Shown here: positions 1-39,900 of the stretch, piece after piece | How positions within the stretch are numbered: position 1 is the stretch's first letter | Layout of the letters: each line of letters starts with the position of its first letter | From: a virus | Reading direction: 5' to 3' (one strand) | Length of the DNA: 39,900 nt | IMG/VR virus record: IMGVR_UViG_3300050821_023945 | Location: 1-39,900 of that record | Made by a program: the position numbers and the translations under genes | Notes under the pieces: generated by a model | The model's input: the letters and a program-made list of their open reading frames with translations, nothing else | What the model was told of the DNA's origin: nothing | Databases searched by the model: none

Positions 1-1668
1 GTGGACCACGGCTTGCGCGGCCTCGCCGCGCCCACGGGAACGCGGTTGACGGCCTTACAGATCGCCACGCAGCAGCGCTGTACCAAGCGCAACGTGCACC
101 TCAAGCTCGGACCGATTGTGGAATCTCTGAACGGAAATCACGCGCAATACGTGGAGAGCGTTCCCGGGCGGGGCGGCGTGAGCTATCGCTACGACCTGGC
201 GCTGGTGAATGCGGCGTTTGACAGGGGCGAGCCGGCCGGTAGGGGCGAGCCGGCGGCTCGCCCGTACGAAGTACAGAGTTCGGAGCCAGAAACGTGCACC
301 GCATCTGGCGCGGTGATGACGCGAGCGATCCCCTCCCTGGCTCCGAACCCTGGACTTCAACTCTCGGTCGCGGGCGGCCAGGCGCTGCTGCCCTTCGCCC
401 GCGAGACGGATGAAGACCGCCGGCTGATTCCTTCCGACGTCGAGCGCGCCTGGTGCCGGGCGCGCCGCAAGGCCATCGAGCTCGTGATTTCGGAGGACTG
501 GCGGCGCTGGATCGGGCAGGTGGTTCACGGGGTCGATATCACCGGCAACTCCGATTCGTTCGTTCAGGCGCTGGCGGTGGACAGTTCGAAGTGCGGAGTT
601 CGGAGTTCGGAGCCAATCCCGTCCATAGGTCCAGCGGGGACGGGGGCAACTCCGAACTTCGATCTCCGAACTTCGAACTCCCTCCTCGACTGGCCGGCCA
701 TCGATCGCGACCTCCGCCTCGAGGCCAATGACCCGGCCGCAACCCTCGGCACTCTGTCACCCCGCACGCTCTGGCGCTGGATCTCGGCTTACAAAAAGGG
801 CCGGGCGCTCGCGCTCTGCGACCTTTGCGGCGGCGAGGTTGATCCGAAGTCGCGCAATTGCCAGAAGTGCCGGTCCCGCCAGGAGCTGCCGAAGGGCCTG
901 GCGGCGCTGCAACGGATCGAGCGGCGCGATCGCGGCGAGATTCGCCTGCATCCCGTCCACGCCGAGTACCTGACGGCCGCTTACTTCGGCGGCGACGACA
1001 CGGTGCGCAAGGCGCGCCTGGCGCTGGAGCGGCCGCGCTCGGCCGTCGAGTGCCTCAACATGCTGCTCGCCGAGATCGCGGCCGGCGAGCTCCCCGGACC
1101 GCCCGCGGCGCCCGAGCCTTCACTGCGCGTCATTCGCCGCTGGATCCGCGAGGCGCTGCCCGCCATCCTTCGCAGCTACGCGCGCGACGGCCGCAAGCGG
1201 GCCCTTACGGCGCATGGGCCCTACATCCGGCGCGCTCCTGACGAGTTCCGGGTGAACGATCGCCGCTCGTGGGATTTCCGTCGCTCGAACGTACGGGTGT
1301 GGTTTCAGGCGGACGGTCAGCTTTACCGCCTCTTCTGCTGCGCCGCCATTGACGACGCTTCGCGCGATGTCGTGATGCGCTTCGACCTCTATCCCTCCGC
1401 CGCGTTGTTCAAGTCCACGTTGCGGCACGCGGTCACCACCTGGGGCGTGCCGCACGAGGACTGGATGGATAACGGGAAAGAGTTCACCTGCGAAGAGATT
1501 CTGGGGCGCCCGAAGAAAGAGCGCTTTGAAGTGGACGACGAATGCCGCTCGGCGTTCCATACGCTGGGCTCGGAGCCCCACTACTCCATCCGCGAGAATC
1601 CGAACGGCAAAGCGAAGCTCGAGCGGTTCTTTCAGACCATGGACCGGCTCGACCGTCTGCCCGGCTGA
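1..1668 (+). CDS. MuA-like DDE transposase, N-terminal and catalytic part (ends at in-frame TGA)
   Basis: Transposase of the Mu A family, which binds the phage ends and carries out strand transfer. The DDE core is visible: Asp420 in VNDRRSWDF, Asp490 in WMDNGKEF and Glu541 in NGKAKLERFF. Upstream is a C4 zinc ribbon (Cys273, 276, 287, 290). The frame stops at TGA 1666-1668, just after the family motif LPG, but stays open in the same frame to 2517, where the rest of the Mu transposase is encoded, so the two pieces are one gene interrupted by a stop. Two low-complexity segments (about residues 75-118 and 194-226) come from inserted palindromic and heptad repeats. The frame starts with GTG at base 1, so the true start may lie outside the window. 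Family assignment is firm; activity is doubtful. Confidence 0.85.
   Translation: MDHGLRGLAAPTGTRLTALQIATQQRCTKRNVHLKLGPIVESLNGNHAQYVESVPGRGGVSYRYDLALVNAAFDRGEPAGRGEPAARPYEVQSSEPETCTASGAVMTRAIPSLAPNPGLQLSVAGGQALLPFARETDEDRRLIPSDVERAWCRARRKAIELVISEDWRRWIGQVVHGVDITGNSDSFVQALAVDSSKCGVRSSEPIPSIGPAGTGATPNFDLRTSNSLLDWPAIDRDLRLEANDPAATLGTLSPRTLWRWISAYKKGRALALCDLCGGEVDPKSRNCQKCRSRQELPKGLAALQRIERRDRGEIRLHPVHAEYLTAAYFGGDDTVRKARLALERPRSAVECLNMLLAEIAAGELPGPPAAPEPSLRVIRRWIREALPAILRSYARDGRKRALTAHGPYIRRAPDEFRVNDRRSWDFRRSNVRVWFQADGQLYRLFCCAAIDDASRDVVMRFDLYPSAALFKSTLRHAVTTWGVPHEDWMDNGKEFTCEEILGRPKKERFEVDDECRSAFHTLGSEPHYSIRENPNGKAKLERFFQTMDRLDRLPG
223..268. repeat. palindromic repeat, one partial and one full copy
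   Basis: A half copy followed by a full copy with arms GCGAGCC and GGCTCGC, in frame in the transposase and read as GEPAGRGEPAARPY. Confidence 0.85.
278..348. repeat. inverted arms inside the transposase
   Basis: GTTCGGAGCCAG (278-289) and its perfect complement (337-348) enclose 47 bases, directly behind the full palindrome. Confidence 0.75.
583..681. repeat. heptad hairpin inside the transposase
   Basis: AGTTCGG-type heptads (583-613) face CTCCGAA/CTTCGAA-type heptads (648-681) in inverse complement, about 34 bases between. Encodes low-complexity residues in frame. Confidence 0.8.
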
Positions 1669-2517
1669 TGCGGCGAAGCGAACAACCGCAACCTGAAAAA
1701 CTACCGGGCCTTCGGACGTCCGGAGCGCCTGAAGGAAGAAGAGCGCGAGCACGCCGCGTGGTGTAGGGGCGAGGCTGCCACTACGCCACTTTGGGAGGCT
1801 AGCCGCTATATCGCCTACATGACGCGCGCCGTCAATGTCTACTATCGCAATCGCAAGCACCACGGCGAGGGAATGTGGCTGCGGTCGCCCGCGCAGATGC
1901 AGGCGGAGTTCGATAAGTCGGGCGGCGTGCGCCGCTTTCCGAAGCCGGGCGAGCTCGATCTGCTGCTCTGGTTCCGGAAGCGCCTGCGGGCGCGCGGCGA
2001 CAAGGTTTCGATCCAGTACAACCACCGGACGCTGGTGTTTCGCGCGGCGCAGCTCGTCGCCCTCACCGGCGAGTGCGAAGTCGAAGTGCACGTCGATCCC
2101 ATCAACGTCGATCGCGCCGTGGCCATCCCGCTCGCGGGCGATCGCCGGGCGATCACGCTTGAGCCCTGTATGCCCACCGGCCAGAAGACGGCCGCTGAAC
2201 TGAAATTTGAAATAGAGCGCCAGGCGTCCATCCGCAAACAGGTGCGGCGCGCGGCGCTCGCAGGTTCCCGGCTCGCGCGGGTGCGCGGCCCGGAAGAAGC
2301 TCTCGCCCTGGCCGAGGCCCAGACCGCGTCAAAGGCTCATAACCTCCACGCCGATTCCGGGCCCGGCCGGCGCGAGGAGATTTCGATGGCGCCGTACGTG
2401 GGCGTGGACGCGCTCCTCGAGGAGCTGCGGGCGCAGGCGGCGGTGGACAGTCAACAGTCGACAGTCAAGACCGTGGACCCGAAATATCTGGATCAGGCGG
2501 AGGAGTTTTTCAAGTGA
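1669..2517 (+). CDS. MuA-like transposase, C-terminal part (same frame, after the TGA)
   Basis: Continues the transposase frame directly after TGA 1666-1668. The first codons (CGEANNRNLKNY) are the normal sequel to the LPG motif. Next come the end of the integrase core (around MTRAVNVYYRNRKHHGEG) and the Mu C-terminal beta-barrel region (GECEVEVHVDPINVDRAV), then a charged tail. If translated alone, the first ATG is 1819. The piece lacks the catalytic Glu, so on its own it could only be a DNA- or MuB-contacting fragment. A decayed palindromic repeat lies at about 1763-1790. Three ACAGTCR heptads at 2447-2467 encode part of the C terminus. The stop overlaps the GTG start of the next gene (GTGA). 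Confidence 0.75.
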   Translation, partial: CGEANNRNLKNYRAFGRPERLKEEEREHAAWCRGEAATTPLWEASRYIAYMTRAVNVYYRNRKHHGEGMWLRSPAQMQAEFDKSGGVRRFPKPGELDLLLWFRKRLRARGDKVSIQYNHRTLVFRAAQLVALTGECEVEVHVDPINVDRAVAIPLAGDRRAITLEPCMPTGQKTAAELKFEIERQASIRKQVRRAALAGSRLARVRGPEEALALAEAQTASKAHNLHADSGPGRREEISMAPYVGVDALLEELRAQAAVDSQQSTVKTVDPKYLDQAEEFFK

Positions 2518-2852
2518 ACCGTCTTTACCGCAACCACAGAGCTTACCTTATGCGGCTCAAGGCCAAGCTGATCGCGGCCTTCGGCGGCGCCTGCGCCTGG
2601 TGCGGATCGCAAGCGGAGCTCGAGTTCGCGCATTTGCGGGAGACCGGACTTAAAGGGCCATCGCGAGGGCAGTCGAAGCGGTTGCTCGACGTGCAGCGCA
2701 ATCCCGACGCCTACAAGCTGCTCTGCCGGCCCTGTCACTGCACCTTCGACGGCCGAACTTACAGGATCGAGCGTTCCGAGCCTATAGAGGAAACTGCGGA
2801 CGATCTGCTGCCGGTCCCCGGTTCCTGGCCGGAGTACCCGGAGAGCGCCTAG
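2514..2852 (+). CDS. small HNH-like zinc protein
   Basis: A 112-residue basic protein with CAWC near residue 24, an EFAHLR segment, and CRPCH near residue 75. Paired CxxC motifs with an intervening His resemble the zinc-binding frame of HNH-type nucleases, and the arrangement CxxC...H...CxxCH supports that fold. A clear catalytic HNH triad cannot be assigned by eye, so nuclease activity is inference. The GTG start overlaps the transposase stop by four bases, implying translational coupling. It lies between the transposase and the MuB-like ATPase. Confidence 0.65.
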   Translation: MNRLYRNHRAYLMRLKAKLIAAFGGACAWCGSQAELEFAHLRETGLKGPSRGQSKRLLDVQRNPDAYKLLCRPCHCTFDGRTYRIERSEPIEETADDLLPVPGSWPEYPESA

Positions 2853-2886
2853 CCCCTGTGGTGATGGTGAAGGTCTTGGAGAAGAA

Positions 2887-4068
2887 ATGGCGCTAAGCAC
2901 TGAAAACCGCGAATCACTGGAAAGTAATCCGCCGCCGCCCGCTTCCGAGCTTCGCCCGGAGCTGCGGCGGTATCTCGCTTCCTCCGGGATGAGCATTACC
3001 TCGTTCGCGGCGGAGGTCGATTACTCGAAAGTGGCCGTGGCGCACTTCCTGCGCGGCATTTACGCGAAGGTGGCGGCCACAGACTCGAACATCCGCCGGG
3101 CGATCGCCGATTACATTCGCCTCCATCCTGTGGGCCCGGACGAGCTCGGGCTTGCCCGCAAGCTCCTGCACACGCCGGACACCAAGCTCTGCTTCGCGCG
3201 CATCCACGAGGCGCACGAGCGCGGGCTGCGCATCGTGATCGAGGGGCCGCCGGGAACAAGCAAGACGGAATGCTTCGGGCAGTACTTCGCGCGGCGCAAT
3301 CGCGCGGCCTGCCAGGGCGCGGTGCGCGATACCGTGCTCGTGGAGTGCTTCCCGTGCATTACGGGCGTGGCCGTGCTGCGCGAGATCGCGCGGCAGCTCG
3401 GGGCCAACTGGAACGCGAACCGCGACATGCTGATGCGCAACGCCGTGCGCAAGCTGCGCGGGGTGCACGCGGCCACGGAAGGGAAAGGGCACGCGCTGAT
3501 CCTGGTGGATGAGTGCCAGTTCCTGCTCGACAGGGAGGCCGAGGCGCTCGATACGCTCCGCCGGTGCGTGGACCTTTCGCGCTGCGCGCTGGTGCTGGCC
3601 GGGCACTTCAGCTTCATGCGCCACGCCACGAATGGTCTCGGCTCGCAGCTCGAGCCCGCGCTGCAGCGCTTCGACAAAGTGACGCACCTGCGCGGCCTGC
3701 GCCCCGAGGACGTGCCGGGCGTGGCGGCGGAATTCCTCGCCCAAAGCGGTACGGGCGGCCCGGCGGGTACGGGCGACCGGCCCGGTCGCCCCTACGAAAC
3801 GCTCTCGGCCGAATCCTTGAAGCTGATCACGCAAGCCGTGACGGTGACCGATCGCAACGCGGCCGCGCGCGCGCGCCTGGTGCGCGATGCGGAATCGGGA
3901 CCGCGAACGAAGATCGAGCCGACCTACGCCTCCATCCGAAGGCTGCGCAAACTCCTCGAGCGCGTGGAGGAAATGCGGGCGATCGAAGAGAACAAAGGCG
4001 AGCCCCTCGAGGCGCTGGTGCGCTCGGCCGCGCGAATGATGATCAGCGCGGAAGGGCGGGCGCTGTAG
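2887..4068 (+). CDS. MuB-like AAA+ ATPase, transposition target selector
   Basis: A 393-residue homologue of Mu B, the ATP-dependent DNA-binding protein that captures target DNA and stimulates the transposase. The N terminus has a helix-turn-helix (about residues 25-60, ITSFAAEVDYSKVAVAHFLRG). Walker A is GPPGTSKT at 121-127, Walker B is LILVDE at 204-209, and a C-terminal helical domain follows. A GGAG sits five bases before the ATG. A palindromic repeat is inserted in frame at about 3748-3798, read as TGDRPGRPYETL, in the spacer between the ATPase core and the C-terminal domain. The position after the transposase is typical of transposable phages. Confidence 0.88.
   Translation: MALSTENRESLESNPPPPASELRPELRRYLASSGMSITSFAAEVDYSKVAVAHFLRGIYAKVAATDSNIRRAIADYIRLHPVGPDELGLARKLLHTPDTKLCFARIHEAHERGLRIVIEGPPGTSKTECFGQYFARRNRAACQGAVRDTVLVECFPCITGVAVLREIARQLGANWNANRDMLMRNAVRKLRGVHAATEGKGHALILVDECQFLLDREAEALDTLRRCVDLSRCALVLAGHFSFMRHATNGLGSQLEPALQRFDKVTHLRGLRPEDVPGVAAEFLAQSGTGGPAGTGDRPGRPYETLSAESLKLITQAVTVTDRNAAARARLVRDAESGPRTKIEPTYASIRRLRKLLERVEEMRAIEENKGEPLEALVRSAARMMISAEGRAL
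3748..3798. repeat. palindromic repeat pair in the MuB-like gene
   Basis: A partial GGCCCGGCGGG copy then a full copy with arms GCGACCGG and CCGGTCGC, in frame. Confidence 0.85.
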
Positions 4069-4117
4069 GGCTCGGGTTATTTGTGATCTGCGATTTTGTG
4101 GTTGACCGGAGCGAGTG

Positions 4118-4486
4118 ATGGAAGGCGATCTTCTCTGGCATCTCGAAAACGACGGCAAGCACATTCAGCGCCGGCGGACGGCGGCGGACGGCGAGCTCGT
4201 GGATGCTGCGCTCAATGAATGGCGCGAGGCCGTGGCCATGTTCAGCGGCGCTCGGATCTCGAGCGCTGTCATCCCGTGGGATAGCTGGTCAGCCTGCATG
4301 CGCGAGATCGAGCGGCTGCGATCGGACAATGACTCGCTGGTGGCGAGCCTGGACGCGCAGCGCGAGCGCACCGAAACGCTAAAGGCGGCGCGGCAGCGCG
4401 ACCGCAAGACGATCAGGAAGATCAAGATTGTGGGCGCAGTGGTTCTCTGTGTCTCGTTGTTCTCTGTGGTGAAAGCCTTTTCCTGA
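4118..4486 (+). CDS. small protein with coiled coil and C-terminal hydrophobic segment
   Basis: A 122-residue protein of unknown function. It has a soluble N-terminal half, a charged helical stretch (about 65-100) and a hydrophobic C terminus (about 105-122, VGAVVLCVSLFSVV) that could anchor it in the membrane. That hydrophobic end is encoded by direct CTCTGTG-type repeats (4440-4472), so the anchor may be a by-product of repeat insertion into the 3' end. A GGAG lies six bases before ATG 4118. It sits in the early region after the MuB-like gene. Confidence 0.6.
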   Translation: MEGDLLWHLENDGKHIQRRRTAADGELVDAALNEWREAVAMFSGARISSAVIPWDSWSACMREIERLRSDNDSLVASLDAQRERTETLKAARQRDRKTIRKIKIVGAVVLCVSLFSVVKAFS

Positions 4487-4498
4487 AGGGGGTGAACG

Positions 4499-4786
4499 AT
4501 GGCAAGAGTGGAAATTGAGGGCGGACGGCAGGTGATGGTGCTCGAGTCCGACGAGCTGCTGGCCATCCAGGCGGGCGATTGGGATGCCGTGCTCCAGGAC
4601 TTCGTGAACACCTCCATGGAGCTGACCGAAAAGCGCAAGCAGGTGGAGTATCTCGCGGGCGAACTGCACCAGGCGGAGACGGACCGGGCGGCGCTGCGCA
4701 TTGAGGTTCAGGAATTGAAAGCGAGGCTCGGGTTCGGGCCGGGCGAGCCGGCGGCTCGTCCCTGCGAAGGCGTGACGGGATTATGA
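4499..4786 (+). CDS. small early protein with coiled coil
   Basis: A 95-residue acidic protein, not recognised. Residues about 40-78 form a likely coiled coil (KRKQVEYLAGELHQAETDRAAL). The last 17 residues (GEPAARPCEGV) are the translation of a palindromic repeat copy at 4738-4768, so the original C terminus was probably shorter or different. A GGGGTGA ribosome-binding-type run precedes ATG 4499. The stop overlaps the ATG of the next small gene (ATGA). Confidence 0.6.
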   Translation: MARVEIEGGRQVMVLESDELLAIQAGDWDAVLQDFVNTSMELTEKRKQVEYLAGELHQAETDRAALRIEVQELKARLGFGPGEPAARPCEGVTGL

Positions 4787-4959
4787 GCTCCGACAGTCTG
4801 CCCATCGAGCGCCAGGTCTTGAATCTGGCATCCGCCATTCTCCTCGAGGGGGAGCAGCGCGGCTGGTCCAGTCTGCGTTGCTCGGAAGAGATCGCGAAGA
4901 GCGTGACGGAGAATTTCGAGTTGTTGCCGCACGCGGAGGTTGGGGACAGAAGTGAGTGA
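4783..4959 (+). CDS. 58-residue early protein
   Basis: A short frame starting at ATG 4783 inside an ATGA overlap with the previous stop and ending at TGA 4957-4959, inside the next gene's start region. The product begins MSSDSLPIERQVLNLASAIL and is acidic. Tight coupling on both sides supports it as a real gene. No family is recognised. Confidence 0.5.
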   Translation: MSSDSLPIERQVLNLASAILLEGEQRGWSSLRCSEEIAKSVTENFELLPHAEVGDRSE

Positions 4960-5929
4960 GATCCTTCAAGCGCTGAGATCGCGGCGGGATCGCGTGACCC
5001 GGGCCATCGAGATCCTCACTGATTGCGGGCCTGCTCGCTCGGCGCGCCGTCCTTATGTGCGCTTCAACGCCTGGTCGAGGCGCGACCTGGAACGGCTGCG
5101 AGCGCTCTGGCCCACGGCTTCGGCCGAAGCTATCGCCCAGCAGCTAGGCCGGAGGCGCACCGCGAAAGCGATCGCCTCAAGGGCGAAGGTTCTGCGCCTT
5201 CGCAAAGCGGAAGGTTATGGGCACCGGCCCTGGACGGAAGCCGAAATTGAAATCCTGCGCGCACGCTATCCGCACGAACCGACATCGACTCTGGCCCCTG
5301 ATCTCGGCCGAAGCGCTCTTAAGGTTTACGCGAAAGCCAACAAGATCGGCCTTCGCAAGACGCCCGAGTACCTGGCGACGCCCGCTTATAAGGACCAAAT
5401 TACCGGACTTGAGCTCGGGGCTGCCTGCCGATTCCACAAAGGCCTAGTTCCCTGGAATAAAGGCCGGAAGATGCCGGGCTGGGCTCCCGGCCGCATGCGT
5501 GCGACGCAGTTCAAGAAGGGCCAGCATCCGGTTGGCTGGAAGCCGATCGGCTCCACGCGGATCAACGCGGACGGATACCTCGATCGCAAGGTTGCCGACA
5601 CGGGCTATCCGCCGCATGACTGGAAGGGCGAGCACGTTCTGCTCTGGACCGAAGCGCACGGTCCGGTTCCGCGAGGCTACATCGTGGTCTTCAAGGACCG
5701 CGACAAGCGGCACGTCGCGCTCGGAAACCTGGAATGCATTTCGCTCACTGAGAACATGCGCCGCAACACGATTCACAACCGGTATCCGCCCGCGCTGCGC
5801 AATCTGATCATGCTGAATGCCGCGCTCAAGCGCCAGATCCGGAGAAGAGAGGAAAAGGACGATGCCACAGAAAACAACCATCGAGGATTTGCGCGGGCAC
5901 CTGTTCGAGCAGATCGAAGAGCTTCGTGA
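4952..5929 (+). CDS. HNH endonuclease with two SANT/Myb-like DNA-binding units
   Basis: Product of 325 residues from GTG 4952 (TTG 4940 is an alternative). Two successive units begin WSRRDLERLRALWP and WTEAEIEILRARYP, each with aromatic-spaced helices ending in a lysine/arginine-rich recognition helix, as in SANT/Myb-like domains. A linker rich in Lys and Trp follows (around FHKGLVPWNKGRK). The HNH core begins near residue 222 with HDWKGEHVLLWTEAHG and continues through VFKDRDKRHVALGNLECIS. Such HNH proteins are common in phages as homing or packaging nucleases; the role here is unknown. A GGAGG (4935-4939) precedes either start. Confidence 0.82.
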   Translation: MSEILQALRSRRDRVTRAIEILTDCGPARSARRPYVRFNAWSRRDLERLRALWPTASAEAIAQQLGRRRTAKAIASRAKVLRLRKAEGYGHRPWTEAEIEILRARYPHEPTSTLAPDLGRSALKVYAKANKIGLRKTPEYLATPAYKDQITGLELGAACRFHKGLVPWNKGRKMPGWAPGRMRATQFKKGQHPVGWKPIGSTRINADGYLDRKVADTGYPPHDWKGEHVLLWTEAHGPVPRGYIVVFKDRDKRHVALGNLECISLTENMRRNTIHNRYPPALRNLIMLNAALKRQIRRREEKDDATENNHRGFARAPVRADRRAS

Positions 5930-6104
5930 TCCGGACAAGAAGATCGACTTGGACCGCGTGAAGGCCGTGAACGCCGTAGCGCGCACCATCATCGACAGCG
6001 CCAAGGTTGAAAATCAGTTCTACGAAATCACGGGCACGGAGCCCGCGAACGAATTCTTCAAGAAGGGCCAGCGGCAGTTAGGGAACGGCGCGAATGGCAA
6101 GTGA
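5862..6104 (+). CDS. small conserved-type phage protein
   Basis: An 80-residue protein starting at ATG 5862 behind a GGAAAAGGA site, chosen over the upstream in-frame start because the extra residues are arginine-rich and overlap the HNH gene. The central segment (IDLDRVKAVNAVARTIIDSAKVE) resembles small helical proteins seen next to HNH genes in other prophages, but I cannot name a family. A palindromic repeat cluster follows immediately (6111-6154). Confidence 0.6.
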   Translation: MPQKTTIEDLRGHLFEQIEELRDPDKKIDLDRVKAVNAVARTIIDSAKVENQFYEITGTEPANEFFKKGQRQLGNGANGK

Positions 6105-6110
6105 GCCGAC

Positions 6111-6154
6111 GTAGGCGCGACCCGGCGGGGCGACCCGGCGGGCCGCCCCGTACC
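6111..6154. repeat. palindromic repeat cluster
   Basis: One and a half overlapping copies (CGACCCGGCGGGGCGACCC then GGGCCGCCCC) between two early genes. Confidence 0.8.
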
Positions 6155-6173
6155 GCGATGGGGAGGCCGTGGC

Positions 6174-6734
6174 ATGAAGGATCTGGGAAACTGCTGGCCC
6201 TGCAAGGACGCGCAACTGGAGCGGCGGGCCGTGGATGTGTACAACGGCATTCCGATGTGCCTTCTCTGCCTCCAAGATGCCGAGAGCGCGCCGGCGGAGC
6301 CGCTGAAACCAGAAGGCCAGAAAGCACGAAAGCCAGAACAGGCCACTACCTGTTTTGCTCCCTCAGTTGAGGTCGAAGAACCGGAAGCACCAAAGGAGAA
6401 AGCTATGGTCAGCAGAGACGAGGTTGTGCGGCTCTACGAGTCTGGAATGGGTGCGACGCAGATCGCGCGGCAGCTCGGCGTTGCCGATGCGTCGATTCAC
6501 TACCACCTGAAGAAGGCCGGCGTGCACAAGCGTGGGCAGGCGAAAGGGGAGACCGCTCGCAAGCCGCGCGCGGCCACGCCGAAAACGAATGGTCGCGCGA
6601 ACCCGAGCAATGGCCGCTCCCCGGTTTCCGACGATCATCCGTATCACACCTTGATTCTCGAATTAGAAGAGCGCGCCGCGAAGATTCTGGCGGCTGCTGA
6701 TGTGCTTCGCGAGACTTATGAATTAAGCCGATGA
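6174..6734 (+). CDS. zinc-finger plus helix-turn-helix regulator
   Basis: A 186-residue protein with three parts. The N terminus has CWPC (about residue 8) and CLLC (about residue 29), a likely zinc ribbon. The linker KPEGQKARKPEQ is built from a 9-base repeat (6306-6347). The middle holds a resolvase-like helix-turn-helix (about 80-115, VVRLYESGMGATQIARQLG, ending YHLKKAGV). A basic tail and C-terminal helix follow. By position it may be a transcriptional regulator of the phage programme, but that role is inference. GGGGAGG at 6161-6167, just downstream of a palindrome, supports ATG 6174. The stop overlaps the next ATG (ATGA). Confidence 0.68.
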   Translation: MKDLGNCWPCKDAQLERRAVDVYNGIPMCLLCLQDAESAPAEPLKPEGQKARKPEQATTCFAPSVEVEEPEAPKEKAMVSRDEVVRLYESGMGATQIARQLGVADASIHYHLKKAGVHKRGQAKGETARKPRAATPKTNGRANPSNGRSPVSDDHPYHTLILELEERAAKILAAADVLRETYELSR

Positions 6735-7114
6735 CCCGACCCCCGAATCCCGAGTCCCGAGCCCCGGACCCGCGCCACGCTCCGGCCATGGCCGTGATCT
6801 CGCGCGAATACGAGCGCTGGAACTCGCTGGCGCTGCCTTCTCCGGGGCGCGTGGCGGCGGCGCTCAAGCAGTTCCTGGTGGAGAACCAGCGCTGGTCGAT
6901 CGACCAGATCACGCGTTCCATCATGAACCGCTTCGCGAGCGACATGAATCCGGCGGATGAGCCCTGGGTGTGGCTGCCGTACCTCGCGCGTTACGCGCGG
7001 GGTCCGCTCGACAAGTTCAGCCGGCCGAAGGCGAGAGCCGAGGGCGAGAGCCAGCGGGAGCTGGTCGAACGCAAGCTCGCGGAGGACCGCGAGAGGAGAA
7101 AATTGAGTCATTGA
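6731..7114 (+). CDS. small early protein, unknown
   Basis: A 127-residue product from an ATGA-overlapping start. The first 19 residues (rich in Pro/Arg) are encoded by CCCGAGT-type heptads at 6741-6771; a later start, ATG 6788 (MAVISREYERW), would give a more natural N terminus of 108 residues. The body is helical (LKQFLVENQRWSIDQITR) with a WVWLPYLARYARG segment, and the C terminus is strongly charged. No family is recognised. Confidence 0.5.
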   Translation: MTRPPNPESRAPDPRHAPAMAVISREYERWNSLALPSPGRVAAALKQFLVENQRWSIDQITRSIMNRFASDMNPADEPWVWLPYLARYARGPLDKFSRPKARAEGESQRELVERKLAEDRERRKLSH

Positions 7115-7162
7115 GTCATTGACTCATTGAATCAATCCCATGATCCCACGATCCCAACGCAC
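7102..7162. repeat. octamer array
   Basis: TTGAGTCA-type octamers, then CATGATCC/CACGATCC-type repeats that run into the next coding start. Confidence 0.75.
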
Positions 7163-7610
7163 CGCCGATCCGCTCAACGAATTCGATTACCGCGTGGCCG
7201 CCATCATCAGCTCGCGGCGCGGGGCGGCGAACGCCATCGCCATCGGCGAGATCATCGCGCAGATGTGGCCCGAGGAGTGGTTCCGGATGTCGGGCTCGGC
7301 GCGCTGGCTTCGGAATCACGAGCGCGAGATCAAGGGCGCGGTGCACAACCTGCGCCGCGCCGGGCGCGCCGTGGGATCGAATCGCGGCGCCATGAAGGCG
7401 CTGCCCAAAGGCTACTTCATGGTGGAGACCGCGAAGGAGCTCGAAGACACCGTGGGGCCGCTGCGGCGCCAGGCGCTCAACCAGCTCGTCACGGTGGGGC
7501 GGCTGCTCGGGAGCGATCGCGAGAAGCTGCGGGATCTGGCGGGGCAGATTCGGCTCGCGCTTGAGCCGGCGGAGGGGCGAGCCGGCGGCTCGCCCGTACA
7601 GGAGCTATGA
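7140..7610 (+). CDS. putative DNA-binding early protein
   Basis: A 156-residue basic protein. The stretch SARWLRNHEREIKGAVHNLR, followed by a short basic loop and KGYFMVE, looks like a winged-helix core, after which comes a helical C-terminal half (about 100-140). This is fold-level inference only. The start region is part of an octamer run (TTGAGTCA-type, 7102-7162), and the last dozen residues (EGRAGGSPVQEL) are the translation of a palindromic repeat (7573-7600). The stop overlaps the next start (ATGA). Confidence 0.55.
   Translation: MIPRSQRTADPLNEFDYRVAAIISSRRGAANAIAIGEIIAQMWPEEWFRMSGSARWLRNHEREIKGAVHNLRRAGRAVGSNRGAMKALPKGYFMVETAKELEDTVGPLRRQALNQLVTVGRLLGSDREKLRDLAGQIRLALEPAEGRAGGSPVQEL
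7573..7600. repeat. palindromic repeat at gene end
   Basis: Arms GCGAGCC and GGCTCGC. Encodes the last residues of the 7140-7610 gene. Confidence 0.8.
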
Positions 7611-8122
7611 AACCCGACCGCGATCTCCTCCGCAAGATGTTCGCCGCCTGGAACCGGCTCTCGCCTTCGCTCAATTTCGAAGGTGACGAGCGCGAGGCGC
7701 GGATGGATTGGACCCGCGCCACGCTAGGGCAAATGTCAAAGGGCGGGAACCCCGAACTTCGAACTCCGAACCCCGAACCCTCCAGTTGGAACGATCTCAC
7801 CAAAGGGCAGGCGGTCTATCTCCTGAAACGCATGAACGAGGAATCCGGCGACGGCCCCGCGCATCGCGCCATCGTGATCGCCAAGCTCGCGGCCGATTTG
7901 TGGCCGGGGCACTGGGACGAGTTTCTGCGCCATCGCATCCAGGAGCGCTTCGGCTTCAATTACACGCGCGCCGAGGATCTCGAGCCCATCGATGCCCACC
8001 GTCTGATCGAGGAGCTACTGGACCGGATCGCGCGGCGCGACGAGTGCGATATCGAAGAGGTTCGTAAACGGGTTTTACCACAGAGACCACAGAGGACGCA
8101 GAGAAAGGCGGTCGCAGCATGA
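7607..8122 (+). CDS. GemA/gp16-like early regulator (probable)
   Basis: A 171-residue protein whose two short helical blocks (LLRKMFAAWNRL and WNDLTKGQAVYLLKRM) resemble the GemA/gp16 family of Mu-like phages, proteins that modulate host and phage gene expression. The match is by pattern only. Between the blocks, residues about 45-59 (GGNPELRTPNPEP) are the translation of CCGAACY heptads at 7746-7780, an in-frame insertion. The C-terminal tail (PQRPQRTQRK) comes from CACAGAG-type repeats at 8077-8106. It is coupled by overlap to both neighbours. Confidence 0.5.
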   Translation: MKPDRDLLRKMFAAWNRLSPSLNFEGDEREARMDWTRATLGQMSKGGNPELRTPNPEPSSWNDLTKGQAVYLLKRMNEESGDGPAHRAIVIAKLAADLWPGHWDEFLRHRIQERFGFNYTRAEDLEPIDAHRLIEELLDRIARRDECDIEEVRKRVLPQRPQRTQRKAVAA

Positions 8123-9273
8123 CGGTCAATCCCAAGGTGCGGGCGATGCTCGAAAAAACATTGCCGCTCAGCGTGCAACGAATGCTTGGAATCGAGGCGC
8201 CTGCCGTGCCGGCACCTGAACCCCTCCCGAACCCCGTAACTCTGTCCAGCATCTGCGGCGTCAACGGCCTCATTCCGGCCGCCGTCGCCAAACAGTGCGG
8301 CATCGGCGCCACGCGGTTCGCGGCGCAATGGTCCGCCATCCAGCCCGATCCGGGCTCCTGGACCTGGGGCGCGACCGATAACGCCATCACGGCCGCGCAG
8401 GCCGCGGGGCTCGAGGTTTGCCTGATGCTGTTCGGCACTCCGCCCTGGGCGGCGGCGCCGGGACAGCCGTCCACGGCGGTGGCGATCCCGCAGGCGCAGG
8501 CATGGGCGGCGTTCGTGCGGGCTGCGGCCACGCGCTACACGATCGCGCCTTACAACGTGACGTATTTCCAGGTGTGGAATGAGCCGATGAGCGGGGCGTA
8601 CTTCAACGGGTCTCTCGATGAGTACGTTGAGGATCTGCTGATCCCGGCGGCGCCCATCATCCGTGCGGCCGGCGGGAAGGTGGTTTTCGGCGGCTGGCCG
8701 TGCTCCGAGTGGCTCTGGGCTCCGAATGCCCCGCCGTATCCCGCCGCCGGGGCGGCCATGCCGGGTATGCGGGCGACCGGCCCGGTCGCCCCTACGGGCA
8801 CGGCGGCCATGCCGGGTGGACGGGCGACCGGGCCGGTCGCCCCTACGTACACGCCGGCCGCGCTCGCGGCGCTCGCGTCTACCGGCCTGTACGGGCTGCT
8901 GCACGATATACGGGGCTGCGCGGCGGCGATCGACATTATGGACCTGCACTACCCGAATCCCTGGAACTTCGAGCGCCTTTACAAAGACTGGGTGACGCCG
9001 GGAACGCTCGCGGCCGCGTGGGGCTTCAAGCCCTTCGCGGGTCTGTGGCAAACCGAAACCGGCTTCCGGACGGCAGCGGCCGGGGCGGAGTACGCGGCGC
9101 TGTTGAGCTGGGTTCAGGTGCCGGCACGGCAGGCGCCCAACGTAAAAGCTTTCTGGTACCCCGGCGCGGGCAACGCGGGCGACGGTGACGCGATCTGCGA
9201 TTTCGCGGGCAATTTGACCTCGAACGGGACCGAGCTTGCGGCGCTTTGCGCCGCAGTGGCCAGTGGCAAGTGA
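8119..9273 (+). CDS. clan GH-A-type glycoside hydrolase
   Basis: A 384-residue TIM-barrel glycosidase. WNEP at 153-156 gives the likely acid/base Glu155. QTETGF gives the likely nucleophile Glu313 at the end of a later strand. RFAAQWSAIQPDPGSWTW near residues 66-83 is typical of the substrate-binding start of GH39/GH5-like barrels. There is no signal peptide, so export would need lysis or virion incorporation. Two palindromic repeats lie in frame (8770-8796, 8821-8847; read as RATGPVAPT twice), each next to a GGCCATGCCGGGT direct repeat, inside a loop at about 210-245. The C terminus and TGA stop fall in CAGTGGC heptads. A depolymerase or lysis role is inferred. Confidence 0.75.
   Translation: MTVNPKVRAMLEKTLPLSVQRMLGIEAPAVPAPEPLPNPVTLSSICGVNGLIPAAVAKQCGIGATRFAAQWSAIQPDPGSWTWGATDNAITAAQAAGLEVCLMLFGTPPWAAAPGQPSTAVAIPQAQAWAAFVRAAATRYTIAPYNVTYFQVWNEPMSGAYFNGSLDEYVEDLLIPAAPIIRAAGGKVVFGGWPCSEWLWAPNAPPYPAAGAAMPGMRATGPVAPTGTAAMPGGRATGPVAPTYTPAALAALASTGLYGLLHDIRGCAAAIDIMDLHYPNPWNFERLYKDWVTPGTLAAAWGFKPFAGLWQTETGFRTAAAGAEYAALLSWVQVPARQAPNVKAFWYPGAGNAGDGDAICDFAGNLTSNGTELAALCAAVASGK
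8770..8847. repeat. two palindromic repeats in the glycosidase gene
   Basis: Copies at 8770-8796 and 8821-8847, each preceded by GGCCATGCCGGGT, making a direct duplication of about 50 bp, all in frame. Confidence 0.85.
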
Positions 9274-9357
9274 CGAGCGCCGAGCATGGCTGGCTCGACG
9301 GCGGTCGCGTGAATCCGGGCGGCGCTCACAAGCACCTCGGCGACGGCAGGGGGACGG

Positions 9358-9714
9358 ATGGCAGGGAAACGGACATGTCCGGTGTGTAACGAGGAATTCA
9401 CCCCCGATCGGGCCAACCAGGTCTACTGCAAGACCTCGCGGCCGCTGTGCAAGGAAGTGGCCCGGAGCCGAAACTCGATTGTGAAACGGGTCCGGCGAGA
9501 TCGCCTGCCGCTCCTGGATGCCCAATCTGAGGCCCTGGTGCCAAAATCTGCCGTGGTAACCACGGATTCCGGTACCGGTGCCCACCCGAAGCGCATTCGC
9601 CGCTCCAGGGCCGTTCCTGAGAATGTCCGGAGGGCCCGGGAGCTGGCGAAGCTCTTGCGGGAGATTTGGGGCATCCCGTTCCGGGTTCGCGCCGGACGGC
9701 CTGCCACCTATTGA
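9358..9714 (+). CDS. small zinc-finger protein
   Basis: A 118-residue basic protein with CPVC at residues 7-10 and two further cysteines (YCKTSRPLC), consistent with one zinc site, followed by a long basic helical tail (KRVRRDR, RRARELAKLLREIW). Probably nucleic-acid binding; no family is assigned. ATG 9358 follows a GGGGGACGG run. It lies between the glycosidase and another zinc-ribbon gene. Confidence 0.55.
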   Translation: MAGKRTCPVCNEEFTPDRANQVYCKTSRPLCKEVARSRNSIVKRVRRDRLPLLDAQSEALVPKSAVVTTDSGTGAHPKRIRRSRAVPENVRRARELAKLLREIWGIPFRVRAGRPATY

Positions 9715-9733
9715 TGGCAGTAAAACGTGAAAC

Positions 9734-9766
9734 GTAGGGGGGGCGACCCGGCGGGTCGCCCGTACG
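9734..9766. repeat. palindromic repeat
   Basis: Full copy with one extra G pair, five bases before the start of the 9771 gene. Confidence 0.85.
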
Positions 9767-9770
9767 AAAC

Positions 9771-9995
9771 ATGGAATGTTGCAAAGAATGCGGCGGACGG
9801 ATGAAGGTGTCGCGGTCGATTCGCGGCAGCGTGACCGGCACTCGCCGCCGTCTGCGCGTCTGCGAAGCCTGCGGGACGATCCAGGCGTCTACGGAAGTTC
9901 CGGACCCCACGCTCCGGAATTTTCGCGTGGATCGCGCCGCCCAGGAGCGCGCCCGGCGCCAGCGCGAGCGCGAAAAGCAGTTGCAGCTACTCTAA
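9771..9995 (+). CDS. small zinc-ribbon protein
   Basis: A 74-residue protein beginning MECCKECGGRMK, with a second knuckle CEACG near residue 31, giving a C4 zinc ribbon. A basic coiled C terminus follows (RARRQREREKQLQ). This pattern resembles Com-type or late-regulator zinc proteins of phages, but sequence identity cannot be judged here. A palindromic repeat (9734-9766) lies directly before the ATG. Confidence 0.55.
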   Translation: MECCKECGGRMKVSRSIRGSVTGTRRRLRVCEACGTIQASTEVPDPTLRNFRVDRAAQERARRQREREKQLQLL

Positions 9996-10021
9996 AAAAT
10001 CGCGGCCAGACCTGACCGCGA
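9994..10021 (-). terminator. candidate - strand intrinsic terminator
   Basis: TCGCGG (10000-10005) pairs with CCGCGA (10016-10021), and the stem can extend inward with one wobble. On the - strand the stem is followed by six T (complement of 9994-9999). No gene on the - strand feeds it within the window, so it may limit antisense transcription or be fortuitous. Confidence 0.35.
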
Positions 10022-10160
10022 ACAGCCCCTACCCCTATTGACTTGCCATCTTGCGGGCCTCATTCTGCCACCTGGACACCGGTCCAGTCGGACACTCTGA
10101 AGGCCGGGGCTGATCCCCTCGGCCGAGGGCGGCGGTTGCCTAGGAACTGCCGTCGCCCAT
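9996..10160 (+). other. intergenic region before the lysis genes
   Basis: About 165 bases without a convincing frame. It holds a hairpin (10000-10021) preceded by six A, which reads as an intrinsic terminator on the - strand. It also holds TTGACT (10038-10043) with CATTCT 17 bases later, a weak candidate for a + strand late promoter. The endolysin frame is open from 10101 but contains no ATG, GTG or TTG start in this stretch. Confidence 0.4.
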
Positions 10161-10775
10161 CTGAACCAAGAGCAAATTGATTTCCTGAAAGCCGTCACGC
10201 CTCCCGCGCTCGATTGCGAACGCGAGACCGGCATTCCCGCCGCCATCACCATCGCCCAGGCCATCCTCGAAGCGGCCGGCCGGGGCGCGGACGGGCAATT
10301 CCACTGGGGCGGCTCGGTTCTCTATCGCACCGCCAAGAACCCCTTCGGCATCAAGGCCGGCAAGTGGAGCGCGCCTTACCTCTACGCCACCATCAACGAG
10401 CCCACCACCGAATTCGTGAAGGGAAACGGCCATGAACAGGTAGAGCACATCATGGCGCCCTTCGCCATGTTCGGCAACCTCGGCAAGGCCTTCGACTGCC
10501 ACGCGCACCTGTTCCTCGATCATCAGCTCTACGCGGCGGTCAAGGCGGCCGCGCTCGCGCGTCCGGTGAACCTTGAGGCGTTCGCGGCATCGCTTGGGCC
10601 GAAGACGGGTGCGGGCGATACAGAGCACTGCGGCTACTCGACCAATCCGAACTACGCCGAAGAGCTGATGGCGCTCGTGCGAGCCCACGATCTGGATAAG
10701 CCGGAGGCGCTGCTGGCGCTTTTAGGGCCGGGGCTCGGGGCTCCGGGTTCGGGGCCCGGGACGGCGAATGGGTGA
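10161..10775 (+). CDS. endolysin, glucosaminidase (FlgJ/GH73)-like
   Basis: A 204-residue peptidoglycan hydrolase. FLKAVTPPALDCERETG, followed by PAAITIAQAILEAAG (with the family Glu) and AKNPFGIKAGKW, is the typical core of GH73-type N-acetylglucosaminidases; a helical tail follows. It would cleave host cell wall at lysis. The whole domain is encoded, yet the frame (open from 10101) has no ATG, GTG or TTG before 10416, which lies well inside the domain. CTG 10161 is taken as the start; CTG 10110 is another option. The C terminus (GPGLGAPGSGPG) is made of GGGGCTC heptads. The stop overlaps the next small gene (GTGA). Confidence 0.72.
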   Translation: MNQEQIDFLKAVTPPALDCERETGIPAAITIAQAILEAAGRGADGQFHWGGSVLYRTAKNPFGIKAGKWSAPYLYATINEPTTEFVKGNGHEQVEHIMAPFAMFGNLGKAFDCHAHLFLDHQLYAAVKAAALARPVNLEAFAASLGPKTGAGDTEHCGYSTNPNYAEELMALVRAHDLDKPEALLALLGPGLGAPGSGPGTANG

Positions 10776-10858
10776 TTTCGCCTTTCGGTTTCGGTTTTCT
10801 CGTTGGGCTGGCGGTCGGAATCGTGGTCGGGATCTGGTTGCGGAAGGACGAGCATTGA
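10772..10858 (+). CDS. 28-residue single-span membrane peptide
   Basis: GTG 10772 overlaps the endolysin stop (GTGA). The product is almost entirely one hydrophobic span (FGFLVGLAVGIVVGIWL) followed by RKDEH, giving one membrane segment with a charged end. Position and coupling suggest a lysis accessory (holin-like or spanin-like), but it is too short to assign. Confidence 0.45.
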   Translation: MISPFGFGFLVGLAVGIVVGIWLRKDEH

Positions 10859-10860
10859 AC

Positions 10861-11157
10861 TCAGAAATCAGAAGTCAGAAACAAACCGGACGTATCCGTT
10901 GGACGACTGGCGGACCCCAGGCGGCATCCCCGGCTGGAGAAAAAGTCGATCTAGGAGCGCGGCACGCAACCCGCAAGGGATAGCGACCGAAGCGGTGCAA
11001 AGGCAGAAGGTCCGCACCCTAGGGGTAATTCCCGATGGGCGGCTGAATATCCGAGGTTAACTTGAGCCGTGCGGACGAACCGAGGATTTGAGGCCGGCAG
11101 GAAAGCTGATGCCTGCGAGCGTTGCCGGGTCAACGCTTTCTGACTTCTGATTTCTGA
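10861..11157. repeat. 21-bp perfect inverted repeat of TCAGAAR heptads
   Basis: Left arm 10861-10881, right arm 11137-11157. Three heptads each, closing 255 bases of the candidate RNA. Confidence 0.9.
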
Positions 11158-11439
11158 CTTCTGGTTTTTTAGGCTGCCACCCACACGAAGGGGCAGAGGT
11201 TGATTTACAGGCAGACAAACGCGGCGTGCAGGGCTCTGAGTGGACGGAGAGAGCCCCTTGTCCCGAGCCGGCGGCGAGTCCGAGGCGGTCACCGTGGCGC
11301 TTTCACAGGCTGCGGCTCTGCCGAAAGACGGGAGAAAAGCTTAAGGTCCACCGTTGCCTGTCCAGGGAATCGATCAATGGCTGATATTCCGCTTGGGATG
11401 AGTTCCCCGGCGGCGGCTAGTGAAGCCCATAAGGAGTAC

Positions 11440-11468
11440 CCAGGGGCGACCGGTAGCCCCTGGTTTTT
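11440..11468 (+). terminator. intrinsic terminator
   Basis: An 8-bp perfect stem CCAGGGGC (11440-11447) and GCCCCTGG (11456-11463), loop GACCGGTA, followed by TTTTT. It stands 28 bases before the holin start. Its sequence resembles a shortened copy of the window's palindromic repeat, so a repeat may have become the terminator. Confidence 0.8.
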
Positions 11469-11495
11469 CTCCGCGCGCTCTGTGGTGAAAACGTT

Positions 11496-11984
11496 ATGGA
11501 TTTGAAATCGATTCTCGGAAAAATAGCAACAACCGGCGCCAAGGCCGGGGTTTCGGCCGCCGAGAATTTGCCGGGCGCGGGGCCGCTTGTGCAGGCGTTC
11601 GCTCCGCAAGTCATTAAAGCCCTCGGCGACAAGATCGATCCGGCCGCGAAGCCTGCGCTCGACGCGGCGGCGGCGGCGGTTGGCGACGATTTGCAGAAGG
11701 CGGAGCTCGACCACAACACGCAGATCGCGCAGATCACGAGCGCGAATCTCACCGCCGATTCTTCCTCGAATGATTCTTTCGTGCGCCGCGCGCGTCCGGC
11801 GTTTCTGTGGGTGATCACGATCGGCGTGGCGTTTTCGGTGGTGGTCTTTCCGGTGATCAACGCCTTGATGGGCAAAGGCCTGGTGATGCCGGAGATCCCG
11901 AGCGCGTACCTGGACCTCTTCGGCGTGGCCTTCCTCGGCTACACGGGCGCGCGGTCGATCGAGAAGATGGGGAACAAGGCGTGA
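11496..11984 (+). CDS. holin, 3-TM (DUF3154) family
   Basis: A 162-residue membrane protein. The N-terminal 95 residues are soluble and Ala-rich. Then SFVRRARPAFLWVITIGVAFSVV starts a first strong span (about 100-124), and YLDLFGVAFLGYTGARSIEK forms a second (about 137-155). The RRARP entry and GYTGARSIEK exit are hallmarks of the 3-TM holin family found in phages and gene-transfer agents. It permits endolysin release. The start lies just past the terminator and a CTCTGTG repeat stub. The stop overlaps the next GTG (GTGA). Confidence 0.85.
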   Translation: MDLKSILGKIATTGAKAGVSAAENLPGAGPLVQAFAPQVIKALGDKIDPAAKPALDAAAAAVGDDLQKAELDHNTQIAQITSANLTADSSSNDSFVRRARPAFLWVITIGVAFSVVVFPVINALMGKGLVMPEIPSAYLDLFGVAFLGYTGARSIEKMGNKA

Positions 11985-12373
11985 ATCCTTACGACATCGC
12001 CTGGAGCCTTTCGAAGACTCTCGGCACGCTGGCGGCGGGCATCGCGGTCTTGAAATTGTGCCTGGCCGGCAGCCGGTTCTTTGATCGCGCTGCGGGCGGC
12101 ATCGGGTCGGTCTCGGAGCGCATTGCGAAGTCCATGGAGAGCCAGGAGCAGTCGCAGGCGCTGCTGGTGCAATCAGGGCAGCGATCGGCGGAATCGAGCG
12201 AGCGCCTGGCGAAGAGTGCGGAGATCAACTCGCAAATACTTCCCACGCTGCAACGATGGGAAGAGGACCGGCGCGATCAGTCGATGACGATGCGCGTGAT
12301 TTCGCGCCAGTTGCGCGAGATCAAAGAGCGCCTCGCAATCGAGGGGGAAGACCTTGGGGAATCCGAAAAATAA
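11981..12373 (+). CDS. membrane-anchored coiled-coil protein (lysis accessory?)
   Basis: A 130-residue protein from GTG 11981, coupled to the holin. One N-terminal membrane span (about 12-32, LGTLAAGIAVLKLCLAG) is followed by about 90 residues of heptad-patterned helix (SERIAKSMESQEQSQALLVQ). This architecture matches inner-membrane spanins (Rz-like) or Mu gp25-like proteins; the context favours lysis. It overlaps the next gene by 20 bases. Confidence 0.6.
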   Translation: MNPYDIAWSLSKTLGTLAAGIAVLKLCLAGSRFFDRAAGGIGSVSERIAKSMESQEQSQALLVQSGQRSAESSERLAKSAEINSQILPTLQRWEEDRRDQSMTMRVISRQLREIKERLAIEGEDLGESEK

Positions 12374-12668
12374 ACAGGTCCTGCGCGAAATCGAGCGCGG
12401 GCAATTGCTTCGGCTGCTCCGGGAGTTCTATCCGGGCGGCGCCACGTTCCGCACGCTGCTGCACCAGATGGACGACACGGGCTACAGCGTGCTCGGGTCC
12501 GAGCTGCTCTTCCACCTGAACTACATGGAGGAAGAAGAGGCCGTGGACATCGACTGGGAGCCCAAGGAAGTGGGCCGGCCGGAGCGCATCCGCCTGGTGA
12601 AGATCACCAAGCGGGGGATCGACATCCTGGACGGCCGCAAGGAAGGCGAGCTCGGAATCCGTGTGTAG
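12354..12668 (+). CDS. winged-helix-like phage protein (gp26 position)
   Basis: A 104-residue protein from TTG 12354, six bases after GAGGGGG. The layout of helices (VLREIERGQLLRLLREFYP, TFRTLLHQMDDTG), a hairpin (RIRLVKITKRGIDIL) and length fit a winged-helix DNA-binding fold. Mu-like phages often have a small DNA-binding protein here, before the small terminase. Its TAG stop (12666-12668) lies within a palindromic repeat (12665-12696). Confidence 0.6.
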   Translation: MGNPKNKQVLREIERGQLLRLLREFYPGGATFRTLLHQMDDTGYSVLGSELLFHLNYMEEEEAVDIDWEPKEVGRPERIRLVKITKRGIDILDGRKEGELGIRV

Positions 12669-12696
12669 GGGCGACCCGCCGGGGTCGGCCCCTACG
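12665..12696. repeat. palindromic repeat at a stop codon
   Basis: Contains the TAG stop of the 12354 gene. ACCTNNN heptads (12708-12740) follow and reach the next start. Confidence 0.85.
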
Positions 12697-12741
12697 AAAT
12701 CGGAGGGCTAGCACCTAGCCCCTGACACCTGGAACCTATGA

Positions 12742-13347
12742 ATGGGAGAGCAGCCTACAGAGATCGAGCGTTTGGATGCAGCGAATCCCGGCCTGCGCCT
12801 CGCCGTGGATCTGATGTTCGACCGGCACGCCACTTTGAAAATGGTGGCCGTGATGCTCAAAGAGCGCTACGAGGCGGAAGTGCCGGAGCGCACCATCGCG
12901 AATTATCGCGAGCGGCGGTACCGGCCGGCCAAGGCGCGGATCGAGTACCTGCAGGAAAAGACGCTCGCCATCGTGGAGATCGCGAAACGGGTGTCAGAGG
13001 GGGAGATACGCGACGCGCGCATATACGAGGAGCTGGACTCCCTGGACCCGAAAACGCTCCTGCGCGCACGGTATGACTCAGCCAGGCTCGACATCGAGCG
13101 CGGCAAATTGGCAGTCGCCGAAAAGCAGGCGGAGACGGAACGCGGGCTTTTGGAATTGAAAGTTCGCGAGCTCGAACAGAAGCAGCGGCAGGTGCAGGAA
13201 GACCTTGAACAAGCCGAGCAACAAGTCGCAGCAGGCGGCACGCTCTCAGCCGAAGCGGTCCGCAGGATCCGCGAGCGCACCTTTGGGCTCGCCGGCGTCG
13301 GGTCCGGTGCTGCCGTTCCGGGCGTATCAGAACCGGTGGATCGATGA
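12742..13347 (+). CDS. terminase small subunit, gp27/DUF3486-like
   Basis: A 201-residue protein. The N terminus holds a helix-turn-helix (VDLMFDRHATLKMVAVMLK ... VPERTIANYRERRYRP) for DNA recognition, followed by long oligomerising helices (about 120-165) rich in Glu, Gln and Lys. Length and position directly before the large terminase match Mu gp27-type small terminases. The start region lies in ACCTNNN heptads (12708-12740), which supply an out-of-frame ATG four bases upstream. The last 40 codons overlap the large terminase if the latter starts at TTG 13205. Confidence 0.72.
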   Translation: MGEQPTEIERLDAANPGLRLAVDLMFDRHATLKMVAVMLKERYEAEVPERTIANYRERRYRPAKARIEYLQEKTLAIVEIAKRVSEGEIRDARIYEELDSLDPKTLLRARYDSARLDIERGKLAVAEKQAETERGLLELKVRELEQKQRQVQEDLEQAEQQVAAGGTLSAEAVRRIRERTFGLAGVGSGAAVPGVSEPVDR

Positions 13348-14704
13348 TCGCGAACTCTTCAAGCTCGCCGTCAAGAGCGCGCGCATCGGCTTTACCTTCG
13401 GCACCGCCGGCGAGGCCGTCTTCGATTGCCTGGAGCATCCGAAGACCACTTGGGTGTACCTCGCGGCCGCCAAGCACCAGGCGCTTGAATTTATTGAGGA
13501 AGCCGTGACGCCGATCGCGAAGGCCATGCGCGAAGTGGCGCACACGTTTCCGGTGGAGAAATTCGCCGACGAAATGGGAGAGAGCGAGTACTTGCAGCAC
13601 AAGGTAAAATTCCGCAACGACAGCCGCATCATCGCCCTGCCGTCGAATCCGCGCACGGCGCGCGGTTATCCGGGCAACGTGATCCTGGACGAGTTCGCGC
13701 ACCACGAGGACTCCTACTCCATCTGGGCCGCCATGACGCGCCAGATCGCGCTTGGCCACAAGATCCGGGTGCTCTCCACGCCCAACGGGCAACAGGGCAA
13801 GTTCTACGATCTTGCCAAAGACTTCGGCCTTGCCGACGGAGTGCCCCCGGTGCCGAATCCGCTTTTCAAGGACGACTGGTCCTGCCATTGGATCGATGCG
13901 CCCATGGCGATCGCTCAAGGCTGCCCGATCGACCTCAAGAAAATGCGCAACCTGATGAAGGACGACGACACCTTCAACCAGGAATTCATGTGCATTTTCA
14001 ACGCCTCGACGGGCGCCTGGCTGCCGCTCGAATTGATCGCGAATTCCGAGGACGCGGCGGCCACGGTGGATTGGCCGGCCGGCTACGAGCCCGTGGGTCC
14101 GCTCTATGGAGGCATCGATGTTGCCCGCGAACACGACAAGACGGTCCTTTGGGTGGACGAGCAGTTGGGTGAGATCTCGATCACGCGGCTGGTGCTTCGG
14201 CTTCATGGTATGCCTTTTCCAGATCAGCAGCGAATGCTCCAGCCTTGGGTCAAACGGCTTACGCGTTGCGCTCTCGATTCCACGGGCATGGGCATTGCTC
14301 TGTACGACTACCTCAATGAGGCTTGTCCGGGCCGGATGATGGGCGTGAACTTCGCCGGCACGAATGACAACGGGGTGAAGCTGAAGACCGATCTCGCGGT
14401 GCGCATCAAGCAAAAAATGGAAAAGGCGCATTCGCGCATCCCGCGCGATCCCGAGATCCGGCAGGCCTTCCAGGCCATCAAGCGCGAAGCTACGCCGAGC
14501 GGAGTGAAGTTCGACGCCCCGCGCATCGAGATGGACACTTCGGCCTCGCAGGGCCCGCGCCGCAAGGCCTGGGGCCATGCGGATGAGTTCTGGGCCAAGG
14601 CGCTGGCGGACCTGGCGGCGGATCAGCCGGTTTATCACCTGAAGGGCGTGGCAGCCACGCTGGGCGAACCGGTGATGGCGGGGATGGATCGTTTGTGGGG
14701 CTAG
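13307..14704 (+). CDS. terminase large subunit, Mu gp28-like
   Basis: DNA-packaging motor ATPase and nuclease of the gp28 family. PFRAYQNRWIDD opens the domain; NVILDEFAH (near residue 125) is the Walker B; LSTPNGQQGKF is motif III; the C-terminal nuclease shows GGIDVAREHDKT and CALDSTGMG. Walker A is degenerate (KSARIGFTF), as is usual for this family. I place the start at GTG 13307 because the family begins near LPFRAYQ; TTG 13205 gives 34 more residues that overlap the small terminase and are low in complexity. Confidence 0.85.
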   Translation: MLPFRAYQNRWIDDRELFKLAVKSARIGFTFGTAGEAVFDCLEHPKTTWVYLAAAKHQALEFIEEAVTPIAKAMREVAHTFPVEKFADEMGESEYLQHKVKFRNDSRIIALPSNPRTARGYPGNVILDEFAHHEDSYSIWAAMTRQIALGHKIRVLSTPNGQQGKFYDLAKDFGLADGVPPVPNPLFKDDWSCHWIDAPMAIAQGCPIDLKKMRNLMKDDDTFNQEFMCIFNASTGAWLPLELIANSEDAAATVDWPAGYEPVGPLYGGIDVAREHDKTVLWVDEQLGEISITRLVLRLHGMPFPDQQRMLQPWVKRLTRCALDSTGMGIALYDYLNEACPGRMMGVNFAGTNDNGVKLKTDLAVRIKQKMEKAHSRIPRDPEIRQAFQAIKREATPSGVKFDAPRIEMDTSASQGPRRKAWGHADEFWAKALADLAADQPVYHLKGVAATLGEPVMAGMDRLWG

Positions 14705-14706
14705 GC

Positions 14707-14832
14707 GAAAAGTGGCGAGTGGCAAGTGACAAGTGACAAGCAAAGGCAAAAGACGGGGATTGCTCGCGGCGTTCGGAATGACGGGAGCGCTTCTGCTGTC
14801 GATTGTCAACTCTCGACTGTTAGCTGCTGATA
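14707..14832. repeat. short-repeat runs at the portal gene start
   Basis: AAGTGAC/GAGTGGC heptads (14707-14740) supply the GTG; TGTCGAT/TCTCGAC-type heptads (about 14798-14830) encode the hydrophobic-to-polar leader end. Confidence 0.7.
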
Positions 14833-17336
14833 TGGCGCGAACAAGACATTCCGCGGCGGTTGATCGGGCGGTTTCGAACGCTGATCAGGATCTCGGCCTT
14901 TCGGCGAGCCCCACGCGCACGCGCGGCGGGGTTCGGACTTATCCCGGCGGGCGCGGGGTGAACTCCCAGTCCGGTGGCGTGCAGTCGCGCGTCAACGCTG
15001 TTGCTGCGCCAAGGGCTCCCAGCGGGAATCTCGAGCCGATCACCGAGTCTGTGTTCGGCGTCTCTGGCACGCCCATTACTTCCGGTTTCCTGCGCGTGCT
15101 TGAAGAGCAGAACCAGTGGCTCTACGGCCGCAACGGCGTCCGCACTTATTACGAGATGTCGGAAGGCGATGCGCAGTGCCGCGCCACTTTCGCCGCCTGC
15201 AAGCTGCCGGTAATGAGCGCGAAGTGGAAGGTGACTCCGGGGGATGTAAGGGCGACCGGTCCGGTCGCCCGTACGGCTTCGACCGGGGCGGGCAGGAGCA
15301 CTTCCGCGAAGGCTCAGGATGTTGCCGATTTCATCCAGGACGCGCTTTGGAACCTTGAATTCCAGGATGAGGCCGGGAGCTGGCACACGCAACCCTGGAG
15401 CACTGTGGTTGCGAACGCGCTCGACATGCTGGTGTATGGCTGCGCGGTCCACGAAGACGTGCACCGCATCGATGGCGACGCCATCCGGCTGCGCGCGCTG
15501 CCGGGCCGCCTGCCCATCACGTTTTATCGCTGGATCACGGCGCCGGACGGCGAAACGCTGCAATCGCTCGAGCAGTACGGGTACCGGCGCGATCAGTTCC
15601 TGAACGTGCCGCTGCCGGCCTGGAAGATCTGCCGGTTCACGTATCAGCAAAAGGGCGCAAATTTCTGGGGCATTCCGCTGTCGCGCGCCATGTGGCCCCA
15701 CTACAGGATCAAGACCGGGCTCTACCGTCTGGACGCGATCGCCTGCGAGAAGAACTCGATGGGCATTCCGACCTACCGGCTCTCAAAAGGGCACAACGCT
15801 GAGGATGACGCCGAGGCCTTGCGGTTGCTTTCGCAGATCGCCGTGCACGAGAAAACCTGCATGATTGAGTCGCCCTGCGATGCGCCCACGGACGGCTTCC
15901 GGGTTGAGGGTTACAAGGGGAGCATTCGCGATGTCTGGCCGAGTATCCTGCACCACAACCGCATGATCTCGACGGCCGCGCTCGCGCAAATGCTCGAGCT
16001 CGGGCAGGAAGGCAAGGGCGGGTCGCGCGCGCTCGGCGAATCGCACACCAAATTTTTCCAGCTTGCGGAGCAGGCGATCGCGGACCAGATCGCCGAGACC
16101 ATCACCGCGACTACGATCCGCCGCCTCGTGTATCTCAACTTCGGCGATGGCGCGCCGGTGCCGAAGCTGGTGGCGGCGAATGTGCAGGCGCGCGGGCTTG
16201 AAGAGATCGTGGATCACCTGACGGAACTGGCGAAGAACGGCCTGGTTCTGAGCACGCAGGAACTTCGCGACGGGCTTCTCTCTGAGCTCGGCCAGCCGGC
16301 CGAATCGCGCAAGGGGATCATCACCACGTTCCGCGGCGAAGTGATCGACGCCGAATCGGATAACCCGATCGGGGCGCCCCCGGCAGGGGCAGGGGCAGGG
16401 CAGCAGGAGCCAGGAGACGAGGAGCAAGAGAAGCCGGGGTCCGGGGCTCGGGGTTCGGGGTCCGGGAAGAGCAAAAGCGCCCGCGCTCGCGAGATGAGCG
16501 CCGCCGACGCAGGGGCGGCCCGCCGGGTCGCCCGCACCCGGGCGGAGGTTTCGCCGTATTGGCATCAGCCGGTGGCATCTTCCGAGAAGCACGTCGACTG
16601 GCGCGAGGTCAACGCGCATACCGACCGCACGGCCTTCTCGCTTCGCGCCGCGCTCGGCAAGGCCAAGATTCCGGTAATTCAGGCTGTGGCGCGCCAGGTG
16701 GCCGCAGGAACGTCGGAAGGCAAGCCTGCGAGCGAAGTGACGTTGAAGCACGATCAGGCCCTGGACGACGCCATTACGCCGATTGTGCAGGCCGCTTACG
16801 AAACCGCGCGCGGGCATGTGAAGGACGAAATGAACCGGCTGCGCGTGGCGAAGCATGGGCGCGTGCCGGCGATCCCCACGCTTCCGCCCACGCCGGAGCA
16901 ATCGCGGATGTTCGCCGCGAGCCCCGGGTCGCGAATTCCGAGTCCCGAGCTCGTCGCCGACGGCCTGGTGCAGAAGCTCGTGAACCATTACGGCGTCACG
17001 GCGCGATCGCTCGCCGTCGACGGCGCGGATGAGGCGGAAATCGCGGCCGGGCTGAACGATCTTTCGGATGGCTACCTCGATACGCTCGCGGGGCAGGGCG
17101 CGCGGCAATCCACCGCGCTCGGGCGCTTTGACGAGCTCGCCGGCGTCGACGACGAGGTGCAGGCGAACGGCGGGCGCTACGAGCGCTCGGAGATCCTCGA
17201 CCAGAACACTTGCGGGCCCTGCGCGGCCGGCGACGGCAATACCTGGGATTCGTTCGATGAGATCGACTGGGAGCCCGGCGACGATTGCGACGGCGGTGAC
17301 AATTGCCGGGGCACGGTGATTGCGGTGTTTGGGTAG
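14733..17336 (+). CDS. portal protein fused to gp30/F-like head morphogenesis protein
   Basis: An 867-residue product. Residues about 75-545 match the Mu gp29-type (DUF935) portal: GTPITSGFLRVLEEQNQWLY, RNGVRTYYEMSEGDAQCRA, GIPTYRLSKG. Residues about 605-867 match the gp30/SPP1 gp7-like head morphogenesis family, ending in the Cys/Asp-rich block NTCGPCAAGDGNTWDSFDEI. In Mu these are two genes. The linker consists of GGCAGG and CGGGGTC repeats (about 16380-16473) and a palindrome (16510-16537); another palindrome lies at 15246-15275. GTG 14733 and the first 33 codons fall in repeats; ATG 14832 may be the true start. The TAG stop comes from a palindrome. Confidence 0.8.
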   Translation: MTSKGKRRGLLAAFGMTGALLLSIVNSRLLAADMARTRHSAAVDRAVSNADQDLGLSASPTRTRGGVRTYPGGRGVNSQSGGVQSRVNAVAAPRAPSGNLEPITESVFGVSGTPITSGFLRVLEEQNQWLYGRNGVRTYYEMSEGDAQCRATFAACKLPVMSAKWKVTPGDVRATGPVARTASTGAGRSTSAKAQDVADFIQDALWNLEFQDEAGSWHTQPWSTVVANALDMLVYGCAVHEDVHRIDGDAIRLRALPGRLPITFYRWITAPDGETLQSLEQYGYRRDQFLNVPLPAWKICRFTYQQKGANFWGIPLSRAMWPHYRIKTGLYRLDAIACEKNSMGIPTYRLSKGHNAEDDAEALRLLSQIAVHEKTCMIESPCDAPTDGFRVEGYKGSIRDVWPSILHHNRMISTAALAQMLELGQEGKGGSRALGESHTKFFQLAEQAIADQIAETITATTIRRLVYLNFGDGAPVPKLVAANVQARGLEEIVDHLTELAKNGLVLSTQELRDGLLSELGQPAESRKGIITTFRGEVIDAESDNPIGAPPAGAGAGQQEPGDEEQEKPGSGARGSGSGKSKSARAREMSAADAGAARRVARTRAEVSPYWHQPVASSEKHVDWREVNAHTDRTAFSLRAALGKAKIPVIQAVARQVAAGTSEGKPASEVTLKHDQALDDAITPIVQAAYETARGHVKDEMNRLRVAKHGRVPAIPTLPPTPEQSRMFAASPGSRIPSPELVADGLVQKLVNHYGVTARSLAVDGADEAEIAAGLNDLSDGYLDTLAGQGARQSTALGRFDELAGVDDEVQANGGRYERSEILDQNTCGPCAAGDGNTWDSFDEIDWEPGDDCDGGDNCRGTVIAVFG
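15246..15275. repeat. palindromic repeat in the portal gene
   Basis: Arms GCGACCGG and CCGGTCGC, in frame, read as RATGPVART. Confidence 0.85.
16380..16537. repeat. repeat-built linker of the portal fusion
   Basis: GGCAGG runs, CGGGGTC/CGGGGCT heptads (16434-16473) and a palindrome (16510-16537) encode the junction between the two domains. Confidence 0.75.
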
Positions 17337-17415
17337 GGGCGAGCCGGCGGGCAGGCGAGCCGGCGGGCAGGCGAGCCGGCGGGGTACGGGCGACCCGGCG
17401 GGTCGCCCCTACGGA
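17334..17415. repeat. palindrome-derived cluster
   Basis: Begins at the TAG stop of the portal fusion; three GGCGAGCCGGCGGG half units, then a full palindrome. Confidence 0.85.
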
Positions 17416-17421
17416 TAAATT

Positions 17422-17997
17422 ATGCTTCGTTTCACGCTCACAGTTCGCGGCACGGAAAAGATCGACTTCGCGATCTCGGGCCTCGTCGCCCAGATCCGCG
17501 ACTGGCGCGAGCTTTGGCCTCGGGTCACGGATCTGATCGAATCGCGCATCATGCGGCCTCAGTTCGAGTCGCGCGGCATCCGGGGCAGCGGGATCTGGGC
17601 GGGGTACAAGCGCACGTATTCGCGGGCCAAGGTCGAAGGCGAGCCCGCGAGCCTGCGCGCCGATGACCGGCTTTACGATTCGCTGATCGGCCACACGGGC
17701 GACACGGTGGAAGACTACCAGCCCTTGAGCATGCGCTTTGGCACCAGCGTCCCTTACGCGATTTATCACCAGATGGGCACGCGCAAGATGGCGCAACGGC
17801 CGATCTTCGATTTCCAGCCGGACGATAACCGCGCCATCGCTTCCATGATGACGGCTACCGCCAGGAATTACGCCCGGAGGCTAGGGTTCAAAATTCTCGG
17901 GCAGGCCGGGCGCGACGTTACAGGACCTGAAGCGCTGCAGGCCGGCGCCGCGGCGCTCGCGGGCGGGGCTGGCGCTTCGCTCGGTTCGTTTTTGTAG
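17422..17997 (+). CDS. virion morphogenesis protein, Mu gpG-like
   Basis: A 191-residue head/tail completion protein. The family core is clear: long N-terminal helix (IDFAISGLVAQIRDWRELWP), GIWAGYKRTYSRAK, RLYDSLIG, and FGTSVPYAIYHQMGTRKMAQR. Proteins of this family join or finish the tail-head interface. The gene lies between two palindrome clusters: 17334-17415 upstream, and one that supplies its TAG stop (17995-17997) and continues to about 18092. Confidence 0.82.
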   Translation: MLRFTLTVRGTEKIDFAISGLVAQIRDWRELWPRVTDLIESRIMRPQFESRGIRGSGIWAGYKRTYSRAKVEGEPASLRADDRLYDSLIGHTGDTVEDYQPLSMRFGTSVPYAIYHQMGTRKMAQRPIFDFQPDDNRAIASMMTATARNYARRLGFKILGQAGRDVTGPEALQAGAAALAGGAGASLGSFL

Positions 17998-18092
17998 GGG
18001 CGACCCGGCGGGTCGCCCGTACGGCAACGGCGGGTCGCCCGTACGGCAATCCGGCGGGTCGCCCGTACGGCAATCCGGCGGGTCGCCCGTAC
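17994..18092. repeat. palindrome with tandem half units
   Basis: A full palindrome containing the TAG stop of the gpG-like gene, then three CGGCGGGTCGCCCGTACG half units at 21-23 bp spacing. Confidence 0.88.
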
Positions 18093-18133
18093 GACTTTTG
18101 GAAGGAGCCCGCGAGGGCGAGAGGAGAGTAGGA

Positions 18134-18240
18134 AATGCGAATGATGAATGATGAACAGGGAACGATGAACCGTCTCAAGAGGCTGGCGATGGGGCTGCTT
18201 TGTTCAGCATTCATCGTTCTGACTTCTGCATTGGCTTCTG
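18134..18240. repeat. heptad hairpin over a signal peptide
   Basis: GAATGAT/GAACNNN heptads (18134-18170) face GTTCNNN/ATTCATC heptads (about 18200-18240). The whole element is the leader-coding segment of the 18135 gene. Confidence 0.75.
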
Positions 18241-19022
18241 CCCAATCGCCGCAGATCACGTTCTACCAGACCACGGCGATCTACCCTTACCCGGTGATCT
18301 CCACGCTCGCCTGGGGCGGCACTCAATTGAACGTGGCGGCTACCACGCAGAGCTTCATTGTGCAGAACACCGGCACGGCTACGGCCTCCACGGTGGTGGT
18401 GGCGATTTCCACGGGCAATACGGGAGACTTCTCGCTGACCACGTCCCCCGCTACAAACTGCGGCGGGTCGCTCACCGTCAACGCCACCTGCACGGTCACG
18501 GTGACCTTCACGCCGGCGGCTACCGGGTCGCGCTCAAGCGAAGTGCTGGTGTCAGGCTCGAACTTCACCTCGGCGTCACTGCCGATCACCGGCATCGGGA
18601 TCTCGCTGGTGCCGCCCACCCCGAGCGCCAACTACACTCTCGGCTGCACGGGCGCCTTGACCTCGACGGGCACGGATTACCTATTCATGGCGGGAGGCAC
18701 CACCAGCGCCTGCAGCACGAACACGTCGGCCGCCACGGGCTTTGCCCTGACTTCCGGCGGCTATCTCGAAAACCTGTTCGTCACGGTCAATCACGTTGTG
18801 ACCACGGGGACGGATACCTATACGGTCCTCGATTGTTCGGGCGCTTCATGCACGCCGACGTCCACGGGAATCACCTGCACGATCACGGGCGCAAGCGCGC
18901 TCTCCTGCAAGGACGTGACGCACAGCTACCTGGCACTGGCGGGAGACTGGATCACGATTTCGGTGGCCACGTCGGGCGCGAGTGCCGCGACCGTTCCGAT
19001 CGCGTCTCTCGAAAAACACTAG
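18135..19022 (+). CDS. secreted-type protein with Hydin/ASPM-type Ig-like domain
   Basis: A 295-residue protein. The leader (about 1-36, GLLCSAFIVLTSALASA) looks like a signal peptide. Residues about 65-155 match the ASPM/SPD-2/Hydin beta-sandwich type (VVVAISTGNTGDFSLTT, CGGSLTVNATCTVTVTFTP, GSRSSEVLVSG) common in secreted Acidobacteriota proteins. The C-terminal half (about 165-295) is a Cys-paired, Thr-rich beta domain. GAGGAGAG 18121-18128 supports ATG 18135. The leader DNA is a pair of inverted heptad arrays (GAATGAT-type left, GTTCNNN right). It is not a known Mu morphogenesis gene: a cargo gene, or an envelope or virion adhesin. Confidence 0.65.
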   Translation: MRMMNDEQGTMNRLKRLAMGLLCSAFIVLTSALASAQSPQITFYQTTAIYPYPVISTLAWGGTQLNVAATTQSFIVQNTGTATASTVVVAISTGNTGDFSLTTSPATNCGGSLTVNATCTVTVTFTPAATGSRSSEVLVSGSNFTSASLPITGIGISLVPPTPSANYTLGCTGALTSTGTDYLFMAGGTTSACSTNTSAATGFALTSGGYLENLFVTVNHVVTTGTDTYTVLDCSGASCTPTSTGITCTITGASALSCKDVTHSYLALAGDWITISVATSGASAATVPIASLEKH

Positions 19023-19029
19023 AAGCCTT

Positions 19030-19180
19030 TGACCACAAAGGACACAGAGAAAATGCGGCACGGAGAGACACGGAGAATGAAACTCGAAACCCGAAATTCG
19101 AAACTCGGTCTGTTGCTCTGTGCCCTCTGCGCGCTCTGTGGCGGCCGGGCGTTTGCCGCGGGGCCAAATCCCGAGCCCCT
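19030..19180. repeat. nested repeat element over a signal peptide
   Basis: CACAGAG/CACGGAG-type units face CTCTGTG/CTCTGCG units; inside are AACTCGA/AACCCGA heptads; CCCGAGC-type units follow. Spans the leader of the 19077 gene. Confidence 0.7.
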
Positions 19181-22100
19181 GGCTCCGAACCCGGCCTTCC
19201 GTATTTCGGCGCATGGCCACGGCGACTTTGAAGTCTCCGCGCCCGATCCCACCAGCACGCCGGGGAACGCGAGCCAGGTCTCCACGGTGGTCTTCAACGC
19301 CAGCGCCAACGCGATCAACATCGTGGCCGGCAGCTTCACGCCCACCAGTCGCACGCCGGGGAATATCGACCAGGTGTTTACGTCGATCTTCAACGCGGCG
19401 AATAACGCCATCCAGGTGGATTGTCTCTCGGGCTGCGGTGCGTCTTTCCCGAATCAGAGCGCGAACGTGTTTTTCTCCGGGCCCTCGAGCGGCGGATCGG
19501 CGGCGCCCGCGTTCCGCGCCATCGTGGCAGCGGACATCCCGACGTTGAATCAAAACACGACGGGCACGGCGGCCGGGCTGGCCGGCAGTCAGAGCGCGAA
19601 TTTGTTTTATTCCGGACCGTCCAGTGGGTTGGCGGCGACGGCTACATTTCGCGCCATCACCGAGCTTGATATTGTCTCGGCGCTCGCGACGGCTCCCGTG
19701 ATCGCTAACCCTTTGGGACCCACGGCGACCGGAGCCACTTATGTGATCGACGGCGTGACCTACGCAAACATGAACGCTTTTCTGGCCGGTTACACGGGCG
19801 GCCAGGTGGCCAACGTGATTGAGGCCAACTGCGCGAATGAGACCGGGGCGAACGCCTGGAGCACGAATCCCTGGGCGGTGATTTCCTGGCTGCACCTGAC
19901 CATCAAGGCCAGCAAGACCGCTTGCCAGTCGAATGTGCAGGTGGTGGTTTCCGGCGGCGGCCTGGAGCCGGAAGGCCAGGAAGGCAACCTGACAGGCTCG
20001 AACACTGGCGGCGTGGCCCTGGACGCGGGCTCGGGATTCCCGACCCGGATTGCCAACCCCTTCCTGACGCCCACCTTCGCCGCCGGCGGCGTGGCCTCGG
20101 CCTACGTCGAGTACACCTACCGCACGGCGGCCGGGACGCACAGCGAAGTCTCGCCGGAGTTCCACTGCACCTCTACCACTTGCGTGATTTCGGCTTTTCC
20201 CGCGCCGCTCGCCGGCGCTTCACAGGTGGCTCTCTATAACATCTACGTGGGAGCGACGAGTGGATCCGAGAAATGGCTCGCCACCATCAAGCCCTCGCAA
20301 TTGCCCTATACGATCTCGACCACAACGGGGACGGGGACCTTTCCGCCGCACACGAACAACACCGGTGACCTGGTGGTGATCCTGGGGCCGAACACCTGCT
20401 CTACGCTCGTGGGCTGCACGCCTTCCGATCCCTCGCAGAAAAACGCGGTCTTTGGTGTGAAGGTGGGTTCAAGCACTTCCACGCTTTACCTGGACGCGGC
20501 CAGCGGATCGCCGGCCGTGGCCTACGCGGCGGGGTGCCTGTCGAACGATGACGGCGAAGAGCTTTCGGGCGCCTACCACGTTGTGTGCAGGGACGCGGCC
20601 ACCTACGGTACGGCGTACGAGGGCAATGACGGGCAGCTCGCGGCCATCAACTCGTCCATGGTGGGCGTGCAGGGGGCGCAGGCGCAAGGGTCGCTCGCTA
20701 CTTGCGGCGGCCAGACTCCGGGCACGGGCAACACGCCGTGCGAGCCGGGCGGCTACGGGCCTTACTGGATCGCTGGCACCGTCTACGCGGTGAACAACTA
20801 CATCATCGACAACAACAGTCCTCCCCACTATCAATTGGTGACCGCGTGCGCAGGAAACTGCACTTCTGGCTCAGGCTCGGCCGGAACGACCGAGCCGACC
20901 TTTAGTACCTCGGGCGGCGCCGTGAACGACGGCACCAATTGCCCGTCTTCATGCGGAGCAAACTACGTGACCTGGACCGACCAGGGCGCCGTGCCGGCCT
21001 TGCAGAACCACTGGTCCGGGGCGGGGACGTGGCACTGGGCGCACATTGTGGACGATCAGGCGCCCATCCGGCAGATCGGCGGAGACCCGGGATCGAGCTC
21101 CACGCCGGACAGCGCCGGCGGAAATTACGTCTACAGTTCGGTGTCGGAGTCCTGCGCGGACGCGAACGGGGTGGGCCAGGGCCGTAACACTCCGATCTCG
21201 AACATCCATGGTGAAAAGGCCGCGAACCAGACCGGGCAGACGGGTCCGGCCGTGACGAACAAGGACACCGTCGACGTGGTGGGATGCTCCGGCATTGTGG
21301 TGACCAACATCCAGGGCCAGCAGGCTACGGCCGTAGCCTTTGACGCCAACACCTACGGCACGGTGATTGACGCCCAGGCGGTTTCGTCCGGGGTCTGCCC
21401 GCTCACCGACGCCATGGAGGGAATCACCTGCTCGAGTACTCCAACGGCCTTCTCGACATTTACGACCCTCGGCTTCTACGCGAGTGGCCCCACGGTGGGC
21501 GAGTACTTCTCGCCGCAATTGCCCGGCACGCTCGCGGGCATCGGGCTTGGCCTTGATCCCACGGCGATCCGATTGGCGGATGAATTCAACCAGGGAAGCA
21601 CGTCGAGCGGAGGCATCGGGTCATTGCAGTGGGCCCTCTCGCAGATCGTGGGCACTACCACGGCCGTTACTTACGCGGGCGGCACGGCGCCGAACATCGG
21701 CGTGCTGACGATCACCGACCAGGCCGTCAGTGGGGACGGGGGGGACATCACGTTCGGCACGGGCGGCAGGGCGGCCTTCGGCAACATGACCACGCCGTGG
21801 GATTCGTTCTGGATTTTCGAGCTGCCGCAGTCCACGAACGTCGCGATGCGCATCGGGTACTTCACCGGGCCGAACACAGCGGTGGTGCCGCCGGACGGCT
21901 TCTATTTGCGCTTCGACACCAACCTGAGCGATACGAACTTCGAGGTTTGCAAGAACACTTCGAGCGGCGGGGAATCGTGTTCGAGCTACGGCAGCGCGCC
22001 CTCAACCTCGACCTTTTACCGGCTCCGAATCCGGAATATTACCAGCGGCGCGCCCACTACGCCGGCCATCGGAGTGAGCCTTTACAGCGCCGGGTCTCTC

Positions 22101-22265
22101 GTGGGATCAGAGCTGACCATTTGCAACAACGCCGGATGCACGATCGATGCCGCGCCCACTACGAATGCGATTTCCCCGGGGGCTGAGGTGGTGGCCTACA
22201 CGGGCAGCGCCCAGGCGTTGAAGTTGGATGCATTCTACTTCTCGGCAACAGGCTTGACGCGATAG
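19077..22265 (+). CDS. large secreted-type tail-spike/fibre-like protein
   Basis: Product of 1062 residues from ATG 19077 (TTG 19029 is an alternative). The leader KLGLLLCALCALCGGRAFA resembles a signal peptide and is encoded by repeats. Next come two copies of a fibre-type repeat (NVFFSGPSSGGSAAPAFRAI, then NLFYSGPSSGLAATATFRAI), as in phage tail fibres. A beta-rich middle with a YTYRTAAGTHSEVSPE segment follows, then an aromatic adhesion-like module (nt about 20757-20997) and a beta-helix-like stretch. The C-terminal 250 residues (ITFGTGGRAAFGNMTTPWDS on) look like a jelly roll. Likely a receptor- or glycan-binding spike; enzymatic activity is not evident. Confidence 0.65.
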   Translation: MKLETRNSKLGLLLCALCALCGGRAFAAGPNPEPLAPNPAFRISAHGHGDFEVSAPDPTSTPGNASQVSTVVFNASANAINIVAGSFTPTSRTPGNIDQVFTSIFNAANNAIQVDCLSGCGASFPNQSANVFFSGPSSGGSAAPAFRAIVAADIPTLNQNTTGTAAGLAGSQSANLFYSGPSSGLAATATFRAITELDIVSALATAPVIANPLGPTATGATYVIDGVTYANMNAFLAGYTGGQVANVIEANCANETGANAWSTNPWAVISWLHLTIKASKTACQSNVQVVVSGGGLEPEGQEGNLTGSNTGGVALDAGSGFPTRIANPFLTPTFAAGGVASAYVEYTYRTAAGTHSEVSPEFHCTSTTCVISAFPAPLAGASQVALYNIYVGATSGSEKWLATIKPSQLPYTISTTTGTGTFPPHTNNTGDLVVILGPNTCSTLVGCTPSDPSQKNAVFGVKVGSSTSTLYLDAASGSPAVAYAAGCLSNDDGEELSGAYHVVCRDAATYGTAYEGNDGQLAAINSSMVGVQGAQAQGSLATCGGQTPGTGNTPCEPGGYGPYWIAGTVYAVNNYIIDNNSPPHYQLVTACAGNCTSGSGSAGTTEPTFSTSGGAVNDGTNCPSSCGANYVTWTDQGAVPALQNHWSGAGTWHWAHIVDDQAPIRQIGGDPGSSSTPDSAGGNYVYSSVSESCADANGVGQGRNTPISNIHGEKAANQTGQTGPAVTNKDTVDVVGCSGIVVTNIQGQQATAVAFDANTYGTVIDAQAVSSGVCPLTDAMEGITCSSTPTAFSTFTTLGFYASGPTVGEYFSPQLPGTLAGIGLGLDPTAIRLADEFNQGSTSSGGIGSLQWALSQIVGTTTAVTYAGGTAPNIGVLTITDQAVSGDGGDITFGTGGRAAFGNMTTPWDSFWIFELPQSTNVAMRIGYFTGPNTAVVPPDGFYLRFDTNLSDTNFEVCKNTSSGGESCSSYGSAPSTSTFYRLRIRNITSGAPTTPAIGVSLYSAGSLVGSELTICNNAGCTIDAAPTTNAISPGAEVVAYTGSAQALKLDAFYFSATGLTR

Positions 22266-22277
22266 TTGGTAGTAGGA

Positions 22278-22302
22278 TGGTGCGGGCAGGTAGTCTGCAC
22301 CA
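22278..22302 (+). promoter_or_regulatory. small hairpin in the 22266-22371 spacer
   Basis: TGGTGC (22278-22283) pairs with GCACCA (22297-22302), loop 13 bases, followed by an A-rich rather than T-rich run. It lies 69 bases before the next ATG. Function unknown; it does not look like a terminator. Confidence 0.25.
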
Positions 22303-22371
22303 ATCAAAAAAAGAAAGGCAGGAAAGACCGGGAGCAGCGCGCCTGCACTACCCAAGTTGGAGGATTTTTCC

Positions 22372-23085
22372 ATGTTGAAAAGTTGGAAGTTTGCGGTGTT
22401 GATTCTGGCCCTTGTGGCAAGTTCCGTGGGAGCCCAGGCGCAGCGCTCGGGCGGCGCCCACGGCCTGACAGCCCCGATCTATTGCTATCCCTGCCTGTTC
22501 TACGGCGGGGACTTCAACGGGACCAGCTCGAACGCTAATGGCACAGCCAACGAGGATTCGGGTGGCGCGCAAGCGGCCACGTTTGTTCCGTTCATCGTCC
22601 CCGCCGGCCAGACGTGGACGGTAACCGGGCTTTTCACGAATGATATCGCCGATGGGTTTGACGGCATCGATCCGGCGCAGGCCCAGTGGTCCATTTCAAG
22701 CGGTGTGGGACTTGCCCAGGCAGGCACGGTGGTCGCCTCGGGAACCAATCCGGCGAGCTTCAACCCCACCGGGCGCACTTACGAAACTTTCAATGAATAC
22801 ACCACGCTGGTGAAGTTTGAGCCGACAGGCTACGTGACGCTCGCGAGCGGCCAGTACTGGCTGACGGTGGTGCCGGTCTGCAGCAACACAAACCGGGAGT
22901 GCGACGTCGCCCAGTACTTCATCTCGAACACGCAGGAGCTGAACAAGTACGGGCCCACGGAGCCAGGCTCGCAGTCCTACGTGAACTCGTCCACCTTCAA
23001 CCTGGATTACACACCGGCATGCGACGTGATCTCGTTCGGGTGCCAGGCGTTCAGCGCGGGCGTTCTTGGAACCGCTTCGGAGTAA
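22372..23085 (+). CDS. secreted protein of unknown function
   Basis: A 237-residue protein. The N terminus MLKSWKFAVLILALVASSVG followed by AQAQ is a good signal peptide with an Ala-x-Ala site. The mature part is beta-rich (FVPFIVPAGQTWTVTGLF, GYVTLASGQYWLTVVPVC) with several cysteines, like secreted structural proteins of soil bacteria. GGAGG at 22359-22363, eight bases before ATG 22372, settles the start. It is the third secreted-type gene in a row between the gpG-like and gpI-like genes. Unlike its neighbours, its leader is not built from short repeats. Confidence 0.65.
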   Translation: MLKSWKFAVLILALVASSVGAQAQRSGGAHGLTAPIYCYPCLFYGGDFNGTSSNANGTANEDSGGAQAATFVPFIVPAGQTWTVTGLFTNDIADGFDGIDPAQAQWSISSGVGLAQAGTVVASGTNPASFNPTGRTYETFNEYTTLVKFEPTGYVTLASGQYWLTVVPVCSNTNRECDVAQYFISNTQELNKYGPTEPGSQSYVNSSTFNLDYTPACDVISFGCQAFSAGVLGTASE

Positions 23086-23170
23086 TTAGTGATTGGGTGA
23101 TCGGGTGATTGGCGATTGCAAGGCCTTTCACCCGGTCACCGGGAAATTGACTCATTGAGGGATTGAGGGA
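23086..23170. repeat. octamer repeats in the spacer before gpI
   Basis: GTGATTGG/GTGATCGG units, a TTTCACCCGG core, then ATTGACTC/ATTGAGGG units up to the ATG of the protease gene. Confidence 0.75.
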
Positions 23171-24598
23171 ATGGTGGAGCATCAGGAAGCCGGCGCCCAG
23201 GTCTTTGCCGGAATCGCGGTCACGCTTGCGAGCCCCGCCACTGAGTTCAAGGCCACGCATGGCGGCGAGCTTTATCGCCACAAGATCATGCGCGTGGGGC
23301 GCTGGGTTCAGGCGGGCGACCCGGTCACGCTGACGCCGGAGGATCTCAGGCAGATCGTGGAGAACTTCGACAAGTTCTGCCGCAAAGACATGCTCGTAGT
23401 CGATTACGAGCATTCGAGCCTGCATCCGGAGCGCGGCCAGGGCGGCCCGGTGCCGGCGGCCGGGTGGATCCACGAGCTCGCGACGGACGGCGAATGGCTG
23501 ACGGCCACGATCGAGTGGACGCAGCAGGCGCGGGACCTGATCAGGAGCGGAGCTTATCGATTCTGCTCTCCGGCCTGGTCTGAGAATGGCAGGGATCTGA
23601 CGACCGGGGCGAACATCGGCGTGAGGCTGAATTCGCTCGCGCTCACTAATCAGCCGCAAATGGAAGAGCTGCCCCCGATCCGGCTTTCGGCGATCGGCGG
23701 GGAGCAATTGGCGCTGGCATCGGCCGCCCATGCGGCGGGCGCGGACGGCAAAACAGGCTTGGACGGAGCAGTTAAATCACCATCCGCCGCTACCGGCGGT
23801 GAAGGAGACACGGCAATGAGTAAGCAAATGACTTTGCGTCCCATCGCCTCCGGTGACCTTGCAGGACACCACGGAGTGATGGACGGCGACAGCCAGGTGG
23901 GGCACATCACCGATCACCATCTCGGAAGTTACACCAAGCAGTTCTGCCACAGCATGACGGCGGCCGCACTCGCCGAGCTCGGCCTGGTGAAGCTCGCAGA
24001 CCTGGGCAGCGACGTGAAAGAGGCCTCGGCGGTTAAAGCGCTGATCGACCTCGGACGCGGCGCGGAAAAGGCCAAGCAGGACGCCGAAGCCCGCACGCAC
24101 CTGTTCAGCGCGTTCACCGCGCCCGATTCGAAGATTCCGGGCGCAGTCATCCTGAACGAGGCTTCGGCCATGACTCTGGCCCGCGAGGGCAAGATCACGA
24201 CCGTGGACTTCATCGCGGCCTCGAGCGCGCAGAAATTGCTCGACGGCGCCGTCCAGAGCGGCCGCATCCTGCCGCGCGAACGTGGCTATTTCCTGCGCGA
24301 CGCCATCGATCGGCCCACGGAGTTCGCGGCCATGCTCAAGGATCGCCCGGTGGTGGTCAGCGAGCGCGCGGTCGGGAACGGCGGCGGCGCTCCGGTCTCG
24401 GTGATGCAGGAGCTGCGGACTGAGACCGAGCGCGTGATCAAAGAGATGAGCGCGGCCGATCCGAAGTTCGCGAGCAAGGGCAAGCAGCTCCAGACGGTGG
24501 AAGCGCGCAAGCGCCTGTTCCGCGAGAATCCGGCGCTGAAGCAGGCCTACGACGAGGAACGGAACTCGCGGCGGCCGAGCCCTGCGCCGAAGGACTAG
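23171..24598 (+). CDS. Mu gpI-like prohead protease/scaffold
   Basis: A 475-residue protein. Residues about 1-175 match the Mu-like I protein family, the capsid maturation protease: YRHKIMRVGRWVQAG, DMLVVDYEHSSLHPERG, PVPAAGWIHELATDGEWL, YRFCSPAW. The C-terminal 260 residues are helical and charged, as for scaffolds. An in-frame ATG 23816 with AGGAG eight bases upstream and a small GC hairpin (CCGCC-GGCGG, about 23783-23798) just before it is a strong internal start. The order before decoration and capsid genes matches Mu. The 23085-23170 spacer is filled with 8-base repeats (GTGATTGG, ATTGAGGG). Confidence 0.82.
   Translation: MVEHQEAGAQVFAGIAVTLASPATEFKATHGGELYRHKIMRVGRWVQAGDPVTLTPEDLRQIVENFDKFCRKDMLVVDYEHSSLHPERGQGGPVPAAGWIHELATDGEWLTATIEWTQQARDLIRSGAYRFCSPAWSENGRDLTTGANIGVRLNSLALTNQPQMEELPPIRLSAIGGEQLALASAAHAAGADGKTGLDGAVKSPSAATGGEGDTAMSKQMTLRPIASGDLAGHHGVMDGDSQVGHITDHHLGSYTKQFCHSMTAAALAELGLVKLADLGSDVKEASAVKALIDLGRGAEKAKQDAEARTHLFSAFTAPDSKIPGAVILNEASAMTLAREGKITTVDFIAASSAQKLLDGAVQSGRILPRERGYFLRDAIDRPTEFAAMLKDRPVVVSERAVGNGGGAPVSVMQELRTETERVIKEMSAADPKFASKGKQLQTVEARKRLFRENPALKQAYDEERNSRRPSPAPKD
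23816..24598 (+). CDS. internal-start scaffold protein (Mu gpZ-like)
   Basis: In-frame C-terminal product of the gpI-like gene, 260 residues beginning MSKQMTLRPIASGDL. Mu makes scaffold Z from an internal start in gene I; the AGGAG at 23803-23807 and the spacing here fit the same device. The first about 60 residues (GVMDGDSQVGHITDHHLGS) differ from a typical pure scaffold and may be a small folded domain; the rest is helical and ends in a basic tail. Confidence 0.6.
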   Translation: MSKQMTLRPIASGDLAGHHGVMDGDSQVGHITDHHLGSYTKQFCHSMTAAALAELGLVKLADLGSDVKEASAVKALIDLGRGAEKAKQDAEARTHLFSAFTAPDSKIPGAVILNEASAMTLAREGKITTVDFIAASSAQKLLDGAVQSGRILPRERGYFLRDAIDRPTEFAAMLKDRPVVVSERAVGNGGGAPVSVMQELRTETERVIKEMSAADPKFASKGKQLQTVEARKRLFRENPALKQAYDEERNSRRPSPAPKD

Positions 24599-24693
24599 GA
24601 AATCTTCTGTGGGGCGCCGGCGGCCGGTGACCGGCGCCCGCAGACGAGTTCTGGCCGGCGACCCCAAACCGATGCATTGAGAGGAGAGCAGCT

Positions 24694-25206
24694 ATGGCAG
24701 GACAGGGACCTTCGAACGGCTTGGTGCTCGGCTTCCGGGCTGACGCCAACGTCCGAATCTTCAAGCAAACGGTGATGGTGAAGAGCACGGCCAACGCGAG
24801 CACGCAGTCGCAGCAGTTTGCGGCCGTTCCCACGGCGGCGAACGCTCCCGGCGTGCTGGGCGTGCTCGACACCCACTTCGTTGAGCCGAACTATTTCGTG
24901 CCCGAGGGCACCAATCCCACGATCGTGACCGGCACCACGCCCACGCTCTACAACATGGAGAACAAGGCGCTGGACCTGCAGTTGAACGGCGTGGCGCGCT
25001 GCATTGACGCCACCGGCACCATCAAGCAGGGTGACATCGTGAACATCGCGGACCAGTACGGCCGCGTGAAGACGGTGAACGAGGCTGCTGGCGTGATGGT
25101 GTACCCGGTGGGGGTAGCGCTTCATGGCACGAGCGGCGTGAATGACGTGGTGCTGGTGTTGCTGAACTTCCAGCCCTTCGCAGTCGTGGCTGGAGCAGTC
25201 CTCTAA
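24694..25206 (+). CDS. capsid decoration protein, DUF2190-like
   Basis: A 170-residue, beta-rich, hydrophobic protein. IKQGDIVNIADQYGRVKTVN followed by VMVYPVGVALHGTSG is characteristic of head decoration proteins of the DUF2190/gpD-like group, which stabilise the mature capsid. GAGAGGAGAG lies before the ATG. Directly upstream of the major capsid gene, as in many Mu-like phages. The about 150 bases that follow (25207-25356) contain no gene I can support. Confidence 0.72.
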   Translation: MAGQGPSNGLVLGFRADANVRIFKQTVMVKSTANASTQSQQFAAVPTAANAPGVLGVLDTHFVEPNYFVPEGTNPTIVTGTTPTLYNMENKALDLQLNGVARCIDATGTIKQGDIVNIADQYGRVKTVNEAAGVMVYPVGVALHGTSGVNDVVLVLLNFQPFAVVAGAVL

Positions 25207-25356
25207 AAGGGGAATCGCTAATTAACCGCGGATGGACGAGCCTGGATGCCCCTGCCGGGCCCCATCGTAGCGAATCGCGCCCGCATGGCGGTCGGTGCGA
25301 TCGTGAGGGCTTGAGTTGCCGCGCGGCGCCGCGGTGACCGCCAAGGACAAATCGCA

Positions 25357-26331
25357 ATGGCGGATGTAAATCTGCTTTACCTCGATCAGTGGCTCAACGA
25401 TTTCTCGGTGGGCTTTGAGAATGACGACTATTACGCCATGAAGCTGTTCCCGGTGCAGCAGGTGGCGCGCCAGTCCGGGCGTTACCAGATCTTCGCCAAG
25501 GAACAATTCCGCCGGGTGGAGACCATCCGCCGCGCCGGAACCGCGGCTCGCCAGGCGCCGAAGTGGACCATCTCGAATGAGCCCTACTACTGCGACGATC
25601 ACGCGCAGAAGGACACCATTCCCGACGAGCAGGCCAAGAACTCGGACGGCGTCGACATTGACGTGCGCACCGTGAATTACCTGAACGATCTCATTTTCCT
25701 TGATTACGAGCTGCGCGCCCAGGCGCTGATCCTTGCCCTCGCGAACGCCGGGGCGATGAGTTTCAATCAGACGCTCTCGGGGGCGGAGCAGTGGTCGGAC
25801 TTTAACAATTCGAACCCGCTCTCGGCCGTCTTCACCCAGAAGAGCGTGATCAAACGCAACATCGTGAAAGAGCCTAACACGCTCGCGGTCACCTATCCGC
25901 TGCACAACATCCTGCTGCAGCATCCGCTGATCATCGACCGGTTCAAGCATGTCGACTCCGGCGTGCTCGATGCCACCCATCTGAAGAAGGCCTTCCAGGT
26001 GGATAACTACTGGGTGATGGGCGCCGAATACGACAGCGCGAACGAAGGCCAGGCCCCGAACCTCGGCTACGTGTGGGGCGACGTTTCGGGCAGCGGCAAT
26101 CCGAACGGCTGCCTCGCCATTCTGGCTTACGTTCCTGACTCTCCGGAGAAGATGTCGCCGCAGCTCGGCGTCACTTTCCGCTGGCTCTTCGGCGAGCCCG
26201 ATCTGCAGGGCGTGCTCACCAAGCGCTATCGCGCCGAGCCTGAAATGGCCGACGTGGTCGAAGTGCACCGCTATGACGACATCGAGATGGTAACGCCGCT
26301 CGCCGGCGGCGTGTGGCAGAACGCAGCGTAA
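25357..26331 (+). CDS. major capsid protein
   Basis: A 324-residue protein. The N-terminal pattern (DDYYAMKLFPVQQVARQSGR, YQIFAKEQFRR, ETIRRAGTAARQ) and the helical spine region (DLIFLDYELRAQALI) are those of phage major capsid proteins, probably HK97-like in fold. The C-terminal domain ends RYDDIEMVTPLAGGVWQ. The position after the decoration gene fits. The spacer after it (26334-26400) consists of two facing heptad arrays. Confidence 0.82.
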   Translation: MADVNLLYLDQWLNDFSVGFENDDYYAMKLFPVQQVARQSGRYQIFAKEQFRRVETIRRAGTAARQAPKWTISNEPYYCDDHAQKDTIPDEQAKNSDGVDIDVRTVNYLNDLIFLDYELRAQALILALANAGAMSFNQTLSGAEQWSDFNNSNPLSAVFTQKSVIKRNIVKEPNTLAVTYPLHNILLQHPLIIDRFKHVDSGVLDATHLKKAFQVDNYWVMGAEYDSANEGQAPNLGYVWGDVSGSGNPNGCLAILAYVPDSPEKMSPQLGVTFRWLFGEPDLQGVLTKRYRAEPEMADVVEVHRYDDIEMVTPLAGGVWQNAA

Positions 26332-26333
26332 AG

Positions 26334-26400
26334 GCGGGGATTGGGGACTGGGGGTTGGGGATCGGTCCCTAATCCCTAATCCCTAACCCCGAACTCCTGG
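26334..26400. repeat. facing heptad arrays
   Basis: Four GGGGNNT-type heptads, a GGT centre, then CCCTAAT, CCCTAAT, CCCTAAC and CCCGAAC. Fills the spacer after the capsid gene. Confidence 0.85.
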
Positions 26401-26407
26401 AGGTCTT

Positions 26408-26851
26408 ATGAAGTTCCACGTTGTGGAAACATTCACGCAGGGCGACACGGTCTACATTCCGTTCGGGGCCAAGCGCGATCCGGCGGCGGTGAAGACCACT
26501 GACGGCGGCGAAGAGTTGAAGATCGACGACTCAGGCCAGATCGACCTCACTCCCAAGCAGGCCAAAAAGCTGCTGGATGATGGCTCGATTGTGCGCGGCA
26601 GCGCTTACGATGTGCTGCGCGAGATCCACCATGACGGCGTTTGCTACGTCCCGGCGGATTGTGACATGCGCGGATTCGCGGCCCGCAAAAACACCAAGGG
26701 CGAGATCACGGGCTATGAAACGCGCTCGGGCGGTAGCGGCAAGAAAATCCAGGTGGACGTCTCCGGCCTGATCGAGCTCACTCCGGTCGATGCGGAGCAG
26801 CTCTTGCACATCGGCGCGATCGCGCGGCCGAGGAAGCGGAAAACGCAGTAA
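26408..26851 (+). CDS. duplicated-domain protein after capsid
   Basis: A 147-residue protein with two copies of one motif: QIDLTPKQAKKLLDDGSI (about 41-58) and LIELTPVDAEQLLHIGAI (about 121-138), each preceded by a beta segment. It probably binds at a symmetric site on the capsid or neck, but this is inference; no family is assigned. GGAGGTC seven bases before the ATG. Confidence 0.6.
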   Translation: MKFHVVETFTQGDTVYIPFGAKRDPAAVKTTDGGEELKIDDSGQIDLTPKQAKKLLDDGSIVRGSAYDVLREIHHDGVCYVPADCDMRGFAARKNTKGEITGYETRSGGSGKKIQVDVSGLIELTPVDAEQLLHIGAIARPRKRKTQ

Positions 26852-26854
26852 GAA

Positions 26855-26947
26855 GCCGGGGTTTGGGGCTCGGAGTCCGGGGGTTCGGAAAGACGAATTT
26901 CCACCCCGGGTCGCGAATCCCGAACCCCGAGTCCCGGCCTCTGGAGG
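26855..26947. repeat. facing heptad arrays
   Basis: CCGGGGT, TTGGGGC, TCGGAGT and CCGGGGG units face CCGAACC, CCGAGTC and CCGGCCT units about 20 bases apart. Fills the spacer before the 26952 gene. Confidence 0.8.
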
Positions 26948-26951
26948 TTCC

Positions 26952-27287
26952 ATGGCAATCGCAGTGGCAGTTTTCGAACGCTTCACTTTTCAGGACCGGA
27001 ACGGCGTCGATCGCAGTTACAACGCGCTCCATGTTACCGGGATGACGGCCGGGGCGGCCAACACCATCCCGTTGACCGACGCGGATGGCAATCCGATCAT
27101 CCGGGGCGCTACGGGGCAGGCTGTTACGCCCGCGGCGGTTGATCCTGTGGGTTGGTCGACGGACGGCAGCTACCGGGCCGCGCCCTCGCTCGACGGGTCC
27201 ACGTACGCAGCCGGATTCACGGCCACGGACGCTTACGTGATCACGGCGGCCGGCGTCACGACGTGTAAGCTCATTTTGATCGGCTAG
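26952..27287 (+). CDS. small beta-rich head/neck protein
   Basis: A 111-residue protein from ATG 26952 with TGGAGG four to five bases upstream. The longer in-frame opening to 26790 only reads repeats and overlaps the previous gene. The product is beta-rich, polar and low in charge (RSYNALHVTGMTAGAANTIP). By position a head or neck accessory; unrecognised. Confidence 0.55.
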   Translation: MAIAVAVFERFTFQDRNGVDRSYNALHVTGMTAGAANTIPLTDADGNPIIRGATGQAVTPAAVDPVGWSTDGSYRAAPSLDGSTYAAGFTATDAYVITAAGVTTCKLILIG

Positions 27288-27306
27288 AGGCAGTTCGGAC
27301 TATGGC

Positions 27307-27356
27307 TGGGGTGAGCCGCCGGCTCGCCCCTAACCGAACCCCGAACTCCGGACTCT
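27307..27356. repeat. palindrome plus heptads
   Basis: Arms GTGAGCC and GGCTCGC (27307-27333), then CCGAACC/CCGAACT heptads reaching the next ATG. Confidence 0.8.
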
Positions 27357-27357
27357 T

Positions 27358-28137
27358 ATGGCTCAAGTCACCGCCGGCTACTCGACCGTTGACAAGATCG
27401 CGGGGATGTTTCCGACGTTCACGCGCCCTCCGGCCTGGCAGCCGCAGACGCGCTATGACGCCGGCTACACCATCCGGGATTCGAACGGGAACGTGCAGCA
27501 GACTCCGCTTTCTGGCGGCCCTTTCACTTCCGGATCGGGGAGCGAGCCGAACTGGAACAGTACGATCGGGCAGCCCACCACGGACGGCCCGGCCGGTTCG
27601 ACGTTTCAGTGGACGAACCAGGGCGGCTTGCCGAGCGATCAGTCGGTGAGGGATTCACAGATTGTGGCCTACGCCCTTGACGTCCAGGGCGACATCGACG
27701 CCGTGCTGCAACGGCGCTTCAATGAGGCGATCTCGGCCGTGGCCGGGGCGCTGATCGGGGCTGCAGCCTTCGCGGTGTGGATCGGGACCTTGTCCGGCGA
27801 CGCGCTGGACGTACTTGAGTCGATCTGCCGTTATGGAGCGGCGGCCGAGCTCGGCGAGACCCTGGCCACGCTCGGCAACCAGAGCGCGGATAAGTTCGCG
27901 GCGCGCTTTCGCACCGACTACGAAGAGATGCTCGCGCAGCTCGCCGGCGAGGACGGGAAGGGTAACAAGCGGCCGCAGGGCGGCATGTATGACGCGCTCT
28001 TTGATCCGCTGGCCGCGCACGAAAGCGTGCGGCCGTCGCTCACTGGGATCGCGGGCGGCGACCAGCCGCGCGGGGTGAGCGCGCGGGACGAGGGGCTGAG
28101 CAACATCTTCTCAAAGTTTGATGAGAGAGAGAAATGA
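27358..28137 (+). CDS. head-tail connector protein (gp36-like) with inserted adhesion-like module
   Basis: A 259-residue protein. STVDKIAGMFPTFTR (about 9-23) and SDQSVRDSQIVAYALDVQGD (about 92-111), followed by IDAVLQRRF, are the two halves of the helical connector domain common in B3/Mu-like phages. Between them, residues about 24-90 are a separate aromatic module (WQPQTRYDAGYTIRDSNGN ... SEPNWN ... TTDGPAGSTFQWTNQGG). The same module recurs in three other proteins here. The N-terminal helix and downstream helices would pack on the portal ring, leaving the module exposed. The stop overlaps the next ATG (ATGA). Confidence 0.68.
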   Translation: MAQVTAGYSTVDKIAGMFPTFTRPPAWQPQTRYDAGYTIRDSNGNVQQTPLSGGPFTSGSGSEPNWNSTIGQPTTDGPAGSTFQWTNQGGLPSDQSVRDSQIVAYALDVQGDIDAVLQRRFNEAISAVAGALIGAAAFAVWIGTLSGDALDVLESICRYGAAAELGETLATLGNQSADKFAARFRTDYEEMLAQLAGEDGKGNKRPQGGMYDALFDPLAAHESVRPSLTGIAGGDQPRGVSARDEGLSNIFSKFDEREK

Positions 28138-28637
28138 GCTACACGCCGGCGTTCACCGCGCTCTTCGAAGCCCCGCTGCTGCAGCAGGTCATCGCTGTGA
28201 TCCAGCGCGACCAGGTGAACGCGATCGCAGTGGTGAATGCGCGGCGTGCGGCGCTCGGCACGATTCCGGGGCTCGGGCCTATCCGGGAATTCCATCTGGG
28301 GCCGGGCAGGCGGACCAAGCTGCCGTGGCTTGCGATTGGGGCGGACGCGGCGCTGCCGGACGAAGATGCGCCGCTCGTTTCGGCCGATACCGTTCACTTT
28401 GCGCTCACGCTCGACGTGGGCCAGTTCGACAACGAGCAGGCGCAGCTCGATGCGGCGGATTACGCGCGCATGCTGCGCCTGGTGATTCTGAGCGCGAACC
28501 TGCAGCCGCAGAATGCGGGCCCGGCCGATGCCTGGACGGGTCACGATGACGGTCAAGTTTGTCTTGATGGAAACGTAGGGGCGACCCGGGCGGCTCGCCC
28601 GTACGAGGAGGGAATTCGATGGACACGAAATTACTAG
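28134..28637 (+). CDS. putative neck/tail-completion protein
   Basis: A 167-residue protein coupled to the connector gene by ATGA. It is mixed alpha/beta, with FEAPLLQQVIAVIQRDQVNA near the start and a central VHFALTLDVGQF strand. Position suggests a tail terminator or neck protein; no firm family. The last about 30 residues change character: NVGATRAARPYEEG is the translation of a palindrome (28575-28604), and the end overlaps the next gene's start. The native stop seems to have been lost to the insertion. Confidence 0.5.
   Translation: MSYTPAFTALFEAPLLQQVIAVIQRDQVNAIAVVNARRAALGTIPGLGPIREFHLGPGRRTKLPWLAIGADAALPDEDAPLVSADTVHFALTLDVGQFDNEQAQLDAADYARMLRLVILSANLQPQNAGPADAWTGHDDGQVCLDGNVGATRAARPYEEGIRWTRNY
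28575..28604. repeat. palindromic repeat at gene junction
   Basis: Mismatched arms (GACCC against GGCTC). Encodes the C-terminal extension of the 28134 gene and abuts the next ribosome site. Confidence 0.85.
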
Positions 28638-29116
28638 ATCTCGAAGCTCAGGCGGCTAAGGCCGAAAAAGCGGTGGAAGACGAGAAGGCGGCGGAGGCGG
28701 CAGCCGCGGCGGCCGCTGAGTCTGCCCCTGCTCCTGCTGCAACCGTCGACGTTAAGGCAGACCCGGCCCCTGCCGCCGCGATCGCGCCGAACCCCGAACC
28801 CCGAACCGTCCCCGCGAAGGCGGGGAGCCCTGTGTATCAGGTGGTGGAAGGCGGGCCGCTCAAGATCGCGAAGCCTGCCGGGCTTGAATACACCGCACCT
28901 CACATGGTGGCGCCAGGACCCGGCAAGGACCAGGCGGGGAATCCCGTGCAGGCGGGCGATCCCCTCTGGGTGAAGCCGCGCGAGCGATGGAAGGGCTTCC
29001 CTTCATCGCTCACGCTCGAGGCCGGCCACATGCTTCGCCTGGCTGCGGACGCCGGCGAGGACGCCGTGAAGCTGGTTGCGAGTTTGGTCGAGCGAGGGCT
29101 TGTGAAGCTGAGGTAG
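28619..29116 (+). CDS. Ala-rich structural-region protein
   Basis: A 165-residue protein. The N terminus is a Lys/Glu/Ala helix (QAAKAEKAVEDEKAAEAA), followed by a Pro/Ala linker partly made of CCGAACC heptads (28793-28812), then a folded C-terminal part (about 80-165; AGNPVQAGDPLWVKPRERWK and LEAGHMLRLAADAGEDAVKL). GAGGAGGG before ATG 28619 abuts a palindrome. Its TAG stop (29114-29116) is supplied by another palindrome. Unrecognised. Confidence 0.55.
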   Translation: MDTKLLDLEAQAAKAEKAVEDEKAAEAAAAAAAESAPAPAATVDVKADPAPAAAIAPNPEPRTVPAKAGSPVYQVVEGGPLKIAKPAGLEYTAPHMVAPGPGKDQAGNPVQAGDPLWVKPRERWKGFPSSLTLEAGHMLRLAADAGEDAVKLVASLVERGLVKLR

Positions 29117-29144
29117 GGGCGACCGGCCCGGTCCCGCCGTACGG
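29113..29144. repeat. palindromic repeat at a stop codon
   Basis: Contains TAG 29114-29116. Arms GACCGG and CCGGTC. Confidence 0.85.
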
Positions 29145-29182
29145 CGGGCGCACCGAGGCACCTGGTACTTCTGGAGGGAAAT

Positions 29183-30004
29183 GTGGCGAACACAATTTTC
29201 AGCGTGAATCAATCCCGGATCTTCGAGGGTCCCGGACGCTTCTGCTACAACTGGTGGCTTCCGGGCGCCGGCGCGCAGACCATCGTGGACGGCTCCACGC
29301 CTCCGCAGCTTGTGCCTCCGGTCTCGCCTCCCGTCTACCAGACCTCGCACGCCTATTCGATTGACGATCAGTTTTCGGACACCACCAACATCCAGCGCGT
29401 GGTGGATCCCGGCACCAGCCAGAGCTCGGGCGCTCCCACCTGGAACACGCAACTGTTCGGTCTGACGACGGACACGGGCGGCGTGACGTACATGAACCTC
29501 GGTCCCATCGGCGGCACGTTCCTTGGGGCCACCGAGGGCGCCATGGAAGTGGACATCCAGGACGACACGGCCGACGTGAGCGCCGATCAGTTCCGTGCCC
29601 CGTTGCTGCGCTTCGCGGTGGATTGCAAGGCGTCTATCACCGTGGACCTGCTGCAGACTGAACTTGACTTCATCGCGCGCGGCCTGGCGGCTTCGCAATA
29701 CAGCACCGGCACCAACTCCCTCTATCCCACCGGGGCCCAGGCTTACGAAGCGATCACCTTCGGCGGCGTGAACTCGCCCTTTGTTCCCAAGGTTTGCCTG
29801 GTGGCGATCATGCAGAAGCCGGGCTGGTCCGCTCCCTCGAAGAGCCATATCGTCACGTTGTACGGGGCGAGCGTGGGCAAGCAGGGCATCAAGATGTCTG
29901 CGCAGCTCAAGAAAGCGAACGTCTACAAGGTGAAGTTCGACGGCCTCACCGTGGCCAGCCGGGCGGACTATGACCAGATCGGGCAGTGGGTGAACCAGAC
30001 CTAA
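29183..30004 (+). CDS. major tail tube protein with inserted adhesion-like module
   Basis: A 273-residue protein from GTG 29183, five bases after GGAGGG. GTFLGATEGAMEVDIQDDTA, followed by DVSADQFRAPLLRFAVDCKA and TVDLLQTELDFIARGL, matches siphophage-type tail tube proteins of transposable phages. Near the N terminus, residues about 49-110 are an aromatic module (VYQTSHAYSIDDQFSD ... GTSQSSGAPTWNT ... TTDTGGVTYMNLGP) like that of the connector. If displayed, each tube subunit would carry one copy along the tail. Directly upstream of the tail chaperone genes. Confidence 0.7.
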   Translation: MANTIFSVNQSRIFEGPGRFCYNWWLPGAGAQTIVDGSTPPQLVPPVSPPVYQTSHAYSIDDQFSDTTNIQRVVDPGTSQSSGAPTWNTQLFGLTTDTGGVTYMNLGPIGGTFLGATEGAMEVDIQDDTADVSADQFRAPLLRFAVDCKASITVDLLQTELDFIARGLAASQYSTGTNSLYPTGAQAYEAITFGGVNSPFVPKVCLVAIMQKPGWSAPSKSHIVTLYGASVGKQGIKMSAQLKKANVYKVKFDGLTVASRADYDQIGQWVNQT

Positions 30005-30032
30005 GGGCTACTCGGAGTGAGTGGAGGTTTCC

Positions 30033-30518
30033 GTGGCTGAAGAGCAAAAAGCCGCCGTTTCAACTCGTGAGCAATTCCGCACGGCGGCAGACGCCGATCG
30101 CGCGTCCCGCGTCCAGCTCGTCAAGCTGCCCAGCGGCCTGCTGGCCCTCCTGGTGAAGCCGTCGCCGGTCGAGGCCTTCTATATCCTCGGGCAGCTTCCG
30201 CAGCGCGTAGCGGCCGTGGTGGCCCCTGGCGGGGTCAAGAGATTCAACCCCGAGGAGCAGGCGGAAGCTGCGCGCCAGACGATCGCTATGGCGCGGTTTG
30301 TATTCTTCGAGCCCAGGGTACCCGACGATCTGGTCCCAGGCGCCGGAATCCTGGTAAGCGATGTGGAGTGGGCACTTCGCTGGGCAGGAGGCGAGGTCAC
30401 CGAAACCGGCAGTGACCTCGCGGCCTTTCGCGGAGAGGCACCCGGACGAGATGTTGAAGCTGGCCAACATCGCGGAGACGTGGAGCACCCGCCCAAGCAC
30501 CATGCTGGGCATTCGTGA
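30033..30518 (+). CDS. tail assembly chaperone, upstream frame (G-like)
   Basis: A 161-residue protein from GTG 30033, five bases after GGAGG (an in-frame GTG at 30021 is less well placed). It is helical with a VKLPSGLLALLVKPSPVEAF opening, typical of tail chaperones preceding the tape measure. The last about 30 residues after about 30430 (GEAPGRDVEAGQHRGDV) are low-complexity, while a neighbouring frame carries protein-like sequence, the signature of a programmed G/GT frameshift. Confidence 0.65.
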   Translation: MAEEQKAAVSTREQFRTAADADRASRVQLVKLPSGLLALLVKPSPVEAFYILGQLPQRVAAVVAPGGVKRFNPEEQAEAARQTIAMARFVFFEPRVPDDLVPGAGILVSDVEWALRWAGGEVTETGSDLAAFRGEAPGRDVEAGQHRGDVEHPPKHHAGHS

Positions 30519-30609
30519 CGTGACAGAGGCTTTCCAGATGGACTACGCCTGCGCGGCACTGCTCTGGCAGGACCGCGAAGAGAGATTGAAGCGTCTGCAA
30601 AAAGAATAA
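30430..30609 (+). CDS. tail assembly chaperone, frameshifted extension (T-like)
   Basis: Frame +1 (equal to -2) relative to the upstream gene. The natural junction is GCC-TTT-C-GCG at 30423-30432, where slipping from TTT to TTC lets translation continue as AERHPDEMLKLANIAETWS and SMLGI-like sequence, ending LWQDREERLKRLQKE. The segment has the RPS-x-x-LGI pattern typical of T extensions. If not frameshifted it could start at ATG 30451. It lies 12 bases before the tape measure. Confidence 0.6.
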   Translation, partial: AERHPDEMLKLANIAETWSTRPSTMLGIRDVTEAFQMDYACAALLWQDREERLKRLQKE

Positions 30610-30621
30610 GGGGTTGCGCGT

Positions 30622-32715
30622 GTGGGCGGAGGTGCCGGCGTTCTCGGATTGCTTTTCAATATCTCGGCGGATCCTGCTGAAGCGCAGGAGGCGCTGGAAA
30701 GTTTCCAGGGAAAAGTAGAAGCTGTGACTGGGGCCGCCAGCGGCAGCTTTGGCGGCCTGAATTCCATCCTCACCTCTGGTATCGGAGCGTTTTCCCTCTA
30801 CACAGGTGCGATCACGGCCGTGAGTGGGGCGCTGTTTGAGTTCGCCGACAAGGAAGCCAAGGTCGGCGAGAGCATCCACCACGCGACCGAAGTCACCGGC
30901 CTTTCGGCGGCGGCTCTTTCCGGCCTGCGGGCCGAATCTCAGCACACCGGCGAGTCTTTTGACAGCTTGACAACTTCGCTCGGCCGCGCCACGCGGAACA
31001 TCGCCCAAACCGCCGATACGGGCAAGGGGGCGCTCACCAGCCTTTTCACCGAAACCCAACTTCAAAGCCTCCAACTGCTGCCGGTGGATGAGCGCCTGCA
31101 CGCCGTCTTGCAGCGCATCTTCGCATTGACCGACGAGGGCGAGCGTAACCGGCAGCTCCAGGCGCTGCTCGGGCGCGGCTGGCAGACCAACATCGAGACC
31201 TTGAAGGCGCTGGCGGCTCAGGGCTTCGACCCGCTGATTCAGAAAGCGAAGGACCTGCACCAGTTTTACGACGAGCAGCGCGTAGAGGAAGCACACCAGT
31301 TCGACCTGGCATGGAACGATCTGAAGGCCACCTTTGCCGGACTCTCCGATCAGATCGGCGCCGCTCTGGTGCCGGCCTTCACGCACCTTTTCGAATCGAT
31401 CTCGCACGGCAGCCCCGAGCTCGCGGAGATGTCGCAGCGCGCGCAGCAATTCCAGCAGGACCTCGACAAGTACGGCGTGGCCCTCGACCTTAACGGCCAG
31501 ATGGTGACCAAGGATGAGGCTGCCAAGCGGAAGGCTAAACAGACCGAAGACGAGTGGCACGATTCGAGCGCCAGGAGCGTGGACGCCATCAAGGCACAGG
31601 TGGCCGGGCTGAAGATAGCGGTTCCCGCGTGGGCCTCGTCGCTGAAGATTGTTGGCGAACACAAGGTGGCCACGGACGAAGACACGGAGTCGGTGAAAAA
31701 GCAGAAGACCGCGATCGAGGAGTTGGCCGACAAATCACACAAGTTCTGGCAGGAATACAACGCTGGGCTCACTGAGGGCTCGGACAAGATTCCTACGTTC
31801 CTTACCGAAATGCAGCAGCTCGAGAAGACGGTCGATGATGTCGTCAAGGAAGCGATTAGCGAGGGCTGGCGGCGCTTCACGGCGTTTCTCTCGGGCGACT
31901 TCAAAGCGGTCGGCCTGAGCGCCGGCTCGTTTTCCATCACCGATCCATTCGGGCCTTTCGCAACCTCCGTTATGAAAGCGGTCCCGCCGCTGCACAATCT
32001 CAATCAGGCGGCCGACCAGTACTACAAAACGCTGCTGAAGATCCCGCCGCTGCAGGCGACGTGGACGTCAGACAACGATAAGTTTCTGGTCACGAGCGCG
32101 CGGTGGATACAGCAGGTCGGCTTGATGAAGGAGGCGCTGCAGCTTTGGGAGAACACGGGCAAGCAGGCCTTCACCAGCATCGGCAACGCGATGGGCACGG
32201 CCGCGGCCAACGCCATCGTTTACGGCAAGAACTTCGGGGCGGCGATGGAGCAGGCGCTCAAGTCGACTTTGACCTCGATCGCGGGACAAGCGTTCGGCTA
32301 CGCCATCATGGCCACCGGCATGGGCTTCTATGATCTTGCACGGCAGGATTACGCAGACGCGGCGCTGAACTTTGAGGCGGCGGCGATCTTTGGCTCCATC
32401 GGCGGCGCGGCGGCGGGGATCGGCGCGGCCATTCCGGGAGGCGGGGCGGGGGGGGCTGGCGGCTCGGGGCGCGGTCCGGGTGGGGTTCCGGCGAATTACA
32501 ACTCCGGAACGATCACGCCTCGAGGTCCCGGCGGGGTGAGCGGCGGCGGCGGAGTGCAGGTGGTGATGAACATTGACGGCCTGGTCTCCGCCGACACCCT
32601 CGAGGAGATCGCGCCGGCCATGGCGGACGCGCTCTCTAGCGCGGTCCAGAGCGGGCAGGGGCAGCTTTACGCGACTACGACGGTGAGGAGGCCGAATGCG
32701 ACGCAGGGAGGGTGA
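30622..32715 (+). CDS. tape measure protein
   Basis: A 697-residue protein. GLLFNISADPAEAQEALESF is the canonical opening of tape measure proteins. Helical and coiled regions follow, with KVGESIHHATEVTGLSAAAL (about 78-97), hydrophobic helices near 50-75 and 555-620, and a Gly-rich end. At about 1.5 angstroms per residue this would set a tail of roughly 100 nm, an estimate from the usual rule. It is preceded by chaperones as expected. A palindrome (32720-32761) follows its TGA. Confidence 0.82.
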   Translation: MGGGAGVLGLLFNISADPAEAQEALESFQGKVEAVTGAASGSFGGLNSILTSGIGAFSLYTGAITAVSGALFEFADKEAKVGESIHHATEVTGLSAAALSGLRAESQHTGESFDSLTTSLGRATRNIAQTADTGKGALTSLFTETQLQSLQLLPVDERLHAVLQRIFALTDEGERNRQLQALLGRGWQTNIETLKALAAQGFDPLIQKAKDLHQFYDEQRVEEAHQFDLAWNDLKATFAGLSDQIGAALVPAFTHLFESISHGSPELAEMSQRAQQFQQDLDKYGVALDLNGQMVTKDEAAKRKAKQTEDEWHDSSARSVDAIKAQVAGLKIAVPAWASSLKIVGEHKVATDEDTESVKKQKTAIEELADKSHKFWQEYNAGLTEGSDKIPTFLTEMQQLEKTVDDVVKEAISEGWRRFTAFLSGDFKAVGLSAGSFSITDPFGPFATSVMKAVPPLHNLNQAADQYYKTLLKIPPLQATWTSDNDKFLVTSARWIQQVGLMKEALQLWENTGKQAFTSIGNAMGTAAANAIVYGKNFGAAMEQALKSTLTSIAGQAFGYAIMATGMGFYDLARQDYADAALNFEAAAIFGSIGGAAAGIGAAIPGGGAGGAGGSGRGPGGVPANYNSGTITPRGPGGVSGGGGVQVVMNIDGLVSADTLEEIAPAMADALSSAVQSGQGQLYATTTVRRPNATQGG

Positions 32716-32719
32716 GGTG

Positions 32720-32761
32720 GTAGGGGCGACCCGCCGGGCGACCCGCCGGGTCGCCCGTACG
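32720..32761. repeat. palindromic repeat, one and a half copies
   Basis: Starts four bases after the tape measure TGA and ends at the ATG of the next gene. Confidence 0.85.
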
Positions 32762-34996
32762 ATGTCAGGGGCTGCGCTCAGAATAGGTTGGCTGGTGGTC
32801 TTATCACTTGCCACTTGCCACTTGTCACTGGCTCAATACGGCCATCGCGCCAACGGCTTCGCGTTCGTCAACGCTCCGAACGGCCTGGTGGCGGCTCCGG
32901 GGTCTTCGATTCATGTTCTGGTGGAAGAGGGCCAGTCGCTCACTTGCGGCCAGACGCCTTATGCCGCGATTTACAGCTTCTCGGGCGGGAGCTACCACTC
33001 GATCTCGCAGCCCGGGTTTGTGGCGGACTCGAACGGCAATTACGACTGGTACGCGCTGCCCACCTCGATCTATCGCGAGGAAGTGAATAACGGGTCAACC
33101 TGCTTCATCATCCCGAACATCACGCTGCCGCAGGGCGTGCTGGTGCTCTATTCCTCGAACTTCCCCGGCGCTTCCAGTAATGCCCAGGCGCTCGCGGCCT
33201 GCCAATCTACGAGCGGCGCTCCGGTGACCGTGATCATCCCGTCCACGGCGGCCGCTGACAACACGGTGGAAGCCTATCCGCAGTACTGCTCCGTGCAGGA
33301 CCTGCGCGGCAGCGTGGGACCGAACCAGTTCGGCACCGAGGGCACGGCTTACTCCGAAGGCACCATTTTCCGGTCGCGCTTCGCCACGGCGCCCAACAGC
33401 GTGCAGAATTACGGGTCGCTCGAGTGCTACCTCTCGGATGACGCCGGCGGCTACAACACGTCCGGCGGCCCGAAGACCACTTACATCTGCATGAACGCGA
33501 TTTCGCACTCCGTTTCGCAGGGCACGCACTACGGCGTCCAGTCGATCATGGGCGGCTTGGGCGAAGGCGATGAGCTCACCTTCTACGGGCAGGCGCAGTG
33601 CTACGGCGGGTCAAACGCCACCGGAGACGAAGGCTGCGAAGCGGGGCACTTCGAGGCCGATCAGGGGTCGCTGGTGTTCACGGGGACGGTGGCCACCTAT
33701 GCGAACATCGGGTCCACCAGCACGATCACGTACACCAGCCCGGTGAACGAAAGCGTACGCGGCGAGCTGCGCTGGATGGTGGACACCAACGCCTCGAAGA
33801 TTTACTCGACGGGTACCATCACCGGCATCAGCGGCGTGCCGCCCGTGGTGACGGGATCGGGTACCGGCTGGGCCACGCAGTTCGGCACGGGCGCGCGCAC
33901 GGGCGACCTGTGCTTTGCGCTTGCCAACGACACCAACACCGGCTACACGCCGAACGTGCTCAATGTGATCCCCGTCGCGTCGATCGGTAGCAACACCAGC
34001 CTGACCCTAAACCTGCAAGCGGTGGGCGTGAACAAGGGCTACAGCTCCATCAATCCGACCGGCAATTACCAGATCTTCGAGTGCAGCCAGGTGGCGCCCG
34101 GAGGCCTCGGCGGCGGCTCCGGTGACGTGGTGGTGACCAACGGCTACACGAGCTGGGCCGCGGCGGACACCTTCGCGATGTATCCGAACTATGACGCGCA
34201 ATTACGCGGGCTGATCGTGGACATCAACCCCACGCTGCCCATGGCCGTCTCGCCCGGCGGGATCTGGCTGATCAATGAAGCGGCCGCCCGGACCCAGGGC
34301 TACATCCCCGGCCTTTCGCTCTTCGGTCCGTGGACGGACGGCGTAGCCTGCGGCACGCTTTCGAACTCCTGCATCCAGGAGGATTCGACGGGCAACGCCT
34401 TCCTGATGTACCAGAGCACGGCCGACAGCTACCTGAGCTGGGGGTGGGACTCGAATGTTGACTTTGTGAAGTTCGGCTGCGACAAGACCACCGGCGCCTG
34501 CAGCGTTACGGATGGCACGAACGGGCAACTGCTCGAGGTGGACCAGAACAAAGTGACGCACGTCGCCGCCATCGTACAGGACAAGGCCACCCACGTCACG
34601 AGCGGCGAGATCGCGCTGGGCCTGGTGCAGGGCCCGTACGGGACCTCGTCCGGATGGGGCACGGGAGCCTCGGTCACGAGCGTGAAAAACGACAGCAACA
34701 GCCTGAACGGATTGACCGTGTTCACGGTGGGCACGTCGCCGGGTACTTATCCCATGGTCGAAGTGCCGTTTGAAGGGATCAGCCCGTCGTCGGTGACGTG
34801 CCAGGCGACGTTCATCGATCAGACGGGAATTGCGCCGGCCATCCCGTATTACGAGGAAGGCGGCACGGGGGCGGCCGGCAAGCCCTATATCGGATACATC
34901 TGGCCGGGCGGCGGCGTTCCGCCTTCCTGGACGGGGACCTCGCCCACGGCGGGCGAATCGCTGACGCTGACCTGGAGTTGCGCCTGGCTGCAGTAG
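32762..34996 (+). CDS. secreted-type tail fibre/receptor-binding candidate
   Basis: A 744-residue product from ATG 32762; ATG 32696 is also in frame but its extra residues translate a palindrome. The leader IGWLVVLSLATCHLSLAQY is encoded by ACTTGCC heptads (32803-32830). The mature part is Gly/Ser/Thr-rich, beta-structured and contains many Cys, with segments (SYLSWGWDSNVDFVKFG, TWSCAWLQ end) resembling fibre or spike proteins. The position after the tape measure suggests tail-tip attachment and host recognition. Its TAG stop (34994-34996) starts a tandem palindrome array. Confidence 0.6.
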   Translation: MSGAALRIGWLVVLSLATCHLSLAQYGHRANGFAFVNAPNGLVAAPGSSIHVLVEEGQSLTCGQTPYAAIYSFSGGSYHSISQPGFVADSNGNYDWYALPTSIYREEVNNGSTCFIIPNITLPQGVLVLYSSNFPGASSNAQALAACQSTSGAPVTVIIPSTAAADNTVEAYPQYCSVQDLRGSVGPNQFGTEGTAYSEGTIFRSRFATAPNSVQNYGSLECYLSDDAGGYNTSGGPKTTYICMNAISHSVSQGTHYGVQSIMGGLGEGDELTFYGQAQCYGGSNATGDEGCEAGHFEADQGSLVFTGTVATYANIGSTSTITYTSPVNESVRGELRWMVDTNASKIYSTGTITGISGVPPVVTGSGTGWATQFGTGARTGDLCFALANDTNTGYTPNVLNVIPVASIGSNTSLTLNLQAVGVNKGYSSINPTGNYQIFECSQVAPGGLGGGSGDVVVTNGYTSWAAADTFAMYPNYDAQLRGLIVDINPTLPMAVSPGGIWLINEAAARTQGYIPGLSLFGPWTDGVACGTLSNSCIQEDSTGNAFLMYQSTADSYLSWGWDSNVDFVKFGCDKTTGACSVTDGTNGQLLEVDQNKVTHVAAIVQDKATHVTSGEIALGLVQGPYGTSSGWGTGASVTSVKNDSNSLNGLTVFTVGTSPGTYPMVEVPFEGISPSSVTCQATFIDQTGIAPAIPYYEEGGTGAAGKPYIGYIWPGGGVPPSWTGTSPTAGESLTLTWSCAWLQ

Positions 34997-35004
34997 GGGC
35001 GACC

Positions 35005-35151
35005 CGGCGGGTCGCCCGTACGAATCGGCGGGTCGCCCGTACGAATCGGCGGGTCGCCCGTACGAATCGGCGGGTCGCCCGTACGAATCGGCGGGTCGCC
35101 CCTACGGATCGGCGGGTCGCCCGTACGAATCGGCGGGGTCGCCCTTACAAG
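35005..35151 (+). repeat. tandem 21-bp array derived from the palindrome (7 units)
   Basis: Seven head-to-tail units of 21 bp (CGGCGGGTCGCCCGTACG plus AAT), four identical and three with one to a few changes, directly behind a complete palindrome that contains the TAG stop of the preceding gene. No spacers, so not CRISPR. A decayed end continues to about 35164. The array fills the 177-base gap between two tail genes. Confidence 0.9.
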
Positions 35152-35173
35152 CCGCGCCCGTACGTGATTTTCT

Positions 35174-35968
35174 ATGCCTGTTCTTGGACCGAGCTCCGGT
35201 AGCGCGTACCCGCAGATCCTCTACCCGTCCTCTGCGCCGGTACCGGCATGCGTGGTGGGCCAGCAGCCGGGCGGGTCGCTTCCTTCGCGCTGGGAATTCT
35301 TCGTGGTGACGTACGAGACGCCCTACGGCGAGAGCGCGCCCAGCGGCATCACGGGGATCGACGTCAATCCGGACGAAGTGGCCGTGATCACTGCGCCGGC
35401 GCTCGTGAGCGCGGCCACGCCGGTGAACGGCTGGAACCTCTACGGGCTCTCGCAATCATCGTCCGTGGCGCCGCCGCTGGCGGATCTCGAAAAGTTGAAC
35501 GCGGCGCCGCTGCCGCTCTGGGCGATCGTGGGCGGCGTGCAGGCCGCGAATACGTACGTGGAACCGAACACGGGCATCCCGACCGGCGGCGGTCCGCCGC
35601 CCACCGGCTGGGCTTACACGCTGCTGAATCTGCGCGTGTTCCCTAACAAGATTCCGGCCTTCTCATTGAAGGTGAATCGCACGAAGACGCGCAGCTACGC
35701 GGGCTTTTTGCAGGCCTTTGAGCAGTTCCAGGATAACTTTCTTGAGTTCGAAATGCCGCGCATGACGACCGGCGCTGACGTGGCCGCATGGGACGCTTTC
35801 CTGACCTGGGCGGCCGGCGGCGGAGCCTTCGATTACTACCCGAACGGCGGCGCGCCCGGCGGCGCTTTCACCAGCTACTGGTGGATCGAAAACGACGACA
35901 TTAAGGCCAGCTACAAGAGCCCCGGATGGTACGAAGGCAGCTTTAAGTTTACGCAGGCGATCTTTTGA
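35174..35968 (+). CDS. tail-tip protein, N-terminal Ig/FnIII-like
   Basis: A 264-residue protein. The N-terminal half has a beta-sandwich pattern (WEFFVVTYETPYGESAPS, then VNGWNLYGLS), similar to a segment in the 19077-22265 protein. The C-terminal half (about 155-264) holds LKVNRTKTRSYAGFLQAFEQ, then FDYYPNGGAPG and SPGWYEGSFKFTQAIF, a minor-tail pattern. Likely distal tail or hub; inference by position. No clear ribosome site: the preceding bases are a decayed repeat. Confidence 0.6.
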   Translation: MPVLGPSSGSAYPQILYPSSAPVPACVVGQQPGGSLPSRWEFFVVTYETPYGESAPSGITGIDVNPDEVAVITAPALVSAATPVNGWNLYGLSQSSSVAPPLADLEKLNAAPLPLWAIVGGVQAANTYVEPNTGIPTGGGPPPTGWAYTLLNLRVFPNKIPAFSLKVNRTKTRSYAGFLQAFEQFQDNFLEFEMPRMTTGADVAAWDAFLTWAAGGGAFDYYPNGGAPGGAFTSYWWIENDDIKASYKSPGWYEGSFKFTQAIF

Positions 35969-36020
35969 GAGGGGCGGGCCATCGGCTCGCCCGTACGGGC
36001 GACTCGCTGGGTCGCCCCCG
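35969..36020. repeat. two degenerate palindromic copies
   Basis: Directly after the TGA of the 35174 gene. Arms partly decayed (GGGCC against GGCTC; GACTC against GGGTC). Confidence 0.8.
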
Positions 36021-36029
36021 AATGAAGCG

Positions 36030-37427
36030 ATGATACCGGCAAGCCCACAATGGACCGCAGCGCTCGCGACCGGCGCGAAGCCCGTCTGGAGCCTCACGCT
36101 CACGGGCTATCCGCGCGTGTTCACCAGCATCAATCCGGGCCTCGGCGTGGCGGCGCAGTTTCCGTGGATCTCGAAGATCTCCGCTTACAAGCAGCAGGCG
36201 AATGACCAGGACGGCGGCAGTTCCATCAGCGCCATGAGCGTCACGGTGCTCGATTACGCCCATCTGATCACCAACGACTTTCCCTCGATTCCGAGCGGGT
36301 TCAAAGGCATGACGGCGGTGCTGCAGGTCGGCTTCCGGGATCTCCCGCTCGCTTACTGGATGACGATCGCCACGCTGGTGGTGGACAAGGTCTCGAACAG
36401 CGATGACAACACCACTTATGTGTTCCGTCTGCGGGACCAGAGCGTGATCCTGCAGCAGCAGGTCTACCAGTTCGGCGACGACGGCTATTACACCAGCTCC
36501 CAGCACCCGAAGAGCGTGGGTCCGGAAGCGCCTCTCTCGATCCTGCAGGACGTGCTCGCGCAGGTGCAGCCGGTGCTGCCTTTCAACGCGCCGGCCGTCG
36601 CCGAGTACGAGGCCGGGTTGCTCGCCGGGGCGCTGCTTTCCTTCACCCTGACGCGCTCGGAAACCGCCAAGGACTTCCTTGAGCAGGAGATTATGAAGAT
36701 CTTCGGCGGCTACTGGTTCTTCAACTACGCCGGCCAGCTTACGCCGTTCTTTTTCATCCCCTTTGTGCCGCCCGCGGTGGTCTTCGCGCTGGACCAGTCG
36801 AACCTGACGGCCGTTCCGGTGGCCGATGAATCGGATCTCGTGAACGAAGTCGATCTCACCATGGATTACACGAGCTCGAGCTTCGCGGCCGAAGACATCG
36901 AGATCTGGGCCACCTCGGCCGGGCTCTACAACCTGGTGAACTCCACCACCATCGACAGCCGCGGCGCCCGCCTGAACTTCGCGGCCTGGAGCTGGGCGCG
37001 CCTGCTCGCGCACAACTATTTCCTGCGCTACGGCAGCTTCAACCAGACGTACGACGTGACGGCCATGTGGACTCCCTCGGTCCTCGCTGGCGTGGCGCAA
37101 CAGGGCGTGAGCCCGATACAGCTCGAGCTTGGCGATCAGGGTTACCTGAGCGGCAGCGGCGTGCCGGATCGACTGACCGGGACGATCGGCCTGCCGAATC
37201 GCCTGGTGGAAGTGGTGGGATTCTCGAAGGACTTTGAAAAGGGAACCGTGGACGTTTCGCTGCTCGACAAGAGCTGGCTGCAGGCGCTGACGCCTTACCA
37301 GGTGGCCCCGGACACCGCGCCGGACTACGCGAGCGCGAGCCCGACTGAGCGCGAGACGTACGCCTACATCGGTAGCGCCGCGACCGGGACGTTTTCGACG
37401 GGCGCCGCGAATCAGGTGATTTACTGA
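36030..37427 (+). CDS. tail-tip/baseplate hub-like protein
   Basis: A 465-residue protein with the opening MIPASPQWTAALATGAKPVW and LTLTGYPRVFTS. Middle segments (DLPLAYWMTIATLVVDKVS, NTTYVFRLRDQSVILQQQVY) and YWFFNYAGQLTPFFF resemble phage hub proteins of the DUF2163-like kind; the match is by style and position. It likely links the tail tip to fibres. Its stop and the next ATG share a base (TGATG), so translation is coupled. A double palindrome (35969-36020) lies upstream. Confidence 0.6.
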   Translation: MIPASPQWTAALATGAKPVWSLTLTGYPRVFTSINPGLGVAAQFPWISKISAYKQQANDQDGGSSISAMSVTVLDYAHLITNDFPSIPSGFKGMTAVLQVGFRDLPLAYWMTIATLVVDKVSNSDDNTTYVFRLRDQSVILQQQVYQFGDDGYYTSSQHPKSVGPEAPLSILQDVLAQVQPVLPFNAPAVAEYEAGLLAGALLSFTLTRSETAKDFLEQEIMKIFGGYWFFNYAGQLTPFFFIPFVPPAVVFALDQSNLTAVPVADESDLVNEVDLTMDYTSSSFAAEDIEIWATSAGLYNLVNSTTIDSRGARLNFAAWSWARLLAHNYFLRYGSFNQTYDVTAMWTPSVLAGVAQQGVSPIQLELGDQGYLSGSGVPDRLTGTIGLPNRLVEVVGFSKDFEKGTVDVSLLDKSWLQALTPYQVAPDTAPDYASASPTERETYAYIGSAATGTFSTGAANQVIY

Positions 37428-39379
37428 TGCTCTCGAACGCCGGCGGACCGCTCCCATTGTCGCTCGGTTACGCGCCGGGCCTGGTGGACATTCCGGACTC
37501 ACTCTTCACGCCTCCAAACGTCTTTGGCGACGTGCTGCTGGCGCGCATGCGCTCGAACGCGGACTGGAACGCTTCCTGCCTCGAATGCTTCTATGCCACC
37601 GCCTACAACGGCGACTCGATCACGCTACCCATCTCGCCGGCGACCGGGTACGCCTACCAGCCCTGGGAGTGCTTCATCTTCGGCGCCTGGTCCGGCACCT
37701 ACGGCATCCAGGGCGGCCCGAGCGCGAGTGGCCAGATCCAGTTGATGTACGAATCCATCAGCGAGGGCGGCAGCCGCACCTCGAGCAATCTGAAGGTGGC
37801 CACCGCGATCAATTACTACGTGCAGGGCGGCCAGTACGCTCCGACCAACGATGGCAACCTGCAGGTGTGGTACATCTGCCAGCGCGGCTGGGGCCAGGTG
37901 ACGCTCGGCGCGATCCCGGGCTTCACCGATCTGCCCGATTCCGATTTCGCGCAGGACTCGCCTGTTACACAGACCATCTGGCGGCAATTGAACCAGAACT
38001 GTAAACTGCCGCGCCGCGAGTTCTTTTTCAATAATGCCGTGCCCGTGGTGAGCGCATCGCGCGGCGGGAACCTGGTCACTGTGCAGACCAAGACGCCGCA
38101 TGGCCTGTCCGTGGGCGACGGCTTCTTTTACCTCTATCCCAACGACAATACGTTCGCCTCTTCACCCTCGAATGCGCTGCCGGCGGGCCTCGGCCTCCAG
38201 ATCGGCGCGTACGTGGTGATCAGCGTGCCGAACGCCACCACGCTCACGTTCCAGCAGCAGAACGGAGGCTACAACGCCACCACCGCGGGCGGGCGCATCC
38301 AGAAGGCGCAGTACGTCAACGGCGACACGGTTCCGCTGCCGGTTTCATCGATCGACGGTTACCAATACAGCTACGCAGAGTTGAACATGGTGCCGCTCGT
38401 GAAGTACACCGGCTCGCCCACGCATTCAGGGCCGTCCGGACCAGGCCGAATCCGCGAGCTCGGGCCGTTCGGGATTGATCCGTCCACCGGCGTGCTTTCC
38501 TGCGCGGTCACCTATTACGATTCGAGCTCGCACGCCACCACCGACGGCTGCTGCGACGTGGCTGTGTTCGCCCAGCGCGCTCTCGCGGGATCGCCGCCCA
38601 TGGCCGAGCAGCACATTCAGTACAACGGCACCGACGAGAGCGCGTACCTCACGCCGCTGCCGGGCGATCTGCCGCTCGGCACGCTCACCGACGAGATCAT
38701 CCAGGAGCTGAATGACGACGCCAAAGAGGCGATCGCGCGGCCGGAGTTTTTTTTCACCACGCAGGGCAATACGGCGCAGATCGCGCTGCAGACTTCGCCG
38801 CTCGACGATTCAACCTACGGCCGCAGCCAGCAGGTGTACCTCGCCGCGCTCGAGGATTCGGGCGACACGGGCTCGACGTGTATGGGCAGCTTCCAGATCG
38901 GCGTGACGCAGAGCGCCATTTATTGGGCGCCGGACATCAATTACGCGGTCGGCACCACGGTGGTCGACACCTACGGCTACTACCGCACGGTGATCACGCC
39001 GGGCACGAGCCAGGACGAACCGCCGAACTGGCCCACGCCCTGGATCGCCCTGACCAACTACGCCGCCACGGGCTATGGTCCGGGCGGAACCCAAGGCCAG
39101 ATCATCATCGACGACAACGGGAATCAGCAGCTCTGCATTCAGGCCGGAACGTCGGGAGCCTCGCAGCCTGGAGCGTGGGGCACAAGCGCTGGAGCCCAGA
39201 CGCACGACGGCAGCGTGATCTGGCAGTTCTACGGGACAGGAGAAAACACGGCGGACGGGTCAAGTCTGGTGTGGGAATACGCGGGCCCGGCCGGCGACGA
39301 AGCAGGCGTGGTAACAGCCCTGGCCAACGGAGCGGCAACCGCCGTCGCCCAGGTCATTGTGGTTTGTTCGAGGAGTTGA
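37427..39379 (+). CDS. tail-tip/fibre protein with C-terminal adhesion-like modules
   Basis: A 650-residue protein. The N-terminal 180 residues are beta-rich (SLGYAPGLVDIPDSLFTPPN), followed by a hub-like middle (about 205-480; PHGLSVGDGFFYLYPND). The C-terminal part (about 500-625) carries two modules of the shared aromatic type: IYWAPDINYAVGTTVVDTYG ... GTSQDEPPNW, and IIDDNGNQQLCIQAGTSG ... GAWG ... DGSVIWQFYG. Probably a receptor- or glycan-binding tail-tip component. It is the last sizeable + strand structural gene in the window. Confidence 0.62.
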   Translation: MLSNAGGPLPLSLGYAPGLVDIPDSLFTPPNVFGDVLLARMRSNADWNASCLECFYATAYNGDSITLPISPATGYAYQPWECFIFGAWSGTYGIQGGPSASGQIQLMYESISEGGSRTSSNLKVATAINYYVQGGQYAPTNDGNLQVWYICQRGWGQVTLGAIPGFTDLPDSDFAQDSPVTQTIWRQLNQNCKLPRREFFFNNAVPVVSASRGGNLVTVQTKTPHGLSVGDGFFYLYPNDNTFASSPSNALPAGLGLQIGAYVVISVPNATTLTFQQQNGGYNATTAGGRIQKAQYVNGDTVPLPVSSIDGYQYSYAELNMVPLVKYTGSPTHSGPSGPGRIRELGPFGIDPSTGVLSCAVTYYDSSSHATTDGCCDVAVFAQRALAGSPPMAEQHIQYNGTDESAYLTPLPGDLPLGTLTDEIIQELNDDAKEAIARPEFFFTTQGNTAQIALQTSPLDDSTYGRSQQVYLAALEDSGDTGSTCMGSFQIGVTQSAIYWAPDINYAVGTTVVDTYGYYRTVITPGTSQDEPPNWPTPWIALTNYAATGYGPGGTQGQIIIDDNGNQQLCIQAGTSGASQPGAWGTSAGAQTHDGSVIWQFYGTGENTADGSSLVWEYAGPAGDEAGVVTALANGAATAVAQVIVVCSRS

Positions 39380-39522
39380 GTGATGCGGGCACGGAGAGCA
39401 ATTCCGGCGTTAGAGCGCCGAAACCATCCGCAGTGCCACCTGCGAATGACCCTTTCGGGCTGCTCTCCTGGGATGACCGGTGGTGGTGGGTCATCGCCCG
39501 CTTTGCTAGTGTATCGAGCTAA
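39376..39522 (+). CDS. possible 48-residue protein after the tail gene
   Basis: TTG 39376 to TAA 39522, product with a Trp-rich end (DPFGLLSWDDRWWWVIARF) that looks protein-like. A competing frame, ATG 39383-39679, has the better ribosome spacing (GAGGAG at 39370-39375) but is arginine-rich and low-complexity. Only one is likely real; I prefer this one weakly. Confidence 0.32.
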   Translation: MSDAGTESNSGVRAPKPSAVPPANDPFGLLSWDDRWWWVIARFASVSS

Positions 39523-39550
39523 GGACGTGGACATCCCCAGATCTACGTCC
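39523..39550 (+). other. hairpin downstream of the tail genes
   Basis: GGACGTGGA (39523-39531) pairs with TCTACGTCC (39542-39550) with one wobble, loop 10 bases. It is not followed by T residues, so it is not a standard terminator. It lies in the poorly coding stretch 39523-39675, for which I see no other feature. Confidence 0.3.
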
Positions 39551-39675
39551 GAGGCCCTTATCGGAACAATGATTGACGCGAAGGTCTTGCTGAATGATCT
39601 CCGCACCCATCAGGGCGAGGAACCGGCGTTGAAGATGCCGGGCGGACCAAACTCGGGCCTGAGCGTCAGATTGCC

Positions 39676-39900
39676 CTAGCGGAAAGACAGCTTGCCATCG
39701 TCGTCGCAGGCGTACTTGCGTCCGTCGTCATCCCACTCCATGATGAAGACGGACGCTTCACCAGCGATGCCGAGCCTGTATTTTTGAGACAGGGCTGTCA
39801 TTTCGGCAAGGAACTGCCGCTCGGATTCTGGTGTTATATGCGCGGCGAGGGTCGGCTCGCTACGTGGTACTTCTCTGGCTCGTTCAGCGTGAGTCGTCAT
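39676..39900 (-). CDS. small - strand protein at window edge
   Basis: A 74-residue acidic protein read leftward from ATG at 39898-39900; the start may lie further outside the window. PESERQFLAEMTALSQKYRL, followed by FIMEWDDDGRKYACDDDG, looks like a genuine small domain with a strand pair, not a shadow frame. It is the only gene opposing the phage transcription direction here, so it may be a cargo (moron) gene near the right end or a host gene beyond it. Family unknown. Confidence 0.55.
   Translation of the reverse strand: MTTHAERAREVPRSEPTLAAHITPESERQFLAEMTALSQKYRLGIAGEASVFIMEWDDDGRKYACDDDGKLSFR

Follow-up and report, generated by a model that had tools for sequence, protein, structure and literature searches.

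A probable small accessory RNA beside acidobacterial simple repeats in the late genes of a Mu/B3-like phage

Between the lysis genes of a phage genome lie about 610 bases (10859-11468) that the first-pass annotation marked as a candidate large structured RNA. Is this stretch an RNA gene, and how much of it belongs to one? The window, that is the whole stretch of DNA analysed here, is a 39.9-kb virus record in IMG/VR (39,900 nucleotides). Our comparisons with related phages point to a probable new accessory phage RNA of small size, about one third of that proposed, lying beside acidobacterial repeats and a non-coding second half.

The window opens with genes for a Mu-type transposase (phrog_310) and for a transposition protein like Mu B (phrog_296); a Mu-type portal and a large terminase subunit of the Terminase_6 family are also encoded. 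Among bacterial genomes, this terminase is closest to those of Acidobacteriaceae MAGs at 55–57% identity, and it is 62–63% identical to its closest IMG/VR relatives. Hence, judged by its genes, the window belongs to the Mu/B3-like transposable phages; its nearest relatives are prophages of Acidobacteria, and its host is probably acidobacterial. Acidobacteria are a poorly studied soil phylum. The phage also encodes an HNH endonuclease at 4940-5929 (phrog_1891, E 3.5e-59), the N-terminal part of which matches the D5-like transcriptional regulator family phrog_323 too.

The flagged stretch is bounded on the left by an endolysin gene (10140-10775, plus strand; phrog_18032, E 2e-17, glucosaminidase fold) and a putative 28-aa membrane peptide with a GTG start (10772-10858, plus strand), read as an open frame. 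On the right is a GTA-type holin gene, GTA_holin_3TM (11496-11984, plus strand; Pfam PF11351, E 1.1e-12; phrog_3427, E 4e-22). The main genes are on the plus strand, and a terminator-like hairpin with T6 is seen on the minus strand at 10000-10021, in the gap that separates the endolysin from the gene at 9771-9995.

Coding potential, folding and repeats of the stretch

With a codon-usage profile trained on genes of the same phage, all six frames score below 0 in 150-nt windows taken between 10800 and 11499, whereas the genes on either side reach +0.2 to +0.5. The open frames of the stretch match nothing in Pfam and PHROGs except for two hits at E 0.15 and 0.2. Thus, the absence of any plausible frame in 10859-11468, as first noticed, is borne out by the profile.

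The stretch does end in the kind of textbook intrinsic terminator that had been described. It is a well-formed plus-strand hairpin with T5 at 11440-11468 (CCAGGGGC-GACCGGTA-GCCCCTGG-TTTTTC), placed 27 bases upstream of the holin start. No other plus-strand site in the window combines an 8-pair stem made entirely of GC and AU pairs with a T run directly behind it. A search for sigma-70-like promoters in the region of the stretch found none.

Folding energy tells less than it first seemed. The full stretch folds with z of -2.7 to -3.8, and the second half with z of 0.0. The first half falls from -4.3 with the arms of an inverted repeat to +0.3 without them, so the excess stability is due to the inverted repeat alone. 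With z near zero in either half once the arms are removed, the idea of one unusually stable, ornate RNA of about 610 nt is not sustained. The z score is a blunt test here, as four real Acidobacteriota RNase P RNAs reach just -0.5 to -1.5 on the listed strand, and therefore folding energy alone cannot decide.

The inverted repeat is real. The 21-bp perfect repeat reported earlier lies inside a 25-nt repeat of 96% identity with its left arm at 10857-10881 and its right arm at 11137-11161, both given on the plus strand. The left arm consists of TCAGAAR heptamers, namely TCAGAAA and TCAGAAG, and the right arm of the same heptamers in opposite orientation. Of 149 sampled Acidobacteriota genomes, 8 have such arrays, scattered and in either orientation. 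One acidobacterial prophage (L031) is full of related heptamers, and in a close relative (L153) several spacers are inverted pairs of other simple repeats.

Simple repeats occur elsewhere in this phage group as well. They enter coding sequence too, because the terminase frame of an acidobacterial prophage (L031, 2094-3743) holds SKIETRNSPEFRSSNFEFRP insertions. In the window, the transposase reading frame itself contains simple repeats (AGTTCGAAGTGCGGAGTTCGGAGTT) arranged as an inverted pair at 583-672. Copies of a REP-like palindrome, GTAGGGGCGACCCGGCGGGTCGCCCGTACG, lie at 6127, 9740, 12668, 16524, 17388, 17997-18100, 28578, 32723 and 34996-35113, for the most part in gene gaps. Half of this palindrome forms a tandem array near 35008-35113, and the gene at 17422-17997 lies between the arms of a 38-nt inverted pair of it.

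Taken by itself, the evidence on which an RNA was first proposed does not carry that proposal. The repeat is an acidobacterial simple repeat, the remaining energy is average, and half of the stretch is without a relative.

A conserved core in a second phage

The case for an RNA comes instead from a homologue. When the repeat-free block was compared by BLAST with 50 whole records of related phages, one of the 50 matched at E 6.6e-5. This record, of a soil phage, is IMGVR_UViG_3300025310_000222 with the match at contig positions 30532-30608, and it overturned our reading of the whole stretch as ordinary spacer. By local alignment, 225 nt of the window (10882-11106, plus strand), hereafter the core, correspond to 198 nt of the other phage (locus L249, about 1032-1232; contig about 30531-30731) with a score of 63 and z = 16. 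Shuffles score 19.9 on average with an sd of 2.7 and a maximum of 34, none of 3000 reaches 63, and the Gumbel extrapolation gives p ~6e-10.

The homologue occupies a 280-nt intergenic gap (L249, 1015-1294) between two tail-region genes, one with a major-tail-protein match (phrog_9522, E 1.5e-9) and the other without a PHROG match. Hence, the association with the lysis region that had been supposed is not supported, as the second copy sits among tail genes. The codon profile is negative over this gap as well. The core is non-coding in both phages.

Three long blocks are identical in the two phages and keep their order: GUUGGACGACU (11 bases), AAAGUCGAUCUAGGA (15) and GGCAGAAGGUC (11). They co-occur in no other of 236 loci amounting to 2.06 Mb. 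The stretches between them vary in length and sequence, and the block spacing changes by 1 and 17 nt, so any reading frame is broken. The two phages share only four proteins at E below 1e-3 among the 47 candidate window frames tested, which are the transposase (26% identity), the endolysin (31%), a small protein (30%) and the terminase (61%). In the homologue's phage, a further non-coding block follows a lysis gene (L158, 3485-3790) and has a GC-rich hairpin at its end; no similarity was found between it and the second half of our stretch.

Along the plus strand of the core, the features identical in the homologue are block A (GUUGGACGACU, 10898-10908), block B (AAAAGUCGAUCUAGGA, 10941-10956), block C (GGCAGAAGGUC, 11002-11012) and, by the alignment, blocks D (ACUUGAG, 11060-11066) and E (GAACCG, 11077-11082). 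UUGGACGACU of block A is complementary to AGUCG-a-UCUAG of block B, giving ten pairs and a single bulged A. This duplex has an energy of -9.6 kcal/mol, which is equalled by 141 of 20000 shuffles (p ~0.007). Its ten pairs are invariant between the two known copies, and the helix cannot covary because no base changes in it.

Between A and B, a hairpin at 10918-10937 (plus strand) folds in both copies. It reads CCAG-g-CGG..CCG-g-CUGG here and CUCCCUC..GAGGGAG in the homologue, so its place is kept and its sequence is not. Each copy probably also has a GNRA hairpin after block B, read from the sequence as CCC-GCAA-GGG here and CCGG-GAAA-CCGG there. A weaker possibility is hairpin H1 at 10895-10914 (plus strand), UCCG-UUGGACGACUGG-CGGA here and CCGG...CCGG in the homologue. 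Two of its four pairs are changed on both sides between the copies, and 128 of 500 shuffles do equally well, which with two sequences falls short of significance. As block A would lie in the loop of H1, the A/B pairing would then be a pseudoknot, a possible alternative fold.

In our phage the heptamer arms could form a closing helix, a role that the shorter stems CGGGGU/ACCCCG and AGCUG/CAGCU may have in the homologue. The minimum-energy folds of the two copies differ outside the A/B region, and shuffles fold as well as the window core by itself (z 0.1 to 0.3). The proposed look for covariation in homologous phages brought one homologue, and the covariation itself is weak, with two H1 pairs changed and ten A/B pairs invariant. 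As to the new structured RNA, the proposal survives for about 225 nt (10882-11106) through the homologue with its identical blocks, and falls for the full 610 nt.

Distribution of the core

How widely does the core occur? Across 94 sources, a covariance model built from 10888-11022 matches both copies by construction, at 160 and 128 bits, and scores no further match above 14 bits. Models R1 and R2 recover just the two known copies from the relatives' loci, a covariance model of the core meets no third member in 164 sources that cover window and relatives, and R1 finds no further member in the remaining parts of 20 relative phage records. In 399 genomes of one acidobacterial class, R1 yields 28 matches with E of 0.1 or less, fewer than the roughly 40 that chance would give; the best of them, at 26 bits, lack the blocks and were rejected, so no third copy was found there.

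Other searches agree. No core homologue was found in GenBank phages and plasmids. DNA patterns from other core parts and the second half gave no true match in IMG/VR and the genome collection, the lone hit (L004) being dismissed as coding sequence. BLAST of the core and the second half against 396 Acidobacteriota genomes returned chance-level matches, mostly coding, in a search that scored two candidates per genome and could miss weak homologues. The second-half matches were in excess at query positions of about 90-128, a GC-rich stretch, and are attributed to composition. The core element has two known members.

The relatives reveal where the core is absent. At the tail site, the genes nearly abut in four of them (L273, L276, L279 and L281, with a few to about 25 nt between the genes), and an unrelated small open frame takes the place in two (L270 and L271). 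A different non-coding stretch of about 110 nt is found there in another (L280), and the gap as a whole, L249 1015-1294 and its counterparts in these seven loci, is an insertion hot spot. At the lysis site, two relatives with a homologous holin (L199 and L202) have a 66-aa frame between endolysin and holin and no core, and the close relative L153 has a simple spacer of about 120 nt and no core.

Thus, the core behaves like an accessory RNA gene whose insertion site varies. Because a 225-nt element is shared at different sites by phages with few matching proteins, the pattern resembles that of an independent, moron-like cassette.

Interpretation and comparison with known systems

Our preferred reading is that the core at 10882-11106 is a gene for a trans-acting small accessory RNA of acidobacterial Mu/B3-like phages, and we give it a probability of about 0.5. 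That phages of Acidobacteria carry a small add-on RNA gene is in itself probable. A more specific version, that of a new class of about 225 nt acting as a protein-free moron which moves between sites and works in trans against or through an acidobacterial host component, is tentative and has the odds somewhat against it.

In such a scheme, the core would be a protein-free cassette in variable sites between late genes and be cotranscribed with these genes. The RNA would fold around the A/B helix with the variable hairpin inserted. It would act in trans in late infection as a binding partner of a protein or RNA from phage or host; trans action is preferred to control of the next gene because the neighbours of the two copies differ. 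A decoy or anti-host role would fit an accessory gene and is a guess. In the present phage, the terminator at 11468 probably sets the 3' end of the transcript, which the heptamer arms might close by pairing into a terminal helix. At the homologue, no terminator is visible by eye, and so its ends may come from processing or closing helices.

Of the other explanations, the one that survives best, unlikely as we consider it, takes the core for a conserved DNA element, such as a site for protein binding, recombination or insertion, or what is left of a small non-autonomous mobile element. Blocks A and B contain the inverted repeat CGACT/AGTCG, which a protein might bind as DNA, the copies are at variable insertion sites and the phage is rich in intergenic repeats. 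However, the five or more separate blocks spread across 200 nt, together with a hairpin between A and B conserved in place and variable in sequence, fit an RNA better. Moreover, the two copies have no terminal repeat in common by eye, with heptamers here and none in the homologue.

Slightly less credible is a cis-acting leader of the holin, an attenuator that times lysis and is made up of the structured RNA plus the terminator, 27 bases upstream of the holin start. A well-formed terminator does stand directly upstream of the holin, and the second half, as read from its sequence, offers a partial complement to the terminator stem. The conserved part is nevertheless the first half and not the one adjoining the terminator, the homologue precedes a tail gene and the holin-carrying relatives L199 and L202 are without such a leader.

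Equally improbable is a non-functional spacer made of a decayed gene, acidobacterial simple repeats and a terminator: it accords with the average energy once the repeat is removed, the heptamers being common acidobacterial spacer repeats, the long non-coding zones in relatives and the second half without homologue, but identical blocks of 11, 15 and 11 bases in a phage with only four matching proteins are unexpected under neutrality. The alignment thus largely refutes it for the core, and it is the default for 11171-11439. This second half (plus strand) is non-coding and may represent either a second domain or simply spacer; over 11171-11468 it has no similarity to the homologue's phage and no match elsewhere in our searches.

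If the small accessory RNA is true, it would count as an RNA moron, carried by some members of the group, missing from others and located at different late-gene sites. To our knowledge, phage accessory genes have been catalogued almost exclusively as proteins. The conserved blocks provide a ready search key, GGACGACT-N(15-50)-AGTCGATCTAG, which along with the covariance models makes the breadth of the class immediately testable.

No family reaches its gathering score in an Rfam covariance search of the window, and relaxing the threshold to an E of 10 brings up just two human lncRNA models, far below the cut-off. The known families suggested at first (GOLLD, ROOL, introns and HEARO) accordingly match neither the stretch nor the core. 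Conserved blocks outside coding sequence in one homologue, at p ~6e-10, speak for a new family. Group I and group II introns are rejected with their Rfam models unmatched and both copies lying between genes, not within one.

GOLLD and ROOL are alike to the core in being structured non-coding RNAs of phages and prophages, with no function assigned and no protein partner in the locus (PMC12286853). They are unlike it in being longer and having Rfam models of their own (PMC12286853), whereas the core has about 225 nt and no Rfam match. Many GOLLD members exceed 800 nt and they are often near tRNA islands (PMC12286853), and no tRNA genes were found in the window. Hence, the initial comparison with them finds no support in size, position or Rfam: membership in GOLLD has the missing Rfam match, the lack of tRNA and the conserved part of about 225 nt against it, and membership in ROOL its unmatched covariance model.

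HEARO, the IscB omega RNA (RF02033), was considered for a resemblance and belongs to the same size class of about 200 nt. Unlike the core, its consensus has none of the blocks, and the whole record gives no covariance candidate for it at E up to 10, so the lead was rejected. HEARO is present in 5 of 199 Acidobacteriota genomes, and the similarity of the core to 17 acidobacterial HEARO loci is not beyond chance. The gene directly downstream is a holin here and a tail-region gene at the homologue, and no iscB was noticed.

The bacterial intergenic repeats, both REP-like palindromes (PMC3733652) and heptamers, account for the inverted repeat and occupy other spacers of the phage, but leave the conserved core unexplained. 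The phage morons and small RNAs, such as the anti-sRNAs of E. coli prophages (PMC4104026), are unrelated to the core in sequence. They are like it as accessory genes that lie between conserved phage genes, some of them being RNAs.
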